A stretch of DNA of 55,425 nucleotides from a virus: positions 1 through 55,425 of the IMG/VR virus record IMGVR_UViG_3300047089_000323; one strand, given 5' to 3'. A program made the translations under genes and the position numbers. A model generated the notes under the pieces. That model saw only the letters and a list, made by a program, of their open reading frames with translations. It had not been told where the DNA came from and did not search any database. How positions within the stretch are numbered: position 1 is the stretch's first letter; each line of letters starts with the position of its first letter. Positions 1-55,425 of the stretch are shown here, one piece after another.

Positions 1-17
1 GTTAACGCGGAGTCGGT

Positions 18-130
18 TCGTTTTCCTCGCGCGCTCCGCCGCGAAAACGCGGAGACAACGTGGCTGCGCGCTCCGGAGGCAGACAATGACGTCGTTTTCA
101 TCGCGCGCTCCGCCGCGAAAACGCGGAGAC
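18..130. repeat. 39-bp direct repeat pair at the left edge
   Basis: Positions 18-56 and 92-130 are identical except for one base (C26 versus A100), with a period of 74 bp. Each copy can fold into a small hairpin, CCGCG-AAAA-CGCGG. A further fragment, AACGCGGAGTC, lies at 4-14, so the array may continue left of the window. The period is not a multiple of three. The frame of the downstream gene is open through the whole region, so it may be coding. A role as terminus, operator or replication element cannot be decided from sequence. Confidence 0.8.
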
Positions 131-150
131 GGGCAACGTCGGCGCGAACT

Positions 151-933
151 ATGATCCTCGCCTATGATTGCGGCGTCGGCGATCCCGGCTATGACTTCCT
201 GGTCTGGCTGGTCGAGGCCAAGATGTATTGCAAACGGTCCTCGCTGCAGGTGCGGTTCGAGCATGCCGATCGCCTCGACGAGGCCGGACGGCGCTGGTTG
301 ACGAATGTGTGGCGTCCGCTCCTGCCTATGCTCGACTGCGGCGAATGCCGTGACTTTGAAGAGGAGCCTGTCCGGCGGCCGCGCGCCCTCTCCTACGAGC
401 ACTTGTTCGATGCGATCGTGCAGGCGGCCTCGCGTGGCGAGGCCGTGCCGCGTCTGCGGTCGGATGGGGGTGGTTGGGTGCGGGCTTGGCTGCAAATGAC
501 GGACGCCCTGTGGCCAGTCGTGATCACACTGCGCGAGTGCGATTACAGCACTCACCGGAACAGCAAGCTGGATGCCTGGCTGCTATTTGCCGAGAGCCTG
601 CAGGCTGCCGGGGAGCGTGTGATCTTTGTCCGGGATACCGCCAAAGCCAGCGAGCCGCTCGAGGGCTTCCTTACGTACTCGCCAGCGTCATACGACGTCC
701 ATCGGCGTATGGTGCTGTACGAGCAGGCGAAGATGAATTTCTTCGTCTCGAACGGCCCGGTGATGCTGGCGGCGTTCAGCGACGTGCCGTATTGCTACCT
801 GATGACCCAGTATGCCGGCAGCCAGGGGCCGGTGCGCTATCCTTGGGCCAGCGACAACCAGCGCATTTTCTATCTGGCCGATACGGCGGCGAATCTGACG
901 AAGGTCTGGGACGAGATTAAGTTCGCGGCTTGA
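151..933 (+). CDS. Hypothetical protein, GT-B glycosyltransferase-like C-terminus
   Basis: A 260-residue protein from the first ATG. The frame is open without a stop from base 1, so the true start may lie upstream and the gene may be cut by the window edge. No clear Shine-Dalgarno precedes ATG 151. The C-terminal half has a nucleotide-sugar transferase flavour: VITLRECDYSTHRNS near residue 125, then RVIFVRDT and NFFVSNGPVMLAAFSDVP, reminiscent of the GT9/GT-B acceptor region. If correct it could modify a sugar or a virion component. It converges with the minus-strand virion block and overlaps its last gene by 17 bp. The family assignment is weak. Confidence 0.5.
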   Translation: MILAYDCGVGDPGYDFLVWLVEAKMYCKRSSLQVRFEHADRLDEAGRRWLTNVWRPLLPMLDCGECRDFEEEPVRRPRALSYEHLFDAIVQAASRGEAVPRLRSDGGGWVRAWLQMTDALWPVVITLRECDYSTHRNSKLDAWLLFAESLQAAGERVIFVRDTAKASEPLEGFLTYSPASYDVHRRMVLYEQAKMNFFVSNGPVMLAAFSDVPYCYLMTQYAGSQGPVRYPWASDNQRIFYLADTAANLTKVWDEIKFAA

Positions 934-1132
934 TCGCCTTCAGCGATTTGTCGCCAGTGGTCTTGGCCATCTCGCCGCCGGGGGATTTCTTGTTGTAGTC
1001 GTTCCGCTCGATATCGGTGCGGAAGGGATCCTGCTCCTTCATGAAGCGCGAGCGCGAGGTGACGACCTCCGGGCCGCCGACGGCAAACGACGCCGCAACT
1101 GGGCCGGTGCCTTTATAGAGAGCCTTCAGCAT
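917..1132 (-). CDS. Small hypothetical virion-region protein
   Basis: 71 residues. The start ATG overlaps the TAA stop of the upstream 50-residue gene (TAATG), which indicates translational coupling. The protein is polar and charged (FMKEQDPFRTDIERNDYNKKS) with no membrane segment or recognised domain. It is the last gene of the long minus-strand virion operon, and its 3' end overlaps the convergent plus-strand gene. I do not recognise its function. Confidence 0.6.
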   Translation of the reverse strand: MLKALYKGTGPVAASFAVGGPEVVTSRSRFMKEQDPFRTDIERNDYNKKSPGGEMAKTTGDKSLKAIKPRT

Positions 1133-1284
1133 TATCGTTTTCCTTTCTTCATGCGCTTGCCGCCGGAGCGGCGGGCGGTTTCGAGTGAAGCTGCTACCGC
1201 TTGTTTCTGTGGATAGCCTGAGTGCTTCATTTCGCGGATATTAGACGCGATGGTCTTTTTACTCGTTCCTTTTTTCAATGGCAT
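1132..1284 (-). CDS. Small basic phage protein (KGTSKKTI family)
   Basis: 50 residues beginning MPLKKGTSKKTIASNIREM and ending in a lysine/arginine tail (GGKRMKKGKR). The pattern KKGTSKKTIxxNIxEMxxSGxPQKQAVAxxLxxAR is one I know from many short phage and bacterial proteins of unknown function, commonly encoded near structural genes. Its strong positive charge suggests nucleic-acid contact, which is inference. TAATG overlap couples it to the next gene. Confidence 0.75.
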   Translation of the reverse strand: MPLKKGTSKKTIASNIREMKHSGYPQKQAVAASLETARRSGGKRMKKGKR

Positions 1285-1301
1285 GCGTCATCCTTTCCTG
1301 C

Positions 1302-4300
1302 TCACTGCGGCACCTGCTCACGTTCGCGTGGATCATAAACCCGTTCACGCGCGTATTTGGCCCGTTCTGTCTTGTCGTGCTGTTGCTTGGCTTTCCATTC
1401 TTTCTCGGTTTTTGCCTGCATCCAGTTATCGAGATGGACTGGATCCTGGATGTCGACGCCTGGAGCGCGGAAGCCAAGTGCAGTTTCCACGGGGCTGATG
1501 CCCGAGGTCTCGGGCTGTCCTTTGATCATGCTCCGGGCGCCGATCGGTCCCAACCGGCTGAACAGATGCGCCGCGCGCTGTTGCAGCTGCTCGAGCGGAT
1601 TAGCGCCGCGCTTTGTGATGGGATCGCCGCGCCAGTCTTCGTTGTTAATTTGCTCAAGTGCTGTCGTCGGCAAGCCGCCGAGCTTGGCGTAGCCCTCGCG
1701 CAGCGGATGTGTGAGCCAGCCATACACGTCCTTTTGGAAGCCTGGCATCAAGGCATGCTCCTTGACCTGGCCCTTGCCGCCGAGACCTGGGACGGTGCCG
1801 CCGGTGCGCGGGGCGTACAAGTCGCGCCAGTCTTGCGGGGCTTCGCCGGCTCTGAGGTACTGGTAGATGCCTGATATGGTTGAAACCACGAACGGAAAGG
1901 CAATGGCATAGGAAATGCGTGGATCAAATTCCGGGTGCGCCATGCTGAACCGGTTCTCACGGTTCTTGAGCGACAACGCTCCTGCTTTGCCGGCGGCGTA
2001 GGTGCCACCGGCTATTTCGCGCATGGCGCCTATCGTCCATGAGAACGAACGCATGGAGACCATTGCGGCCTGCCGGAGGCTCTGGTTCATGAACAGATTG
2101 TCGTGAATCATCTCGCCGAAGCGATTGTCGGTGCTGTCGACGATCTTCTTGGCGGCGTCCACCGCCGCCCGTCGCCCCTCCGGGGTGCTGATATCGACAT
2201 GTGGATTGGCTTTTAACCAGGCCTCCATTTGACTATGGACGGCGCCGGCCTTGAGCGCCGGAATATATTTGTCAAACAGCGGAGCGCCAACGGTCTGCAG
2301 AGCTCGGGACGCCTGTTTGAAGGGATACATGACCTGTTTGCCGACCGTGTCGGCAAGCCCCCAATCCTGCTTGATATCGTCCCACGCTTGTTTCAATTCG
2401 TAATTGATCTTGTCACGCGACATGCTTTTGATGAACGATCCGCGTGACACGTTTTCGTCACCGGCACTGCCAAGAATGTCGTAGGCATGCCCACGACCGA
2501 TCGGCCGTGCGTTGGCTTCGGCCATGATCGATGCAATCGGATTTGTACTATTCGGATTGAGATAGTCCTGCTGAAACCGTTTGCCTTCAATGTAGATGAT
2601 GCGGGGGGCGCGCGGCGCCTTGGCGATGGATAGAGCGCCCTCCTTGAACTGGCCGGAGAAGATCTGATTAAGGCCTTTGGCCACATCCGAAATGATCGCC
2701 TCGTTGGCCATGGTGAAAAAGTGATACGCGTTCAGCCCGAGCTCCATCTGGGTCCAGGCGGCATTCGAATTGCGCAAGGCATTATAGATGGGTTTGTGCA
2801 ATCCGCCCCCCATGCCCTGGTTGTAGAATGTGTTGTACTTGTCGGCAAAATCCTCTGGCGCATAGGCCTCCAGGAATGGTCCTTTTGGCGGAGCGTTGAG
2901 CTTCTTCCAGCCGGGAGGCGGGCCGCCAACCTGTTGCGGCTCAGGGGAACCAGTGGCGCCGACGGATTTCCCCGACCTGAAGTATCCAATCACTCCGGTC
3001 TCGACGCCACGCTCGAGCGCATCATTAGCCGCGATGAAATTTGTCATCGACAGGCCATAGCGCGTCGCAATTTCTACCGGATTGTCAGTAAGAGGTTCGA
3101 GTCCCGCGTCTTTGGCGTCCTCGTAAGTCGCATAAGTTCGCTTCTTGGTGCTGCCGGCGCCGCCGCGCCCACGGCCAAAGCTATTGAAAAACTCTGCTGC
3201 CTGGGCCGGATTTTTGTACATGTGCGCCGCATAGTCAGCGACGAACTTCATCTGTGCCGTACGATCGAGCTTGCTAAACTCAGTTTTCCATAAATCCATC
3301 GCGGGCTTGTGGTCGTCAATCAGCCGCTGCTGCTCAGGTGTCGGCTTCCAGTCCGGGAAATGATCGCCCCCCTCGATCCTGTTCATCATAGCTGCCCTAT
3401 CTTCTGCGTTCATGGGCAGAACAGTTTGTTGATGGGGATTGAGCAAATCGATGGTCTGCTCGAATACCCGTTTGGCTTTGCCGTAGGACCCGCGAATGAT
3501 GTGTTCCGCCTCCCGGCCGTGTGGCCCAATGTCGGACCCGACCAGCAGCTTCATCGACCGCCACAAATTGCTCAAGTTCGAGCGTTTCTGCGGCGGCGCA
3601 TAGGCCATGCTGGTCGGGCCAGGAGGCGGCGTTCCTCCCGCTGCGGCTGCCGCTTGGCCGACCGTGGGGGGCTTCGGCGGCTGACCGGCGCCCTCCTCCG
3701 GTCCCTGCCGCGCTTCCGCTTGCCGCAATGGCGGGACTGGCTCATCCGGTGCTCTTCCGGCCGCTACCTTGGCGGCGCCTCTTTCCAGGATCGCCTGCTC
3801 GGCGCCAATAGGGAGAGGTGCGGTTTCGATCGGCCGGCCGGAGCGTCCACGCACGATCGCTTGCCGCCGAATTGCATCAGGCTCCGCGGCGATCTGGTTG
3901 GCGCGCGCAGCCATCTCGCGGATGCGCGCAGATCGTGGCGTCACGGCATTGAGCTTCGTTTCGATTGATTGCTTGACAACATCAGCCGCCTTGCGGGTCT
4001 TGTAGCGCCCGCCGACTGGTTGGTCGGTATCGTTGCGCACCAGGTAAAATTCGCCGTTCTTATGTTGGAAACTGCTGACCGTGATCGGTTTGCGTGCGGG
4101 TGGCTCCGGTGCGGCAGGTTCCGGTTCTCGCGCTTGCTGCTGTCGGGCTTGCTCTTTGGCTTTGAGTTGTTCGCCGACGGTGGGCTTGGCCGCGGGCCTT
4201 CCCGCAAGCAGGTCACCTTGCAAATGGGTGTCCCCGAAAATCCCCTCGTCCATTGGACGTTGCGGTGCCGAAGGCCGAAGCCGTTCGTCGGTGCGCCGTT

Positions 4301-6395
4301 GCGCGAGTCGAGCATCGGAGATGCGTCCGGTGCCGGGAATTACGAGCTGGGGTTTGCCTTCTGCGCCTCTCTCTTCCGTGCCGCTCGCGCCAGCGCTGCG
4401 TGGGAGCGCGCCAGGTTCGCCCGCCACTGCGCCAGGTGAGGGTTGTCCGGGTCCGGCTTGGCGTAAACCGCCGCCATCTTCGCGTGCTGCTCCGACGTCA
4501 TGAGCATCCCATCCTGGGATGTCGCCGACGGTGTCTTGGCGTTCGCGCTTGCGGGCGGCTTGTTCATGGCGATCGGCATCTTCCATCACTGCTCGTTCGT
4601 AGGCAATATCCGGGTCGTTAACGCCTTCCCGCTCCATGATCTGTATGGTGCGGGCATGCAGCTTCGGGTCGATCTCGTTGAGCCCGGATTCCTCGACGAA
4701 ACCGTCGACGGCGCGTTCGATCGCCACGCGATTGAACTCAGCAGCGCGTTCACGCTCTGCTGCCGTGGTCGTGCCTTCATAGCCGATCTGGTATTGCTTG
4801 GTGCCGCGCGCTTCTTCCTCGATTAGCCGCAGGAGGTCGGGGACACCTGTTTTAGCCTCGCGGCCGGCACGATCGCTGGCGTCATTGATGTACGAAGCAT
4901 CGCGTGTCGCGGCTTCCCACGCGCTGTCCAGCGACTTGCCGGTTTTGCGGATCAGTCTGCCAAAGCCAGGGATGAAGGGATTGCCATCCAAGATGGTCTG
5001 CAATTCCGGCGATGGGCGGAGTCCGCCGCGAGAAGCAAGATATTCGAGCAGGCTATAGGTTCCGGGATCGCGCCCGCGCGGCCCGCGGTTTTTAACCGGG
5101 GCCACGACTTCAGGCGGTTCCTTCGGTAGCGGCTGCGCGGGGGCTGTTTGAGTTTCTGGCTCGGGCGGTGGCTCACCCCGCAACGGGCGCGCTTGCGCTT
5201 CGGCATTCGGTATCGCCGGAAATTCGGTCTCCAGCTTGCGGCCGTATTCGGTTGGCTCTTCGACTGGGGTCACCCGGGGCGGTTCAGGCGCAGGAGGTGC
5301 AACGTCGGCTTCCGGCGCCTCGGTCACTCTCGGCTTCAACTTTGCCTGCAGGGCGGCATCGAGTGTCGGATCGCTCACCCGCGGTGCTTCTGGCGGTGTC
5401 GCAGGAGCTGCAGCTTCCTCGCCCGGCGGCACCTGTGCTGTCGGCTCCTCCTTGGCATAGCGCTCGTCGACCCTCGGCTGCTGCTTGGCGGGATCCGTCG
5501 GTGGCGGGGCCCGCTCCTCGGCGGTGCCGGCGGCGGCTTGGGCGCCCGGTGTGCCGTGCGGCGCTACCCGTCCGGCCAGTGCCTCTCCGCGTTGCTCCAG
5601 CCCGCTCACCCAGCCGCGGTTGCCAGGGAGTGCCGCGCCGGCTACTGCGCTGGTCACCAATTGCGCGGGATCGAATTCGCCTTGGGCGAGCTGCGTGCCA
5701 CCTTCAACGCCGCCAGCGACCGCGCCCGAGAGCAGGCGCTGTCCGATCGGGGATTCCAGGAATTTGGCTCCGACGCGGGGGGCAGCAGCCGTGGGTGACA
5801 GACTCAAAGCATAAGGCACAACGGTTCCGGCGGCCGCCGACCATGGATTGGTTTTGGCATCGACTGCCTGCTGAATACTGTCGTCGTAACCTAAAAGTTC
5901 TTTGCCTGCGGAGACGATCTTCTCGCCCAAATAACCGCCAGCAATACCACCGCCGATCCACCCTGCGGCTGCGCCGGCTGGCCCGCCGAGCCAGCCCCCA
6001 GCACCACCGATGGCGCGGCCAGCGATGCCGCCCAGGATGCGCCCGGCCCCGCCCGCCACTGCGCCGGTGGCAAAGCCCGAGGTCGCTGGAATGACGGCAT
6101 CCCGCGCTTTGCGGGCGAAGGTCGCGAGCATGCCTTCGGCTTCCGGTTCATGCGGCCGGTAGCCTTCCCGTTCTGCGGTCGACTGATCCATGATCAGATG
6201 CGCCGGCGGCTTATCGTCCTCGGTCGGCAGGGGACGATAACCGCCGCGCTCCGCTGTCGGCTGATCCATGATCAGTTCGGGTGGTGGACCCGATGGTGGA
6301 CTGGAGTCGTAAGGATGATAACCGTCGCGCTCCGCCATCGACTGATCCATGATCAGTTCGGACGGTGGACCTTCCTCTTCATCGTCATCGGCCAC
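1302..6395 (-). CDS. Giant virion-associated protein, probable DNA-ejection protein
   Basis: 1697 residues, the largest gene in the window and near the end of the virion operon, where podoviruses place internal core/ejection proteins such as T7 gp16. The N-terminus carries three copies of a repeat of the form LIMDQxxAERxGYxP (residues about 14-28, 41-55 and 67-81). A Gly/Ala-rich stretch at about 100-155 (GGIAGRAIGGAGGWLGG) could insert into membranes. A Pro/Glu/Ala-rich disordered segment follows at about 280-450. The C-terminal third is globular with Trp/Tyr-rich helices. No peptidase or transglycosylase motif was identified. Large polyvalent phage proteins often look like this. The ejection role is inferred from size, composition and position. 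The start lies 5 bp after the upstream stop. Confidence 0.65.
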   Translation of the reverse strand: MADDDEEEGPPSELIMDQSMAERDGYHPYDSSPPSGPPPELIMDQPTAERGGYRPLPTEDDKPPAHLIMDQSTAEREGYRPHEPEAEGMLATFARKARDAVIPATSGFATGAVAGGAGRILGGIAGRAIGGAGGWLGGPAGAAAGWIGGGIAGGYLGEKIVSAGKELLGYDDSIQQAVDAKTNPWSAAAGTVVPYALSLSPTAAAPRVGAKFLESPIGQRLLSGAVAGGVEGGTQLAQGEFDPAQLVTSAVAGAALPGNRGWVSGLEQRGEALAGRVAPHGTPGAQAAAGTAEERAPPPTDPAKQQPRVDERYAKEEPTAQVPPGEEAAAPATPPEAPRVSDPTLDAALQAKLKPRVTEAPEADVAPPAPEPPRVTPVEEPTEYGRKLETEFPAIPNAEAQARPLRGEPPPEPETQTAPAQPLPKEPPEVVAPVKNRGPRGRDPGTYSLLEYLASRGGLRPSPELQTILDGNPFIPGFGRLIRKTGKSLDSAWEAATRDASYINDASDRAGREAKTGVPDLLRLIEEEARGTKQYQIGYEGTTTAAERERAAEFNRVAIERAVDGFVEESGLNEIDPKLHARTIQIMEREGVNDPDIAYERAVMEDADRHEQAARKRERQDTVGDIPGWDAHDVGAAREDGGGLRQAGPGQPSPGAVAGEPGALPRSAGASGTEERGAEGKPQLVIPGTGRISDARLAQRRTDERLRPSAPQRPMDEGIFGDTHLQGDLLAGRPAAKPTVGEQLKAKEQARQQQAREPEPAAPEPPARKPITVSSFQHKNGEFYLVRNDTDQPVGGRYKTRKAADVVKQSIETKLNAVTPRSARIREMAARANQIAAEPDAIRRQAIVRGRSGRPIETAPLPIGAEQAILERGAAKVAAGRAPDEPVPPLRQAEARQGPEEGAGQPPKPPTVGQAAAAAGGTPPPGPTSMAYAPPQKRSNLSNLWRSMKLLVGSDIGPHGREAEHIIRGSYGKAKRVFEQTIDLLNPHQQTVLPMNAEDRAAMMNRIEGGDHFPDWKPTPEQQRLIDDHKPAMDLWKTEFSKLDRTAQMKFVADYAAHMYKNPAQAAEFFNSFGRGRGGAGSTKKRTYATYEDAKDAGLEPLTDNPVEIATRYGLSMTNFIAANDALERGVETGVIGYFRSGKSVGATGSPEPQQVGGPPPGWKKLNAPPKGPFLEAYAPEDFADKYNTFYNQGMGGGLHKPIYNALRNSNAAWTQMELGLNAYHFFTMANEAIISDVAKGLNQIFSGQFKEGALSIAKAPRAPRIIYIEGKRFQQDYLNPNSTNPIASIMAEANARPIGRGHAYDILGSAGDENVSRGSFIKSMSRDKINYELKQAWDDIKQDWGLADTVGKQVMYPFKQASRALQTVGAPLFDKYIPALKAGAVHSQMEAWLKANPHVDISTPEGRRAAVDAAKKIVDSTDNRFGEMIHDNLFMNQSLRQAAMVSMRSFSWTIGAMREIAGGTYAAGKAGALSLKNRENRFSMAHPEFDPRISYAIAFPFVVSTISGIYQYLRAGEAPQDWRDLYAPRTGGTVPGLGGKGQVKEHALMPGFQKDVYGWLTHPLREGYAKLGGLPTTALEQINNEDWRGDPITKRGANPLEQLQQRAAHLFSRLGPIGARSMIKGQPETSGISPVETALGFRAPGVDIQDPVHLDNWMQAKTEKEWKAKQQHDKTERAKYARERVYDPREREQVPQ

Positions 6396-6399
6396 GGAT

Positions 6400-8982
6400 T
6401 CACTGTGCCAATCGTTTGATGTACTTCACGGTGCCGTTGGCATTAATGAAAGCTTGAAAGCCCGGATATTGTCGCACGGCTGGCGCCTGGCTTTGCGGCT
6501 GCGCGGCGGCCTGTACCGTCTGAGCGGCTGCGGGCTGTTGGGCTGCTTGCTGAATCGGCCCGCGCTGGAACACGCTTTCCGGCAGGGGCTGATCGGCACG
6601 ATTGTGCCAGCCCGGCCGCTCCCATGGCGCTGGACCGTATTCCTTCAGAGCTTGTGCGGCAGTTGCCTGTCGCCGGATCGCTTCAGCGTTCCAGGCTCCC
6701 GCGTTGACGACATCAGCCTCTTGCTGCCGCCGGTTCGCTTCCATTTGCGCTTGGTTGGATTGGGCCGGCATGCCGGGGATCGGATGCGGCGTTACCGAGG
6801 ACGAGGCGCTACCCTTGCCGATCGAACGTGAAGACCCCCAAGCCACCGATGGCGCAATACGAGGATCGGTGCTGACAAATTGAGTATTAGCGCGGACGAT
6901 AGCGGGTGAAACGGGTTCGGCGGCCTTCTGCAGCGCATGATAATCTTCCACCAGTTTCGCTCGACGTGCGCCCCATTCGGTCCTTTGTTCCCTAGTCGGT
7001 TGCGGACCCATATTCTCCGGTCCGACTAACGTAGTCAGGCGTTGCCGTTGGGCCGCCGATTCCGAATCCTGCGGCGTCAGTTGAGCGCGAGCCGCATCGA
7101 GTTGCCGCGGGGTCAATTTGTCGACGGGAGTCAGTCGATCGACCGGTGGCGGCGGCGGCAGTGGAGCCCCGGTTGCCGGTTGCCCGGATTGGTAGGGTGC
7201 GGCATCGGCGTTGATGTAACCGACCCGCGCCCCGGCCGGCAAAGTCGAACGGCTATCAGGGGCTGGTGGCGCTGCGGCTGCGGGTGGAGCTATTCGTAAG
7301 GCGGCTCGCGCCAATGCCGTCCGTCCGACATCGGATGTATTGGCGATATCATGGTCGCCGCTTTCAACCGCCCGGACGACGGCCTCACGGCCCGCCTGGG
7401 TATTGAGATAACCGGTCGGTAAAAATTTCTCCAGACCGGCGATTTGCGGTTCCATTCGCCGATAGGTGTCGGCAACGGATGCCGCCGGGGCATGCGGATC
7501 GGATAACAACTGCAAATCACGGGTAGCGTTGCCGCCGCCAGACGCAATCGTCAGGTTTTTACCGGTGCCGTTTTCGGCGATGTGATCGAACTGGCTCGCC
7601 GGTCCGGCCAGGAAACTATGCATCTGCGCCGGCGTCAGCGCAAATTTGGTAGGCTCGCCCCCACTATGCGGGGTCAGTGTTGCGACAAACAAATTGCGTG
7701 CGTGATCGAACCCGGTCGTCAAAGTCGTGTCGGTCGGCACGATGTTGTGCGAGTAGTCGATGGCCTTGAGCGTGGCGTCGGTAATCTGCCCCTTCTCCAC
7801 CGCCAGTGTCGCCAACGCTTGCGCTTTTTGCTGCGGCTCCCGCAATGCCTGCACGAACTGGTGCCCCGCTTCCATGCCGTGGTTCTTCACAGTGTCTTCG
7901 AAGGTCTGGCGGATGTTCTGGCTGTAGTCGTAAGTCGGGTTTGATTTTGCGGTTTCCGCCATGCGAGCGGTCAATTGTTCCGGCGACATGGCGTGCTCGC
8001 CGTTGAGATAATCCGCCAACTTGTTCTTCATCGTATCCCAGGCGCCGCCGGTCCAACTGTTGCCGGATACTTGCTGGTTATATTCACGCTGGGCGTCGAC
8101 ATCATGGTACGGCTTGGTGAGAGCCTGCCAGCCTTGTTGCAGGATATTGTCGCTGCCCGATACCGTCGGCGATTGTTGAGACGGCCTGGTGAGCCAGCCG
8201 GGCTTCAGGATAGTGTCGCGATCCGCTCCCGTCGGCGATTGATCGGTCTGCAGCCGGATACGGGGAGTGCCCGACTCTGAAATAACGGGAGCGTGTGGAT
8301 CCGGAGCAGGAGGGGCCGTTCCTCGATCGGCATCTCTGTTGTCATCGGTATTCGTTGCGGAAGCCGCAACCGGTGGAGTCTTGGCATCGGGTGGCGCTTC
8401 TTCGGCATTCGCTTGCGAAATTCCCAACAAGTTACGACCGTAATCCAGCACCTCGTGCAACAGATCCCGCTTGGGGGTCGGTTCTGCGCGGGTTGAATCC
8501 TGGAATCCAGTCGATGGTGTTGTTTCGGATGTGCCCGTGTCCGGCTGTTGGTATCCGGTTGGAGCTGCGACAGAATCAGTTCTGGCAACGACAGGAGCAG
8601 CCGGTTGGCTAGGCGCTTGGACTTCTGCTAGCTCGCGCTTGCGTTTACGTTTCTCTTCTGAATCACCACCGCTTCCACTATCTCCTCCATCTCCGCTATC
8701 TCCTCCATCTCCGCTATCTCCGCCACCATCTCCTCCACCACTGTCTTCAACATCACCTCCGTCGGCATAGCCGGTCCGTCGCACCGGACCACCTTGTGCA
8801 TAGTCCTGATCGCCTTTCAGCTTCAATGCGGACGCATACGATCCGGCGGTCCAGGCCGGCGTGGTCGAGGGGTAGACGGTGTCGTCATCGCTGGGACTGC
8901 GGTCGCGGGGTTCAACCGGGCCTCCCCGCGCATAACCGGTGTAGGCGTTGGGGGAGCGCTGCCGAGCGTGAGCCAAAGCCAT
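6400..8982 (-). CDS. Large internal virion protein, low-complexity N-terminus
   Basis: 860 residues from ATG 8982, chosen because it sits just after the TGA of the upstream gene (8984); the open frame further upstream is inside that gene. The N-terminus has two GGPV motifs (YARGGPVEP and YAQGGPVRR), also present in the upstream gene. A Gly/Asp/Ser run follows at about residues 85-120, encoded by a repeating TCTCCTCCATCTCCGCTA-type tract, then a basic KRKRKRE patch. The middle is globular and the C-terminus is Gln/Ala/Pro-rich. It lies between two other large proteins at the end of the virion operon, which suggests an internal core or ejection component. The family is not recognised. Confidence 0.6.
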   Translation of the reverse strand: MALAHARQRSPNAYTGYARGGPVEPRDRSPSDDDTVYPSTTPAWTAGSYASALKLKGDQDYAQGGPVRRTGYADGGDVEDSGGGDGGGDSGDGGDSGDGGDSGSGGDSEEKRKRKRELAEVQAPSQPAAPVVARTDSVAAPTGYQQPDTGTSETTPSTGFQDSTRAEPTPKRDLLHEVLDYGRNLLGISQANAEEAPPDAKTPPVAASATNTDDNRDADRGTAPPAPDPHAPVISESGTPRIRLQTDQSPTGADRDTILKPGWLTRPSQQSPTVSGSDNILQQGWQALTKPYHDVDAQREYNQQVSGNSWTGGAWDTMKNKLADYLNGEHAMSPEQLTARMAETAKSNPTYDYSQNIRQTFEDTVKNHGMEAGHQFVQALREPQQKAQALATLAVEKGQITDATLKAIDYSHNIVPTDTTLTTGFDHARNLFVATLTPHSGGEPTKFALTPAQMHSFLAGPASQFDHIAENGTGKNLTIASGGGNATRDLQLLSDPHAPAASVADTYRRMEPQIAGLEKFLPTGYLNTQAGREAVVRAVESGDHDIANTSDVGRTALARAALRIAPPAAAAPPAPDSRSTLPAGARVGYINADAAPYQSGQPATGAPLPPPPPVDRLTPVDKLTPRQLDAARAQLTPQDSESAAQRQRLTTLVGPENMGPQPTREQRTEWGARRAKLVEDYHALQKAAEPVSPAIVRANTQFVSTDPRIAPSVAWGSSRSIGKGSASSSVTPHPIPGMPAQSNQAQMEANRRQQEADVVNAGAWNAEAIRRQATAAQALKEYGPAPWERPGWHNRADQPLPESVFQRGPIQQAAQQPAAAQTVQAAAQPQSQAPAVRQYPGFQAFINANGTVKYIKRLAQ

Positions 8983-8983
8983 G

Positions 8984-10015
8984 TCATGCCGCTCCATAGC
9001 CGACGGAAGGAGCGCTGTTGCTACCGGCCATCGCACGATCTTTCCGAGATTTAGCCATCAATTCATAAAAGAATTTTTGGCCCTGCCAAGAGGCTACGTC
9101 TTTGGGGATAACGAACTCACCGGCATTCAGGCTGGCGTTCACGTCATCCGTCTGTGCGCCGCGCGAGGGGCTGAGTTCCGGAGGCACATCGCCGCCGGGC
9201 TGAAATTCGACTGGGCCACCGCGCGCCATGGTGAAGCCATATCCAGATCCGACATAGCGATTATTAGTGGCCGCGGGAGCGTTGGCGCCGGCGGCGCTGT
9301 TACTGAACCCTGAGCTCTCGCCGGTCGACTGGCCGGTGGATGAACCGGATGAGACGGTTCCCAGTGGCGAGTACGGCAGCGACATGCCGGTCTTGGCGAA
9401 GTCGTTGGCGGCATTGGTTGTCGCCACCCCCTGTCCGACATTCTGCAGGCTGCTGGAGATTGCCTGGTTCTGCATGGCGTTGCCTTGGGCAATATCGGCC
9501 ATGCGTTGTTGGTTGCCGGCTCCGGCGGCAGAGGCCCCGGTCATTACCCGGTTGGCCTGATCGAGTCCGGCATAGCGCCCGGCCGACGGGTCGATGCCGT
9601 AGCTTTGCAAATCCTGAATCGCTGCCTGCCGTCCAGCCTCGGCGCCTTGTTGCACACCGGCTTCCGCCTGCCCCACGTCGGTGGCGATGCGCTGCGGACT
9701 GGCATAGGACAGCGCGTTGCGCATCAGGGCATCGATATTGCCTTGGTTTTTATTGAATTGGTCCATGCCCCATTGGTAAACTTGGGGCGCCATGCTGGCG
9801 GAATATTTGGCGATCTGCTCGAGGATCGGGGTCTGCGAATAATCCGGGATGTAGGAATTGGACTGTTGTTGGCTCTGCTGGGTCGACTGTTGCGCTGATT
9901 GGTTGACGGAGGTGGCGGCCTTGCCGCCCGGCGACATGTACATCATGGTCGCCGCATCGGCCATTTGCGGCGACTGAAAACCAAAACCTTGACCAACCGA
10001 CGGAGCGTACACCAT
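8984..10015 (-). CDS. Internal virion protein with GGPV / FVIPKDVA motif
   Basis: 343 residues from ATG 10015 (MVYAPSVGQGF). A TTG at 10051 is an alternative start but lacks a ribosome site. It is Gln/Ala/Ser-rich with a likely helical middle. The C-terminus has MARGGPVEF, then GEFVIPKDVASWQGQKFF. I know the latter pattern (GEFVIPxDVxxxxGxxFF) from podophage structural proteins in the position of T7 gp14-like proteins, so an internal virion or injection role is plausible. A CtrA-type box and a weak terminator lie upstream. Confidence 0.6.
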   Translation of the reverse strand: MVYAPSVGQGFGFQSPQMADAATMMYMSPGGKAATSVNQSAQQSTQQSQQQSNSYIPDYSQTPILEQIAKYSASMAPQVYQWGMDQFNKNQGNIDALMRNALSYASPQRIATDVGQAEAGVQQGAEAGRQAAIQDLQSYGIDPSAGRYAGLDQANRVMTGASAAGAGNQQRMADIAQGNAMQNQAISSSLQNVGQGVATTNAANDFAKTGMSLPYSPLGTVSSGSSTGQSTGESSGFSNSAAGANAPAATNNRYVGSGYGFTMARGGPVEFQPGGDVPPELSPSRGAQTDDVNASLNAGEFVIPKDVASWQGQKFFYELMAKSRKDRAMAGSNSAPSVGYGAA

Positions 10016-10063
10016 TTTAAGTGCGGTCCCGAAATGGCACAGATGAAGCAAAGAGCAGGGGGC

Positions 10064-10085
10064 AGAAAACTCCTAATTTGGAGTT
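10064..10085 (-). terminator. Weak intrinsic terminator-like hairpin
   Basis: On the minus strand AACTCC-AAATTA-GGAGTT forms a 6-bp stem (10068-10085) followed by TTCT. It lies 24 bp after the stop of the tail gene ending at 10109. It is AT-rich and short, so termination would be partial. Because the CtrA-type box lies upstream of it, it could also act as an attenuator on transcription starting there. Confidence 0.35.
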
Positions 10086-10096
10086 AACAGACAATT

Positions 10097-10112
10097 GTTA
10101 AGGAATGCTTAA
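10097..10112 (-). promoter_or_regulatory. CtrA-type box, copy 1
   Basis: The minus strand reads TTAAGCATTCCTTAAC, a perfect TTAA-N7-TTAAC, the consensus binding site of the alphaproteobacterial response regulator CtrA. The first TTAA overlaps the stop codon of the gene ending at 10109. The same 16 bases recur at 20172-20187. It lies 82 bp before the ATG at 10015, or 46 bp before the alternative TTG at 10051. Binding is inferred from the motif only. Confidence 0.55.
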
Positions 10113-11137
10113 AACGACGATCCTATGATAGACGTCACCCCGATCGGTGTGTTGGTCAGAACCTGCCAAGTTTCGCCGCCGTCCAACGAGAATGCGATCG
10201 CGCCAGGACCGTCCGTGTCTTCCGTGGCCCAGCCTCCAGCTACCAACACACCACCGGAGCCCGCTATGCCGGTGAGGGTATAGATACCAGGAATGGAAAC
10301 TTCCGTTGTTGTTCCTATGGCTGCTTGTACAATTTCGGCGGCGTTCTCACCAAAATAGTAAACGATAGAACCACCGTAATCGACAGCCGGCGGATGTGCC
10401 GGTCGCACCACAATTTCATTGACGTTATCTTGCCATATAACGCCGTCCGGTACGGACTGCCCTAATGCGTCAGTACAGTTGTTATGCGAACAATAAAGTG
10501 AAGGGAACTTGGAGCTGCCATGGCCAAGATCCGTAACGCTGGTAGCACTCCACGAAAATCCGTCCAGCGAACCAAACACCTGTTCTTGTTGAATAACGTT
10601 GGGGCCACGACGATCTATAGAAACGTAAGCCTGCGAATAATGGAATTCTCGTAAACTCGGTGTCCATACGATGGCACTCGCTTGCAACAGCTGATTAAGG
10701 TAACTAACAGCTATAGCTTTTTGCTCAAATACATTCTGCCAGTTCAGGCCGTCGCGTGAAGCGTAAACTATAACGTAGTAATTATGGTCTGTAAAAACGT
10801 TTCCATTATCGTCGGAAATATCTACAGGAACTTCTCTACTGCCCAACAACAAAAATACCGGTCTATTTTCATCCTTCATTACGATTATGTTTCTTATGCT
10901 GGCAAAAGAAGCTCCCTGGACCCCAAAGTTAGGCGAATCACCAAATGCCAATGCCGGCTCGTTAGGCAGAACGACGTATTGTATTTCTGGACTTTGATCA
11001 GCGCTGTTTTTAAATTTTACATAAACAACTTCGTTTCCAATTGCCATACCAAAAACAAACACCGCTCCGGTTACACCCTTGTCACGCCAATGCACCCCAA
11101 CAATGCGCTGCAGCCAGTCTTCGCCGTAGTCGGCCAC
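10109..11137 (-). CDS. Tail/receptor-binding protein with Asp-box repeat
   Basis: 342 residues from a GTG start at 11137, immediately after the upstream TAG. The protein is beta-rich. The C-terminal FSLDGGETWQVL is a classic Asp-box (SxDGGxTW) of BNR/sialidase-type propellers, and GSLDGFSWS and ASRDGLNWQ are degenerate copies, so several propeller blades are likely. It lies among fibre genes, which suggests adsorption apparatus or glycan binding. No catalytic residues were assigned. The gene is clearly more AT-rich than its neighbours, especially 10700-11060, which suggests recent acquisition or replacement as expected for host-range genes. Confidence 0.6.
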   Translation of the reverse strand: MADYGEDWLQRIVGVHWRDKGVTGAVFVFGMAIGNEVVYVKFKNSADQSPEIQYVVLPNEPALAFGDSPNFGVQGASFASIRNIIVMKDENRPVFLLLGSREVPVDISDDNGNVFTDHNYYVIVYASRDGLNWQNVFEQKAIAVSYLNQLLQASAIVWTPSLREFHYSQAYVSIDRRGPNVIQQEQVFGSLDGFSWSATSVTDLGHGSSKFPSLYCSHNNCTDALGQSVPDGVIWQDNVNEIVVRPAHPPAVDYGGSIVYYFGENAAEIVQAAIGTTTEVSIPGIYTLTGIAGSGGVLVAGGWATEDTDGPGAIAFSLDGGETWQVLTNTPIGVTSIIGSSF

Positions 11138-11138
11138 G

Positions 11139-11486
11139 CTAGTAGGTCCACTGCCACAGGCCGCCGGTGCTGTCGTCGGCGAATGTCAGGCTGTTGATCC
11201 GCTCCACATCGACCCATTGCTGATTGTCGTTCGGATTGTAGATTCGCACTTTCTGAGTGGTGCGGTTTTGCTCGACCCATTGCGGCATCGGGTCCAGATA
11301 GTTGTTGATGTTGATCAGTTGGTTGATGGCGCGAAGGGCCGACGGCAGGTCGGTCGCGGGCGGGATTGCCGAAGGCTTGGTCGGCGGCTGGCCGGGAATC
11401 GGCTGGCTGCGCACGATCGGGCAGGTCGGCGCGACGCTGCCGTTCATCTGCACAGGACGCACCGGCGGACGGATCATGCGTAACAT
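11139..11486 (-). CDS. Hypothetical tail-region protein
   Basis: 115 residues: a Pro-rich N-terminus (about residues 1-45) and a compact C-terminus with NNYLDPMPQWVEQNRTTQ, then YNPNDNQQWVDVERI. No family is recognised. It sits between the tail-tube-B-like gene and the Asp-box gene, so a tail accessory or fibre-attachment role is possible but not shown. Confidence 0.6.
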   Translation of the reverse strand: MLRMIRPPVRPVQMNGSVAPTCPIVRSQPIPGQPPTKPSAIPPATDLPSALRAINQLININNYLDPMPQWVEQNRTTQKVRIYNPNDNQQWVDVERINSLTFADDSTGGLWQWTY

Positions 11487-11498
11487 CTGGCTCCTCCT

Positions 11499-13760
11499 TT
11501 AGACCAGCCCAAGCTCACGTACGCTCGTGGCGATCTGCGCGTTGCTGATCGAGATGCGGCCTTCGATTTCTATTTGCAGCGTTTCATATTTGCCGCCTGA
11601 ATAGATGCGCAGCAGCTCGCCGCTTTTCCGGATTTCCCTCGTGGTGAAAAGCTGGTCGTCGGCGAACACGCGTACAATCCCGAACTGGTTGTCGCCCAGT
11701 GCCGGTTGTGGCTCGGCCGTGTTTCGATCTATCTGCGGCGGCGTGGTGGACGGCACATCGAACCAGACTTTCATCGCGGAAAAGTTTTTGGCTGATTGCG
11801 ATTGGAATTTTTTCGATCTCCACTTATACGGAACGATTACTGGGTTTTGATCGGTGAAGTCATAGTACCAAATCCCGCCGTTTTGTATCAGTAGCCCGGT
11901 CCCGGTCCAGGGGTCCAACAACACATTGTCGATTGCGTAACCGTTTGGGCTGCTGAGTTCTGAAAACCCAAGTCGGTGGCCGCCGGCTTGGGGCCAAATC
12001 GTAAAGCTGGTCTGGTCTTGTGACGAAAGTTCGACAGTGAAGCCCTGATGTGCGACTGATGTATCCGCGCCGGATGTTGTCCCAAAGCCGTAGTAGCTCG
12101 TCGCAAGTTTTACTGACCTTACGTATTGGTGTGGCGTCAATGCCTGCCATTTCTCGCGTGAAATCCAGCCCTCGGTGACGTTTGATCCGGCGCCGGACTG
12201 GCTGATCTGCACCAGCCCGTTCTGCGACACGTAAAGCACCGTTGTGTCGGTCGCGACGATGCTGCCTCTATGGAGACACGGCTCCGGCAGGTTGATCTTG
12301 ATGATCGACATCGCCGACGGATTGATGCCGGTGATGACGTAGGGTGTGCCTTGCGTACACACCACGATCGCCTGTCCGCAGACGCCCAGCCCGACCACCG
12401 GATACTCGGTCGCCAGCACGTAGTTCGGCGGCCAGGCGTGCGGCCGGTAGGGCTCGCTGAACCAGATTTCGTTCGATTGCCAGCCGACGGTGATGCCATT
12501 GGGGAATGTCACCAAACCCTGCAGGTCGCTCGGTGGTGGAAACCAGTACAACGATTGCAGTTGTGCATTGAGCGCCACTACGTCATCGCCGATCGTGTCT
12601 TCGTAGATTTCCTGGGTGACCGGGATCTCGGCGACGAAGAAATAGGTGCCCTGCCCGGATTGGTTGGTGATGCTGCGGTAGATGCGGGTATGGGTGATGT
12701 TGCGGTCGACGCCCATGTTCTCGGGCTCGGGCTGGAATACCGATACGGTCCAGGTGGCGTTCGACCAGCCGTTGACCACGGCGGGAGGCGATGGCGGGCC
12801 TTCTTCGCCGTACTCTGTCACCCAGGTGTAGACGTAGGCGCGTGCCGTGAACACTGACGCACCGAGAAGATCGCTCCAGAGCTGCCAGGTCGGCTGTCCG
12901 CCGTCCGCCACGATCGGATCGGGCGGCCCGTTGGAGAACGTGTTGAATGCCATGGCGCCAGGATTGGCGCGGGTGTCGGCGACCGTCACCTCCATGGCGT
13001 TGTCGTGGGCGATGCCGATCCAGTAGGTGACATCGCTGATTACCGAGACGCCGTTGGTGATCGTGCTGATGGCGGTCGTACCGGCCGAAACGCCGGTGAC
13101 GATGTTGCCGATGCCCAAAAGCTGATCCGGCGCGCCGCTGGCGTCGCTGTAGACCACGGCCTGGAACTGCAGCGTGCCGTCGGTCGACGCCGGCATGAAG
13201 CTCACCGACTGCACGATCAGCGTGCCGTCGGGGATGACCGGGATGAGAAAGACCGAGTTGCCCGGCCGGAAGTCGGAGGCGCCGGCGCCGGGAAACACTG
13301 TCGAATCGCCGACCTGGATGGTGTCGCCTCCGCCGGTGACGGTTACCCCTGGGTTGCAGCCGGACGCTGGCACGCCGAGCAGCCAGGGCGGATCGCCGTT
13401 CAAGATGCGATCATAGGTGTTGTACGACGGGGGCGTGGAGGGAGAGGCCCAATAGTATCTTTGAAAGCTATCATCCACGACTGGCGACTTGATGACCAGT
13501 GTATCTGCGTCTTCAAATTCCATGAAGAACGAATTAGGGGCGGTGATCGAGGTGTCGTTGGGGGCCTCATTGAGAATGCGATAGACATATTTAGCAGCGG
13601 AGTTTTTCAGGGCGCGAAGTAATTTTGGCTGACGCCAGCCAATCAGATTGCCGCCTATGAGGTAGCAGTTGATGGATAGATCAGCCTGGGTCGGCGGAAG
13701 TAGCCGGCTGTCCCACGCGGGGATCATCCCGCCGAAACTATCGATCTTGATGGCGGACAT
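11499..13760 (-). CDS. Tail tubular protein B-like large tail protein
   Basis: 753 residues from ATG 13760 (MSAIKIDSFGGMIPAW). It opens with the pattern FGGMIPAWDSRLLPPTQADLSxN, which I associate with large podophage tail proteins that start by listing out-of-order coordinates (T7 gp12-like). The middle has a fibronectin-like AYVYTWVTEYGEEGPPSP segment, then beta-propeller-like repeats (QIWFSEPYRPHAWPP, VVCTQGTPYVITG). Length is close to the usual roughly 750-800 residues of tail-tube B proteins. Its position downstream of the adaptor and fibre genes fits. Probable role: distal tail tube/nozzle. Confidence 0.6.
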   Translation of the reverse strand: MSAIKIDSFGGMIPAWDSRLLPPTQADLSINCYLIGGNLIGWRQPKLLRALKNSAAKYVYRILNEAPNDTSITAPNSFFMEFEDADTLVIKSPVVDDSFQRYYWASPSTPPSYNTYDRILNGDPPWLLGVPASGCNPGVTVTGGGDTIQVGDSTVFPGAGASDFRPGNSVFLIPVIPDGTLIVQSVSFMPASTDGTLQFQAVVYSDASGAPDQLLGIGNIVTGVSAGTTAISTITNGVSVISDVTYWIGIAHDNAMEVTVADTRANPGAMAFNTFSNGPPDPIVADGGQPTWQLWSDLLGASVFTARAYVYTWVTEYGEEGPPSPPAVVNGWSNATWTVSVFQPEPENMGVDRNITHTRIYRSITNQSGQGTYFFVAEIPVTQEIYEDTIGDDVVALNAQLQSLYWFPPPSDLQGLVTFPNGITVGWQSNEIWFSEPYRPHAWPPNYVLATEYPVVGLGVCGQAIVVCTQGTPYVITGINPSAMSIIKINLPEPCLHRGSIVATDTTVLYVSQNGLVQISQSGAGSNVTEGWISREKWQALTPHQYVRSVKLATSYYGFGTTSGADTSVAHQGFTVELSSQDQTSFTIWPQAGGHRLGFSELSSPNGYAIDNVLLDPWTGTGLLIQNGGIWYYDFTDQNPVIVPYKWRSKKFQSQSAKNFSAMKVWFDVPSTTPPQIDRNTAEPQPALGDNQFGIVRVFADDQLFTTREIRKSGELLRIYSGGKYETLQIEIEGRISISNAQIATSVRELGLV

Positions 13761-13762
13761 GG

Positions 13763-13864
13763 TTACACCCGAATGCAAGGCGCAGCGGGATCAACGCTCT
13801 CCGGCGCCGATCCCGCCACTTGGCTTCGAACTGGTGGTAGCAGTGCGAGGCCCGGTCGACTCAT
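13763..13864 (-). CDS. Very small hypothetical ORF in the tail operon
   Basis: 33 residues (MSRPGLALLPPVRSQ...). Its ATG overlaps the stop of the upstream coiled-coil gene (ATGA) and its TAA lies 2 bp before the next ATG, so it fills an otherwise empty gap with tight coupling. That spacing is the only support. No domain is visible. Confidence 0.4.
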   Translation of the reverse strand: MSRPGLALLPPVRSQVAGSAPESVDPAAPCIRV

Positions 13865-14358
13865 TGCCGCTTTCCCAAGGTTGCGCCGCTGGCGGGATAG
13901 ACTTCATTTTGCCCAGGGTTCGGGTGATGAACAGCTTGCATCGTTCCCAACCGCTCCCGCTCATCGGCTTCGATCTTCGCCGCGTTGGCGCGATTGCGCT
14001 CGCGCTCGGCTTCGGCCTTGGCAACCGCGGCGCGGCCGGCTTCCTGCTCCGCATTCAACTCCTGGATCATCCGCTCCGTGCGATGCGCGACCGGGGCGAT
14101 CTCGACCGGCTTTTCCTCGCGCATGCGCCGGATTTCACCCAGCAGTTGCTCGCGGCTTTCCAGCTCGGAAATGGAAGCCGCCGCCCGGCTCAGGTCTTCG
14201 TCGGTCTGCTTGCGCGCCTCCGCCTCTTGCTTGGCGCGGTGGGCTTTCTGGTGCTCGGCCGCCTCCTCCTGCTCGCGCTCGATGCGCGCGGACTCCTCGC
14301 GGATCATGGCGGCACGAGCTTGCGCGGATACGATCGAGTCGGAAGGCTTCTCGGTCAC
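13861..14358 (-). CDS. Coiled-coil virion-region protein
   Basis: 165 residues from GTG 14358, chosen because AAGGAG lies 7-12 bp upstream; the longer frame overlaps the upstream gene. It is almost entirely charged alpha-helix (Glu/Arg/Ala heptads, for example RIEREQEEAAEHQKAHRAKQ), predicted to form a long coiled coil at about residues 10-140, with a short Pro/Gly tail. No enzymatic motif. A structural or linker role in the tail is inference. Confidence 0.6.
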   Translation of the reverse strand: MTEKPSDSIVSAQARAAMIREESARIEREQEEAAEHQKAHRAKQEAEARKQTDEDLSRAAASISELESREQLLGEIRRMREEKPVEIAPVAHRTERMIQELNAEQEAGRAAVAKAEAERERNRANAAKIEADERERLGTMQAVHHPNPGQNEVYPASGATLGKRQ

Positions 14359-14371
14359 AGCGATCTCCTTC

Positions 14372-14656
14372 TCACGGCGCGACAACGGTATAGGATATCG
14401 AGTCATTTTTGATGTTCCCGAATGAGTCTTCCATCACGATCGACGCCATCAGCGTTTCACCCGCCTCGCCGCCGCTCAGGAAGAAAACCACCTCCCGCCC
14501 GAGCACGGTGACGGACGCCGGGTCGATTGTGCAAGTGACCGATGGCGTCGTGATCTCCGCGCTGACGATGGTGGCGGCGTTGTCGAGCCAGCGGGTGTAG
14601 TCCAGCGTCCAGCGGGTGGTGTTGCCGGCGGTGTGAGTCTTACTGGCCAAAATCAT
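14372..14656 (-). CDS. Small Ig/fibronectin-like phage protein
   Basis: 94 residues with alternating beta-strand pattern: WLDNAATIVSAEITTPSVTC, then VVFFLSGGEAGETLMASI and a TVV ending. This resembles the short Ig-fold phage proteins containing a 'lsGG..g..y' turn that decorate tails or heads. It overlaps the 42-residue gene upstream by 17 bp. Function inferred only from fold-like pattern. Confidence 0.5.
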   Translation of the reverse strand: MILASKTHTAGNTTRWTLDYTRWLDNAATIVSAEITTPSVTCTIDPASVTVLGREVVFFLSGGEAGETLMASIVMEDSFGNIKNDSISYTVVAP

Positions 14657-14768
14657 CGCCGTGTACCTCCACTATTCGCACCTCGCCCGGCACGACAATC
14701 ACGAAGTCCTCGTCCGGCAGGATGATCACGCGGATTTCTTCCGGCACGATGATTTTGTCCTCGGTCAT
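14640..14768 (-). CDS. Tiny acidic repetitive protein (EDKIIVPEEIRVI type)
   Basis: 42 residues built of repeated beta-strand units of the form (I/V)(I/V)xPxExR(V/I)I: KIIVPEEIRVI, VIVVPGEVRIV. I recall similar very short repetitive proteins beside phage fibre genes. Its ATG overlaps the stop of the 55-residue upstream gene (ATGA). Function unknown. Confidence 0.55.
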   Translation of the reverse strand: MTEDKIIVPEEIRVIILPDEDFVIVVPGEVRIVEVHGDDFGQ

Positions 14769-14932
14769 CGTAGTTTTTCCTCCAACGCCGCTACCCGTGC
14801 GGTCAGTACCTGCACGGCTTCTTGCAAAGCCGCCAGCGTCACCATTGAAGCCGCCGGCCCGGTCGGCCCGGTCATGCCGGCGACGACTACCGGAAACGCC
14901 TTGACGGGTGCGGCGGGGATCACGTTAGCCAT
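14765..14932 (-). CDS. Small fibre-associated protein, GPTG motif plus coiled coil
   Basis: 55 residues. A hydrophobic N-terminus ([10 protein letters not shown]) is followed by TGPTGPAA, a single collagen-type triplet run, and a C-terminal heptad helix ([20 protein letters not shown]) likely to trimerise. Start overlaps the stop of the upstream collagen-like fibre gene; stop overlaps the next ATG. It is probably a minor fibre or trimerisation piece. Confidence 0.5.
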
Positions 14933-15650
14933 TAGAAATCTCGACCACGGAAAATTGCACGTCCTTGATTGTCGCTCCGCCGCCGGTCACCGCGACAATG
15001 GATAGATCGAACCAGGTCACAGCGCCGACCGTCAGCCCGAATATCACTCCGTGTAGGCAGAAGCCCTGCTGTCCGGCCGTGGTCGAGGCCACGAAATGCT
15101 GCGGAACGCTGAAGGCGGTGCCGAGACCGGAGGTGTCGCCATTGGCGGGCGGCGTTCCGGCGCCGTGGCGGCCAGTAATGGTTACGCCGTCCCCAGCCGC
15201 CGACGAATTGAGCGCCACCCCGGACATCAGCACCAGCACCACGCCGGTATTGACCGGACTGATAGAGAAGCTTGAACCGAGCCCCATGGCCTTCTCGGTC
15301 GTGGACACGTTGCCCGCCGGGCTGGTGGCCTGGGCATCGTTCCAGGTGAGGGCCGACGCTCCGGCTCCGGCCGGTCCGGTTGGTCCGGTCACGCCGGTTG
15401 CGCCTGGGCCGACAGAGCCCGGCGGTCCGGTCATTCCGGTCGGTCCGGTGAACGCGCCGGCGCCGGTGGCTCCGGTGTGACCCGTTGGTCCGAGGGGGCC
15501 GGTAGGGCCAGCAATTCCGGTCGGGCCGGTTACGGACGGGCCTGTTGCTCCGCTCGGGCCTGTGGGGCCGCCGCTGGGACCAGTATGCCCAGTAATGACC
15601 ACGACTGGCTGAGCCATAACTGGGGCTGGGGTATTGCTTTGTGTTGCCAT
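14925..15650 (-). CDS. Collagen-like fibre protein 1
   Basis: 241 residues. Residues about 20-100 are Gly-X-Y repeats dominated by GPTG/GATG triplets, a collagen-like triple-helical stalk. The C-terminal 130 residues form a beta-rich globular head ([20 protein letters not shown]...GVTITGRHG), similar to the jelly-roll-type heads of phage appendages. It is one of five collagen-like genes in the virion block. Role inferred: trimeric side fibre or capsid appendage. Confidence 0.7.
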
Positions 15651-15654
15651 GGCG

Positions 15655-17472
15655 TTAGCTCAGCTGCACTGATGGATCGATGTAAACTGTCATCGAAGGC
15701 TTCGCGGCCCGCACCCGCGCGTGCAGGTAGCCGGCGAGGCCGGGCTGCGGCGACGACAGCACGGCCACGAGCTTGAACGGCGACCAGCCGGCGCCCGAAC
15801 CGCCGCTATTCCATGTCGACCCGTCCGAGGCGACCGCCGCGTTCGCCGCCAGTAAGTTGGTCTTGGTCGTAGACAAAATCGTGCCCAGCGGCGACGTGGC
15901 CGAGCCGAGGTATTCAACTTCAAGCCAGATATCATCGTTGTTCGGCAATGTCCCCGCGTTGATGGTGCCGCACACCGTCACCGTGACGTTGGCGCCGGCG
16001 GTCGGGTTCCAGATCGCGTAGGGTTCGGCCTTGAACGGCCGCAGCCATTGCGCGTTGGCGGTGGTCACGATCTTGCGCGACTGCGCCTGCCCGGTCGGAT
16101 CGGAAGCGCCGCCGACGCGGGTGATCGATGTCTCGGTGGTCTCGGCGCCCTCGTATTGATAGCGCGCAGACTTGTAGCCGGTGGCGCCGCTGTCGGATCG
16201 GACAATCTGCACGGTCTGGCCGTTGTTTGAGGCAACCGAAACCGCGGCGGTGGCATTCAGTTTGCAATCCTTGATCAAAACATTGCCGACAGAGGTCGAC
16301 GCGCTATTGGAAAATATGTTGCCGGTAATCTGGCTGAGATCGAGCGCTTCCAATGCGATACTCAATAGATTGGCAACCGAACTTGCCAGCGAGATCAGCG
16401 TGGTCGGCACCGACGAGCCGCTCGCCAACACCGATCCGGTGCTGCCCCAGTAAAAAACCGCGACATTGACGCCCATCGCTTGCGCGGCATTGCCGAAGCT
16501 GACCGTCGTTGCAATCAACGTGATGACGGCGCCTTGGCTGGTCGATCCCAGTGAAATGCTCACGCCAAGCGCGGCTGATGTGCTGGCACAACGCAGAGAA
16601 CAACCGGCAAAAATCACCGAGGCGCCCGCCGAAGTTGTAACCGCTATGCTTCCCGCCCCAGAAGAGCCGACGCCGGCAATGAAACTCAGGCCGTAAAAGT
16701 ATGTGGTCCCGACCGGGATCGTCAGCCCGAGGTTGACAGCGGCTGTCGTCGAAACCGATGCCCCGGTGGCCAAGTCACTCGCCGTCGGCGGGTAACTGCC
16801 GGAATGATTATGACAGATGATCTTGGCAACCGCCGTCGCGGTGCCGGCGGCACTGATGTTAATGGCCGTCGCCTGCGTCTCGGCGTGGTTGTCGCCGACA
16901 TAGACGGTGTTGCCTGCTGCGAACCAGGTGCCGGCGCAGGCATTGGCCAGCCGCGCGTGCGGGGCCTGCCCGCCGGTGAAGTTCCCCACTGCCCCCAGGC
17001 AGGTCCACGTCACCGTGCTGTCGGTCTGCGTCGTGCCGGCCGTGTTGTTCGACCATGCCGGTTCGGACGCCCCTGTGCTGCCGGCCGTCGAGCATATCCA
17101 ATAGCTCGCGCCATTATTGCGCTGGATGATCGCTCCGAGCGTGACTGCTGAACTGATCGCCTTGAAGCCGCTCCATGTCGGCGTATTCGTTAGATCGCCA
17201 TTGACCGCGGACGCCCCGGTGCATTCCTGAAACGTCACCGTGCCGGACGTGTTCTTGGCCCCACGCGTCACCGTCCACGATGGCTCGGTGCTGGAAGTAC
17301 CGGCGACGATAACGACGAACACCCGTTCGTTGCCGACCGTCGGTGCGGTGAGCTGGCGAACTAATTGTCCGGCGGAATAGGCGGTGGATGCGGCGAACTT
17401 CGCTACTGCGTAGTGACCTGTCGTGCTTTGGTCGCCCGCGTTGGCGTACCAAGTGGTGTCGGCGAAGGCCAT
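15655..17472 (-). CDS. Large Ser/Thr/Gly-rich tail fibre or spike protein
   Basis: 605 residues, beta-rich, low in charged residues. The first 160 residues carry a repeated domain ending in a Trp/Cys strand ([13 protein letters not shown], then [10 protein letters not shown]). Residues about 200-450 have the short-strand rhythm of a right-handed beta-helix ([22 protein letters not shown]). A C-terminal domain ends in [19 protein letters not shown]. The pattern fits a trimeric spike, possibly glycan-binding. No hydrolase motif was assigned. Confidence 0.6.
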
Positions 17473-17943
17473 CTAAAACAATCCTCCGGCGATTATAACC
17501 GTAGAGTAGGGTCCGGTCATTCCCATCGCCCCAGTCGCGCCCGTCACACCAGCACTGCCCACCGCTCCCGTTGGCCCAGTCGCGCCAGCGCTGCCTACTC
17601 CGCCGACGCTACCAGCCAATCCCGTTGGTCCCGTTGCACCGGCTGATCCAGGCGTGCCGGGCGTTCCTGCCGATCCTTGGGCGCCAGTCGGTCCAGTGGC
17701 TCCTGCACTCCCTGCTCCACCTGCTGATCCTGCACTTCCCGTCGGCCCGGTCGAACCATCACTTCCCGCGGCACCCGATGCTCCGGTCGGTCCAGTCGGT
17801 CCGGTGTCGCCCGCGCCACCCGTTCCGCCACCGCCTCCACCAGCCACCAGCCACACGCCCTGCGCCGAGAACACGTAGGTCACGCCGCCATACGTGTAGG
17901 TCTGGCCGGTCGTAGGGCTTGATGGGAAGTCGATGCCGGCCAT
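17473..17943 (-). CDS. Collagen-like fibre protein 2
   Basis: 156 residues from ATG 17943, which overlaps the upstream TGA (TGATG). It starts [20 protein letters not shown], the FPxSPTxGQTYTxGGxTY module common at the N-terminus of phage appendage proteins, followed by about 100 residues of Gly-X-Y repeats (GPTGPTGASGAAG...). There is no C-terminal globular head, unlike fibre protein 1. Confidence 0.7.
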   Translation of the reverse strand: MAGIDFPSSPTTGQTYTYGGVTYVFSAQGVWLVAGGGGGGTGGAGDTGPTGPTGASGAAGSDGSTGPTGSAGSAGGAGSAGATGPTGAQGSAGTPGTPGSAGATGPTGLAGSVGGVGSAGATGPTGAVGSAGVTGATGAMGMTGPYSTVIIAGGLF

Positions 17944-18629
17944 CACCATGGCCCTCCGGGGTAGAGCAGCGTCACCGCAGCAGTCACGACGATCGAGCCG
18001 CCGCCTCCACCCGGTGCCACCTGCACCCACTGCGAGGAGGTGCCGTCATTGACGTAGATCGCCAGCACGCCGGTCGAGAGGTCGTACCAGAGCGCGCCCG
18101 GCACCGGGGACGAGGGCGGTGTTGCCGACTCCGTGTAGCTGCCGGCCCCCACCGGACCGGTTGCTCCGGTTGCGCCTGATCCCGTCGGGCCGGTCGGTCC
18201 GACGCCCCATGGCCCGGTAGGACCAACGGGACCGCCGGCGCCCGTCGCACCAAAACCCGTCGGGCCAGTGGGGCCGAGCAGTCCCTGTGCGCCTGTGGGT
18301 CCGGTCGCGCCGAAGCCGGTCGCGCCGGTGCCGCCGACGGCTCCGGTCGAGCCTGTGGGGCCGCTGCTTGGCCCCGTGGCGCCTGTGGGTCCGGTTATTC
18401 CGCTCGGCGGGCCACTCGGCCCCGTGGGGCCTGCTGGCCCTAGCGGTGCACCTGGACCCGTTGGACCAGTCGCACCACTTGGGCCGATAACGGCGGCACC
18501 TGTCGGTCCAGTTGCAGCCGGCCCCGGCGGCCCAGATGGACCGGTCGGGCCGCCAATCGTTACGCCCTCTTTAACAACGACAACAGGTCGTGTGGCGATT
18601 GGCGCGGGATCGCTGTCGATGATCGGCAT
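17943..18629 (-). CDS. Collagen-like fibre protein 3
   Basis: 228 residues. Its N-terminus ([20 protein letters not shown]) is similar to that of fibre protein 1 ([18 protein letters not shown]), so the two look paralogous. Gly-X-Y repeats occupy about residues 27-150. The tail has the module [19 protein letters not shown], a common fibre sub-domain. Probable trimeric appendage. Confidence 0.7.
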
Positions 18630-19028
18630 CTAACCGACCGCGGGAAATGTCACGCCTCGCACAACAAAAAGCGACCCGTGCATAAGCGGGACGCGTGTGT
18701 CGGAGGCGTCGACCATCACGAGGTCGTAGAGATATGCCCCAGGCTTCAGACTGCCCTGGATGTCCTCCGGCGTGACGTTGAAGTGAATGACCCTCTGCAC
18801 GGAGTCGTCGATGATGATCCGGCTGTTGTCGGTAGTGAGAGAAAGCAGCGGCACGGCGTCATAGCGGTTGAGTTGGACATCCATCTCGAACTTCTGTCCG
18901 TCGAGCGTCCAGGTCTCGTCTGCGTCGGTTGGATCGCCAAACTGAAACGCGTCTTGCCATGTCCCATTATCGTCGATCCGCAGATCGACCCGCGCCGAGG
19001 TGACGCTGTGGGCGTCCTCCCATTTCAT
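18630..19028 (-). CDS. Small beta-rich tail/neck protein
   Basis: 132 residues from ATG 19028, overlapping the upstream stop (ATGA). Beta-strand pattern with DLRIDDNGTWQDAFQFGDP at the start and a middle SRIIIDDSVQRVIHFNVTPED. I associate this with the short phage proteins of about 130 residues that carry a jelly-roll or Ig-like fold next to the tail adaptor. Precise function is unknown. Confidence 0.5.
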   Translation of the reverse strand: MKWEDAHSVTSARVDLRIDDNGTWQDAFQFGDPTDADETWTLDGQKFEMDVQLNRYDAVPLLSLTTDNSRIIIDDSVQRVIHFNVTPEDIQGSLKPGAYLYDLVMVDASDTRVPLMHGSLFVVRGVTFPAVG

Positions 19029-19672
19029 CGCAGCGTCCTCGGATTGAGGTTGAAGGTGCTCACCCCGCCGCGCTGGCCGGTGACGCGGAACTGCTGCGGA
19101 TACGCCCACGCTTGCGAGCCGATGGTGTTGGCGCGAGTGGCGGCAATTCTGGCCTTGGCGATCGCGTCACGGAATTTCGCCAGATGGAATTGAGCCAGCG
19201 CCTGGTTGGAATAACTCTGCCCCGGCTGCAGCATCATGCCGCCGAGCAGGCCATGCAAAATCCCGAGCCCGTGCGCCGGCAGTACCCATTCCGGGATATG
19301 CGGCGGAGAGCAGAGAAACGGATCGGTCACCGTCTTGACGATGGAGGCCGTCATCGGCTGGGTGTTGGTGTACGGATAGAGGAACTGCACCGTGCCGATC
19401 GTCGGCATCACCGCCGGCTGCGCCACGTTGTTCTGATCGATGACGCCGTTGAGCCGCAGAATGCGGCCGGTGACGGGAATAAGCTGGTAGGTCTGCGTGT
19501 CCGGCACCACCACGAAATCGATCGCCTCACGCCAGCAGTTCGAGCCGTCGAAGAACTCCTCCAGCGTGTCGAAGAGCTGGGCCCTGATGGCGGCGTCCGA
19601 TGCGCCGGTCAGCGACACCTGTACCTGTGCGATCACTTTGGCCCAATACCGGTCGCCGTCGTGCCTGCTCAT
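19025..19672 (-). CDS. Head-tail adaptor / tail tubular protein A-like
   Basis: 215 residues. Helix-rich start (AIRAQLFDTLEEFFDGSNCWRE), then a beta section (FVVVPDTQTYQLIPVTGRILRLNGV is split by turns), then a helical end with KFRDAIAKARIAATRANT. Size (about 200 residues) and location after the coat gene and before the large tail protein match T7 gp11-type proximal tail tube/adaptor proteins. The upstream 152-residue gene overlaps by 4 bp. Confidence 0.55.
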   Translation of the reverse strand: MSRHDGDRYWAKVIAQVQVSLTGASDAAIRAQLFDTLEEFFDGSNCWREAIDFVVVPDTQTYQLIPVTGRILRLNGVIDQNNVAQPAVMPTIGTVQFLYPYTNTQPMTASIVKTVTDPFLCSPPHIPEWVLPAHGLGILHGLLGGMMLQPGQSYSNQALAQFHLAKFRDAIAKARIAATRANTIGSQAWAYPQQFRVTGQRGGVSTFNLNPRTLR

Positions 19673-20127
19673 TGTCCCTGACCTTGCTGGTCACGCCCAG
19701 GCCCGGAACCGCCGGCAAGCCCCGGCAGCGCGCGCCCGACCAGCCCGATCGAGAACAGGTTCAGGTAGCTGGTGGCGAGCTGGTTCATGACGTCTTCCTG
19801 ATCGCGCTCGAGCGCGTGCGCGCACAAGCCGTGCAGGATCGCCAGCCGGAACTGCGGCTCCATCTCCACATAGGTGTCGTCGACCGCGGTGAAGGCCTGG
19901 GTCTGTCCGTGCGCCGCCAGGTTGAACACGAACAGGTCGGCGCGCAGCCGGCGCGCTTCCAGCAGCGTGATGTTGAGCGCGGTCAGCAGCGACGGGTCGT
20001 CGTAGCGATAGGGCGGGATGATGTCCTGCAGCAGCGTGCGGGCGTCGGCGATGTAGTCCGCCACCGAGTTCAGCGTCGGCTGGTCCTTGTTACTGTAATT
20101 GCCGAAGTAACTGGCGCTGATAGCCAT
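19669..20127 (-). CDS. Head-tail connector/adaptor protein
   Basis: 152 residues from ATG 20127 (a GTG 3 bp upstream is possible). Mostly helical, with DYIADARTLLQDIIPPYRYDD then LLTALNITLLEARRLRADLF. The pattern 'YRY.D..L..ALN..L.EARR.RPDLF' is familiar from small podophage adaptor proteins. Its C-terminus is Gly/Gln-rich. A CtrA-type box lies 44 bp upstream. Likely the ring protein under the portal; the role is inferred. Confidence 0.55.
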   Translation of the reverse strand: MAISASYFGNYSNKDQPTLNSVADYIADARTLLQDIIPPYRYDDPSLLTALNITLLEARRLRADLFVFNLAAHGQTQAFTAVDDTYVEMEPQFRLAILHGLCAHALERDQEDVMNQLATSYLNLFSIGLVGRALPGLAGGSGPGRDQQGQGQ

Positions 20128-20171
20128 CACGCTCGCTCCGCCGGGTGCCGGCGAAAGCCTAATGGGGAAAT

Positions 20172-20187
20172 GTTAAGGAATGCTTAA
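20172..20187 (-). promoter_or_regulatory. CtrA-type box, copy 2
   Basis: The minus strand reads TTAAGCATTCCTTAAC, identical over 16 bases to the box at 10097-10112. It too overlaps the stop codon of the upstream gene (stop 20184-20186). It lies 44 bp before the adaptor start at 20127. Match to the CtrA consensus TTAA-N7-TTAAC is perfect. Confidence 0.55.
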
Positions 20188-20450
20188 GGGGTGTCTTCGA
20201 GCTTACGCAGTCGATCCTGCACGCCGACCATCCAACGGTGGATCGCCTGCAATTCGGTTAGGACGTCGGTCAGCGTGTGATCGACCCGCATGGCCAGGGA
20301 CGAGGACACCCGCATGTCGTCGTTCAATCGCTGCACGTCGCGTTGCAGGACGGTGATGCCTTTGGCAAGCACCGGAATGCCTTCCACCAAAGGAAGTATG
20401 GCGTCGAGCTTGCGATTGATGGCGTCGAGATCGACCGGGGTGTCAGGCAT
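20184..20450 (-). CDS. Small coiled-coil protein
   Basis: 88 residues, helical throughout, with heptad hydrophobics (LDAINRKLDAILPLVEGIPVL...ITVLQRDVQRLNDDM). It resembles in style the two coiled-coil proteins at 38072-38703, and GIPVLAKGITVL is close to SGIPLMATTL in the first of them, so they may be distant paralogues. Its start overlaps the end of the GIY-YIG gene by 8 bp. Function unknown. Confidence 0.55.
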   Translation of the reverse strand: MPDTPVDLDAINRKLDAILPLVEGIPVLAKGITVLQRDVQRLNDDMRVSSSLAMRVDHTLTDVLTELQAIHRWMVGVQDRLRKLEDTP

Positions 20451-21291
20451 GGGCGGTTCTCTTAGGTCGTCCGATTTGTTTTTTTGAGGAACGTAAAAAT
20501 CCGCAATAACGACAGCCCTGCCCCCGATACATTAGTCTTTGGACTGTGGGTGTTCCCGTATAATCGTGCTTCGAACAATACACCGTCACACGCCCATCCA
20601 CGGCTCCTGGCTTGCTAGGTGGTCCAATCTCCTGGCATTCCCAGCCAAGTTCTTTGGTTTTGGCGCGGATGTTTTCAGGCGTATTTTTACGACCACGCCG
20701 ATCCCAAATCTGATTTGTTATTTCACTCTGACGCTTTCCCGCTCCGGGTTTACTCCAACGCACCGTGCGTGCGGTTTCACCGTTGTCGATTCCTTTCATC
20801 TTTGCTGATTGCTCAGCGCGTTTCTCAGATGTCCATGCCTTACGCATGGAATTTACCCGCTCCGCTTTTTTTACTGGATCGGCCCAATTCGCCTTGGACC
20901 CTTCGGCGATACGCGCGATTTGTGCTGCACGTAGATCAGGGTTAGCGGCAAGATACTGTCTTACAGATACGGAATGCGCAGCACGCTCTTCTTTGGTTTT
21001 TCGCAGTCCTTTATTCGTATCGGCGCGAAGCCGAATATTGTAGCGAGGTTTGAGGAAATCTATCCAAAATTGTTCACGTGCTTCGAGAAGCTCCGGAGAG
21101 CACTCTTCAAGAATGCCAGACGTGAATCCTACGCCGTCGTATTTTGCCCACGCTTGCGAAAGCCGCAAGGAATGGTGGCGCTTCTTACGAAGGTGGGAAA
21201 AATGAACCCGCTGCCGCAGTTCGATCTTTTCTGAAGATCCAACATACAGTTTGCCACTGGGGCTTTTGATGAAATAGATGCCACACGTCAT
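20443..21291 (-). CDS. GIY-YIG homing endonuclease
   Basis: 282 residues. The N-terminal GIY-YIG nuclease domain (residues about 1-100) shows GIYFIKSPSGKLYVGSS, so the second motif is YVG, with a following helix containing R and H and a later E (EAREQFWIDFLKPRYNI). The middle has repeated basic NUMOD-like DNA-binding segments, and the C-terminus ends in a CxxC...CxxCG zinc-ribbon-like element (CSKHDYTG, CRYCG). It starts 80 bp after the coat-protein stop, so it is a free-standing gene next to intron 2 rather than inside it. It probably promotes homing of the intron or of its own region. Confidence 0.85.
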   Translation of the reverse strand: MTCGIYFIKSPSGKLYVGSSEKIELRQRVHFSHLRKKRHHSLRLSQAWAKYDGVGFTSGILEECSPELLEAREQFWIDFLKPRYNIRLRADTNKGLRKTKEERAAHSVSVRQYLAANPDLRAAQIARIAEGSKANWADPVKKAERVNSMRKAWTSEKRAEQSAKMKGIDNGETARTVRWSKPGAGKRQSEITNQIWDRRGRKNTPENIRAKTKELGWECQEIGPPSKPGAVDGRVTVYCSKHDYTGTPTVQRLMYRGQGCRYCGFLRSSKKQIGRPKRTAHA

Positions 21292-21370
21292 ACTCGGGGT
21301 TCCTTACTTGGAGGCCCCGAGTATGTTACCTAGTGTTACTTATGTCAAGTCTGGCTAACTTATTGAGTTC

Positions 21371-22819
21371 TCAGCCAGAAATCACTTGACTTTGGACGAG
21401 CGCGGTCCCGTCGACTACCTGGTATCCGTAGACTTGTACCGAATGTTATCTAGCCGGCTCTTTATCCGGCCTTCTGCAAATTTCTTTGCAGCGCAGACTA
21501 TATCTTCCTGCTTGCGCAGGCTCCGCGCTCGTGGGCCGTTCATCCGGTCTGGATTACTAGACCTAGTCGTTGAACCTTCTTCCTGTTCCCAGGAAGCTTG
21601 GCTGCTGATTACCCAATCCGAAATGTTTTCCAACCATCGCATCTGTCGTTACCAACTACGCTGTGGTCACTTCGGCTCTCAGGGCGTTCCAGCAATTCAC
21701 GGAGTTTAACGAGAGCCTTAATGTAGAGTTGTCGACCCTCGCAGGATTTGGCCGAATGTTAGTTCGGATCTGAGCGTCTCCAATTTTGAAATCTGACTGG
21801 CAAAAGTGATCCCGTGAGCATGGCCAGCGAAGATCGGCTGCTCGCCGGCCGCGAAGTTAGTCGAGTCCGACGTGTTCGAGGGCAGCAGGTTGCTGATATA
21901 CAAAGTGAACCTGTCCACCATTCCGAGCCTGCCATTGCGCAGCATCGATACCGAATCGCCGGACAAGTAAGCCTGCCGCAGTTCCGACTGCTTGAGCATG
22001 CGTCCCGCCCACGATGGCATGACGATCCAGCGTCCAACCTCTGGGATGTTGGTCTCATCGAGACACTGGCCCATGCGCAGGATCAGGTCGATCAGGTTGA
22101 CCTGTCCTGTCGTTGCGCCCTGCCCGACCACCGTGACCGGCGTGCCTTTGACGCCCAGGTTCAAGTTGGCCGAGATCGCACCGGCGGTCGCTCCTTTATT
22201 TGCGGCGTTGGCTTGGCCGACGATGCCGCCGAGCACGTCCTTGTCGACGGTGATCTTGAGCTGCTGGGCAGCATCATCACTCCACATGCTCAGGATGTTC
22301 AGATCAGACTGCACCTCCATGACGTCATCGAGGATCAGGCTGAAATACTTTCCGTTGCCGATAAACAACTCGACAGAACCGCCAGTTGGCCGGTCGAGTC
22401 CGAGAAGGCCATCGGCCTTGTAGTCACGGATCGTGATCGAAGGCTTCGTGCGAATTCGCACACGATCGCCCATGTTTTGGATTTCCAATTTCTTCGCCGA
22501 TAGGGCTCTTTATCCCTACCTTCCTGCAAGTTTCCTTGCAGATGAGACTATCTCATCACCCTTTGCGGGGCCGGGCGCTCGTGGGCGGCTTATCGTTTCC
22601 TCACCGCCTAGTCGTTGAACCTTCCATCGCCCTGGGGCTCTCGCCTTACATCGATGGCTTGGCTGCTGATTGTCTCCGCCACACTCGGTCAGAGGTCCCA
22701 GCAATTCACCCGGTTTAACGAAGGCTAATCCGTCAACCCTCGTAGTCGGTATTGCTGATCGCGCTGAGCACTGTCGAAGCGTAAAATTTCTCGATCAGTT
22801 TCGCTGACCAGATCTCCAT
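21371..22819 (-). CDS. Major capsid protein, split by two group I introns
   Basis: Spliced CDS is complement(join(21371..21438, 21735..22485, 22736..22819)): 84 + 751 + 68 nt, giving 300 residues and a stop. Exon 1 encodes a start (MEIWSAKLIEKFYAS) ending NTDYEG. Exon 2 continues EIQNMGDRVRIRT and ends QILRG. Exon 3 restores LQVYGYQVVDGTALVQSQ before TGA. Each junction gives the sequence expected of T7/P22-like HK97-fold coat proteins (NTDYEGEI...GDxVxIRT; RGLxVYGYxVV). Unspliced, the frame stops within 4 nt of exon 1 (in-frame TGA at 22732-22734) and at 21718. It lies after the scaffold gene, as expected. The protein would form the icosahedral head. Confidence 0.88.
21439..21734 (-). ncRNA. 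Group I intron 2 in the capsid gene
   Basis: 296 nt without an internal gene. Canonical core elements are visible on the minus strand: P (GAATTGCTGG), Q (AATCAGCAGCCAAGC), R (GTTCAACGACTAG) and S (GAAGATATAGTC), with ACTA/TAGT pairing for P7. P1 is a perfect match: exon end CGAGGGU pairs with internal guide GCUCUCG, putting the conserved U.G pair at the splice site. The intron ends in G (21439). Joining gives T+TA (Leu) and an intact reading frame. The GIY-YIG gene lies directly after exon 3. Confidence 0.88.
22486..22735 (-). ncRNA. Group I intron 1 in the capsid gene
   Basis: 250 nt without an internal gene. Core: P (GAATTGCTGGGA), Q (AATCAGCAGCCAAGCC), R (GTTCAACGACTAG), S (GATGAGATAGTC). 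P1: exon end ACGAGGGU pairs with GCCUUCGU, ending in U.G. The last intron base is G (22486). Joining creates Gly-Glu at a codon boundary and restores NTDYEG-EIQNMG. It is clearly related to intron 2: the P, Q, R and S blocks are nearly identical, and so is the 3' segment with TGCA stem and GGATAAAGAGCC. Confidence 0.88.
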
Positions 22820-22844
22820 TCAACACCGACTCACATCCCCAAGA

Positions 22845-22964
22845 TCACCACTTGGCAGGGATGAACCCCGTCGTTTGGAGGTTGTTCGGCGTGCTGCCGA
22901 CCGGCGTGAGGACTGGTACTGATCCGGACGTTGCGCCCGGAAAACCTGCACTAGGGATAGGCAT
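22845..22964 (-). CDS. Small protein upstream of the capsid gene
   Basis: 39 residues (MPIPSAGFPGATSGSVPVLT...TTGFIPAKW), Ser/Thr/Pro/Gly-rich, with GAGAGGG about 15 bp upstream. It ends 25 bp before the capsid ATG. Its last residues TTGFIPAKW resemble the N-terminal segment (FIPEIWS) that precedes the helix AKLIEKFY in many related coat proteins. It may therefore be a detached coat-protein N-arm. An in-frame TGA immediately before the capsid ATG excludes simple fusion. Confidence 0.5.
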   Translation of the reverse strand: MPIPSAGFPGATSGSVPVLTPVGSTPNNLQTTGFIPAKW

Positions 22965-23019
22965 TGGACGTAGTCCCTCTCGAGGGGGCATTCGTCCATG
23001 CAGGATCGACGCCCCCGGT

Positions 23020-24096
23020 CTAACGGTAGCGCCCCTCTCGCTGCGCCGCGAACATATCGGCTTCCAAGCGAGCCCATTCGGCCTCTCGGCCGACATAGGC
23101 GCCCTTCCGATGCTGCTCGTAGAGCTGCTTGACTTGGGCGCGCGAATAGATGGGTTTGTCGGGCGGCATCGAGGCATCGCCTCCGGTTGCCGGCCTGGCC
23201 CGTCCAGGGGCCGCCAACGAAGCCAGGGAGACCGCCGGCTCTCTAGGCGGCGCTGCCGGCTGAGAGTAGGGCGCTGGCTCGAGGTGGCCCGTGGCCTGCT
23301 CTTCATGCAGGAAACCACGAAAGAACGAGATGACTCTAGGGGCGTCGGCCGCTGAGATGGCCTCGTTCAGGAATGTTTGTCTAACACGTCCCGACAGAAC
23401 GTCAACTCCGAGCAGCCATTTGTGCCAGCGCGGGTCGCGGTCGATCTCGCGGTAGTTCGGGATCGCGAGTTCGACGCGCTGGTCGAGGCCGCGGCGGGCT
23501 TCGCGCGCCAGGCGTTCGCGCAGGTCGGCGTTCTGCTGTTCGATTTGCGCGACCGTCGGGGCGAGCGCGTCGGCGGCGGCGCGGCGGGTGAAGTCGACCA
23601 GGTCGGTGCCGTAGTTCTGCACGTCCTGCTCGGTGAGATAGGACTTCGGCGGCGGTGGCGGCTGGCGGGTCTGGGTGACGGTGCGCTGCACTTGCAGGAG
23701 CTCGTTGCCGAGCTGGGTCATCTGTTCCTGCATTTCGCCGATGGTCTTCTGCGAGGCGTCGTAGCGGCCCTTCATCGCCAGATAGCGATGCTCCCAGTTG
23801 GCGTCCTTCTCGGGCGGCGGCGGCGTCTGGTCCGCAGCCGCCGGCTGGGATGTCAGGGGCTGTGTGGTCGCCTCGACAGGCGCCGGCGGCTGCGGTGCTC
23901 GAGCCTCCGGGAGGATTGCCGGTGGAGGCTCTGGCGATGGCGGCGCCGGCGGCGGTTCTGCAGCTTGGCCGTCCGCGCCGTTTTTGGCATAGAGCGCATC
24001 GACCGCGGCGGCGCGTTTGCGCACCGCTTCCGGGATGGTATCGGGGTCGAACGGCAGTTTCGCCATTGGTTTTGCGTCGACGGTGATATCCGCCAT
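23020..24096 (-). CDS. Capsid scaffolding protein
   Basis: 358 residues. Disordered Pro/Ala/Glu-rich N-terminal half (about residues 40-100), then a long coiled coil (RYDASQKTIGEMQEQMTQLG and DALAPTVAQIEQQNADLRER), then a helical region with NYREIDRDPRWHKWL, and a basic helical C-terminus (KQLYEQHRKGAYVGREAEWA). This architecture, together with its place directly upstream of the coat gene, is typical of podophage scaffolds, whose C-terminal helix binds coat protein. No protease motif. Confidence 0.75.
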   Translation of the reverse strand: MADITVDAKPMAKLPFDPDTIPEAVRKRAAAVDALYAKNGADGQAAEPPPAPPSPEPPPAILPEARAPQPPAPVEATTQPLTSQPAAADQTPPPPEKDANWEHRYLAMKGRYDASQKTIGEMQEQMTQLGNELLQVQRTVTQTRQPPPPPKSYLTEQDVQNYGTDLVDFTRRAAADALAPTVAQIEQQNADLRERLAREARRGLDQRVELAIPNYREIDRDPRWHKWLLGVDVLSGRVRQTFLNEAISAADAPRVISFFRGFLHEEQATGHLEPAPYSQPAAPPREPAVSLASLAAPGRARPATGGDASMPPDKPIYSRAQVKQLYEQHRKGAYVGREAEWARLEADMFAAQREGRYR

Positions 24097-24104
24097 GTCT
24101 CACC

Positions 24105-24317
24105 TCATGTTCGCGCGGCCTCGAGCGCCTGCAACAGCTTCATCGCCAACTGCGCGTGGCCCTGCGCCACCTGCAGGTTCTCGGTGGTCTGGATGAGGTT
24201 GGCGGTCATCTGGGCCGCATAGTCGGCAAACGCAGCAAAGAATTTGTCATAGGCCTGGGGCGAGGCGTTGCGCAGGAAGCGCGCCTGGTCGGTCAGATCC
24301 TTGGTGCTGGTGCTCAC
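24105..24317 (-). CDS. Small helical hypothetical protein
   Basis: 70 residues from a GTG that overlaps the upstream stop (GTGA). Entirely helical (LTDQARFLRNASPQAYDKFF...GHAQLAMKLLQALE). It lies between scaffold and a set of small Pro/Gly proteins; a packaging or head-assembly role is possible but unsupported. Confidence 0.5.
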   Translation of the reverse strand: MSTSTKDLTDQARFLRNASPQAYDKFFAAFADYAAQMTANLIQTTENLQVAQGHAQLAMKLLQALEAART

Positions 24318-24598
24318 GCAGTATCGTCGGGTGGCGGCGGCCCCATGGGCGGAGGTCCTGCCGGCGGTGTCGAGCCGAGTGGCGGCCCGCCCATGGGCGG
24401 CGCGGCGGTTGGCGGCGCGACCGGCTGCGGGGCCGTGGGATAGCGGTTCATGGCGCGATCGAGCGGATCGCCGCCGGTGAGGTCCTCGCGCTCGCCGGGC
24501 GACGGGCGCTGCATGGTCGAGCCCTTGCCCTGGTGCTTGATCACGCGGCCGTGTTTGGAGAGCGGGGTGAGGTGCTTTTTGAAAACCATGAATTTCAC
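24314..24598 (-). CDS. Pro/Gly-rich small virion-region protein
   Basis: 94 residues from a GTG overlapping the preceding stop (GTGA); an ATG 9 bp further in is an alternative. The N-terminus is basic (FKKHLTPLSKHGRVIKHQGKG). The C-terminal half is low-complexity Pro/Gly (PPMGGPPLGSTPPAGPPPMG). No domain recognised. Confidence 0.5.
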   Translation of the reverse strand: MKFMVFKKHLTPLSKHGRVIKHQGKGSTMQRPSPGEREDLTGGDPLDRAMNRYPTAPQPVAPPTAAPPMGGPPLGSTPPAGPPPMGPPPPDDTA

Positions 24599-24798
24599 CC
24601 GAAGGGTTTGGGGCCGCCGTAGCCGATGCCGGCCCCGCGCACGCCCAGGTCGGGAGCGCTACCGAGTGGCGTGCCGCCCTTGCCGTATTCACGCGTCGAG
24701 ATCGGCTTGAGCCGCGGCGGCGCGAACACCGCCTTGGCGGGATCGAGCGGCTTGGGTGCGCGTGGCGGCCTGGGCGGCTGGGGAATGGTGCGGGCCAT
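24595..24798 (-). CDS. Small Pro-rich hypothetical protein
   Basis: 67 residues (MARTIPQPPRPPRAPKPLDP...), Pro/Gly-rich, ending GAGIGYGGPKPFG. The ATG overlaps the upstream TAA (TAATG). It belongs to a run of four coupled small genes between the 25.2-kb promoter and the scaffold gene. Function unknown. Confidence 0.5.
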   Translation of the reverse strand: MARTIPQPPRPPRAPKPLDPAKAVFAPPRLKPISTREYGKGGTPLGSAPDLGVRGAGIGYGGPKPFG

Positions 24799-24980
24799 TA
24801 TTGCGGACTCGTTCTGCCGGGCTTGGCCCGGTGTTGCGTGATGACGCGGGGCGGCAAATCCTTGGCCCCGAATTTGGTCTTGCGTGGTTGCGTTGCCGCC
24901 GGATGCTGGCGCTGCCACTTCCTGACCGGCGTGTCGGCCTTTGGCTTCGGCTGTTCCAGCTCGCGGTTGCGCGGCGCCAT
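24798..24980 (-). CDS. Small basic hypothetical protein
   Basis: 60 residues from ATG 24980 (TGATG overlap with the upstream gene). Rich in Pro, Gln, Lys and Arg (RELEQPKPKADTPVRKWQRQ) and likely disordered. No family recognised. Confidence 0.45.
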   Translation of the reverse strand: MAPRNRELEQPKPKADTPVRKWQRQHPAATQPRKTKFGAKDLPPRVITQHRAKPGRTSPQ

Positions 24981-25204
24981 CACCGGGCGCCAGTTTGCCC
25001 GGCCGTGGCAGGCACAGCGGGAGAGAAGCCGAACATCTTGCCTTTTCCGCCCGCAGCGAATTTAGCCCCGGGCGCGGAGCTCTGATCCTTCCCGGTGTCG
25101 CCGGGCTTATCGGGGCCGGCCGCCTGGGGACCGAACATGTGACCCGATCCACCTTCGGCGAATTCCACGTTCTTCGAGGTTTCGAGCTTGGACTTCGGTG
25201 TCAT
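24980..25204 (-). CDS. Small phage protein with duplicated GGxGxMFG motif
   Basis: 74 residues containing two copies of FAxGGxGxMFG: EFAEGGSGHMFGPQAAG and KFAAGGKGKMFGFSPA. I recall this duplicated pattern as a conserved short protein encoded upstream of scaffold/coat genes in many podophages; its function is not known to me. It starts after AGGAG and is the first gene after the promoter region holding a CtrA-type box, a parS-like site and a GAGTC site. Confidence 0.65.
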   Translation of the reverse strand: MTPKSKLETSKNVEFAEGGSGHMFGPQAAGPDKPGDTGKDQSSAPGAKFAAGGKGKMFGFSPAVPATAGQTGAR

Positions 25205-25224
25205 GACAGACTCCTGCTGGCCTG

Positions 25225-25240
25225 TGTTTCACGTGAAACT
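25225..25240. promoter_or_regulatory. parS-like palindrome
   Basis: TGTTTCACGTGAAACT matches the canonical bacterial chromosome-partition site TGTTTCACGTGAAACA at 15 of 16 positions, with the central TTTCACGTGAAA perfectly palindromic. It lies between the CtrA-type box and the ribosome site of the gene starting at 25204, so bound ParB would sit near the expected transcription start. Host ParB or the phage ParB-like protein (46492-47967) could be the ligand; this is inference. Confidence 0.6.
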
Positions 25241-25252
25241 TATCGCTAGACT

Positions 25253-25269
25253 GTTAAGACTTTATTAAC
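25253..25269. promoter_or_regulatory. CtrA-type box, copy 3
   Basis: The plus strand reads GTTAAGACTTTATTAAC, so TTAA-N7-TTAAC is satisfied on both strands. On the minus strand it lies 48 bp before the ATG at 25204 and upstream of the parS-like site. A GAGTC (GANTC, the CcrM methylation target) lies at the ribosome-binding site of the same gene. The combination marks the promoter of the head-assembly operon. Confidence 0.6.
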
Positions 25270-25273
25270 TAAC

Positions 25274-26350
25274 TCACCGCACCCGCCGCGCGGCGATTCG
25301 CCCGGTACCGGTCACCGAGCCGCCGCCGAACGTCGTCTGCGCCACCAGGTAGACGCTGGTTTGTGCGTTGACGTTGATCCGGCACGTCCCGGTCGGCAAA
25401 ATCTGCTCCTTGTTCGATGTCAGTGCGCTCGACCAGACTTGCGCGATGGCGCCGGAGCCGTTGATCACCTGCGTGTCGGTCGGCAATGTCGCCGGCACGG
25501 TGCTGACGCCCGCCGCGATCGAATTCGGTCCGGTGGTTGCCGGCGTGAAAATGACGAACCCGCCCACGCTCCAGTCCCCCGGCGGCAGCGTCAGGGTGGT
25601 GATGTTGAGCGCGACGGCGGTGGTGAAGCCGATGCCGCCAAGGTTCACCGCTGCCAGCACCTCGCCGACATTGCCGGCCGCTGCGTCGTCGGCCGCGATG
25701 GTGCCCTTGAGGCTGGCGGTCCCGGTGGGACCGGTGGGGCCGGCAGATCCGGCAGGGCCTGTCGTGCCGGTCGGGCCAACGTTGCCGAGCGCGCCGGGCG
25801 TACCGGGCAGGCCTTGCGCACCGGTTGGGCCGACGATGCCGGTGGATCCTGGTGTGCCGGGTGTGCCCTGAAGCCCGGTCGGACCGGTCGCGCCGATCGT
25901 CCCGGAAACACCCTGCACCCCAGACGGCCCGGTTGGACCAGTAGCCCCGGGCGGGCCCATCGGGCCTTCCGGGCCACCGGACACGGCTGCATCGGACAGT
26001 TCCAGCACCAGCCCGAACGTCCGGTCCGCCGCTTGCGGAACTGGCACGGCATGGGTCCCGGAGCGCAGGCGCACCCAGGAGATCGATGTGCCCATTGCTG
26101 GCGGCAGCAGCACGGATGCTCCCGGCGTCACGCTCGGCACGATCACCTCGTACAGACCGAAAGACCCGCCTGTGGTGTGATAGAGATTGTGCCAATTCAC
26201 GCCGTCGGGCGACAACTGGAACGTCACCGGCGCCGGGGTCCAGTCGTCGGGCAGGATCAAGCGCGTCACTTGGTTGCCGTCGCAGTTGACGGCTTGCGAC
26301 ATCGTCTCGCCCTGCAAAATGGTCAGGCCCGACAGCGTGCGCGGTTGCAT
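25274..26350 (-). CDS. Collagen-like fibre protein 4 with N-terminal beta domain
   Basis: 358 residues. Residues 1-120 form a beta domain ([20 protein letters not shown] ... [10 protein letters not shown]) that is clearly paralogous to the whole product of the next gene upstream (26366-26806). Gly-X-Y repeats follow at about 125-225 ([13 protein letters not shown]), and the C-terminus is a beta-rich head ending [15 protein letters not shown] precedes the ATG. Likely a trimeric capsid or tail appendage anchored through the N-terminal domain. Confidence 0.7.
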
Positions 26351-26365
26351 TGAAGTCTCTTTCGA

Positions 26366-26806
26366 CTAGCGCTTATGCTTGGGATAGTGGCGGCTGTCCT
26401 GTGTGGTTACCGCCTCGGCTGACGCCGCCATGGCGCCGCCGTCGGGTACGTCGACCGCGATCGCGAACTCGCGCTCTTCCGGCTGCACCACCGGCACGCC
26501 TTTGGTGCCGGAGCGGATCTTGAGCCAGACAATGCCGCGGCCGAAGCTTTCCGGCAGCACCAGGCCAATGCCGGGCTCGACGCGGGTCAACTGCACCGGA
26601 AACCCGGCGAACGACTCGGGGTTGCCGACGACGTGATAGAGCTCGTTGTACATGGCGCCGTCGGTCGAGAACTGGAACGTGAGCGGGGCGGTCGTCCAGT
26701 TGCCCGGCATGGTCAGGCGCACGATCTCGCCGGCCGAGCAGTCGATCGGCTCCGACAGTGACTCGCCCGCGCGGATGAACGGGCCATTGATGACTTCTAG
26801 CGCCAC
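26366..26806 (-). CDS. Beta-domain protein paralogous to fibre protein 4 N-terminus
   Basis: 146 residues from GTG 26806, chosen for AAGGAG 6-12 bp upstream. The core RLTMPGNWTTAPLTFQFSTD, then LYHVVGN, then IVWLKIRSGTKGVPVVQ aligns along its length with residues 15-115 of the adjacent fibre protein, so one arose by duplication. It ends in a short polar tail (RHYPKHKR). It could be the capsid-side anchor or a decoration protein. Confidence 0.6.
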   Translation of the reverse strand: MALEVINGPFIRAGESLSEPIDCSAGEIVRLTMPGNWTTAPLTFQFSTDGAMYNELYHVVGNPESFAGFPVQLTRVEPGIGLVLPESFGRGIVWLKIRSGTKGVPVVQPEEREFAIAVDVPDGGAMAASAEAVTTQDSRHYPKHKR

Positions 26807-26822
26807 GACAGTCTCCTTCGAG

Positions 26823-27023
26823 TTAGTGCAGGCTGGGCAGATGGATGCCGCCGCCCCCGGCAAACTGCAATAGCAATCCGATCAAGACAAAAACGCCGAT
26901 CGCCACCAGCACGATGATCGCAATCTTCTGCAGCGGCTCAGGCAGCGGCACCTGCTGCATGAGCCAGTAGAGAAAGATCACCACGATGACAAGGACGACC
27001 AGATAAACGAGTAGCGTGACCAT
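26823..27023 (-). CDS. Small membrane protein, holin candidate
   Basis: 66 residues from ATG 27023 (MVTLLVYLVVLVIVVI). Two hydrophobic helices, about residues 3-22 and 34-56, are separated by a short polar turn (QQVPLPEPLQK), followed by a Gly-rich tail. Small two-helix proteins near an endolysin are often holins, and the amidase gene lies 340 bp upstream. Lysis function is inferred from topology and position only. Confidence 0.55.
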   Translation of the reverse strand: MVTLLVYLVVLVIVVIFLYWLMQQVPLPEPLQKIAIIVLVAIGVFVLIGLLLQFAGGGGIHLPSLH

Positions 27024-27105
27024 GTCCGCCTCCACCGTATGCGATAATAGTTGCGCCCTTGCGCCCAGTGCCGCGACCGGTCGTAGCGGTCTCGACGCGG
27101 GCGGC

Positions 27106-27363
27106 TCATTTTGTCAGCTTATCCACCATCCGCTCGATTCTTTCCTTGTTCGACATGGTTTGGTTCTCCAGCACGGTCAGCCGGTTTTCGATCACTGCCA
27201 AGTGCGGGGAACCGCGTACTTCCAAGGTACTGACGCGGGTTTCGAGCTGCACCGAGTAAGCGATAATGCTGATGGCGGCCGCGCCGAGCACGCTCGCCTG
27301 CGCTGCCAGGAAATAAACCAGAGTCTGGTTGTCGGAAAGCCATGAGCGCACCCTGTCGATCAT
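27106..27363 (-). CDS. Small membrane-anchored coiled-coil protein
   Basis: 85 residues: one N-terminal membrane helix (LVYFLAAQASVLGAAAISII, about 15-38) followed by a coiled coil (VIENRLTVLENQTMSNKERI). ATG overlaps the amidase stop. The layout resembles inner-membrane spanin or lysis accessory proteins, but the outer-membrane partner was not found. Confidence 0.5.
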   Translation of the reverse strand: MIDRVRSWLSDNQTLVYFLAAQASVLGAAAISIIAYSVQLETRVSTLEVRGSPHLAVIENRLTVLENQTMSNKERIERMVDKLTK

Positions 27364-28328
27364 CAGCCGCTCCGGAACGGGAAGACGACTTCCACGACAT
27401 CGTCGGTGCCGATGCCGAGGTCCTGCATCAGGCCGGGCGACAGGTCGGCGACACGGCCGGTGTTTTCGTTGGGGCCCCAGTCGGCCGGAAACGCGGTGAG
27501 CGCGATGCCGGTGTCGGGCGCGCGCACCAGCGCGATTTCGCCGCCCTTGAGCATGTCTTTCGAGGTCACGGAATAATCCCAGCGGCAGGCGACGTAGTGG
27601 ACGTACGGGTTGAGCCGGCGCGCGAGCCCGCTGGTGCCGCTCGGCTGATATGGCAGGAACAGGTGCGGCGCCTCGGCGATCTCATGGATGAAGGCTAAAT
27701 CCTCATCCGGCGACACGCCTTCGTCCTCGGGGCCGCCGAAGGTCGAGCAATTGCCGGCGGCCTCGAACAGCGCCTCCGATGCCGGTGGCGGCGCTTCCAC
27801 TTCGCTGCCGCCGCCGAGCACGTTGGCGATGGCCAGGCAGATTTCGTCGAATTGATCTTCGTAGCATTCGCAATCGGCTTCCGAGTCCACGAAACAGACC
27901 TCGATCAGAATCGCCGGCATCTCGGTGTTGTTGAGGAAGAACAGGTCGGTGCGCTTCTTGCCGCCACGATTGATGAAGCCGCCGGCCTCGGCGATCGCCG
28001 CCGACATCTGACCGGCGAGCGCGCTCTGCGTGACGTAGAGCACCTCGACGCCCATCGGCTTCTCGACTTGCTCGTAGCAATTGAAATGAATCGAGCAGTC
28101 GAGATCGCGGGTCTGCGCGTTGTGATAGTCTACGATAGTATTGAGGTTCTCATTCTGGCTGTCGCTGGTGTCGTCGTGAAACACTTTTACGTCCACGCCG
28201 CGTTTGCGCAACTCATCGGCCACGCACTCGACTACGTTGCGCGCTTCATCGACTTCATCGATGATGCCGCTGGCTCCACGCACGAACTTCCCGTGGCCGC
28301 TCGAGATGACGACACGCTCGTAACTCAT
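27363..28328 (-). CDS. N-acetylmuramoyl-L-alanine amidase endolysin
   Basis: 321 residues. N-terminal Amidase_3 domain (about 1-175): SSGHGKFVRGASG carries the first zinc histidine, DEVDEARNVVE the glutamate, DLDCSIHFN the second histidine, and ILIEVCFVDS the catalytic glutamate. An acidic linker follows. The C-terminal domain (about 235-320; GGEIALVRAPDTG, then VADLSPGLMQDLGIGTDDVV) resembles a double-psi beta-barrel of the RlpA type. Predicted role: peptidoglycan cleavage for lysis. It overlaps the upstream small gene by 4 bp. Confidence 0.8.
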   Translation of the reverse strand: MSYERVVISSGHGKFVRGASGIIDEVDEARNVVECVADELRKRGVDVKVFHDDTSDSQNENLNTIVDYHNAQTRDLDCSIHFNCYEQVEKPMGVEVLYVTQSALAGQMSAAIAEAGGFINRGGKKRTDLFFLNNTEMPAILIEVCFVDSEADCECYEDQFDEICLAIANVLGGGSEVEAPPPASEALFEAAGNCSTFGGPEDEGVSPDEDLAFIHEIAEAPHLFLPYQPSGTSGLARRLNPYVHYVACRWDYSVTSKDMLKGGEIALVRAPDTGIALTAFPADWGPNENTGRVADLSPGLMQDLGIGTDDVVEVVFPFRSG

Positions 28329-28477
28329 TTCTTGCGCCCCAGCGCCTTCTGGCCCTTGCGGTCCTCGGCCTTGTCCTGCGCGGTTTGCTCGTAAGCCTTG
28401 AGTGGGACGCCGAGCTTCTTGGCGCCCTTGCGGTCCTCGGCGAGGTCGCGCTTTGAGCCTTCGTACTTCTTGGCCAT
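28325..28477 (-). CDS. Small charged protein
   Basis: 50 residues made of an imperfect duplication: YEGSKRDLAEDRKGAKKLGV and YEQTAQDKAEDRKGQKALGR share AEDRKGxKxLG. It is strongly charged and helical. ATG overlaps the upstream stop (TGATG) and its stop overlaps the amidase ATG. Function unknown. Confidence 0.6.
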   Translation of the reverse strand: MAKKYEGSKRDLAEDRKGAKKLGVPLKAYEQTAQDKAEDRKGQKALGRKK

Positions 28478-30453
28478 CAGAGTGCTCCCTGCTCGATGAA
28501 TTTCAGGACTTCGTCGAGATCCATCCAGGCCAGCCAGGCCTCGCGGTCCATGACGCCGTACGACGCGAGCAACCGACGCTTGGCCGGGAAGTAGGCGAGC
28601 CCGGCGGCGAATTCGATCTGGCGCTCGGAAAACACGAACGGCGGGGACACCCCGAGCACGGCGCCGGCCGGTCCCAGACGCACGAAGCGGTGGGAGTAGA
28701 ACCGGTTGGACTTGCCCGGGATGGCGCCGGCTTCGTGCGCCAGGGCGAGGTAATGACCGTCGGCTTCGATGACCTGGCTGCCGCCGCTCAGATGCTCGAC
28801 CGCCAGCGTGGGATCGTGGCGGGCGGCGAACGCGCCGGTGCAATCGACCATGGCGCCGAGGCGATAGACGAATTGCAGGTCGTCCGCGCGCACGAATGGC
28901 TGCCAGTTTTTTTCATGGGCGCGTTGTTTTGGCTGCATCCGGCGCCAGCCGTCTCCGATGCCGTCGGAGGAGACCGGCGCCAGTACCATCTCGCAGATGC
29001 CATCGGTATTGAATTCGCGCACGGTGGCGCTGACCCATAGCTGCTCGTTCCATTCGAACAGCCGGCAGTCCTCGAGCCCGCGCACCTGGCTGTATTGCGG
29101 CGGGTCGGGCCAGTTGTCCGGCAGCGCGAGCTCGCTCACGAAGTCGGCCCGCCCGTCGGGGTCGATGTCGACCAGGAAATTGCGGGTGCGGATCGCGCTG
29201 TCGCCGCCCATGTCATACGCCCCGGTGGGCGTGATGCGATAATTGACGGCGCGGGCGAGCGTGACCGGCCGGCCGCGCCAGTTGACCACGGATGGATTGG
29301 TGAAGACGTAGCCGGCGGGCGGGTCGAGGTGCAGCCGCGTGGGCCGGAACGACGGTATGTGCGAAGCGAGCGGCGCCAGGTACCAGTAGAGGTTGGCGCG
29401 AGCCTGCGCGCGGGTGCCGGCGGGGATCGAGCGATCGAGCGCGAGCGCGTTGCAGATGGCGGCGCCGCGGGCGCGCCGGGCCGGGTCGTAGTAGGCGCAG
29501 ACGCTGAACTCGGAACGGGCGCCGGCGGAATAGACGAAGTCGTTCACGAACAGCTGGTCGTCCTGCGGGTAGGGCGTGCGCATCGCAGCCTCCGAGAACA
29601 GCAGCGAGGTGAAATTCTCCCCGCGCTCGCGATAGTCCTTGGCGAGATCGTAGAGGGTCTCGGCGCGTTGCGGGCGCAGCTCGTAGGCCTTGAGCAACTC
29701 GTGCACGAACCCGGCCTGGTTACCGAGGTTGCCCAGGCAGTGCGCGACGTGAAGCTGGCTGTTCCATACCTCCTCCGCATAACCGCCGAGAGTGACGCGT
29801 TTGCGATAGTGAATGAGCGCATTGGTCCAGTCACCGAGGTCGAAGAACGATTGCCCCAGGTAGAAATGATACCTCTGTATGAGTCCTGGATCGGTTTCTG
29901 TTCGCAGCGCCTCCTCGAGCAGGGCGATGTCGCGGGCGAACTTTTCCGGCCGGTTGGCGCCGTCGGCGTGATCGATGAATTCGGCGCCGTCCAGGACGCC
30001 GGCGGTCGGCACGGCCAGGAATTCGTGGGTCACCCCTCTGTATTCGGCAGGAGCATTGCGATGCAGCAGACGGCGATTGTAATAACTGACAGTTCCGGCC
30101 GTTTGCTTAATATCGAAGGCTTGCCCGCGATGACCGTTGATCCAGCCGGGCGTGTGGACGCGGAGCTCCATGTCCGCGTCGCTGAGCAGGAGCCATTCGA
30201 AGGCGAGCGGGCTCGAACGCGCGATCGCTAGCGCATCATTGCGTGCCTGCGCGAAGTTAACGAACGGAGCGTGCGCGATCTCCACCGGCTTGCCGGCGGC
30301 GGCGAACATTTCCCGGATCAGATCGGGGGTTTTGTCCGTGGATCCGGTGTCCACCACGACGGCGCAATCGACGTGCGGCATGAGGCTCGCGATGCAGCGT
30401 GGCAGCACCGCGGCCTCGTTACGAACGATCGCATGCCAGGCGAGCTTCGCCAT
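28477..30453 (-). CDS. GT2 glycosyltransferase fused to TPR and GH130-like domain
   Basis: 658 residues. N-terminal GT-A family 2 domain (about 1-160): HAIVRNEAAVLPRCIASL, VVVDTGSTDKT and LLLSDADMELRV, with the DxD-like DAD. Middle TPR-like helices (about 185-300: YHFYLGQSFFDLGDWTNALI). The C-terminal half resembles five-bladed GH130/GH43-type glycosidases or phosphorylases (FTNPSVVNWRGRPVTLAR, RGLEDCRLFEWNEQLWVSAT). It could glycosylate virion fibres or host sugars and trim them, so it may act in virion decoration. Catalytic activity of the C-terminal part is not established. Confidence 0.75.
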   Translation of the reverse strand: MAKLAWHAIVRNEAAVLPRCIASLMPHVDCAVVVDTGSTDKTPDLIREMFAAAGKPVEIAHAPFVNFAQARNDALAIARSSPLAFEWLLLSDADMELRVHTPGWINGHRGQAFDIKQTAGTVSYYNRRLLHRNAPAEYRGVTHEFLAVPTAGVLDGAEFIDHADGANRPEKFARDIALLEEALRTETDPGLIQRYHFYLGQSFFDLGDWTNALIHYRKRVTLGGYAEEVWNSQLHVAHCLGNLGNQAGFVHELLKAYELRPQRAETLYDLAKDYRERGENFTSLLFSEAAMRTPYPQDDQLFVNDFVYSAGARSEFSVCAYYDPARRARGAAICNALALDRSIPAGTRAQARANLYWYLAPLASHIPSFRPTRLHLDPPAGYVFTNPSVVNWRGRPVTLARAVNYRITPTGAYDMGGDSAIRTRNFLVDIDPDGRADFVSELALPDNWPDPPQYSQVRGLEDCRLFEWNEQLWVSATVREFNTDGICEMVLAPVSSDGIGDGWRRMQPKQRAHEKNWQPFVRADDLQFVYRLGAMVDCTGAFAARHDPTLAVEHLSGGSQVIEADGHYLALAHEAGAIPGKSNRFYSHRFVRLGPAGAVLGVSPPFVFSERQIEFAAGLAYFPAKRRLLASYGVMDREAWLAWMDLDEVLKFIEQGAL

Positions 30454-30458
30454 CGGGT

Positions 30459-30842
30459 CTACTTGTGATGATGAAGAATAGCTTCGACGATGTCGGACTT
30501 GGTCCAGCTATGATTGACGTCGACGCCTTCCGCCTCTGCTTCCGATATCAATTCCTCTTTCGTCATCTCATTGAGCTGTGCCCGGGTTGCCCGGGCCCCG
30601 CGAGCCGCGCCGCTGGCCCCGGTGGTGCCGGTCGTGCCGGTCGTGCCGGTCGTGCCGGTGGTTCCGGTCGTGCCGGTGGCGCCACCGCCGGTCGGCCCTT
30701 CCTGCACCTGCATGACGTCGAACTCCTCGCCCGGCGCGGCCATGGCCGTGATCTGCGCGATCGCCTCTTCGCGGGTTTCGGCCTCGACGGTCCCGGTGAG
30801 GACTTCGGAGGTCTTGCGGCCCTTGTAGCTGAACGTCGGCAT
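30459..30842 (-). CDS. GTT-repeat linker protein with Rho-N/SAP-like end
   Basis: 127 residues. The N-terminal beta domain (MPTFSYKGRKTSEVLTGTVE) is joined by seven Gly-Thr-Thr-type triplets (GTTGTTGTTG..., about residues 60-80, a short collagen-like stalk) to a C-terminal helical domain. That domain, LNEMTKEELISEAEAEG then SWTKSDIVEAILHH, matches the helix-extended-loop-helix of Rho N-terminal/SAP-like domains, which can bind nucleic acid. Position next to the portal gene suggests a head protein. Confidence 0.6.
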   Translation of the reverse strand: MPTFSYKGRKTSEVLTGTVEAETREEAIAQITAMAAPGEEFDVMQVQEGPTGGGATGTTGTTGTTGTTGTTGTTGASGAARGARATRAQLNEMTKEELISEAEAEGVDVNHSWTKSDIVEAILHHHK

Positions 30843-30866
30843 CGGCTTTGCTCCCTTGGTTGAGAT

Positions 30867-33158
30867 CTATCCCGGCCCGCCTTGCGGCACTGGTGGCCGT
30901 GGCGCCGGCTGATTGCCGGCCACATTGCCCAGATTGCCCGCGGGCGAGTTGTTGCCCGGTGACGGTTGGTTGCCCTGTGCGAGCTTGGCGGCTTGCGCCA
31001 TGCCGCCGGCGGGCGGTGGCGGCATTCCCGGCGGTCCGTTCGGCGGCGGGGGCCCCATGCCCGGCTGACCACCGGGCGGTGGTGCGCCCATGCCTGGAGC
31101 TTGCGACGCGAGTAATCCGGCGGTCAGTTCGCTGGCAATTTTTTGGACGCCTAATTCCACGCCCATCTGCACGCCCTGCTCCACGCGCTGGTTCAAGGCT
31201 TGTTGCTCGGCGCCCTGCTGTTGCGCCTGTTGCTGCTTATCGAGTTCATCGTCACTAGGAACAATCTCGTCACCATCGAGCCCGATTGTTTTTGAAACAC
31301 TGCGCAATACCGCACCGCGGCCCTTCAAACCCATTATGCCCTGGTCAACCGGGTTCATCGTATGTTGCAGGAATTCAAGCTGTCGTTGACGTTGTGTTTC
31401 GCGCTGGATCGCGACGTTGACGCCCTGCACGCTTACGTTCTCCTCGCCGGTGAGAAGGCCGGTAGTGTCGGAAAGCAGGATCAGATCGACGAGCTGCAGC
31501 ATCGCCACTTCGAATACATCGCGATCGATCGAGGCCGCTACCGTCTGCAAAATTTTGCTTGCGTTGCCCATCAGCATCGCCAGGCCGGATGCTGTTCTTC
31601 CCGCACCTCCGCCCGGCTGCCCGCCGATGTATTTGGGGATGGCGCTGATATCGTCCGACAAGTCCACGAACGCCTTGAAGACCGTCAGCAGGTCTTGTGA
31701 GTTTGATTGTGGCTGGAAGAACTCGATCGGCGGCTTGGCGTTGTTGCCGACCGGATCGGTGCGGACATGAAAACGTTTCCAAGGATACAGCTCTTCGCCG
31801 TTCTCTTCCGGCGCCAGACGATCATCATTTATTACCACCATCGGTCCGGAACTAATCGAAAGATTGTTCACCAGCGACCGCAGCGTGGCGTTGGCGACGT
31901 CCTGCAGGTCGGCGATCATGTCGACCAGGCCGTTGCCGACCGGGGTGCCAGGCACTTTCTCGAAGCTGGTTATGTAATACGGGTGTCTTGCGCGCGGTGA
32001 TGGCGACAGGTTGGCTTTGATGACGTGCGAGCCGATGACATAGGCGTCGATACGATAGTCGCGCAGCTCGTCGGCGATGCCGGGCATCCCGTAGTCCTGC
32101 AGCAGCCGGCCCTGGACGTTGCCGTGGAATTCCATTTGGGTGATCAGGCCGGAGCGGTTCCAGGCCGGGTTCTCGCGGGACTCCAGCACCGCGCGCTCGG
32201 CATCTGTCGTATCCCATGAGTCGTACAGACCGCCGCGGCCGTATTCGTCGAGCACGGCGCGGACTTCGTCCTGATTGAAGCCGGGGAGGTCGAGCAGATC
32301 GTTGAGCTCGGCGCGGGTGAGGCGGGATTTCTCGATGACGTTCGCCGACTCGATGTCGCCGACGCCGGGCGTCCACCACAGGTCGAAGGGCGACACTCGC
32401 GTCCACACCATTTTGGGGACTTGCTGGACGATCGGCTGGCCGTTGTTCCAGCGCACTTCCGGCATGATCTTGACGGTCGGCCCTTTGATGCAGGCGAACG
32501 GGAAGATCGGGAGGTCGACCAGGAACTCGGCGAGGGCGTGATAGAAATTACCCTCGCGCAGGAATTCCTCGATCTTGTCTTCGGCGATCTGGGCCTGGTC
32601 GGCGGCTTTCTTCTTGGCGGCGTCGCGCGCGGACTCCAGGAGGGCGGCGCGGCGCTTGCCGGTGTCGGCCGGATCGGGTTGCTGGCCGGTGGTCTGCATG
32701 ACCATCTGCTGCTCGTGCGCCATCAGCGCGTCGATCTTCTGGACGATTTCGGGCGGCACGTCGGGATCGGCGGGCGCGCGGATCGACCAGGGCTTGTCGG
32801 AGCCGAGATAGATGTCGCGCAGCAGCGAGGAGGCGGCGCGGCACTTTTGCGCGGTCAGGCGGGCGTAGACCTGTGAGCCGCCGAATTTGACGACTTCCTG
32901 GAATTTGGTCGGGGAGTACTGGCCGTTGAAGGTGCGCAGCGCTTCCAGCAGGCGGTTCGACCAGCCCGATGCGGTGTTGCGGTGATTGCGGAATACCTCG
33001 AATTGATTCCTAATAAAATTTGCCAGCGCCGGCGGTGCTGGTTCTGGTGGTGGTGCAGCCGCTTGCGAACGCTCCAATTGTTGTTGGCGTAAGTGAGCTT
33101 CGAGGGCGGCCGGTGGTACGACCTGAAGCACACTTGACTGGCCTAATGGATTAGCCAT
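30867..33158 (-). CDS. Portal protein
   Basis: 763 residues from ATG 33158 (MANPLGQSSVLQVV), just after the HNH stop. Portal-like features: an N-terminal helix with FEVFRNHRNTASGWSNRLLE, LRTFNGQYSP, an aromatic-rich wing (TRVSPFDLWWTPGVGDIESA), PYYITSFEKVPGTPVGNGLVD and a helical stem. The C-terminus is Gln/Pro/Gly-rich and probably disordered. Length fits P22/podovirus portals (about 700-760). It would form the dodecameric DNA-entry vertex and dock the terminase. It is the first true virion gene of the operon. Confidence 0.8.
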   Translation of the reverse strand: MANPLGQSSVLQVVPPAALEAHLRQQQLERSQAAAPPPEPAPPALANFIRNQFEVFRNHRNTASGWSNRLLEALRTFNGQYSPTKFQEVVKFGGSQVYARLTAQKCRAASSLLRDIYLGSDKPWSIRAPADPDVPPEIVQKIDALMAHEQQMVMQTTGQQPDPADTGKRRAALLESARDAAKKKAADQAQIAEDKIEEFLREGNFYHALAEFLVDLPIFPFACIKGPTVKIMPEVRWNNGQPIVQQVPKMVWTRVSPFDLWWTPGVGDIESANVIEKSRLTRAELNDLLDLPGFNQDEVRAVLDEYGRGGLYDSWDTTDAERAVLESRENPAWNRSGLITQMEFHGNVQGRLLQDYGMPGIADELRDYRIDAYVIGSHVIKANLSPSPRARHPYYITSFEKVPGTPVGNGLVDMIADLQDVANATLRSLVNNLSISSGPMVVINDDRLAPEENGEELYPWKRFHVRTDPVGNNAKPPIEFFQPQSNSQDLLTVFKAFVDLSDDISAIPKYIGGQPGGGAGRTASGLAMLMGNASKILQTVAASIDRDVFEVAMLQLVDLILLSDTTGLLTGEENVSVQGVNVAIQRETQRQRQLEFLQHTMNPVDQGIMGLKGRGAVLRSVSKTIGLDGDEIVPSDDELDKQQQAQQQGAEQQALNQRVEQGVQMGVELGVQKIASELTAGLLASQAPGMGAPPPGGQPGMGPPPPNGPPGMPPPPAGGMAQAAKLAQGNQPSPGNNSPAGNLGNVAGNQPAPRPPVPQGGPG

Positions 33159-33160
33159 TT

Positions 33161-33937
33161 TCAAACTCTGGCAACGCGGCGGGCCGCGCTCGCGCAAGTG
33201 CGGCTACAATATTTTGCTTGGCTAAGCATGGCTTGATTCACATAGCGCGCCTTACCACAAACGTTACACGCGATCTCTGCTCCCGATCGCGATAATCCAC
33301 GGGTGCGATCTCCTTGTCGCGATTTACCAGAGCATTCGAGGCTACAAAACTTTGCTTTGGCAAAATGTACTGGCGACACGTATCTCAATTTGCCACATAC
33401 AGCACAGGCGATTTCTTTGCCGGAAGGGACAATGGTCCGTCCGATATTTGTGCATTTGCGACTACAATATTTTGCTACGGCAAACTCAAAGGGCTGCTTA
33501 TAGCTCGGCTTGCCGCAGACAAGACAGACGAAGGCTTTGCCGGTTCGAATTTGCGGCCTTGTCACAAGGTTGTGGATTTCAGGGTGTTCAAGCGCATGGC
33601 ATGGAGCGCAAAGCACCATGATATTCGAAGGATCGAGCCTCCGTTCAGGTGCACTGGCGTGAGATTCAACGTGGTGGCCGTGTAGCTTTTCCGTAGCTGC
33701 ACAGCGCTGACAATGCGCAACCTCTCGGACTATTGCGCGCACCATAGCCCTCTCAGCGCTATTGCGTTGAGCAATTCCGCCTTTCCATCCAGGGTGATTG
33801 GTTTTGTCGCCTTGAAGCCGGCCTTTTATGTAGCATTCACGCGAGCAAAACAGCATTTTTGTTTTGCCGTGCCTGCGTTGAAAAGTTGCTCCGCAATGCT
33901 GGCAAACACCACTATCCAAAGGTTTTCGAGCGTTCAT
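33161..33937 (-). CDS. HNH homing endonuclease with four CxxC zinc modules
   Basis: 258 residues from ATG 33937 (GGGAAG 7 bp upstream); an earlier start at 33967 is possible. The HNH core lies at about residues 75-125: HCQRCAATEKLHGHHVES, then NIMVLCAPCHALEH. Around it are four copies of a zinc module of the form CxxCG...AKxCSxxC: CQHCG...FCSREC, CLVCG...YCSRKC, CAVCG...FCSLEC and CNVCG...YCSRTC. It sits between the packaging and portal genes as a mobile element insertion. A CtrA-type box is 35 bp upstream. Confidence 0.8.
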   Translation of the reverse strand: MNARKPLDSGVCQHCGATFQRRHGKTKMLFCSRECYIKGRLQGDKTNHPGWKGGIAQRNSAERAMVRAIVREVAHCQRCAATEKLHGHHVESHASAPERRLDPSNIMVLCAPCHALEHPEIHNLVTRPQIRTGKAFVCLVCGKPSYKQPFEFAVAKYCSRKCTNIGRTIVPSGKEIACAVCGKLRYVSPVHFAKAKFCSLECSGKSRQGDRTRGLSRSGAEIACNVCGKARYVNQAMLSQAKYCSRTCASAARRVARV

Positions 33938-33971
33938 GCTTGCTTCCCTGGTAGATGTATAGAACACAACT

Positions 33972-33987
33972 GTTAACTATTCCTTAA
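33972..33987. promoter_or_regulatory. CtrA-type box, copy 4, between divergent operons
   Basis: The minus strand reads TTAAGGAATAGTTAAC (TTAA-N7-TTAAC). It lies 35 bp before the HNH/portal operon start (33937) and about 70 bp before the divergent packaging operon (34057), so one box could serve both. Downstream on the plus strand, TAAGATAT is a possible -10. Confidence 0.55.
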
Positions 33988-34056
33988 GGAATTTGGCGAT
34001 AAGATATCCGGCGCCTCGGGCGCGGGGCAAGGACGGGGCGCAGCGCAGGAGCATGC

Positions 34057-34620
34057 ATGGCGGACATCCCCGACGGCTTCGACGAAGCCAAGATGAACAA
34101 GCTGGCGCGCGAGGAAGTGATGAACGTGCGGCGCTGGCCGGACGTGCTGGAGGACTTCGGCATCTCGGCGGCGGAGTTCTATCAAATCTCGAAAGACCCC
34201 ATTTACCGGCGGGCCAAGGCGGCGTTCGCGCTCGACTGGAACGCCACCACCGCCGCGCCGGAGCGGGTCAAGGCGATCGCGGCCATCCTGCTCGAGCGCG
34301 GGCTGCCGATCATCGACCGCCGCATGCACGACGCTGGCGAGCCGTTCAACTCGGTGATCGAGGCCTATAAGAACCTGGCGCGGTCGGCCGGCATCGGCGA
34401 GGCCAAGGCCGAACCGCGGTCGAGCGAACGTTTCCAGATCACGATCAACCTTGGTGACGACGACATCAAGACCTACGACAAGGCGATCGCGGGCGCGGTC
34501 GACGACGCGGCCGGCGACACCGAAGTAATCGACGCGCCGCGGGTGATCGAAACGAAGCCCGCGAGCCCGCCGGTATCACCCTTCAAGCGCGGACGCGGGA
34601 GGCCGAAGAAACATGGCTAA
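34057..34620 (+). CDS. Putative terminase small subunit
   Basis: 187 residues; CAGGAG precedes the ATG. N-terminal helices with a helix-turn-helix look (FGISAAEFYQISKDPIYRRA), then a long helical middle (ERVKAIAAILLERGLPIIDR), then a polar tail ending KRGRGRPKKHG, an AT-hook-like RGRP motif. Being the first gene of the operon that ends in the large terminase fits a DNA-recognising small subunit. No family signature is decisive. Confidence 0.5.
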   Translation: MADIPDGFDEAKMNKLAREEVMNVRRWPDVLEDFGISAAEFYQISKDPIYRRAKAAFALDWNATTAAPERVKAIAAILLERGLPIIDRRMHDAGEPFNSVIEAYKNLARSAGIGEAKAEPRSSERFQITINLGDDDIKTYDKAIAGAVDDAAGDTEVIDAPRVIETKPASPPVSPFKRGRGRPKKHG

Positions 34621-34798
34621 GAAAAACTGGATGGCTGGCGCGGTGAAGAAGCCCGGCGCTTTGCACCGCTCACTTGGAGTCTCGGAAGGCGAGAAAATCC
34701 CGGCGGCGAAGATCGAGGCGGCCTCGCATTCGGACAATCCGACGCTGCGGAAGCGGGCGACGCTGGCGAAGACGTTTGCCAAGCATCGGCCTAAATGA
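34613..34798 (+). CDS. Small conserved phage protein (KKPGALHRSLGV)
   Basis: 61 residues: MAKKNWMAGAVKKPGALHRS then GEKIPAAKIEAASHSDN and a basic end. I know this pattern (KxPGALHRxLGVxxGxKIPxxK) as a very common short phage protein near structural or packaging genes; function unknown. It overlaps the upstream gene by 8 bp and the next by 4 bp. Confidence 0.75.
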   Translation: MAKKNWMAGAVKKPGALHRSLGVSEGEKIPAAKIEAASHSDNPTLRKRATLAKTFAKHRPK

Positions 34799-35370
34799 CA
34801 GCGCCTCACTGGCTGTATGAGGTCTTGGATCCCGACTTTGACGAGTTGGGCGGAGAACTCGCGCCCGCGCAACTGACGAGTCCGACGCCAGAACCTTACG
34901 GAAACCCCCGCACCCGTCACAGCCTGCAACGAGAATCTCTCCGCCGGACGACGGCGGTAGCCGTTGATGTAGACACCACAGTTTTCAAGCCTAGACGCAC
35001 GATCAAACCCAAGCGTGAGGTCCCTGCGACGCGTCCTGCCGCGCTTGTTACGCCAATGGTGGCACCCGGACGCCCGGGCCGGCAGTATTACCAGGACTAT
35101 GATCTTCGGGCGGAGTGGGAAGCGCGTTGGCTGCGAGAAAGGGCGCAAGCCGAAGCCAAGGAGGCGGCCCGCAGGGCTGCATGGCCGACAGAGACCTTGT
35201 GCTGGAACATCGACGGTCAGGCTTTCGTGTTTCCCAAGCCGAGCTTCGGCATTCCTCTTGGCACTGGTCGTTGGTTCTTCGTCCGCAACTGCGATGTTGC
35301 ACTTATGACGGGACGAGGCTGGATCGAAAAAGCCCGTCTCGAAGACGTTGTTTGTTTCGGCAGTGGATAG
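34795..35370 (+). CDS. Hypothetical protein upstream of TerL
   Basis: 191 residues. Polar, basic N-terminal two thirds with KPRRTIKPKREVPATRP and a helix REKRAQAEAKEAARRAAW-like at about 115-135, then a compact C-terminus with LCWNIDGQAFVFPKPSFGIP and TGRWFFVRNCDVALMTGRGW. Overlaps the preceding gene (ATGA). No recognised domain; packaging context only. Confidence 0.55.
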   Translation: MTAPHWLYEVLDPDFDELGGELAPAQLTSPTPEPYGNPRTRHSLQRESLRRTTAVAVDVDTTVFKPRRTIKPKREVPATRPAALVTPMVAPGRPGRQYYQDYDLRAEWEARWLRERAQAEAKEAARRAAWPTETLCWNIDGQAFVFPKPSFGIPLGTGRWFFVRNCDVALMTGRGWIEKARLEDVVCFGSG

Positions 35371-35373
35371 CAA

Positions 35374-36834
35374 ATGTCACTAACTTACACCGCGCCGCCG
35401 GCTTGCGGACGCTTCATGCGAAGCAATGCTTTTGGTCGCGTGATTGCCGGCCCTGTCGGGAGCGGGAAGACGACTGCATGTATCGTCGAGCTGCTGCGCC
35501 GGGCGATGGAGCAGGCGCCGGCTCCGGATGGCTACAGGTACACCAGAGTTGCCGTCATTCGCCAAACGCTGCGGCAATTGCGCGATACTGTTCTGAATGA
35601 CGCGCGAGCGTGGCTTGCAGGGCTCGGCGAGTGGAAGGTCAGCGAGAATACTTTTCATCTCAATTTCGGCGACGTGCGTTCGGAGTGGGTTTTCATCCCG
35701 CTCGAAGACGCGGCTGATCAGGCACGGCTACTGAGCATGCAACTTTCCATGGCATGGATCAGCGAGGCTATCGAGTGCAATTTCGACGTCGTGGCGCCGA
35801 TCAGCGGACGCATCGGGCGCTATCCATCAGCTAATAGAGGGACACCATCGTTCCATGGAATAATTGCCGATACCAACATGCCGACTGAAGGGACGCCGTG
35901 GCAGAAATTCATGGTGGAACCGCCGCCCAATTGGCAGGTGTTCATTCAACCATCCGGCATGGCTCCGAATGCGGAGAACTTGAATTATTTGCTGCAAACG
36001 GAGGAGACCATCAAACTTCCAATCAATCATTCATCGCGTCTTGCGCAGGGACGCCGATATTACGAACGCTTCATCGAGATGTACGGCAGCGAGGATCATC
36101 CGTGGATTAAGCGTTATGTTTATGCGGAATACGGCGAGGATCCTTCAGGCGAGGCGGTGTTCCGGGCGACGTTCAATCGGGGTTTCCATGTGGTTCCGGA
36201 CACCTTAGTGGTGCCTGGGTACCCCCTAGTCGTAGGGATCGACTTCGGCAGAAATCCATGGGCCTTGATCTGCCAGGTCGACCATCAGGGGCGATTGTTA
36301 GTTCACGAGGAAGTCCCGGCGGTGAACATCGGGCTGGAAAAGCAGGTCGAGGAGAAACTGCGGCCGCGCCTGTATTCGAACAAATACATCGGCTCGAAAG
36401 TGATATTGGTGGGCGATCCGTCCGGTGTCGCCAGGGGCACGATCGCGGAAGAGACGTCGTTCGACGCGCTCAAGCGCATGGGTCTGCCGGCGTTCCCGGC
36501 GCCGACGAACGACATCGACCCGCGGTTGCGCGCGGTGGAGACGCTGCTCAGCCGGCAGGTCGGCGGCAAGGCGGCGCTGCTGATCTCGGCGGCGGGCTGT
36601 CCGTTTCTCATTCGCGCCATGGCCGGCGGCTATCGTTTCAAAAAGCATCCCGGCGGCGGGCTGCGGGCGATCCCGGAGAAGTTCGACGCCGACGGCTTCT
36701 CGCACGTTTGCGACTGCCTGCAGCAGGTTTGCTTAGTTGTGCATGGCAATCTGGTGAACGAGTTCGCCCGCCGGCTCATTCCGCGCACCCGCAAGCAGGA
36801 GCGGCCGCGGGTGTCGGCGGCGGGGTGGACCTAG
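35374..36834 (+). CDS. terL: Terminase large subunit
   Basis: 486 residues. N-terminal ATPase: Walker A AGPVGSGKTT at about residues 25-34; hydrophobic strand with acidic residues SMAWISEAIE at about 125-135 as Walker B. C-terminal RNase H-like nuclease: VVGIDFGRNPWALI near 285 supplies the first metal aspartate, VILVGDPSGVARG the second region, and a later acidic site with CDCLQQV. Powers DNA packaging through the portal and cuts concatemers. Last gene of the packaging operon, converging with minus-strand genes after a 22-bp gap. Confidence 0.88.
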   Translation: MSLTYTAPPACGRFMRSNAFGRVIAGPVGSGKTTACIVELLRRAMEQAPAPDGYRYTRVAVIRQTLRQLRDTVLNDARAWLAGLGEWKVSENTFHLNFGDVRSEWVFIPLEDAADQARLLSMQLSMAWISEAIECNFDVVAPISGRIGRYPSANRGTPSFHGIIADTNMPTEGTPWQKFMVEPPPNWQVFIQPSGMAPNAENLNYLLQTEETIKLPINHSSRLAQGRRYYERFIEMYGSEDHPWIKRYVYAEYGEDPSGEAVFRATFNRGFHVVPDTLVVPGYPLVVGIDFGRNPWALICQVDHQGRLLVHEEVPAVNIGLEKQVEEKLRPRLYSNKYIGSKVILVGDPSGVARGTIAEETSFDALKRMGLPAFPAPTNDIDPRLRAVETLLSRQVGGKAALLISAAGCPFLIRAMAGGYRFKKHPGGGLRAIPEKFDADGFSHVCDCLQQVCLVVHGNLVNEFARRLIPRTRKQERPRVSAAGWT

Positions 36835-36856
36835 GGGCCCGGAAGCTGTTTACGGA

Positions 36857-37162
36857 TCAGGCGAAAACCAATCCGAGCGTGACCTCGTAGAGCATTCCGG
36901 ACGGTTTCGGATCGACGGTGACGGTGACGGCAGTGCCGGCGAGCGTGGCTGATCCGGCGCCGTCGATCACCATGACATCGACCGGCGGGGCGCCTTTCTT
37001 GACGTCCGGGTCGGCGAACCAGTTGACGAGGTGACCGCCCGGCCCTTGGGGAGTCTGCTCGCCGACCCAGTAGGGATCGGTCAGCAGATCGAAAGTGAAC
37101 GAGGTAGCGACCCCGTCGGCATGGGCGCGAACCAGGATGCGAATCCGCTTGGTGATGGCCAT
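36857..37162 (-). CDS. Small beta-rich hypothetical protein
   Basis: 101 residues from ATG 37162 (GGGAG upstream). Beta pattern: KRIRILVRAHADGVATSFTF, then a SATLAGTAVTVTVDP strand and YEVTLGLVF end. May be a small Ig-like virion protein. It follows the winged-helix gene by 5 bp in the same operon. Confidence 0.5.
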   Translation of the reverse strand: MAITKRIRILVRAHADGVATSFTFDLLTDPYWVGEQTPQGPGGHLVNWFADPDVKKGAPPVDVMVIDGAGSATLAGTAVTVTVDPKPSGMLYEVTLGLVFA

Positions 37163-37167
37163 TGCCT

Positions 37168-37656
37168 TTAAGCTCCCTCGACCCGCGCCAGGATCAGATC
37201 CATGGCTTTGCGGCGATCGCCGTCGGCGAGCTGGTAGCCGTCGCCCCACAGCGTCGCGATGGCTAATCCGAACGGACGCAGGCGGGCGCGCAGGTGATGG
37301 ATGTGGACGCTGCGGAGCGTGCCGCCGCGGCCGATCGCCGGGGTTTGCAGCAGCGCCAGCAGCAGCGCCGTCTCGGTGGTGGTGAGGCGGAACAGCGCGC
37401 GCACCGCGCGGGCGAGGGTGTCGCGGTCGGCGGCGATCAGGCGCGATAATTGCAGCGCCCGCTGATCACGCGGGAAGCCGGGCGGCCAATCGTTGTGCGG
37501 GAGCTCGAGCAGCCGGCCGTCGTCGAGCGCCTGGGCGAGTTGGTCGCGCAGCGTGTCGGAGGGCACTTGGATGGCGCGGGCGATGGCGCGCAACGGCACG
37601 CCCTCGTCGGCGAGACGGACCGCGATGGCGTCATCAGCGGCGGCGGCGGGTGCCAT
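37168..37656 (-). CDS. Stand-alone OmpR-type winged-helix DNA-binding protein
   Basis: 162 residues. The C-terminal part (about 88-150) fits an OmpR/PhoB effector domain: FRLTTTETALLLALL (first strand and helix), SVHIHHLRARLRPFG (recognition helix region) and IATLWGDGYQL (wing, cf. I.T..G.GY.L). There is no receiver domain; instead an N-terminal HTH-like segment (GVPLRAIARAIQVPSDTLRD). CtrA itself is an OmpR-type regulator, so this protein could act at the phage TTAA boxes; that is inference. Apparent promoter at 37667-37695 gives a leaderless transcript with a GACTC site touching the ATG. Confidence 0.65.
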   Translation of the reverse strand: MAPAAAADDAIAVRLADEGVPLRAIARAIQVPSDTLRDQLAQALDDGRLLELPHNDWPPGFPRDQRALQLSRLIAADRDTLARAVRALFRLTTTETALLLALLQTPAIGRGGTLRSVHIHHLRARLRPFGLAIATLWGDGYQLADGDRRKAMDLILARVEGA

Positions 37657-37666
37657 GAGTCAAGTG

Positions 37667-37695
37667 AAATATGCGATTGCAGCGGGTGCGGTCAA
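37667..37695 (-). promoter_or_regulatory. Sigma70-type promoter for the winged-helix gene
   Basis: The minus strand has TTGACC (37695-37690), a 17-bp spacer, and ATATTT (37672-37667). The expected start lies at or very near the ATG at 37656, implying leaderless mRNA, which matches the lack of a ribosome site. GACTC (GANTC) lies immediately before the ATG. Confidence 0.4.
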
Positions 37696-37952
37696 GCGGT
37701 GGAGGCGCTGCCACGAGCGGTCGCCGCTGCTTGCTGGCCATTCGCGGCCGGCCGCGGGCGCGTTTCGCTGCGCCAGAGGTCTTCGAGGTAGCGCCGGCGC
37801 GCCGCTACCGGGTCGATTCCGGCCTGGCGGGCGTAGGTGTGCATGGATTGTTGTTTGACGCCGGCGAGGCGGCCCATTTCCGAGACGGTGACGCGGCCTT
37901 GCGCGATGAGTTTCAGGGCCCGCTGTTTTTTGCTATCGGTGATGATTGCCAC
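37692..37952 (-). CDS. Small HTH protein
   Basis: 86 residues from GTG 37952 (GGCGGACCA upstream), with a longer start at 38057 possible. The sequence LKLIAQGRVTVSEMGRLAGV then KQQSMHTYARQAGIDP reads as a resolvase-type helix-turn-helix. The C-terminus is Ala/Arg-rich. Likely a small DNA-binding regulator; target unknown. Confidence 0.5.
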   Translation of the reverse strand: MAIITDSKKQRALKLIAQGRVTVSEMGRLAGVKQQSMHTYARQAGIDPVAARRRYLEDLWRSETRPRPAANGQQAAATARGSASTA

Positions 37953-38071
37953 TGGTCCGCCTTCCCGCGTTCGTGGTGAGTTATTACCTTTCGCACCGCG
38001 GACCGGATTGCCCGGCGGTGGCTGGCTGCAGCCAGGTCCTTGGCGTTGTCGCGCCAAGGACCGACTGGCTT

Positions 38072-38395
38072 TCAGCCGCTGCCCGGTCCCTGGTGTTCCT
38101 TGCCTTCGAGCAGCGCCAGCCGGGCCTTGATATCGATCTGATCGTTGGCGAGACGATCGAGCTCGTCATGCAATGCCTCGACTTCGCCGCCTGTAATGCT
38201 GACCCGCGCCATGTCGTTGACCGCGGTTTTGAGCATGCGGGTTTCGCGGCGCAGTTCGCGCACATCGTCGCGTAATTCGTGCAGCGTCGTTGCCATCAAC
38301 GGTATGCCGCTGACTTTGATCTTGATGCTGTCGAGCTCAGCTCGGATGGGCGCGAGTTCCTCGCGCACGATGGCGCGGAAGTCATTATCGCTCAT
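38072..38395 (-). CDS. Coiled-coil hypothetical protein A
   Basis: 107 residues, almost wholly helical (REELAPIRAELDSIKIKV; LHELRDDVRELRRETRMLKT; LHDELDRLANDQIDIKARLA). It overlaps the upstream coiled-coil gene by 4 bp (ATGA). The two may assemble together. No enzymatic motif. Confidence 0.6.
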   Translation of the reverse strand: MSDNDFRAIVREELAPIRAELDSIKIKVSGIPLMATTLHELRDDVRELRRETRMLKTAVNDMARVSITGGEVEALHDELDRLANDQIDIKARLALLEGKEHQGPGSG

Positions 38396-38703
38396 ACCTT
38401 TCCCCGCAGTGCCGACACACCGGCGGCGATCTGCGTTGCGAGGTTGCCGATTGCATCCAGGCTTTCGTCGATGCGCCGGAACTTGAGATCCTGCTGATCC
38501 AGCCGGCTGTCGAGCAATTGCAGGTGAGCATCCACGCTGCCGAGCCGGTTATCCATGGCCGCGAGCTGGGCGTCCAGCGTCCTTAGCTGACCGCTCATGC
38601 CCTTGAGTTGCAGCGGGATGTTCTGCTCGAACGCATTGACGCGATCGAGCACGCGCTGGAGCGTGCGCCCCAGCCATTCGAGGGTAATGACTTCGGTGTC
38701 CAT
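38392..38703 (-). CDS. Coiled-coil hypothetical protein B
   Basis: 103 residues, helical with regular LRTLDAQLAAMDNRLGSVDA, then LQLLDSRLDQQDLKF heptads and an Ala/Val-rich end. GAAAGG precedes the ATG. Partner of the next gene by overlap. Function unknown. Confidence 0.6.
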   Translation of the reverse strand: MDTEVITLEWLGRTLQRVLDRVNAFEQNIPLQLKGMSGQLRTLDAQLAAMDNRLGSVDAHLQLLDSRLDQQDLKFRRIDESLDAIGNLATQIAAGVSALRGKV

Positions 38704-38730
38704 TGGCTTACCTTTCGTCTGTCTTGTAAT

Positions 38731-39444
38731 TTAACAAGTGGATGTGGTGCCGTCCAGCCGTGCGCCGTCCAATCTTGCCCGGGCGTTGATGACGGCGCGG
38801 GCGGTCCAGCGGCCGCCGCGGGCGGACGGGAGCTGGCGCGCATTGAGGGCGGCGGCGGTGGCGTTGGCGCTGTGGCCGTGAAACTCGGACAGAATGCGGG
38901 CGAACTGGGCGGCGCGGGCGTCGGCATAGCGGCGGAGCGCGGCGGTGGCCTGCCGGCGGGCGGCATCGTCGAAGGGCTTCGGCGGGCCGTTGGGGCTGCC
39001 GAGCCTGACGCCTCTCGCCTTGGCGGCCGCGAGTGCGGCCTTGGTGCGCTCGGAGATCTTGGCGCGTTCGGCTTCCGCCACCGCGGCGTAGATATGCAGC
39101 ATGAACGGGTCGGCGCGCGGGTGCTCGGTGACGATGAAGGGAATGCCCTTCGCCATGAGCCCGGAAATGAAGTGGACGTCGCGGCTCAGGCGATCGAGCT
39201 TGGCGACCACGACCGGGCAGCGATAGGCGGCGGCGCGTTCCATCGCGGCTTGCAGCTGCGGCCGCCGCTCCAGCGCATCGGCGCCCTTCCCGGTCTCGAT
39301 CTCGATATAGGCCTCGACGGTCTCGTAGCCTTCGGCCACGCAAAAGCGCGCGATCGCGGATTGCTGGCCTTCGAGGCCGAGTCCGGAGGCGCCTTGCTTT
39401 TGCGTCGAGACGCGGCAATAGGCGATGATCGGACGGCGGGACAT
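38731..39444 (-). CDS. Serine recombinase (resolvase/invertase family)
   Basis: 237 residues from ATG 39444. Catalytic N-terminal domain: [20 protein letters not shown] carries the nucleophilic serine after the conserved [13 protein letters not shown] supplies the RLxR active-site motif; [15 protein letters not shown] is the E helix start. The C-terminal part has an HTH-like segment ([19 protein letters not shown]). Too short for a large serine integrase, so DNA inversion, resolution or site-specific switching is more likely than prophage integration, though integration cannot be excluded. No crossover site was found. Confidence 0.85.
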
Positions 39445-39518
39445 GGCGGGGCTTTCCGGGAATTGATTGCAGGAGCCGGCCCGGGACTTTGATTGCCCCG
39501 GGCCATCGACGGGCGGCA

Positions 39519-39776
39519 TCAGTACCCGAACAGAAATGAAACCAGCCAGTAGAGCCAGACCAGCGGCCAGATCGCAGACAGCATGACGTTGAGCGTGACG
39601 GTGACCAGCACATTGAGCCAGACCGGGCCGCCGCTGTGCCAGACCGTGATTGTCAGCAGCGCCCAGGTTATGAGCGGCGCATGCTGCAAACCCATCAGTG
39701 GCGGCATTAGAATGTTGCGGATGATGGGCGAGAGCGTTCGCGACGGCGGCGAGGAGGCGTCATTGGAAATCGACAT
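39519..39776 (-). CDS. Small membrane protein with two helices
   Basis: 85 residues. Polar N-terminus, then two hydrophobic segments: [15 protein letters not shown] (about 36-50) and [20 protein letters not shown], running into YWLVSFLF. Could be a holin or membrane accessory. A GAAAGGT ribosome site precedes it. A further possible 33-residue frame (39760-39861) overlaps its start, with no other support. Confidence 0.5.
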
Positions 39777-39911
39777 GGGTCGTACCTTTCAGGTTTTCCG
39801 GATCGTCGTCGGCGGGATCGCCGATCATGCGCCGCGGGCTCTGTGAGCGGGTGCGGCGCATGGGCTGCGATCGTGGATGCTGTCGACAGTGGGCGTCTTG
39901 TCGGATCGCGC

Positions 39912-40151
39912 CTAGGAATTGTCCGGGCGCGCCAATGACGCCCCATAATTCTGGCCTTCCACGCCGTACAGCTCGCGGGTCTCGGTTTTGATTTGCTCTT
40001 CGGTCAAACCGCGACCGCGATTGCGCTGCTCGGTCCAGTCGACGCAGGACATGCACACGCCGTATCCGGTGTCGCGGTTCCACCATTGCAACCAGCGGCC
40101 GGCGCTTGCGCCGCATACGCAGCATTCCATTTGTCGTGTTCTGTTCGTCAT
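39912..40151 (-). CDS. Small zinc-ribbon-like protein
   Basis: 79 residues with two CxxC pairs, CCVCGASAG and GVCMSCVDW, spaced by about 20 residues, then a helix (GLTEEQIKTETRELYG). A zinc knuckle binding nucleic acid or protein is likely. It is the first gene after a predicted promoter (40221-40249) and its leader carries a CGACAA-loop hairpin and ACGAAAGGT. Confidence 0.6.
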   Translation of the reverse strand: MTNRTRQMECCVCGASAGRWLQWWNRDTGYGVCMSCVDWTEQRNRGRGLTEEQIKTETRELYGVEGQNYGASLARPDNS

Positions 40152-40173
40152 TCGTCACCTTTCGTTCCGGGGG

Positions 40174-40206
40174 AAACCCGAGCCCGTTGTCGCGGGCCGC
40201 GGGTTT
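40174..40206 (-). ncRNA. CGACAA-loop leader hairpin, copy A
   Basis: In the leader of the zinc-ribbon gene the minus strand forms AAACCCG/CGGGTTT enclosing GCCCG-CGACAA-CGGGC. The loop CGACAA closed by a G-C pair recurs in three other leaders (41221-41236, 41709-41734, 41974-41995), while the stem sequences differ, which argues for a conserved structure. It is followed at 14 nt by ACGAAAGGTGACG and the ATG. Confidence 0.65.
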
Positions 40207-40220
40207 CGTTCAGTTCAACT

Positions 40221-40255
40221 GATATAGTGAAGTGATTGTTGGTTGTACAGTTACA
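40221..40255 (-). promoter_or_regulatory. Promoter with overlapping TGTA-N4-TACA operator
   Basis: Minus strand: TGTACA (40249-40244), 17-bp spacer, TATATC (40226-40221). TGTAACTGTACA (40255-40244) is an interrupted palindrome overlapping the -35. The same layout occurs at 42267-42301; both share AAAATGTAACTnTACAA. Likely a pair of co-regulated early promoters. Confidence 0.5.
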
Positions 40256-40283
40256 TTTTTTAGACGGGTGCTTTCGTCCTGCT

Positions 40284-41189
40284 TCAAGCCGCGATCGCCT
40301 GCGCGGCCGGCGCCGCGGCTAGTTCCGGCTCGGCCAGTGCCAGGCCGCGCAGATAATCCGCCGCGGCTTGCGCTTTGCTGCACGCGGTGAAGAACGCCCG
40401 CTTGTCGGATTTCAGCAATCCGATCCAGGTCGCGATGTAACCGGCATTGCGCACATCACCGTCAAAGCCGAACTCGGCGGACAGGAACGCGGCCCCGAGC
40501 TCGGCGATCAGTTCTTCCGCGGCATAAGCCCGCTTGCCGAAGCGGCCGCTTAGATCGCGGTCGAGCCGCGGCTTGTGCCCAGTCCAATGCGTCAGTTCGT
40601 GAAACGCCACGTTGTAGAAATGATCGGCGCCCTTGAACGCGGCAAAGGCCGGCATCGAGATGAAGTCGCCCCCCGGCGCGAAGTAAGCTTCGCCATTGCC
40701 TTCGCGGAAATCGGCTCCCGTCGTGGCGATGAACTCATCGGCGAGGCTGTCGCGCGTATCGGGATTGCGCACCCGCATCGGCTTGCCGACCTGGACGCCA
40801 TCGGGAAGCCCGTCGCATTGCGCCACGTTGAACACGGTGTATTCGCGCAGCATGGGAATGATCTTGCCGTCTTCGTCCGCCGGCGCGTTCTTGTCCTTAA
40901 TGTGCAGCTGCTTCACGAAGTAAACCTTGGTCCCATGCTCGCCCTTGCGCACGTTGCCGCCGGCATCGAGCGCCTGCTTGAAGGTGACAAAGCGTGGAGT
41001 TGGCCAGCCGCGTTCGCGCGCCAGCCACAGCAGAATCACGTTGCAGCCGGAATAGGGACGATTGGTCACCGCGTTGCACGGCGTGTTCTGGCCGGCAGTC
41101 GCGGACCATGGCTTGACCCAGGGCAGCGCGCCGCGCTCGAGCTCCTGCAGAATGCGGGCGGAAACTTCAGTGTAAATGTCGCGCTTCAT
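40284..41189 (-). CDS. ArdC-type anti-restriction protein
   Basis: 301 residues from ATG 41189 (AACGAAAGGT upstream). N-terminal ssDNA-binding domain (about 1-125): DIYTEVSARILQELERGALP, WVKPW, RPYSGCNVILLW, and RKGEHGTKVYFVK. C-terminal zincin-like metallopeptidase domain with HELTHWTGH (197-205) and a following EELIAELGAAF that supplies the third ligand. The ArdC family protects incoming DNA from type I restriction. Its transcript is preceded by a hammerhead ribozyme and a CGACAA-loop hairpin. Confidence 0.85.
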   Translation of the reverse strand: MKRDIYTEVSARILQELERGALPWVKPWSATAGQNTPCNAVTNRPYSGCNVILLWLARERGWPTPRFVTFKQALDAGGNVRKGEHGTKVYFVKQLHIKDKNAPADEDGKIIPMLREYTVFNVAQCDGLPDGVQVGKPMRVRNPDTRDSLADEFIATTGADFREGNGEAYFAPGGDFISMPAFAAFKGADHFYNVAFHELTHWTGHKPRLDRDLSGRFGKRAYAAEELIAELGAAFLSAEFGFDGDVRNAGYIATWIGLLKSDKRAFFTACSKAQAAADYLRGLALAEPELAAAPAAQAIAA

Positions 41190-41214
41190 TCTCGTTACCT
41201 TTCGTTGTTCGTGT

Positions 41215-41241
41215 CCCAAAGGCCGTTGTCGCAGCCGCGGG
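41215..41241 (-). ncRNA. CGACAA-loop leader hairpin, copy B
   Basis: Minus strand GGCTG-CGACAA-CGGCC (41236-41221), extended by CCC/GGG. It lies directly between the hammerhead ribozyme (ends 41249) and the ArdC ribosome site ACGAAAGGTAACG, so ribozyme cleavage would place this hairpin near the new 5' region. Confidence 0.65.
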
Positions 41242-41248
41242 ATCGTCT

Positions 41249-41305
41249 GGACTCATCAGGCACCGCGTCACGGTGCGACCACGCCACGAAGGCGCGGTTT
41301 CGTCC
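41249..41305 (-). ncRNA. Type II hammerhead ribozyme
   Basis: 57 nt on the minus strand: GGAC (stem II, 41305-41302), GAAA, stem III CCGCGCC-TTCGT-GGCGTGG with the A15.1-U16.1 pair, then the cleavage triplet GTC (cut between 41277 and 41276), stem I GCACCG-TGACG-CGGTGC, core CTGATGA (41259-41253), and GTCC closing stem II. All catalytic-core bases are canonical (CUGAUGA, GAAA, GUC), stems I and III are fully paired, and order defines the type II permutation. It fills the gap between the stop at 41312 and the ArdC start, so it should cut the polycistronic mRNA there. Confidence 0.88.
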
Positions 41306-41311
41306 TGTCTG

Positions 41312-41680
41312 TCAGGCCGGCCGCCAGCCCTTTGCCTTCGTGTACTTTTCCCACCGGCCATTGCGCCATTGGGTTTCAACGCGGCATTTCGGAGGGGCGA
41401 TAGACGTTTGTTCCAAGATGATCGCCTTGGTCGCGCCGCCTTGCGGCAGATCGCCGGCCAACGAATTGCCCTGCCCTAGGTAACAGGACACGCGGCCATC
41501 CGTGCACGTCGCAGGCATGCCGATCGCCTCATCGATACGGCAATAGGAGTAGCCACTAGTGCGAACGCGTTCCATTTCCCACACATGCCGAATGCGAATC
41601 GGTTCGGCATAGTGAGTCGAGATCGATTCAAACCCGTATTTACCGGGAGATAGAAGAATGATCGTGCCGTGCAGTGCCAT
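41312..41680 (-). CDS. Hypothetical accessory protein
   Basis: 122 residues. Starts with a beta region (MALHGTIILLSPGKYGFESI, then HYAEPIRIRHVWEME) and contains three Cys (SYCRID, ATCTDG, SCYLGQ). C-terminus WRNGRWEKYTKAKGWRPA. No family recognised. Ribosome site AACGAAAGGTAAACG and a CGACAA-loop hairpin lie upstream. Confidence 0.55.
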   Translation of the reverse strand: MALHGTIILLSPGKYGFESISTHYAEPIRIRHVWEMERVRTSGYSYCRIDEAIGMPATCTDGRVSCYLGQGNSLAGDLPQGGATKAIILEQTSIAPPKCRVETQWRNGRWEKYTKAKGWRPA

Positions 41681-41708
41681 GGTCGTTTACCTTTCGTTTC
41701 AGGGGAGA

Positions 41709-41734
41709 GGCGCAAACGTTGTCGCGTTCACGCC
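41709..41734 (-). ncRNA. CGACAA-loop leader hairpin, copy C
   Basis: Minus strand GGCGTGAACG-CGACAA-CGTTTGCGCC: a 10-bp stem with two G.U wobbles around the invariant loop, 28 nt before the ATG at 41680 and before ACGAAAGGT. Wobble pairs that preserve pairing support selection on structure. Confidence 0.65.
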
Positions 41735-41749
41735 GTCGACGATTGAGAA

Positions 41750-41947
41750 TTACTCCGCGTCGTACGTTGGGCCGGGCGCGTACTCGTGTGGTCCAATTCC
41801 GTGGCCTTCGAGATCAAACCAACCATGATGGAACCCATAGTCCAAATCATTCGGTTCAATTCCGCCCTGCGTCCAAAATAGCCACCATGCACGGCATCGC
41901 TCATTGTGTCTGGCAACGGCGATCTCGATTGCCTGTTGACGATCCAT
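41750..41947 (-). CDS. Small acidic hypothetical protein
   Basis: 65 residues. Helical start (RQQAIEIAVARHNERCRAWW), then a His/Gly/Asp-rich end (DYGFHHGWFDLEGHGIGPHE). No recognised domain. Leader has the CGACAA hairpin and ACGAAAGGTAAC. Confidence 0.55.
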   Translation of the reverse strand: MDRQQAIEIAVARHNERCRAWWLFWTQGGIEPNDLDYGFHHGWFDLEGHGIGPHEYAPGPTYDAE

Positions 41948-41973
41948 TGTCAGTTACCTTTCGTTTGGTTGAC

Positions 41974-41995
41974 GCAACCAGTTGTCGCTGGTCGC
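41974..41995 (-). ncRNA. CGACAA-loop leader hairpin, copy D
   Basis: Minus strand GCGACCAG-CGACAA-CTGGTTGC: 8-bp stem including a G.U pair, 27 nt before the ATG at 41947 and followed by ACGAAAGGTAAC. Confidence 0.65.
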
Positions 41996-42005
41996 TTTTT
42001 GGAAA

Positions 42006-42203
42006 CTAGTCCGCGTCAATAAACCCGACGCGAAACAACGGAGCCGCCCCGCCGCCGATCAGCAGCGACTGATTGCACGCAAGCCGAAAGCAAGTCGCAA
42101 TGTCGCTGATCTCCAGCAACGCCTCACGATTGGCGGCGATAAAGGATTTCCATTCGTCCATGTCGGCAATCGGGAGGAAGGTTTCGTTGTCGCTGGCGCT
42201 CAT
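42006..42203 (-). CDS. Small hypothetical protein
   Basis: 65 residues from ATG 42203 (AACGAAAGGTAAC upstream). MSASDNETFLPIADMDEWKS, helix (AANREALLEISDIATCFRLA), then GGGAAPLFRVGFIDAD. First gene after the promoter at 42267-42295. It has the common ribosome site but no clear CGACAA hairpin. Confidence 0.55.
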   Translation of the reverse strand: MSASDNETFLPIADMDEWKSFIAANREALLEISDIATCFRLACNQSLLIGGGAAPLFRVGFIDAD

Positions 42204-42266
42204 TGGATTAGTTACCTTTCGTTGGTGTTCGCGTTGGTGTTTGTCACTTCGTTTCAACAATCACCA

Positions 42267-42301
42267 ATCTAATGAAGTAAACGAGAATTGTAAAGTTACA
42301 T
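42267..42301 (-). promoter_or_regulatory. Promoter for the accessory operon with TGTA-N4-TACA operator
   Basis: Minus strand: TTTACA (42295-42290), 17-bp spacer, TAGATT (42272-42267), good sigma70 matches. TGTAACTTTACA (42301-42290) overlaps the -35 and matches the box at 40244-40255. Predicted start near 42260, about 57 nt before the ATG at 42203. Confidence 0.55.
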
Positions 42302-42401
42302 TTTATGGACAGCCGATATCATTTTTTGGACAGCGTGATTTAGTTCGCTCGAAGTGAACGAAGGAATGAATTAGCAGCTGATAAATGAAGAAAGGGAAAG
42401 A

Positions 42402-42749
42402 TCAGTCGCGAACTACACGCGGCCTGCCAGGCTCACTGCGCACAAAATCAGGGCCAGGTCTCACCCAACCTCGCGAAAGCGTATTCTGCCAACCGCCAGG
42501 AATAAGCTTGCGAGATAAGATCGGCTGAAAACCAAGTAAACGCATAACGCCAGCAATCTTGCGAGCATTGCCAGTCGTCGCACTTATCCCAAGTAAAACC
42601 GCAATCGTGTTCGTGCTGATGGTCACACCATCAGGCGGTAAACCAGCTCGCTCTAACACTCGTATCCATGGATGCTCATCACGAGCCGCAGCATCAGCAC
42701 GACTGCGATCAAGTCGAGATAGTAAATTCGTGGAGGAAGATGGGGGCAT
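42402..42749 (-). CDS. Putative winged-helix replication/regulatory protein
   Basis: 115 residues. Segment ISTNTIAVLLGISATTGNAR then KIAGVMRLLGFQPI and a C-terminal GWVRP resembles the winged-helix tail of P4-type primases and related proteins (ri..~mr.lGf....g.~.~~W.R). The C-terminus is basic (RSEPGRPRVVRD). A stand-alone DNA-binding module is likely. Annotation from pattern only. Confidence 0.5.
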   Translation of the reverse strand: MPPSSSTNLLSRLDRSRADAAARDEHPWIRVLERAGLPPDGVTISTNTIAVLLGISATTGNARKIAGVMRLLGFQPILSRKLIPGGWQNTLSRGWVRPGPDFVRSEPGRPRVVRD

Positions 42750-43168
42750 CTCGTTTTCCCATTACAGGCTAGGAACACAAGAGACCTATGTTGCCACAAA
42801 AAAAGCGAGCAAGCATCTCGCCTTACGGAACATTGAGGTTTCAAACAATTGATAACACTAAGGAAGTACGTAACAGATGAACTAAGTTATTGATTTAACT
42901 ACAACTTGCAATCTCTCTCTACGTTCGGATAGAGATTCAACAGGTTTCCACAGGGCCCCCCATCCCCCCACATAGGGTCAGTCAAGCCTCTCCGCTAGGG
43001 GTAGGGCGCCCGACCCCGGGGGGAGGCTGGACAGGCCGTACCCCCTATCATTCTATTATAAGTCCCCCCCGCATATCCATGACCGAAAAACCACTTAGGA
43101 CTTTGTACCTATTCCCTTTAAGTATCGTTGGTGGCGGCAGGGGCCATCTGGCCATGGTGGGATACCCC
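42750..43168. other. Intergenic region, about 420 bp
   Basis: No supported gene. The left half is AT-rich (for example around 42770-42900). It includes a hairpin TCTCTA-CGTTCGGA-TAGAGA near 42915-42935. The right half is C/G-homopolymer-rich (GGGCCCCCCATCCCCCC, CCCCGGGGGGAGG). The sharp base-composition shift makes it a candidate origin or control region, but no iterons were found. Confidence 0.4.
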
Positions 43169-43513
43169 TTATAGGCCCACGGCCTGAAAAGCGCCCCTGT
43201 ATGGCTCCCTGCTAGCGCGCATGGCCTTGCAGGCGTCCTCGGGGAACCACTCGGATAGCGCCAGCAGCGCCGGATGATCGGGATGGCCGGAATAGTGCAG
43301 CACCGCGTCACGCGTACGACAAAAGTACTGACCGTTCCACCGGATGGCACTGACTCGCCTCTGCACGATCCACTGAATGCCGGCGACGCACTCGATCACA
43401 CGGAAACCGTCACCGAAATCGACGACGAGGTAGGGATAATCATTCGCGCTCTCACTAAGCCGCTGCGCGCGAGACTTTGGTAACGATTTATCGGCATTGT
43501 CGTTGATGGGCAT
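43169..43513 (-). CDS. Hypothetical protein
   Basis: 114 residues with a good ribosome site (GAGG, 8 bp upstream). Central beta-rich part: YPYLVVDFGDGFRVIECVAG, WIVQRRVSAIRWNGQYFC. C-terminal helix EWFPEDACKAMRAS. No family recognised; lies in the replication-side operon. Confidence 0.6.
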   Translation of the reverse strand: MPINDNADKSLPKSRAQRLSESANDYPYLVVDFGDGFRVIECVAGIQWIVQRRVSAIRWNGQYFCRTRDAVLHYSGHPDHPALLALSEWFPEDACKAMRASREPYRGAFQAVGL

Positions 43514-43562
43514 AGCGACCTCCTCACAGGTTGCGGTGTCAAGTGGCGGGCTGGTGACGCAA

Positions 43563-43835
43563 TCACCGGCCCGCTGCGCATTCTAGCGGGGCTGGTGGGG
43601 GTTTGCGAGGTGGTTGGGCGCTGCGGCAGTGATTGTTTGCGGGCGATTCGTGCTGGTGGCGGGAGCTCGCGTTGTGCGGCGCCGGCTGCACGCAGGGGCA
43701 CTCGCATAGCCATGTCATGAGGATGGCCCATTGGCCGTGCGGGGTTCCTTCGAGCGTATCGGCGATGGTCCATCCGAGCCGGGCGTAATCGAGCGCGCGG
43801 GCGTGCGGGACGTAGCGGAACAGGCGGTTCGTCAC
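43563..43835 (-). CDS. Small hypothetical protein (LGWTIADTLEGTPHG)
   Basis: 90 residues. The core YARLGWTIADTLEGTPHGQW then AILMTWLCECP matches a short pattern (LGW.vaddLaGT.HG.ya.LM.W.C) that I know from rhizobial phages and genomic islands; function unknown. C-terminal half is polar and probably disordered. Confidence 0.55.
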   Translation of the reverse strand: MTNRLFRYVPHARALDYARLGWTIADTLEGTPHGQWAILMTWLCECPCVQPAPHNASSRHQHESPANNHCRSAQPPRKPPPAPLECAAGR

Positions 43836-43842
43836 TGCGCAC

Positions 43843-44211
43843 CTAGAAGGGGATCTCGTCGTTCATGTCGCTGCCGATGCTCTGCTTCGGCTTTGGTTTC
43901 GGCCGCTCGGCCATCGACAGCGCCGGCGAGATCGGGCGCACCAGGACGCTGTCGCGCTGCTCGCCCTGGTACTGGGTCTTGCCGGCGTACATCTCGACTT
44001 CCTTGCCGATCCAGTGATCGGTCTCGGTGCTCCAGGCGTCGGCGAGCTTGCGCAGGTTGGTCTGGTTGAGGCCGAGCTTGCTGCCGTCCTGGAATTCGAT
44101 TTCGAGACCGAAGCGGCCTTGTGCGACGCTGGCGATGACGTCGCGGCGCGGACCGTCGGTGAGATGCTGGACCTTGATGAAGCCGGAGATGATCTGGTCG
44201 GAGATGTCCAT
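43843..44211 (-). CDS. SSB-like single-stranded DNA-binding protein
   Basis: 122 residues from ATG 44211. The tail SIGSDMNDEIPF ends in the acidic-hydrophobic tip (D/E-IPF) diagnostic of bacterial and phage SSB proteins, which recruits replication and repair partners. The body is about 90 residues with beta-strand pattern (RFGLEIEFQDGSKLGLNQTN; HWIGKEVEMYAGKTQYQG), compatible with an OB fold or a specialised phage variant. Located beside RepA-type helicase and RecT genes. The precise OB-fold family is uncertain. Confidence 0.6.
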   Translation of the reverse strand: MDISDQIISGFIKVQHLTDGPRRDVIASVAQGRFGLEIEFQDGSKLGLNQTNLRKLADAWSTETDHWIGKEVEMYAGKTQYQGEQRDSVLVRPISPALSMAERPKPKPKQSIGSDMNDEIPF

Positions 44212-44534
44212 TTTACGTCCTTTCGCTGTGGGTTTGGTTTGGCGTGGTTTGGGTTGTGGGCTGCCGGAGCGGCGGTCCGAGGGACGGCCCGGTTGCAACC
44301 TGCGTGGGGTGGCCGGAAAAGTCCGCGAATGCGAAAGCCTGAGCTGACGCTTAAGAGGCACTCGTGCCCCCGCGTAAGCGGCAGGGGCATTCGCGGCCCT
44401 TCCGCGAATTCCTCTTAAGCGAAGCTCAGGCTGATTATTCGCGGAAAAAATGGTCCGCGAATTCCGCGAGTGGTAAAATGCATTCGCGGAAGAAGTTCCA
44501 TCGCACAATCGGAAGTTGATGTTGCATTTATGCA
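44212..44534. repeat. Putative origin/operator region with TCCGCGAA iterons and inverted repeat
   Basis: No gene. Seven TCCGCGAA-type boxes in both orientations: 44322-44330, 44389-44396, 44400-44410, 44437-44446, 44454-44462, 44462-44470 and 44482-44491. A long inverted repeat has arms 44336-44358 (AGCCTGAGCTGACGCTTAAG...) and 44411-44432, enclosing a second GC hairpin (TGCCCC/GGGGCA). It lies between the RepA-type helicase and SSB-like genes. That setting fits a replication origin, or an operator cluster for the SSB promoter. Confidence 0.65.
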
Positions 44535-46058
44535 TCATAGGAAACTCGCTTCCGTCACCACCCCCGGACGCCTCGCATCATGCACTTTGAGGCACTCCCG
44601 ATTGTTGCCCTTGCTGCTCCTGGTCGGGGCCAGATAGACCTCGAGCAGCCCGCTCTCGAGCCATTGCCCGATGATCGTTTTGGCTTCCGCCTCGCTGCAT
44701 TCCATGAGCCGTTGCAGCAGCAGACCGACCCACCGCTTGCTGCCGCCCTTGCGCGATGGCGTGTACGGCTCACCGGTCGGCTCGCCATCGTCGTCGCGCA
44801 GGCCGGCCGCGATCTCGTCGAGCACCGCGTTGATTTTCTCGGCGTCCAGGCCGGCGAGAATGCCGGGCCGCTGCCACGGCACCAGCACGCCGACGTCGTC
44901 CTCCGGCAGGCCATCACCCGCGTTGCCGAGCCCGATCGTCTGCTTGAAGAACCAGCGCGCCGACGAAGTGATCAGCGAGAGATTGGCCTTGGCGTCGTCG
45001 AAGCGGATGAAGCGCCCGCGTTCGGCCGCCTTCGGAAACGCCTTCTTGATATCCGCCTGGCAGCGCTCGAACTCGGGCTCGGTCATTGGAAACAAGGTCG
45101 CCACGATGCGGGCGACACCGGCCAGCGAGCCGCCGCCGCGCGCCGCATCCATGTCGCCGGCCATGTTGCTGGCGTACTTCTTGGCGTGGTGCACAAGCAC
45201 AACGGCGACATTGGTCGAGCGTGCGATATCGCGCCACAGCACGCCCGCCCACTTCAATTCGGAATTGGAATTCTCGTCGCCGGCAAAGGTCTCGGCAAAC
45301 GGATCGACGATCACGATGTCGATCGCAAGGTCGATAATGGTCTGCACGATCTGGTCGCGCATCGGCGTCGCCGTGACGGTCTTGGTGCGGCTGTCGGCGC
45401 GCGCCACGACGATCGAACCCGCGTTGGCCAGAAAGATCCCGGACAGGTCGGCCTGCGCGATATTCATGATCTTGTGCGCCCCGAACAGCCGCCGCTCCAT
45501 CTCGGTCTGGTCTTCCTCGACATTGATCACCAGCGAGCGGTAGCGCCCGCGCGGCCGCCAGCCGCCCCATTCGGCCAGGCCGCCGGCGCAGACCATGGCC
45601 AGCTGCAGCGTGAGCAGGCTCTTGCCCGAACCCGGCGGCGCCACCAGCAGCGTTACCTGGCCGCGCAGCAGCAGCCCGGGAACCAGCCAGGCCCGCCGCG
45701 GCAGCTTCGATCCATCGATCGGGAACGGGCAAATGGCCGACAGCGCGGCGCCATGGCCGTTCGCCTTGCGATCGGCTCCGCGCGCCCCACCCGCTGCATC
45801 GAGATCCTTGAAGGCCTCGGCTATGTCGGCCTGGATGGCGTCGGCGCCGAACGCCGCGACCAACCCATGCGCCTGCGCTATTTCCCACAGTCCATCGGCC
45901 GCCAGCGCCTTCGCCAGCCCCCTGGCGACATAGCCGGCGACATCGACCGCGGCATTGCCGAAAATCTCCCGCCGCGCCTCCGGATCGATGCCCACGGTGC
46001 CGGCCAGCACCTTCTGCCACGACGCAAAGCCCTCCGCGTAGATGCCCAGACCCATCAT
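44535..46058 (-). CDS. RepA-type hexameric helicase (AAA ATPase)
   Basis: 507 residues from ATG 46058. Walker A APPGSGKSL at about 140-148; Walker B IDIVIVDPF at 246-254; sensor-like VLVHHAKK at 288-295; all in a RecA-like core as in RSF1010 RepA/AAA_25 replicative helicases. The C-terminus (RWVGLLLQRLMECSEAEAKT, then WLESGLLEVY) looks like a winged helix. Likely unwinds phage DNA in replication. Start overlaps the upstream stop. The iteron-like region lies just downstream. Confidence 0.75.
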   Translation of the reverse strand: MMGLGIYAEGFASWQKVLAGTVGIDPEARREIFGNAAVDVAGYVARGLAKALAADGLWEIAQAHGLVAAFGADAIQADIAEAFKDLDAAGGARGADRKANGHGAALSAICPFPIDGSKLPRRAWLVPGLLLRGQVTLLVAPPGSGKSLLTLQLAMVCAGGLAEWGGWRPRGRYRSLVINVEEDQTEMERRLFGAHKIMNIAQADLSGIFLANAGSIVVARADSRTKTVTATPMRDQIVQTIIDLAIDIVIVDPFAETFAGDENSNSELKWAGVLWRDIARSTNVAVVLVHHAKKYASNMAGDMDAARGGGSLAGVARIVATLFPMTEPEFERCQADIKKAFPKAAERGRFIRFDDAKANLSLITSSARWFFKQTIGLGNAGDGLPEDDVGVLVPWQRPGILAGLDAEKINAVLDEIAAGLRDDDGEPTGEPYTPSRKGGSKRWVGLLLQRLMECSEAEAKTIIGQWLESGLLEVYLAPTRSSKGNNRECLKVHDARRPGVVTEASFL

Positions 46059-46258
46059 GGCCCGGCGACCTCGGTGAACGCCGACCTGATGATTGCCGCC
46101 ACCGCGCCGGTCCCCGGCTTGTCCAGCAGCCCGCTCGCGGCCGCGAATGCATGCAGCGGCTCCAGCGCATCGAATAGATCGAATTCGCCGGCGGCGCAGA
46201 GCATGGCGCGCGCTTCGGCGCGGGCCTGTAAAATCAGGAGGGGCGAGAGCTTCGCCAT
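46055..46258 (-). CDS. Small helical hypothetical protein
   Basis: 67 residues (MAKLSPLLILQARAEARAML...), predicted all-helical, Ala/Leu-rich. Stop overlaps the helicase start codons. Possible helicase accessory on context alone. Confidence 0.5.
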   Translation of the reverse strand: MAKLSPLLILQARAEARAMLCAAGEFDLFDALEPLHAFAAASGLLDKPGTGAVAAIIRSAFTEVAGP

Positions 46259-46270
46259 GCGGCCGCGCTT

Positions 46271-46495
46271 TCATTTGTTCAGTTCGCCGTTCCGCATCAG
46301 GGTGCGGTATTCTTCGACAGCGCGGTCGTGCTCGGCCCAGGCCGCCGGCGGGATCAAGTGATAGCCGCCGAAGCGCCGCACCAGTTCCTGCAGGTCGGGC
46401 GGGTGGATGTGCAGCCCGGTGACTTCCTTCGCCGGCTCGGCCAGCTTGCGCCAGCGCCGCGTGAACAGGTCGCGTTGCCGCACAACGGCATTCAT
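46271..46495 (-). CDS. Small protein sharing an N-terminal module with the VRR-NUC gene
   Basis: 74 residues. RDLFTRRWRKLAEPAKEVTG then LHIHPP is nearly the same as the start of the protein at 54277-54717 (HLFTNRWRKLVEPQKEVTSL). The nuclease part is absent here; the remainder is helical (AAWAEHDRAVEEYRTLMRNG). The module may be an interaction tag shared by two replication proteins. Confidence 0.6.
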   Translation of the reverse strand: MNAVVRQRDLFTRRWRKLAEPAKEVTGLHIHPPDLQELVRRFGGYHLIPPAAWAEHDRAVEEYRTLMRNGELNK

Positions 46496-47967
46496 TCGGC
46501 GGCCTCGCCCCAGAGGTCGCCCTGCGCACGCGGCAGCGGCGGCAAGTCTGGCATCTCTTGAATTAGCTTCATTCCGGCATGCTGCGGATCAGTGACACCA
46601 ATGAGGTTCGGCTTCTGATAGACCTTGCAACCGGCAGCGCGTGCTTGCTCGGTCAGCCGCGCTACCCATTCAAATGGTGGCGCAAATTCGGCCACTCGAC
46701 CTATTTCCGGCTGCTCAGTGGCGCTTTGCGAGCCAATCACGACGAAATCAAACATCGATAAATCGGTGAATTCGAGCGGCGCCAAAAGCGGCTCTAGCGA
46801 CAGCCACTTCACCCTCACACCACTGATCTTGCGGAATGCCTCCTCGGCAATCTTCACGCGATACTGCTCATCGATTGTGGTACCTATCCACGCGGTTGAT
46901 GGTAAGTCGAGCCCAACATACCGCTGCGGAAATTTGGTAAGAAACAGGTATTCCCAATTAGGGCTCTTATGAGCCGCCGCGAAAACCCTTTCGATCCATT
47001 CTTGCGGCACCCATTTGCCGAATAGGTCGCCCATAGAAGTAACAAACACGCGCCCGAGCCGTGCGTCGTTAACGACTTCCTCTGGCACTTTGCTGTTGGC
47101 GGGAGCCTCCAAACGGTAATCGTAAAAAGTCGGCGTGAAGCCAAATGGATAGAACGGGCGAAGGTTCTCGTTCAGCACCGCGCCTTCGCGCGCATAGCAG
47201 TATTGGCAATTATGCAGGCAGCCGGTGACGGGATTCCAGGTGAATGCCGCCCACGAGACTTGATCATTGGTGGCGTTAAATTTTGCCTTGCCTTTCGGCA
47301 GTTGATATTCCTTCTGCTGACCATCGTGTGTGTAAACGGTGGTTGTAGTCCGGCTCGACGATGTCTCTTTCTCTGCGACGACTTGCGAGGCGGCTTCGGC
47401 TTTCCGTACTTGCTTGTGGGCGTCGTTCAGGCTGAGCTTGCCGGCGGCGACATCAGCAGCAAGCGCGGGTGATGCCGCCTTGACCTTCTTCGCCTTGCTG
47501 ATGGTGCCATGCGCGACACCGGCCGCCTTTCCGACTTGGCGATTAACTCGGCCGGCCGATTTCACTCGGCCCACTTTTGGGCCAAGTGATTTCTGCCCCG
47601 GTGCAGTCTTGCCATGTTCCCGCTGCCGCGCCTTCGCCTCCGCTTCCAGATATGGCGCAATCGCCAGGCCGATCATTGCCTTCTGCCCAGCCGACAGATC
47701 GCGCCGGCGCATGTTCGCGCTAATGATGAAGTTGATGATGTCCAGCTCGGTAGTCGACTTTGGCAGATTCCGGAATTTAGGTTCCACTCCCGCTTCCTTG
47801 CACGCCTTGTGGCGATTAATACCGTCGACGATCGTTGTGCCGTCCGGCGTCAGCACGATCGGTTGATGTAGCCCGTTGCTGTTGATATCCGCGGCCAGCA
47901 ATTGGAATTCGGCGTCATCGATTGGCGGGAATAGGGCTGCAACCGGGTGTATTTTTAATTTAATCAT
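46492..47967 (-). CDS. ParB-like domain fused to Gp37/Gp68 radical-SAM-like domain
   Basis: 491 residues from ATG 47967. N-terminal ParB/Srx-like domain (about 5-95; IVLTPDGTTIVDGINRHKAC with the GxNRxxA box), an HTH region at about 140-190 (VNRQVGKAAGVAHGTISKAK), then the DUF5131/phage Gp37-Gp68 domain. The latter carries the three-Cys motif C250-x3-C254-x2-C257 (GCLHNCQYCYA) used by radical SAM enzymes to hold a 4Fe-4S cluster. Its neighbour resembles TcmP, the known genomic partner of three-Cys-motif proteins. Substrate unknown; DNA or nucleotide modification is a guess from the ParB part. Confidence 0.75.
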   Translation of the reverse strand: MIKLKIHPVAALFPPIDDAEFQLLAADINSNGLHQPIVLTPDGTTIVDGINRHKACKEAGVEPKFRNLPKSTTELDIINFIISANMRRRDLSAGQKAMIGLAIAPYLEAEAKARQREHGKTAPGQKSLGPKVGRVKSAGRVNRQVGKAAGVAHGTISKAKKVKAASPALAADVAAGKLSLNDAHKQVRKAEAASQVVAEKETSSSRTTTTVYTHDGQQKEYQLPKGKAKFNATNDQVSWAAFTWNPVTGCLHNCQYCYAREGAVLNENLRPFYPFGFTPTFYDYRLEAPANSKVPEEVVNDARLGRVFVTSMGDLFGKWVPQEWIERVFAAAHKSPNWEYLFLTKFPQRYVGLDLPSTAWIGTTIDEQYRVKIAEEAFRKISGVRVKWLSLEPLLAPLEFTDLSMFDFVVIGSQSATEQPEIGRVAEFAPPFEWVARLTEQARAAGCKVYQKPNLIGVTDPQHAGMKLIQEMPDLPPLPRAQGDLWGEAAE

Positions 47968-48194
47968 TTTCCATGCTCCTTGCAGTGGCAGGCATGACAG
48001 ATCGGTTTTAGTTGCGATGGCACGTCGAACATTCCCCACCGTGGATGGCCGTTCCAGTGATGGACTTCGGTCGCCAGCGCGCCGCATTGACACTTCCCGC
48101 CCGCGCGCCGCATCGCGACAGCACGCGCTGCGCGATAAACCGGATGCTGAAGATAGGCATCATAATTTTCATACCGCGCGGTCCAGGAAGTCAC
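47964..48194 (-). CDS. Small HNH endonuclease
   Basis: 76 residues. KCQCGALATEVHHWNGHPRW has the HH of the HNH beta-hairpin and a Cys pair; LKPICHACHCKEHG supplies the N/H helix with CHxCH. Stop overlaps the downstream ATG (ATGA). Compact size fits a free nuclease acting with the neighbouring ParB/radical-SAM protein or in packaging. Confidence 0.7.
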   Translation of the reverse strand: MTSWTARYENYDAYLQHPVYRAARAVAMRRAGGKCQCGALATEVHHWNGHPRWGMFDVPSQLKPICHACHCKEHGK

Positions 48195-48963
48195 CCTGTT
48201 GTCCTCCTTCAGCTTTCAGCATGACCGCGTGCCCCTCGACGCTGTCGAGTTTGTGGAAGCCAAGCTTGCGATGATCGCCAGTCGCCATGTTGCGACCGAC
48301 AGCCAAGAGCCAGCTATCGCCGCCGTGTTGTGTTTGTCGAACTAACCAATTCGTTTTGTTTAGGCTGGCGAGCACTTCGGTTGGTGGGAGAACTTCGTGA
48401 CCCCGACTGCGCTGCAAGCGATAAGTTCGCGTATTCAGATTTAGCACGATATCGATGCGTGGAAATGCAGCAGCAAATCGCAACAGCCCCGAGATGGGCG
48501 GCCCCATTCCGTTGCCATTGCGATACCAATAGCCGTTTGGGTCAACAATGACGCTCCCAATGGCATACTGCGGTCGTTCACCCGAACTGCGAATGCATTC
48601 CGCAAATACTTCGAGGCCTTCCTCATTGTCGCGCGGCAGTAGATATGACGAGGATTTCCACGCTGGTGTCAGGCGGATCGCCAGTTCATCTAGCTGCCTC
48701 TGATCGCAATCAGAAAAGAAGGCTCTTCGTTGCATGCCATTGAGGCACGCGTCGGCAGCAACGTGAAATACAACAGGACTTCCCGGCACATCGCAGGTGC
48801 GGTTGTGGCCGCAGCCGGCGTTGGCGTCGAAATGCCAATAGCTGAACCCCCTGCCGCTAAACTTGCTCGCGATCTTCATTCCGATTGTTAGCGCCGAGCC
48901 GAGGCAGCGCTCTTTATCGATCGTTGCTTCGAAGCTCTGACCTTGCCCACCCGTTGCTGTCAT
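48169..48963 (-). CDS. Three-Cys-motif partner (TcmP)-like protein
   Basis: 264 residues. YWHFDANAGCGHN at about 42-54 resembles the YIDLFAGPG-type signature at the start of the Rossmann-like domain of TcmP proteins, which are encoded beside Gp37/Gp68 three-Cys-motif proteins. Here that partner is the gene two positions downstream. Other parts: RRAFFSDCDQRQLDELAIRL, then IVDPNGYWYR and RIDIVLNLNTRTYRLQRSRG. Overlaps the HNH gene by 26 bp. Family placement is from pattern and context. Confidence 0.6.
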   Translation of the reverse strand: MTATGGQGQSFEATIDKERCLGSALTIGMKIASKFSGRGFSYWHFDANAGCGHNRTCDVPGSPVVFHVAADACLNGMQRRAFFSDCDQRQLDELAIRLTPAWKSSSYLLPRDNEEGLEVFAECIRSSGERPQYAIGSVIVDPNGYWYRNGNGMGPPISGLLRFAAAFPRIDIVLNLNTRTYRLQRSRGHEVLPPTEVLASLNKTNWLVRQTQHGGDSWLLAVGRNMATGDHRKLGFHKLDSVEGHAVMLKAEGGQQGDFLDRAV

Positions 48964-48969
48964 GATCCG

Positions 48970-49209
48970 TTAGTCCAGCTTGAATAGCGCGCTCTGCGCC
49001 TTGTCTTCCGACGCAAATTGATGCTCGGCGACATCAAGCTCACGTCGCATCGCTTCGAATATCTTGCTTATTTGCTCGGGCGTGTACTCGTAACTTGAAC
49101 GGCGAGAGAGTTTTCCAATCCGCCTGATGGTCCGCAGAACGTTGGACACTCGCTGTTCGGCCAACGCCCGAAACTTCAAGGCCTTCAAATTTCCGACTCG
49201 CTGTTCCAT
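48970..49209 (-). CDS. Small helical hypothetical protein
   Basis: 79 residues with AAAGGGCAG before the ATG. Helical and charged: NVLRTIRRIGKLSRRSSYEY, EQISKIFEAMRRELDVAEHQ. No recognised family. In the recombination operon between RecT and the TcmP-like gene. Confidence 0.55.
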   Translation of the reverse strand: MEQRVGNLKALKFRALAEQRVSNVLRTIRRIGKLSRRSSYEYTPEQISKIFEAMRRELDVAEHQFASEDKAQSALFKLD

Positions 49210-49227
49210 CTGCCCTTTCCTCCCTTT

Positions 49228-50052
49228 TCACGCACTAGCGCCCACAGCGCCGGCCACTGCATCCTCGCCGGTATCGGCTTCCGCAGCATCGCGGACCCCC
49301 TGGCCGGCAAATTGATCGAGCGCCGCCGCCGCGCCGACCACCCGCGGAATATCGACGACCGCCGGCGCGATCGCCGGCGCTTCGAAGGCGTCGATATCGT
49401 CGTCCGGCAAATCGCCCTCCGACGGCAGCACCTTGGACAGCCGGCGCAACGCGGTCTTCTTCGCCATTTCGCCGAACCACATGCGCCACGGCGAATCCTC
49501 GCGCGTGGCTTTCGACATGGCTTTGATTTTATTCACCTCGGCGATCGGCATCACCGTGACGAACACGCCGCCGTCCTTGGTCGTCGCCATCGCATAGATT
49601 TTCACGATCGGTGCGTCGATCGAGTCGCCCGGAACGTGCCGGATGTGCTCGCCGTGCTCGTCGATGAAATGATGAAACTCCTCGCCCTGGCGCACGATGT
49701 CGGCCTTGATCCAGCGGAATTGCCCGCTGCGCCGGAAGCGTTTCAGCAGTCCCTGATACATTGGAATCCAGGTCGCCTGGCCCTTGAACGGCACGATCGC
49801 CCCCTCGCGGCCATCGGGAAGCAATCCGTCGCGGCAGGCGCGCATGCAGGCCAGCCAGAGCGATTGCCACTGGCAGGCGAGAATGTCCGGATTGATTTGG
49901 GTCGAAGTGATGATCGAGCGAATGAACCGATCCGGCGAAATATCGCTCGGCAGCGCATTCTTCAGCTCGTCGCGGCGCGCTTCCAGCCGCTCGCGCAGGA
50001 CGATGACCGGTGACCGGTTGACGGGGGTGGTGGCTATTTCTGTGTTGGTCAT
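49228..50052 (-). CDS. recT: RecT-family single-strand annealing protein
   Basis: 274 residues from ATG 50052. RecT/Bet-like pattern: RFIRSIITSTQINPDILACQ, LWLACMRACRDGLLPDGREG, then YQGLLKRFRRSGQFRWIKAD and a WRMWFGEMAKKTALRRLSKV core typical of RecT. The C-terminal 60 residues are Ala/Asp-rich and flexible. Pairs with the YqaJ exonuclease encoded 29 bp upstream to carry out homologous recombination of phage DNA. Confidence 0.88.
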   Translation of the reverse strand: MTNTEIATTPVNRSPVIVLRERLEARRDELKNALPSDISPDRFIRSIITSTQINPDILACQWQSLWLACMRACRDGLLPDGREGAIVPFKGQATWIPMYQGLLKRFRRSGQFRWIKADIVRQGEEFHHFIDEHGEHIRHVPGDSIDAPIVKIYAMATTKDGGVFVTVMPIAEVNKIKAMSKATREDSPWRMWFGEMAKKTALRRLSKVLPSEGDLPDDDIDAFEAPAIAPAVVDIPRVVGAAAALDQFAGQGVRDAAEADTGEDAVAGAVGASA

Positions 50053-50080
50053 TGTGTTTGGTGTCCTTCGGTTGTGAAAT

Positions 50081-51034
50081 TCATGCCGCCTCCTCTTCGC
50101 CGCCGGGCCGCTCGGCCGCCGGCCGCTTGTCGGTGATGCGAAGCGACCGGACGGTGCGGGCGGCGACCGTGTACGCCTTGTAATCCGTCGGCTTGAAGGT
50201 GACGCGCCAGCCCGGCAGGTTCTCGATCGCTTCGGCGTCGCCGAGCAGATATTTGATCTCGTTCTCGATCTCGGCGCAGCGCGCCTCGTCGTCCTTGATC
50301 CGGGCTTTGAGCCCGGCACGCTGCGCCAGGATCGCCGGCAGACCGTTGTGGCCACTGGCGTCGAACGCCTTGCCGGCCGTCGCCGCCGCCGTCATCGCCC
50401 TGATCGCATCGGTGTCGCGCGCATAGTCGGGCGTGGGCTCGCGCTCCGCGGCGACATCGTCCCAGAACGCCCGCACCGCCAGCGCAATCCGCGTCTCGGT
50501 GGCGGCATGCCGCGGTACATCGAGCACGTGCACGTCCATGTCGAACGGATCCACCACGAGCCCCGCAATGGCCCCGAAGTCGGCCCCGGCGAGCATCATC
50601 TCGGTGATGGTCTGCAAGGTGATCCAGAACGGCGGCTCACGGCCGCCATCCCACTCGCGCTCGAACACCGACGGCGCCACGGTCTTGGTCTGCAGCACCC
50701 CCAGCCCGCGCGGATCGCCATGAATGAAAAAGTCGGGCGTGGCGCCGAGCCGCAGATCGGGATCGCGCAGATAGACGCCGGCAGGCTCCAGCTTCCATTC
50801 CGGACGCTTCTCCATGACCGCCTTGGCTACCGCCGGCTCCAGCCACCGCCCGCGCCGCAGCACGCGGTCGTCCGGCTTGGAAAACTCGATCCCGCGCTTC
50901 TCCAGGTGCAGCTTGAGCGCCGTGGCGTACGGATGCTGCCCGAACAGCGCGGCGACGGAACTGGCGGTCACGTCCTGCTTGCGCCATTCGAGCCATTCCT
51001 GCTCGGAGGTGATTTCACGCCGCTCGATCATCAT
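50081..51034 (-). CDS. YqaJ-type viral recombinase exonuclease
   Basis: 317 residues from ATG 51034, overlapping the gcrA stop. PD-(D/E)xK fold: EWLEWRKQDVTASSVAALFG at the start, RRGRWLEPAVAKAV, then LGATPDFFIHG (Asp) and GVLQTKTV, where Q replaces the usual glutamate of ExK (QxK variant). C-terminal helices (KARIKDDEARCAEIENEIKY). Predicted 5'-3' exonuclease that feeds 3' overhangs to RecT. Confidence 0.8.
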   Translation of the reverse strand: MMIERREITSEQEWLEWRKQDVTASSVAALFGQHPYATALKLHLEKRGIEFSKPDDRVLRRGRWLEPAVAKAVMEKRPEWKLEPAGVYLRDPDLRLGATPDFFIHGDPRGLGVLQTKTVAPSVFEREWDGGREPPFWITLQTITEMMLAGADFGAIAGLVVDPFDMDVHVLDVPRHAATETRIALAVRAFWDDVAAEREPTPDYARDTDAIRAMTAAATAGKAFDASGHNGLPAILAQRAGLKARIKDDEARCAEIENEIKYLLGDAEAIENLPGWRVTFKPTDYKAYTVAARTVRSLRITDKRPAAERPGGEEEAA

Positions 51035-51411
51035 CGCCTCGCAATCTGCAGGTGGTGGGGACAGTACGGCCGCCGCGCGTCGGTGACCGGAGCGCCGCAG
51101 AACAGGAATTCTCCGACGTCGACCACCCAGCGGCATTGGTTGTCGGCGAGATCGAACAGCGGACGGTTCACCGGCTTGCAACACGCCGGCACCGGCGCGG
51201 GCGCCGGGCGCAGTTTCGGCACGCGGCGATGCTCGGGCCTTGGCTTGCGCGCCTCCCGCATGACCCTGCGGCGGCCGAGCCCGAGCCGGTGAACTTTTCC
51301 GATCACGGCGTTGCGGGTGGTGTCGCCGAGGTCGCTGGCGATCTGCGCCGCCGAGAGCCCGGCGTCCCAGGAAGTTTTAAGGGTTTCGATCCGGGCCTGC
51401 GTCCACGGCAT
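51031..51411 (-). CDS. gcrA: GcrA cell-cycle regulator homologue
   Basis: 126 residues. N-terminal DNA-binding domain: MPWTQARIETLKTSWDAGLS, then AAQIASDLG and TRNAVIGKVHRLGL, an almost canonical GcrA start. A basic Pro-rich linker follows, then the C-terminal sigma-interacting domain: CRWVVD, EFLFCGAPV, PYCPHH. Host GcrA binds sigma70 and activates promoters with methylated GANTC. A phage copy could redirect host cell-cycle transcription or activate phage promoters. It heads the recombination operon, overlapping the exonuclease gene by 4 bp. Confidence 0.9.
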   Translation of the reverse strand: MPWTQARIETLKTSWDAGLSAAQIASDLGDTTRNAVIGKVHRLGLGRRRVMREARKPRPEHRRVPKLRPAPAPVPACCKPVNRPLFDLADNQCRWVVDVGEFLFCGAPVTDARRPYCPHHLQIARR

Positions 51412-51618
51412 TTATCCTCGCCCCTCGTCATCGGTGGCGTGCCGTTCGGTCAGGACATTATTTGACGCTCGCATCCAGCCTCTGGGCGACAGCAGGGTTG
51501 ACGGATTCGATTTCTGATAAGCGATAACGGGTCGGCGATGTGTGCGCCCGGCGGAGCCGCGTTGCTGCGCGCGCATGACCATCGCCAAATGTTTTAGTCC
51601 TTCGGCTGATTTTGCCAA
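51412..51618 (-). CDS. Possible small ORF upstream of gcrA
   Basis: 68 residues from a TTG start (GGGTGG upstream). Its TAA directly abuts the gcrA ATG (TAAATG), and the gcrA ribosome site GAGG lies within it, as in coupled genes. Composition is basic (RAQQRGSAGRTHRRPVIAYQ). No domain recognised, so it may be an untranslated leader instead. Confidence 0.3.
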   Translation of the reverse strand: MAKSAEGLKHLAMVMRAQQRGSAGRTHRRPVIAYQKSNPSTLLSPRGWMRASNNVLTERHATDDEGRG

Positions 51619-52053
51619 GCCACCCGCGGCCGCGTGCAGTGGTTTACGCAGTTGAACTAAATCTTACGTGATTGACATATGGTGGAACCGGCTTTGTCAG
51701 TCCGTTCGAACTAATCGTCGCGCAAAGCTTCTGAAAGTCGATCAAACATTTGATGCTATAGCGGACACCCGGACGGCCGCGTCATGGGGTGTTACATATT
51801 CGCACTAAATTCGTCACAAAATGCCGGAAAAATTCCAATAGAATCAATATCGGGTTTCGCCAATTTTGGGCCGGTTGCGGCGCATCGGCGGGTTGTTGCA
51901 ACCATAACCGGCGTCTTTCATTATTCCTCCTTGACCGTGCCATCTTGAAGCACGGCAAAACCTCCTGCGTCGGTAGCGGGCCGCGGCCGCATCCGTTGAA
52001 GAGTCTGACTGTTGGTAACGCGCATCTCTACGCGCACGAGAGAGTATTGTCTC
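51619..52053. promoter_or_regulatory. Divergent control region between recombination and right-end operons
   Basis: No gene seen in about 435 bp separating minus-strand gcrA and plus-strand AlpA-like genes. TGACATATGG...CTTTGTCA (about 51673-51700) is an inverted TGACA/TGTCA pair resembling an operator. GANTC sites occur at GAATC (about 51840) and GAGTC (about 52001), placing potential GcrA/CcrM sites here. No strong -35/-10 pair could be fixed. Confidence 0.4.
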
Positions 52054-52458
52054 ATGCCCACCGTTGAACCCAAAACGCGCGTATACAAAACCAATACTTC
52101 GACTAGGTATCGGAATACGGGGGGGGGGGGGGGTGAAAGTGGACTCAAGCCTGCACGCGAATACCGGCGACGGGTCGAACTAAAAACGGGCAGGTTTCCC
52201 GCACTTCTGTCCATTGACGAGGTGGTCGAGATCGTCGGTATATCGCGGCCGACGATCTACCGGCGCATCCGGAACGGTGAATTTCCAAGCGGTTTTTATC
52301 TGTTCGGTCATCGCGGGCCAATCCGTTGGGACCCCGCTGAAATCAAGAAGTGGTATCGCCAGCAAAAAACCGACGCCCGTCTGGACAAGATGCCAGTCCG
52401 GCCACGCCGGCGAATGACCGCAGCCAGCAAAAAAAAAGCTCGCGTCGGGAGGCGTTGA
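52054..52458 (+). CDS. AlpA-like helix-turn-helix regulator with poly-G tract
   Basis: 134 residues from ATG 52054 (GAGAGAG upstream). AlpA/MerR-like HTH: ALLSIDEVVEIVGISRPTIY then RRIRNGEFPSGF, LFGHRGPIRWDPAEIKKWYR. The N-terminal arm contains five consecutive Gly codons produced by 15 G in a row (52119-52133). A lysine run near the C-terminus is encoded by a run of A. Probable DNA-binding regulator of excision or of the right-end genes. Tract slippage would switch the gene off. Confidence 0.75.
   Translation: MPTVEPKTRVYKTNTSTRYRNTGGGGGESGLKPAREYRRRVELKTGRFPALLSIDEVVEIVGISRPTIYRRIRNGEFPSGFYLFGHRGPIRWDPAEIKKWYRQQKTDARLDKMPVRPRRRMTAASKKKARVGRR
52119..52133 (+). repeat. 15-base poly-G tract inside a coding gene
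   Basis: An uninterrupted run of 15 G inside the AlpA-like gene, in frame as Gly5. Such tracts mutate by slippage in bacterial contingency loci. They are also a known place for sequencing and assembly length errors. Confidence 0.9.
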
Positions 52459-52560
52459 ATGCGCGCCTTCCTCAACACCGAAAGCTCTCTGCTCCTCACC
52501 GTCATCACGCTCGGCCTGGTGATCTGGGCCGTCTGCATGCTGTGCGCGGTCGCGTCGTGA
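52459..52560 (+). CDS. 33-residue single-pass membrane peptide
   Basis: MRAFLNTESSLLLTVITLG then LVIWAVCMLCAVAS: a polar N-terminus and one hydrophobic helix of about 22 residues. It begins at the base after the HTH stop, and its TGA overlaps the methyltransferase ATG (TGATG), so coupling supports translation. Could be a small holin-like or membrane regulatory peptide. Confidence 0.5.
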   Translation: MRAFLNTESSLLLTVITLGLVIWAVCMLCAVAS

Positions 52561-53138
52561 TGGGCGGTCTTGCCTCTGGAACCGGCAATAAGCGCGCCCC
52601 GCTCGATCAGCGCGGCGACGATCTGTACGAGACTCCGGTCGAGGCGGTTACTGCGCTGTTGCGGGCGGAGATGCTGCCGCCGGTGATCTGGGAGCCGGCC
52701 TGCGGTCCTGGTGTAATCGTTCGCAGGCTGCGCGCCGCCGGGCATCAGGTCTACGCCACCGATCTGGTCGACTACGCCTCGCCCGACCAGGACTGCGCCG
52801 GCTGGGATTTTTTGATGGAGCGCCAGCTTCCGCTTGGCGTCACGGCGATCGTCACCAATCCGCCATTCAAGAACGCCGGCGAGTTTGTCGCACACGCGCT
52901 GTCGCTATGCCCGAAGGTCGTGATGCTGTTGCGACTGGCGTTTCTAGAAAGCGAACGGCGCTCGGCAATTCTCGATAACGCCCATTTGGCGCGCGTGTAT
53001 GTGTTTCGCAAACGCCTGCCGATGATGCACCGGCACGGCTGGAAAAGAAACTACTCCAACAGCGGCATGGCCTTCGCCTGGTTTGTCTGGGACGCCGGGC
53101 ACAAAGGGCCGACCGAGCTGCATCGGATGTCGTGGTGA
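52560..53138 (+). CDS. SAM-dependent methyltransferase, adenine-type
   Basis: 192 residues. DDLYETPVEAVTALL precedes motif I, IWEPACGPGVIVRRLRAAG (SAM binding, about 43-61), then VYATDLVDY (acidic motif II) and motif IV TNPPF (about 99-103), the (D/N)PP(Y/F) signature of amino-methyltransferases acting on DNA adenine or related substrates. A target-recognition domain is small or absent, so specificity is unclear. Could modify phage DNA for restriction escape or alter GANTC-like signalling; both are inference. Confidence 0.75.
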   Translation: MGGLASGTGNKRAPLDQRGDDLYETPVEAVTALLRAEMLPPVIWEPACGPGVIVRRLRAAGHQVYATDLVDYASPDQDCAGWDFLMERQLPLGVTAIVTNPPFKNAGEFVAHALSLCPKVVMLLRLAFLESERRSAILDNAHLARVYVFRKRLPMMHRHGWKRNYSNSGMAFAWFVWDAGHKGPTELHRMSW

Positions 53139-53221
53139 AATAATTCCCCTGCAACAGCGGCCCCACGGCGTACGCGCCATGGGTTGGAAGTGTGAATTCA
53201 CAAACATCGAGGTAACACCAA

Positions 53222-53914
53222 ATGAAGAAGTTCTTGTTAGCGAGCGCCCTCGCCTTCGCGGTCAGTTCGCCCGCCCTGGCCGACACGTTCCAAGCCGACT
53301 CGTTCTCGCAGCCGAACGGCTTCCAGGACGTCACTGTCACGCTCGGCGCACTCACTGAGACCGTGCGAGCCGGAGAGATCGACCTGCACCAGAACATTCC
53401 GGCTGCCGACTTGCTGGTCTGGTGCCTCGATCTGAACGACATCCTGCACGTGCCGTACACGTTCCAGGAACACACGCTGACGGCCGGTCAGACCCTGCCC
53501 GGTCTGCCTGCCGGTGGTCTGGACGGCGGCCAGCTCCGGCAGATCGCCTCGCTGATGCTGCGTGGCCTCACGCTGGGCGGCACCGATGCCCTGCAGGATG
53601 ACGCCGCCACCCAGCTCGCCATCTGGAGCGTACTGTACGGCGGCGCATTCTCCTCCAACGCCAGCGGCGCTCTCCTCACTCGCGTTAACCTGGAGCTCGC
53701 CGACTCGCAGGCCGGCGGCATTCTCGACTGCCCGACCTGCACGCTGACGGCGCTGACCGATGCCATTAGTGCGCCAAATCAAGCCCTCGGCTTCGCGTCG
53801 GTGCCCGTCCCCGGACCCATGGCGGGCGCCGGACTGCCGGGGCTACTCGCCGCCTGCCTCGGCATCTGGGGTCTCAATCGTCGCCGGCGTAACGCGACTA
53901 ACGCGACGGCGTAA
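53222..53914 (+). CDS. Secreted PEP-CTERM-type protein
   Basis: 230 residues with GAGG 9 bp upstream. Signal peptide at 1-20 (MKKFLLASALAFAVSSPALA, cleavage before DTFQ). Mature part is beta-rich with a CPTC pair. The C-terminus has the sorting signal VPVPGPMAGAGLPGL followed by a hydrophobic stretch and RRRR, the VPxxPxxGAGLPG form of PEP-CTERM used by exosortase in alphaproteobacteria. It would be exported and anchored or released at the cell surface. Such a protein is unexpected in a phage and could remodel the host envelope or exclude other phages. Confidence 0.8.
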   Translation: MKKFLLASALAFAVSSPALADTFQADSFSQPNGFQDVTVTLGALTETVRAGEIDLHQNIPAADLLVWCLDLNDILHVPYTFQEHTLTAGQTLPGLPAGGLDGGQLRQIASLMLRGLTLGGTDALQDDAATQLAIWSVLYGGAFSSNASGALLTRVNLELADSQAGGILDCPTCTLTALTDAISAPNQALGFASVPVPGPMAGAGLPGLLAACLGIWGLNRRRRNATNATA

Positions 53915-53966
53915 CGCGGTTTGTCGATGACGGCCTAACCCCTCCGGTCAGGTCCATCGGCAACGG

Positions 53967-54006
53967 CTCGCCGGGAATTGGTTACGCGTTCCCGGCGAGT
54001 TCTTTC
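53967..54006 (+). terminator. Rho-independent terminator
   Basis: CTCGCCGGGAA (53967-53977) pairs perfectly with TTCCCGGCGAG (53989-53999) across an 11-nt loop, followed by TTCTTTC. It lies 53 bp after the PEP-CTERM stop and should separate that transcript from the downstream genes. Confidence 0.8.
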
Positions 54007-54020
54007 AAAAGGACCTTCAG

Positions 54021-54284
54021 ATGAAGATTCCTATTCCGCGCACGATCGCCCATTGGTGGGACGTTTTCGTCGACTGGGGCGACGTCGATGTCATGGGGCC
54101 CATAGCCCGCGAAGACGGGCGTAACCGCCCTGGTGTCCGCCGCATCGATGTCCTGCTCGCCGCCGGCGGCATTTTCTGCGTCGGATATTACGGAATGCTT
54201 TACGGCTGGATGGGCGCGTTGCAGGGCGGGTCGCTGTATCTGCTGGTGATGATCAGCGCGCTTGGAATGCGTCAACATGACTGA
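54021..54284 (+). CDS. Small membrane protein
   Basis: 87 residues. Acidic amphipathic N-terminus (HWWDVFVDWGDVDVMGPIA), then two hydrophobic segments (IDVLLAAGGIFCVGYYGMLY and GGSLYLLVMISALGM). Possibly a holin or membrane accessory. Its stop overlaps the next start. Confidence 0.5.
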   Translation: MKIPIPRTIAHWWDVFVDWGDVDVMGPIAREDGRNRPGVRRIDVLLAAGGIFCVGYYGMLYGWMGALQGGSLYLLVMISALGMRQHD

Positions 54285-54717
54285 ACATCAGGCGCATCTC
54301 TTCACCAACCGCTGGCGCAAGCTCGTCGAGCCGCAGAAGGAAGTCACGTCACTGCATATTCCGCTGGTCTCGACATTGCGCTGGTGCCTGCGGCCGGATG
54401 TAGTTTGGAGGCACGTCCCCAACGGCGAGCACCGCGATCCGCGCACCGCGGCCAAGCTCAAGGCGATGGGAGTTCTCGCGGGCAGCGCCGACCTGGAATT
54501 CTTCTACCGCAACACCGCCGGTACGCCGTGCCTGCTGTTTCTCGAACTGAAACTTCCCGGCCGCAAATGCAGTGAAGCTCAGATGGGTTTTGCGCTCGCG
54601 GTAAAACTGCTCGGCGCCGAATACGAAGTCGCCTGCTCGATCGACGAGGCCATCGGCGTCATCGGCAAGCGCGGGCTCATACGATCGAATGTCGAAGTGT
54701 GCGGGAGGCGGTGGTGA
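54277..54717 (+). CDS. VRR-NUC-like nuclease
   Basis: 146 residues from ATG 54277. C-terminal VRR-NUC-type PD-(D/E)xK core: MGVLAGSADLEFFY supplies the metal aspartate and LLFLELKLPGRKCSEAQMGF the ExK motif plus the following Gln helix. The N-terminal module HLFTNRWRKLVEPQKEVTSL is shared with 46271-46495. Likely structure-specific DNA nuclease in replication or recombination. Confidence 0.75.
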   Translation: MTEHQAHLFTNRWRKLVEPQKEVTSLHIPLVSTLRWCLRPDVVWRHVPNGEHRDPRTAAKLKAMGVLAGSADLEFFYRNTAGTPCLLFLELKLPGRKCSEAQMGFALAVKLLGAEYEVACSIDEAIGVIGKRGLIRSNVEVCGRRW

Positions 54718-54743
54718 CTTGGAAACAGTAAAGGAAACAGCAA

Positions 54744-55022
54744 ATGAGCGAACAAGCCGTTGTAGTGACTACTAAGCATCGTGGGGTTTTCTTTGGTTAC
54801 GCCACCGAGATCGATGGCGAAATTATCAATCTTCGCGCCGCCCGGAATTGCCTGTCATGGTCATCCGAGATCAAAGGATTCATGGGGCTCGCAGCGACTG
54901 GACCGAACAAAAACTGCCGCGTTGGACCCAGTGCCGACATTTCGCTTCGCGATATCACCAGTGTCCTCAAATGCTCACCGGACGCAATTGTGGCGTGGGA
55001 GGAAGCGCCATGGAAAAAGTAA
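54744..55022 (+). CDS. Conserved phage protein (DUF6948-like)
   Basis: 92 residues. VVVTTKHRGVFFGYATEIDG, INLRAARNCLSWSSE, then GLAATGPNKNCRVGP and VAWEEAPW. This matches, from memory, the DUF6948 pattern of short beta-rich phage proteins of unknown role. It overlaps the next gene by 14 bp. Confidence 0.65.
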   Translation: MSEQAVVVTTKHRGVFFGYATEIDGEIINLRAARNCLSWSSEIKGFMGLAATGPNKNCRVGPSADISLRDITSVLKCSPDAIVAWEEAPWKK

Positions 55023-55425
55023 TTCTGCGGGGCGAAATTCCGAAGGTGGAGAACTTTAGCTCCGGCTACGGCAACGGTTACGGCAACGGCTACGGCTCCG
55101 GCTACGGCGACGGCGACGGCTACGGCTACGGCAACGGCTACGGCGACGGCTCCGGCTACGGCGACGGCGACGGCTACGGCTACGGCAACGGCTACGGCGA
55201 CGGCGACGGCTACGGCAACGGCTACGGCGACGGCTCCGGCAACGGCTACGGCGACGGCTCCGGCTCCGGCGACGGCTTGAAAGAATATTGGTTTGCTTCC
55301 ATTCCGTACTTCAAAAAAAAGTGGCCCGCTACCCAACAGCAACGACTCGCCAAATTAATTGAAACCGGAACGGTGATTGCTTTTTGGTGCTCGCATCACA
55401 ACGGCTTGCCGGCAAATGGTGGAAG
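55009..55425 (+). CDS. Gly-rich tandem-repeat protein, cut by the window end
   Basis: At least 139 residues, 3' end missing. Short unique start (MEKVILRGEIPKVENFSS), about 70 residues of alternating Gly with Tyr/Asn/Asp/Ser, then a folded segment (LKEYWFASIPYFKKKWPATQ, QRLAKLIETGTVIAFWCSHH). The repeat is encoded by six-base units GGCNAC/GGCTCC. The two conserved flanks suggest a real phage protein with an expandable linker. Function unknown. Confidence 0.65.
55057..55277 (+). repeat. Hexanucleotide tandem repeat (GGCTAC/GGCGAC/GGCAAC)
   Basis: About 36 degenerate copies of GGCNNC in frame encode Gly-X alternation. Longer blocks (GGCTACGGCAACGGCTACGG) recur, so the tract probably grows and shrinks by slippage or unequal recombination. 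Confidence 0.9.

What the first reader, a model, noticed from the sequence alone, without database searches (positions are those of the whole stretch)
41249..41305. Intact type II hammerhead ribozyme between two phage genes
A 57-nt stretch on the minus strand contains every conserved hammerhead base (CUGAUGA, GAAA, GUC) with fully paired stems I and III and a 4-bp open stem II. Type II is the rare permutation, known mostly from bacteria and phages. Its place, starting 7 nt after one stop codon and 60 nt before the ArdC start, implies programmed cleavage of a polycistronic mRNA to separate the anti-restriction gene from upstream genes.
Basis: partly seen in the sequence, partly recalled or inferred. 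Interest (0 to 1): 0.85.

Follow-up and report, generated by a model that had tools for sequence, protein, structure and literature searches.

The report
Phage hammerhead ribozyme between two genes
The stretch is very probably a genuine self-cutting RNA (a type II hammerhead ribozyme) that cuts a phage messenger RNA between two neighbouring genes; such ribozymes have been known in phages since 2011, but this one belongs to a large, pseudoknot-free subgroup that the standard Rfam cut-off almost entirely overlooks.

Summary
Observation confirmed: window 41249-41305 (-) has every hammerhead core base, 7-bp stem III, 6-7-bp stem I and an open 4-bp stem II. Rfam's type II model scores 29.7 bits (cut-off 37). 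A model built from 45 other phage hammerheads, this one left out, gives 61.1 bits, E 7e-17, and nothing else convincing in the 55-kb record. A search fixing only the core and three stem II pairs found 134 distinct viral sequences; 93% also form stems I and III, against 0.4% of shuffles. They sit between genes: 109 of 137 start within 15 nt of an upstream stop codon (6% at random). This ribozyme lacks the usual pseudoknot; its class has a conserved loop I U and A's flanking stem II instead, and 39 of 40 strong copies in 13 phage loci fall below Rfam's cut-off. Best explanation: self-cutting of a polycistronic mRNA, leaving a hairpin at both new ends. The ArdC link is weak: ArdC homologues elsewhere lack an adjacent ribozyme and following genes vary, though related ribozymes precede ArdA in two relatives. 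Perreault et al. 2011 (PMC3088659) already described type II hammerheads flanking prophage genes, including ardA. New member of a known kind; cleavage itself untested.

The parts
41249..41305 (-). Type II hammerhead ribozyme, pseudoknot-free short-stem-I subgroup
41302..41305 (-). stem II, 5' strand GGAC (pairs with 41249-41252 GUCC); flanked by conserved A 41306
41298..41301 (-). core GAAA (last A pairs with U 41278)
41279..41297 (-). stem III hairpin CCGCGCC-UUCGU-GGCGUGG; remains at the 3' end of the upstream product
   Evidence: -15.1 kcal/mol alone
41277..41278 (-). U16.1 C17 of the GUC cleavage triplet; predicted cut between 41277 and 41276
   Evidence: plus the general hammerhead rule; cleavage not assayed
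41260..41276 (-). stem I hairpin GCACC-GUGACGC-GGUGC with the GUNANGC-type loop; would be the first nucleotides of the downstream product
41253..41259 (-). core CUGAUGA
41249..41252 (-). stem II, 3' strand GUCC; followed by conserved A 41248
41312..41680 (-). upstream gene, 122 aa, no Pfam or PHROG family; homologues at 57-60% identity, so a real gene; stop TGA 41312-41314
40284..41189 (-). downstream gene ArdC (ArdcN + MPTase-PolyVal), 301 aa, ATG at 41189; 87-nt leader after the predicted cut

Best explanation
A cis-acting type II hammerhead ribozyme in a minus-strand run of genes of a tailed phage. Once transcribed, the 57-nt element folds and cuts itself once after C41277. Because type II keeps stems I and III closed and the cut lies between them, both products keep a hairpin: the upstream mRNA ends with stem III (2',3'-cyclic phosphate), and the ArdC mRNA begins with stem I and a 5'-OH. 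This splits the polycistronic transcript into separately turned-over messages. Shown here: sequence, structure, base-pair covariation in the class, placement right after stop codons and before start codons, conservation of the core with drifting stem III in relatives. Inferred: cleavage, its timing, protection of the new ends, and the effect on ArdC level. No dedicated link to anti-restriction is needed.
For: Model R1 61.1 bits, E 7e-17 with the window left out of training. Core-only pattern: 134 distinct viral matches, 93% fold both other stems, shuffles 0.4%; the same pattern in 257 Gb of bacterial and archaeal genomes gives only 51 stretches, 29% of which fold, so the element is mainly viral. 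Covariation in 45 copies: 12 of 14 pairs change on both sides, 196 cells, slid controls 15-63 (rows were chosen for having stems). Placement: stop codon within -5..15 nt upstream for 109/137 (random 43/685, antisense 18/137); start codon with a ribosome-binding-like site 0-60 nt downstream for 88/137 (antisense 5/137), peak 19-28 nt. Relatives: 31 nt of stem I + core identical in 7 contigs, at different junctions, while stem III differs, including a C-G to U-A double change in L194. Published: arrays cut in vitro and one in E. coli (PMC3088659).
Against: No cleavage data here. The usual loop I-tail pseudoknot is absent, so speed at low Mg2+ rests on an inferred tertiary contact. No transcript data show that the upstream gene and ArdC share an mRNA (one search finds no promoter-like site between them, a weak argument). 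ArdC homologues elsewhere do without a ribozyme, so it is not essential for ArdC.
Confidence: 0.72

Rival explanations
1. The ribozyme is a leader trimmer (insulator) for the downstream gene: what matters is a fixed hairpin-capped 5' end and an exposed ribosome-binding site for ArdC, not the separation from the upstream message.
For: Downstream start codons lie at a narrow distance (peak 19-28 nt) in the class; stem I begins exactly at the cut. The published halovirus HHphage sits 13 nt before a helicase start and matches a mapped 5' end (PMC3088659).
Against: The tightest constraint is to the upstream stop codon (80% within 15 nt), which a pure leader trimmer does not need. In the window the start codon is 59 nt away, further than usual.
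Confidence: 0.2
2. The ribozymes are small passenger or border elements of exchangeable gene cassettes, spread between junctions by recombination at their conserved core and tolerated because they fall between genes.
For: The same 31 nt of stem I + core occur at junctions with different neighbours in related phages; the window's upstream gene is followed by ribozyme + ArdC here, but by ArdA without a ribozyme in L198, where a ribozyme precedes the gene instead; ArdC in L193 has ribozymes only downstream.
Against: Paired, varying stems and an unbroken core in more than 120 diverse phage copies show selection for a working ribozyme; passengers would decay.
Confidence: 0.06
3. Chance resemblance: hairpins between genes that happen to contain hammerhead letters.
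For: Rfam score below the gathering cut-off; in a whole-window, all-family search E is only 0.049.
Against: E 7e-17 with the subgroup model; conserved core in seven related contigs; 93% versus 0.4% folding of core-only matches.
Confidence: 0.02

Closest known systems
Type II hammerhead ribozymes of prophages (Perreault et al. 2011, PMC3088659)
   Same: Same core, same permutation (open stem II), between genes of phage operons, in published cases next to the anti-restriction gene ardA
   Different: Published consensus has a loop I-tail pseudoknot (in a majority of copies); this one has none; next gene is ArdC, not ArdA; single copy in the 55-kb record
Rfam RF02276 Hammerhead_II
   Same: End-to-end match of all 66 model positions, 29.7 bits
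   Different: Below the gathering score of 37; shorter stem I loop, no pseudoknot tail; 39 of 40 strong copies of this subgroup in 13 loci also fail the cut-off
HHphage of haloviruses HF1/HF2 (described in PMC3088659)
   Same: Hammerhead just upstream of an early phage gene, with a mapped 5' end near the cut
   Different: Described there as a structural variant in archaeal viruses; not compared by sequence here

Membership tests
Hammerhead ribozyme, type II permutation (structural class) | Core CUGANGA, GAAA and N-U-H at the cut site | tested here: met
   CUGAUGA, GAAA, GUC
Hammerhead ribozyme, type II permutation (structural class) | Three helices around the core, stems I and III closed, stem II open | tested here: met
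   fold of the 57-mer, all pairs present
Hammerhead ribozyme, type II permutation (structural class) | Core kept and stems covarying in relatives | tested here: met
Hammerhead ribozyme, type II permutation (structural class) | Self-cleavage after C17 giving 2',3'-cyclic phosphate and 5'-OH | not testable with these tools
   needs in vitro transcription
Rfam RF02276 as thresholded | Score at or above 37 bits (a curator's cut-off, not a structural feature) | tested here: not met
   29.7 bits
Pseudoknotted type II subgroup | At least 4 pairs between loop I and the tail 3' of stem II | tested here: not met
   none found; long-loop class 31/35 versus 18 shuffled, short class 11/127 versus 19 shuffled
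Ribozyme dedicated to anti-restriction genes | Regular adjacency of such ribozymes to ArdC or ArdA | tested here: inconclusive
   ArdC 1 of 96 junctions; none in ArdC loci L122-L135; ArdA in L194 and L197 yes, L199-L203 no

The most novel reading that the evidence does not exclude
Pseudoknot-free type II hammerheads with a GUNANGC-type loop I are a major, largely uncatalogued system of punctuation in phage operons: placed at gene junctions against the stop codon, turning a polycistronic transcript into hairpin-ended shorter messages and at the same time marking the borders of exchangeable cassettes such as ArdA/ArdC.
Probability: 0.3. Interest if true: 0.62.

Novelty: new member of a known kind. 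Interest (0 to 1): 0.38.

Why it matters
The single ribozyme is ordinary for phages. That makes a 15-year-old suggestion, ribozyme-based segmentation of phage messages, testable on many phages, and gives a better model for finding them.

Tried and rejected
Nucleotide search of the phage collection with the region or the 66-mer found nothing beyond 18-nt chance matches. Relaxed hammerhead search over the whole window: no second copy; model R1's second hit at 30742-30785 (11.1 bits, E 0.37) lacks the CUGAUGA core and was rejected. A pseudoknot between loop I and the tail was looked for and not found. Enrichment of anti-restriction genes after ribozymes: not seen in the 96 downstream genes. Homology of the window's upstream gene to the L120 upstream gene, suggested by a rough alignment value, was rejected. 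Folding of a longer 86-nt stretch was not more stable than shuffles (z -0.43), so fold energy alone is weak evidence; only the exact 57-mer stands out. Scans of public contigs were capped, so counts are lower bounds and are limited to stem II cores GAC/GUC.

Full report
What is there. On the minus strand, 41305 to 41249 reads GGAC GAAA CCGCGCC UUCGU GGCGUGG U C | GCACCG UGACG CGGUGC CUGAUGA GUCC. Every core base of a hammerhead is present. Stem II is open (4 bp), stems III and I are closed. The cut is expected between 41277 and 41276. The upstream gene (122 aa; homologues at 57-60% identity) ends 6 nt before the element; the ArdC ATG lies 59 nt after it. The 57-mer folds into exactly this structure at -28.9 kcal/mol, with 2 of 200 shuffles as stable.

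Is it more than chance. Rfam's type II model aligns over its full length but scores 29.7 bits against a cut-off of 37. To test this without leaning on that model, viral contigs were searched for a pattern fixing only GACGAAAC, GUC and CUGAUGAGUC with free spacers. Of 134 distinct matches, 93% also form stems I and III of at least 4 bp, against 0.4% when the spacers are shuffled. The same pattern in 257 Gb of bacterial and archaeal genomes gave 51 stretches, of which 29% fold. A covariance model from 45 of the viral copies, the window and the copies sharing its stem I left out, finds the window element at 61.1 bits, E 7e-17.

Which subgroup. The copies fall into two classes. A long-stem-I class (35 copies) has the known loop I-tail pseudoknot in 31, against 18 expected from shuffled tails. 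A short class (127 copies, stem I of 16-18 nt) has no excess of pseudoknots (11 against 19) but a loop I U in 122, an A before stem II in 117 and an A after it in 98. The A before stem II is partly explained by stop codons (TAG, TAA, TGA) abutting or overlapping it, so its invariance is not pure tertiary-contact evidence. The window element is of the short class and has all three bases. By analogy with the loop contacts discussed in PMC3088659 these probably stand in for the pseudoknot; that is inference. In 13 loci the new model finds 60 copies, 40 of them strong (at least 52 bits); Rfam's cut-off accepts 15 hammerheads, only one of which is among those 40.

Where such elements sit. Of 137 distinct viral copies with enough flank, 109 begin between 5 nt inside and 15 nt after a stop codon that closes an open frame of at least 70 codons (random positions 43 of 685; antisense 18 of 137). 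A start codon with a purine-rich site follows within 60 nt in 88 (antisense 5), most often at 19-28 nt. These are simple open-frame counts, not gene annotation. The following genes are diverse: DUF932 in 5, AAA_5 in 3, ArdC in 1 of 96. So the element serves junctions in general.

Relatives of this phage. L106 is the same phage at 99.95%. The 31 nt of stem I + core are identical in L101, L120 and L192-L195, which share other genes with the window, but at different junctions. In L193 an ArdC homologue has no ribozyme before it; two ribozymes follow it at later junctions. In L194 the ribozyme, with a C-G to U-A double change in stem III and a weaker stem II, stands about 27 nt before ArdA (Pfam PF07275, E 4e-26). 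In L197 ArdA has a ribozyme on each side. In L198 a homologue of the window's upstream gene is followed by ArdA without a ribozyme, and a ribozyme stands before that gene instead. Genes and ribozymes are thus shuffled as modules.

How it most likely works. The transcript cuts itself after C41277. Because the cut lies between the two closed hairpins of a type II element, the upstream message ends in stem III (-15.1 kcal/mol alone) and the ArdC message begins with stem I and no unpaired 5' base. Hairpins at both ends, a 5'-OH and a cyclic phosphate would be expected to slow decay by end-dependent ribonucleases (general knowledge; not shown). The stop codon's closeness means a ribosome finishing the upstream gene covers part of the element, so cutting may depend on translation; this is speculation.

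What was known. Perreault et al. 2011 (PMC3088659) described natural type II hammerheads, as common in bacteria as the other types, often several per prophage flanking genes or short blocks, proposed that they process long phage transcripts, showed cleavage of three arrays in vitro and one in E. coli, and noted ardA beside them in Agrobacterium and Legionella. No later paper on the phage function was found in the library searched, which lacks most subscription journals.

Verdict. Real and almost certainly a hammerhead; interpretation as message segmentation is the best available and partly published; the anti-restriction emphasis is not supported as a rule. New member of a known kind, with a useful side result on a poorly covered subgroup.

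Noticed in passing
window 22524-22753 (-) and 21474-21799 (-): Two group I introns (72.6 and 72.5 bits), on either side of an open frame (21724-22476, -) that matches Phage_capsid_4; a GIY-YIG homing-endonuclease-like frame lies at 20449-21291 (-). Apparently two introns in the capsid gene.
   Followed up: partly
window 43478-43583: About 100 bp conserved (77-79%) in L097, L120 and L197, overlapping the start of the 114-aa frame 43169-43513 (-); sub-threshold Rfam resemblance on the + strand to FinP (33.6 bits) and PtaRNA1 (28.2 bits).
   Followed up: partly
L110 (IMGVR_UViG_2974780946_000001), 1137-10062: At least 13 type II hammerheads, mostly of the long-loop class, on one strand of a 12-kb stretch: a very dense array, good for testing.
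   Followed up: no
L197 1899-1954 and L198 1432-1487: Hammerheads with CUGACGA instead of CUGAUGA, allowed by the consensus CUGANGA; missed by the strict pattern, so the counts here are lower bounds.
   Followed up: no
L142 (Phycicoccus jejuensis) and L149 (Streptomyces iakyrus): Three hammerheads with the same spacing in draft genomes of two unrelated actinobacteria; shared prophage or assembly contamination.
   Followed up: no
window 46492-48093 (-): 533-aa frame whose C-terminal part matches DUF5131 with weak Radical SAM similarity; the N-terminal part looks ParB-like by eye.
   Followed up: no
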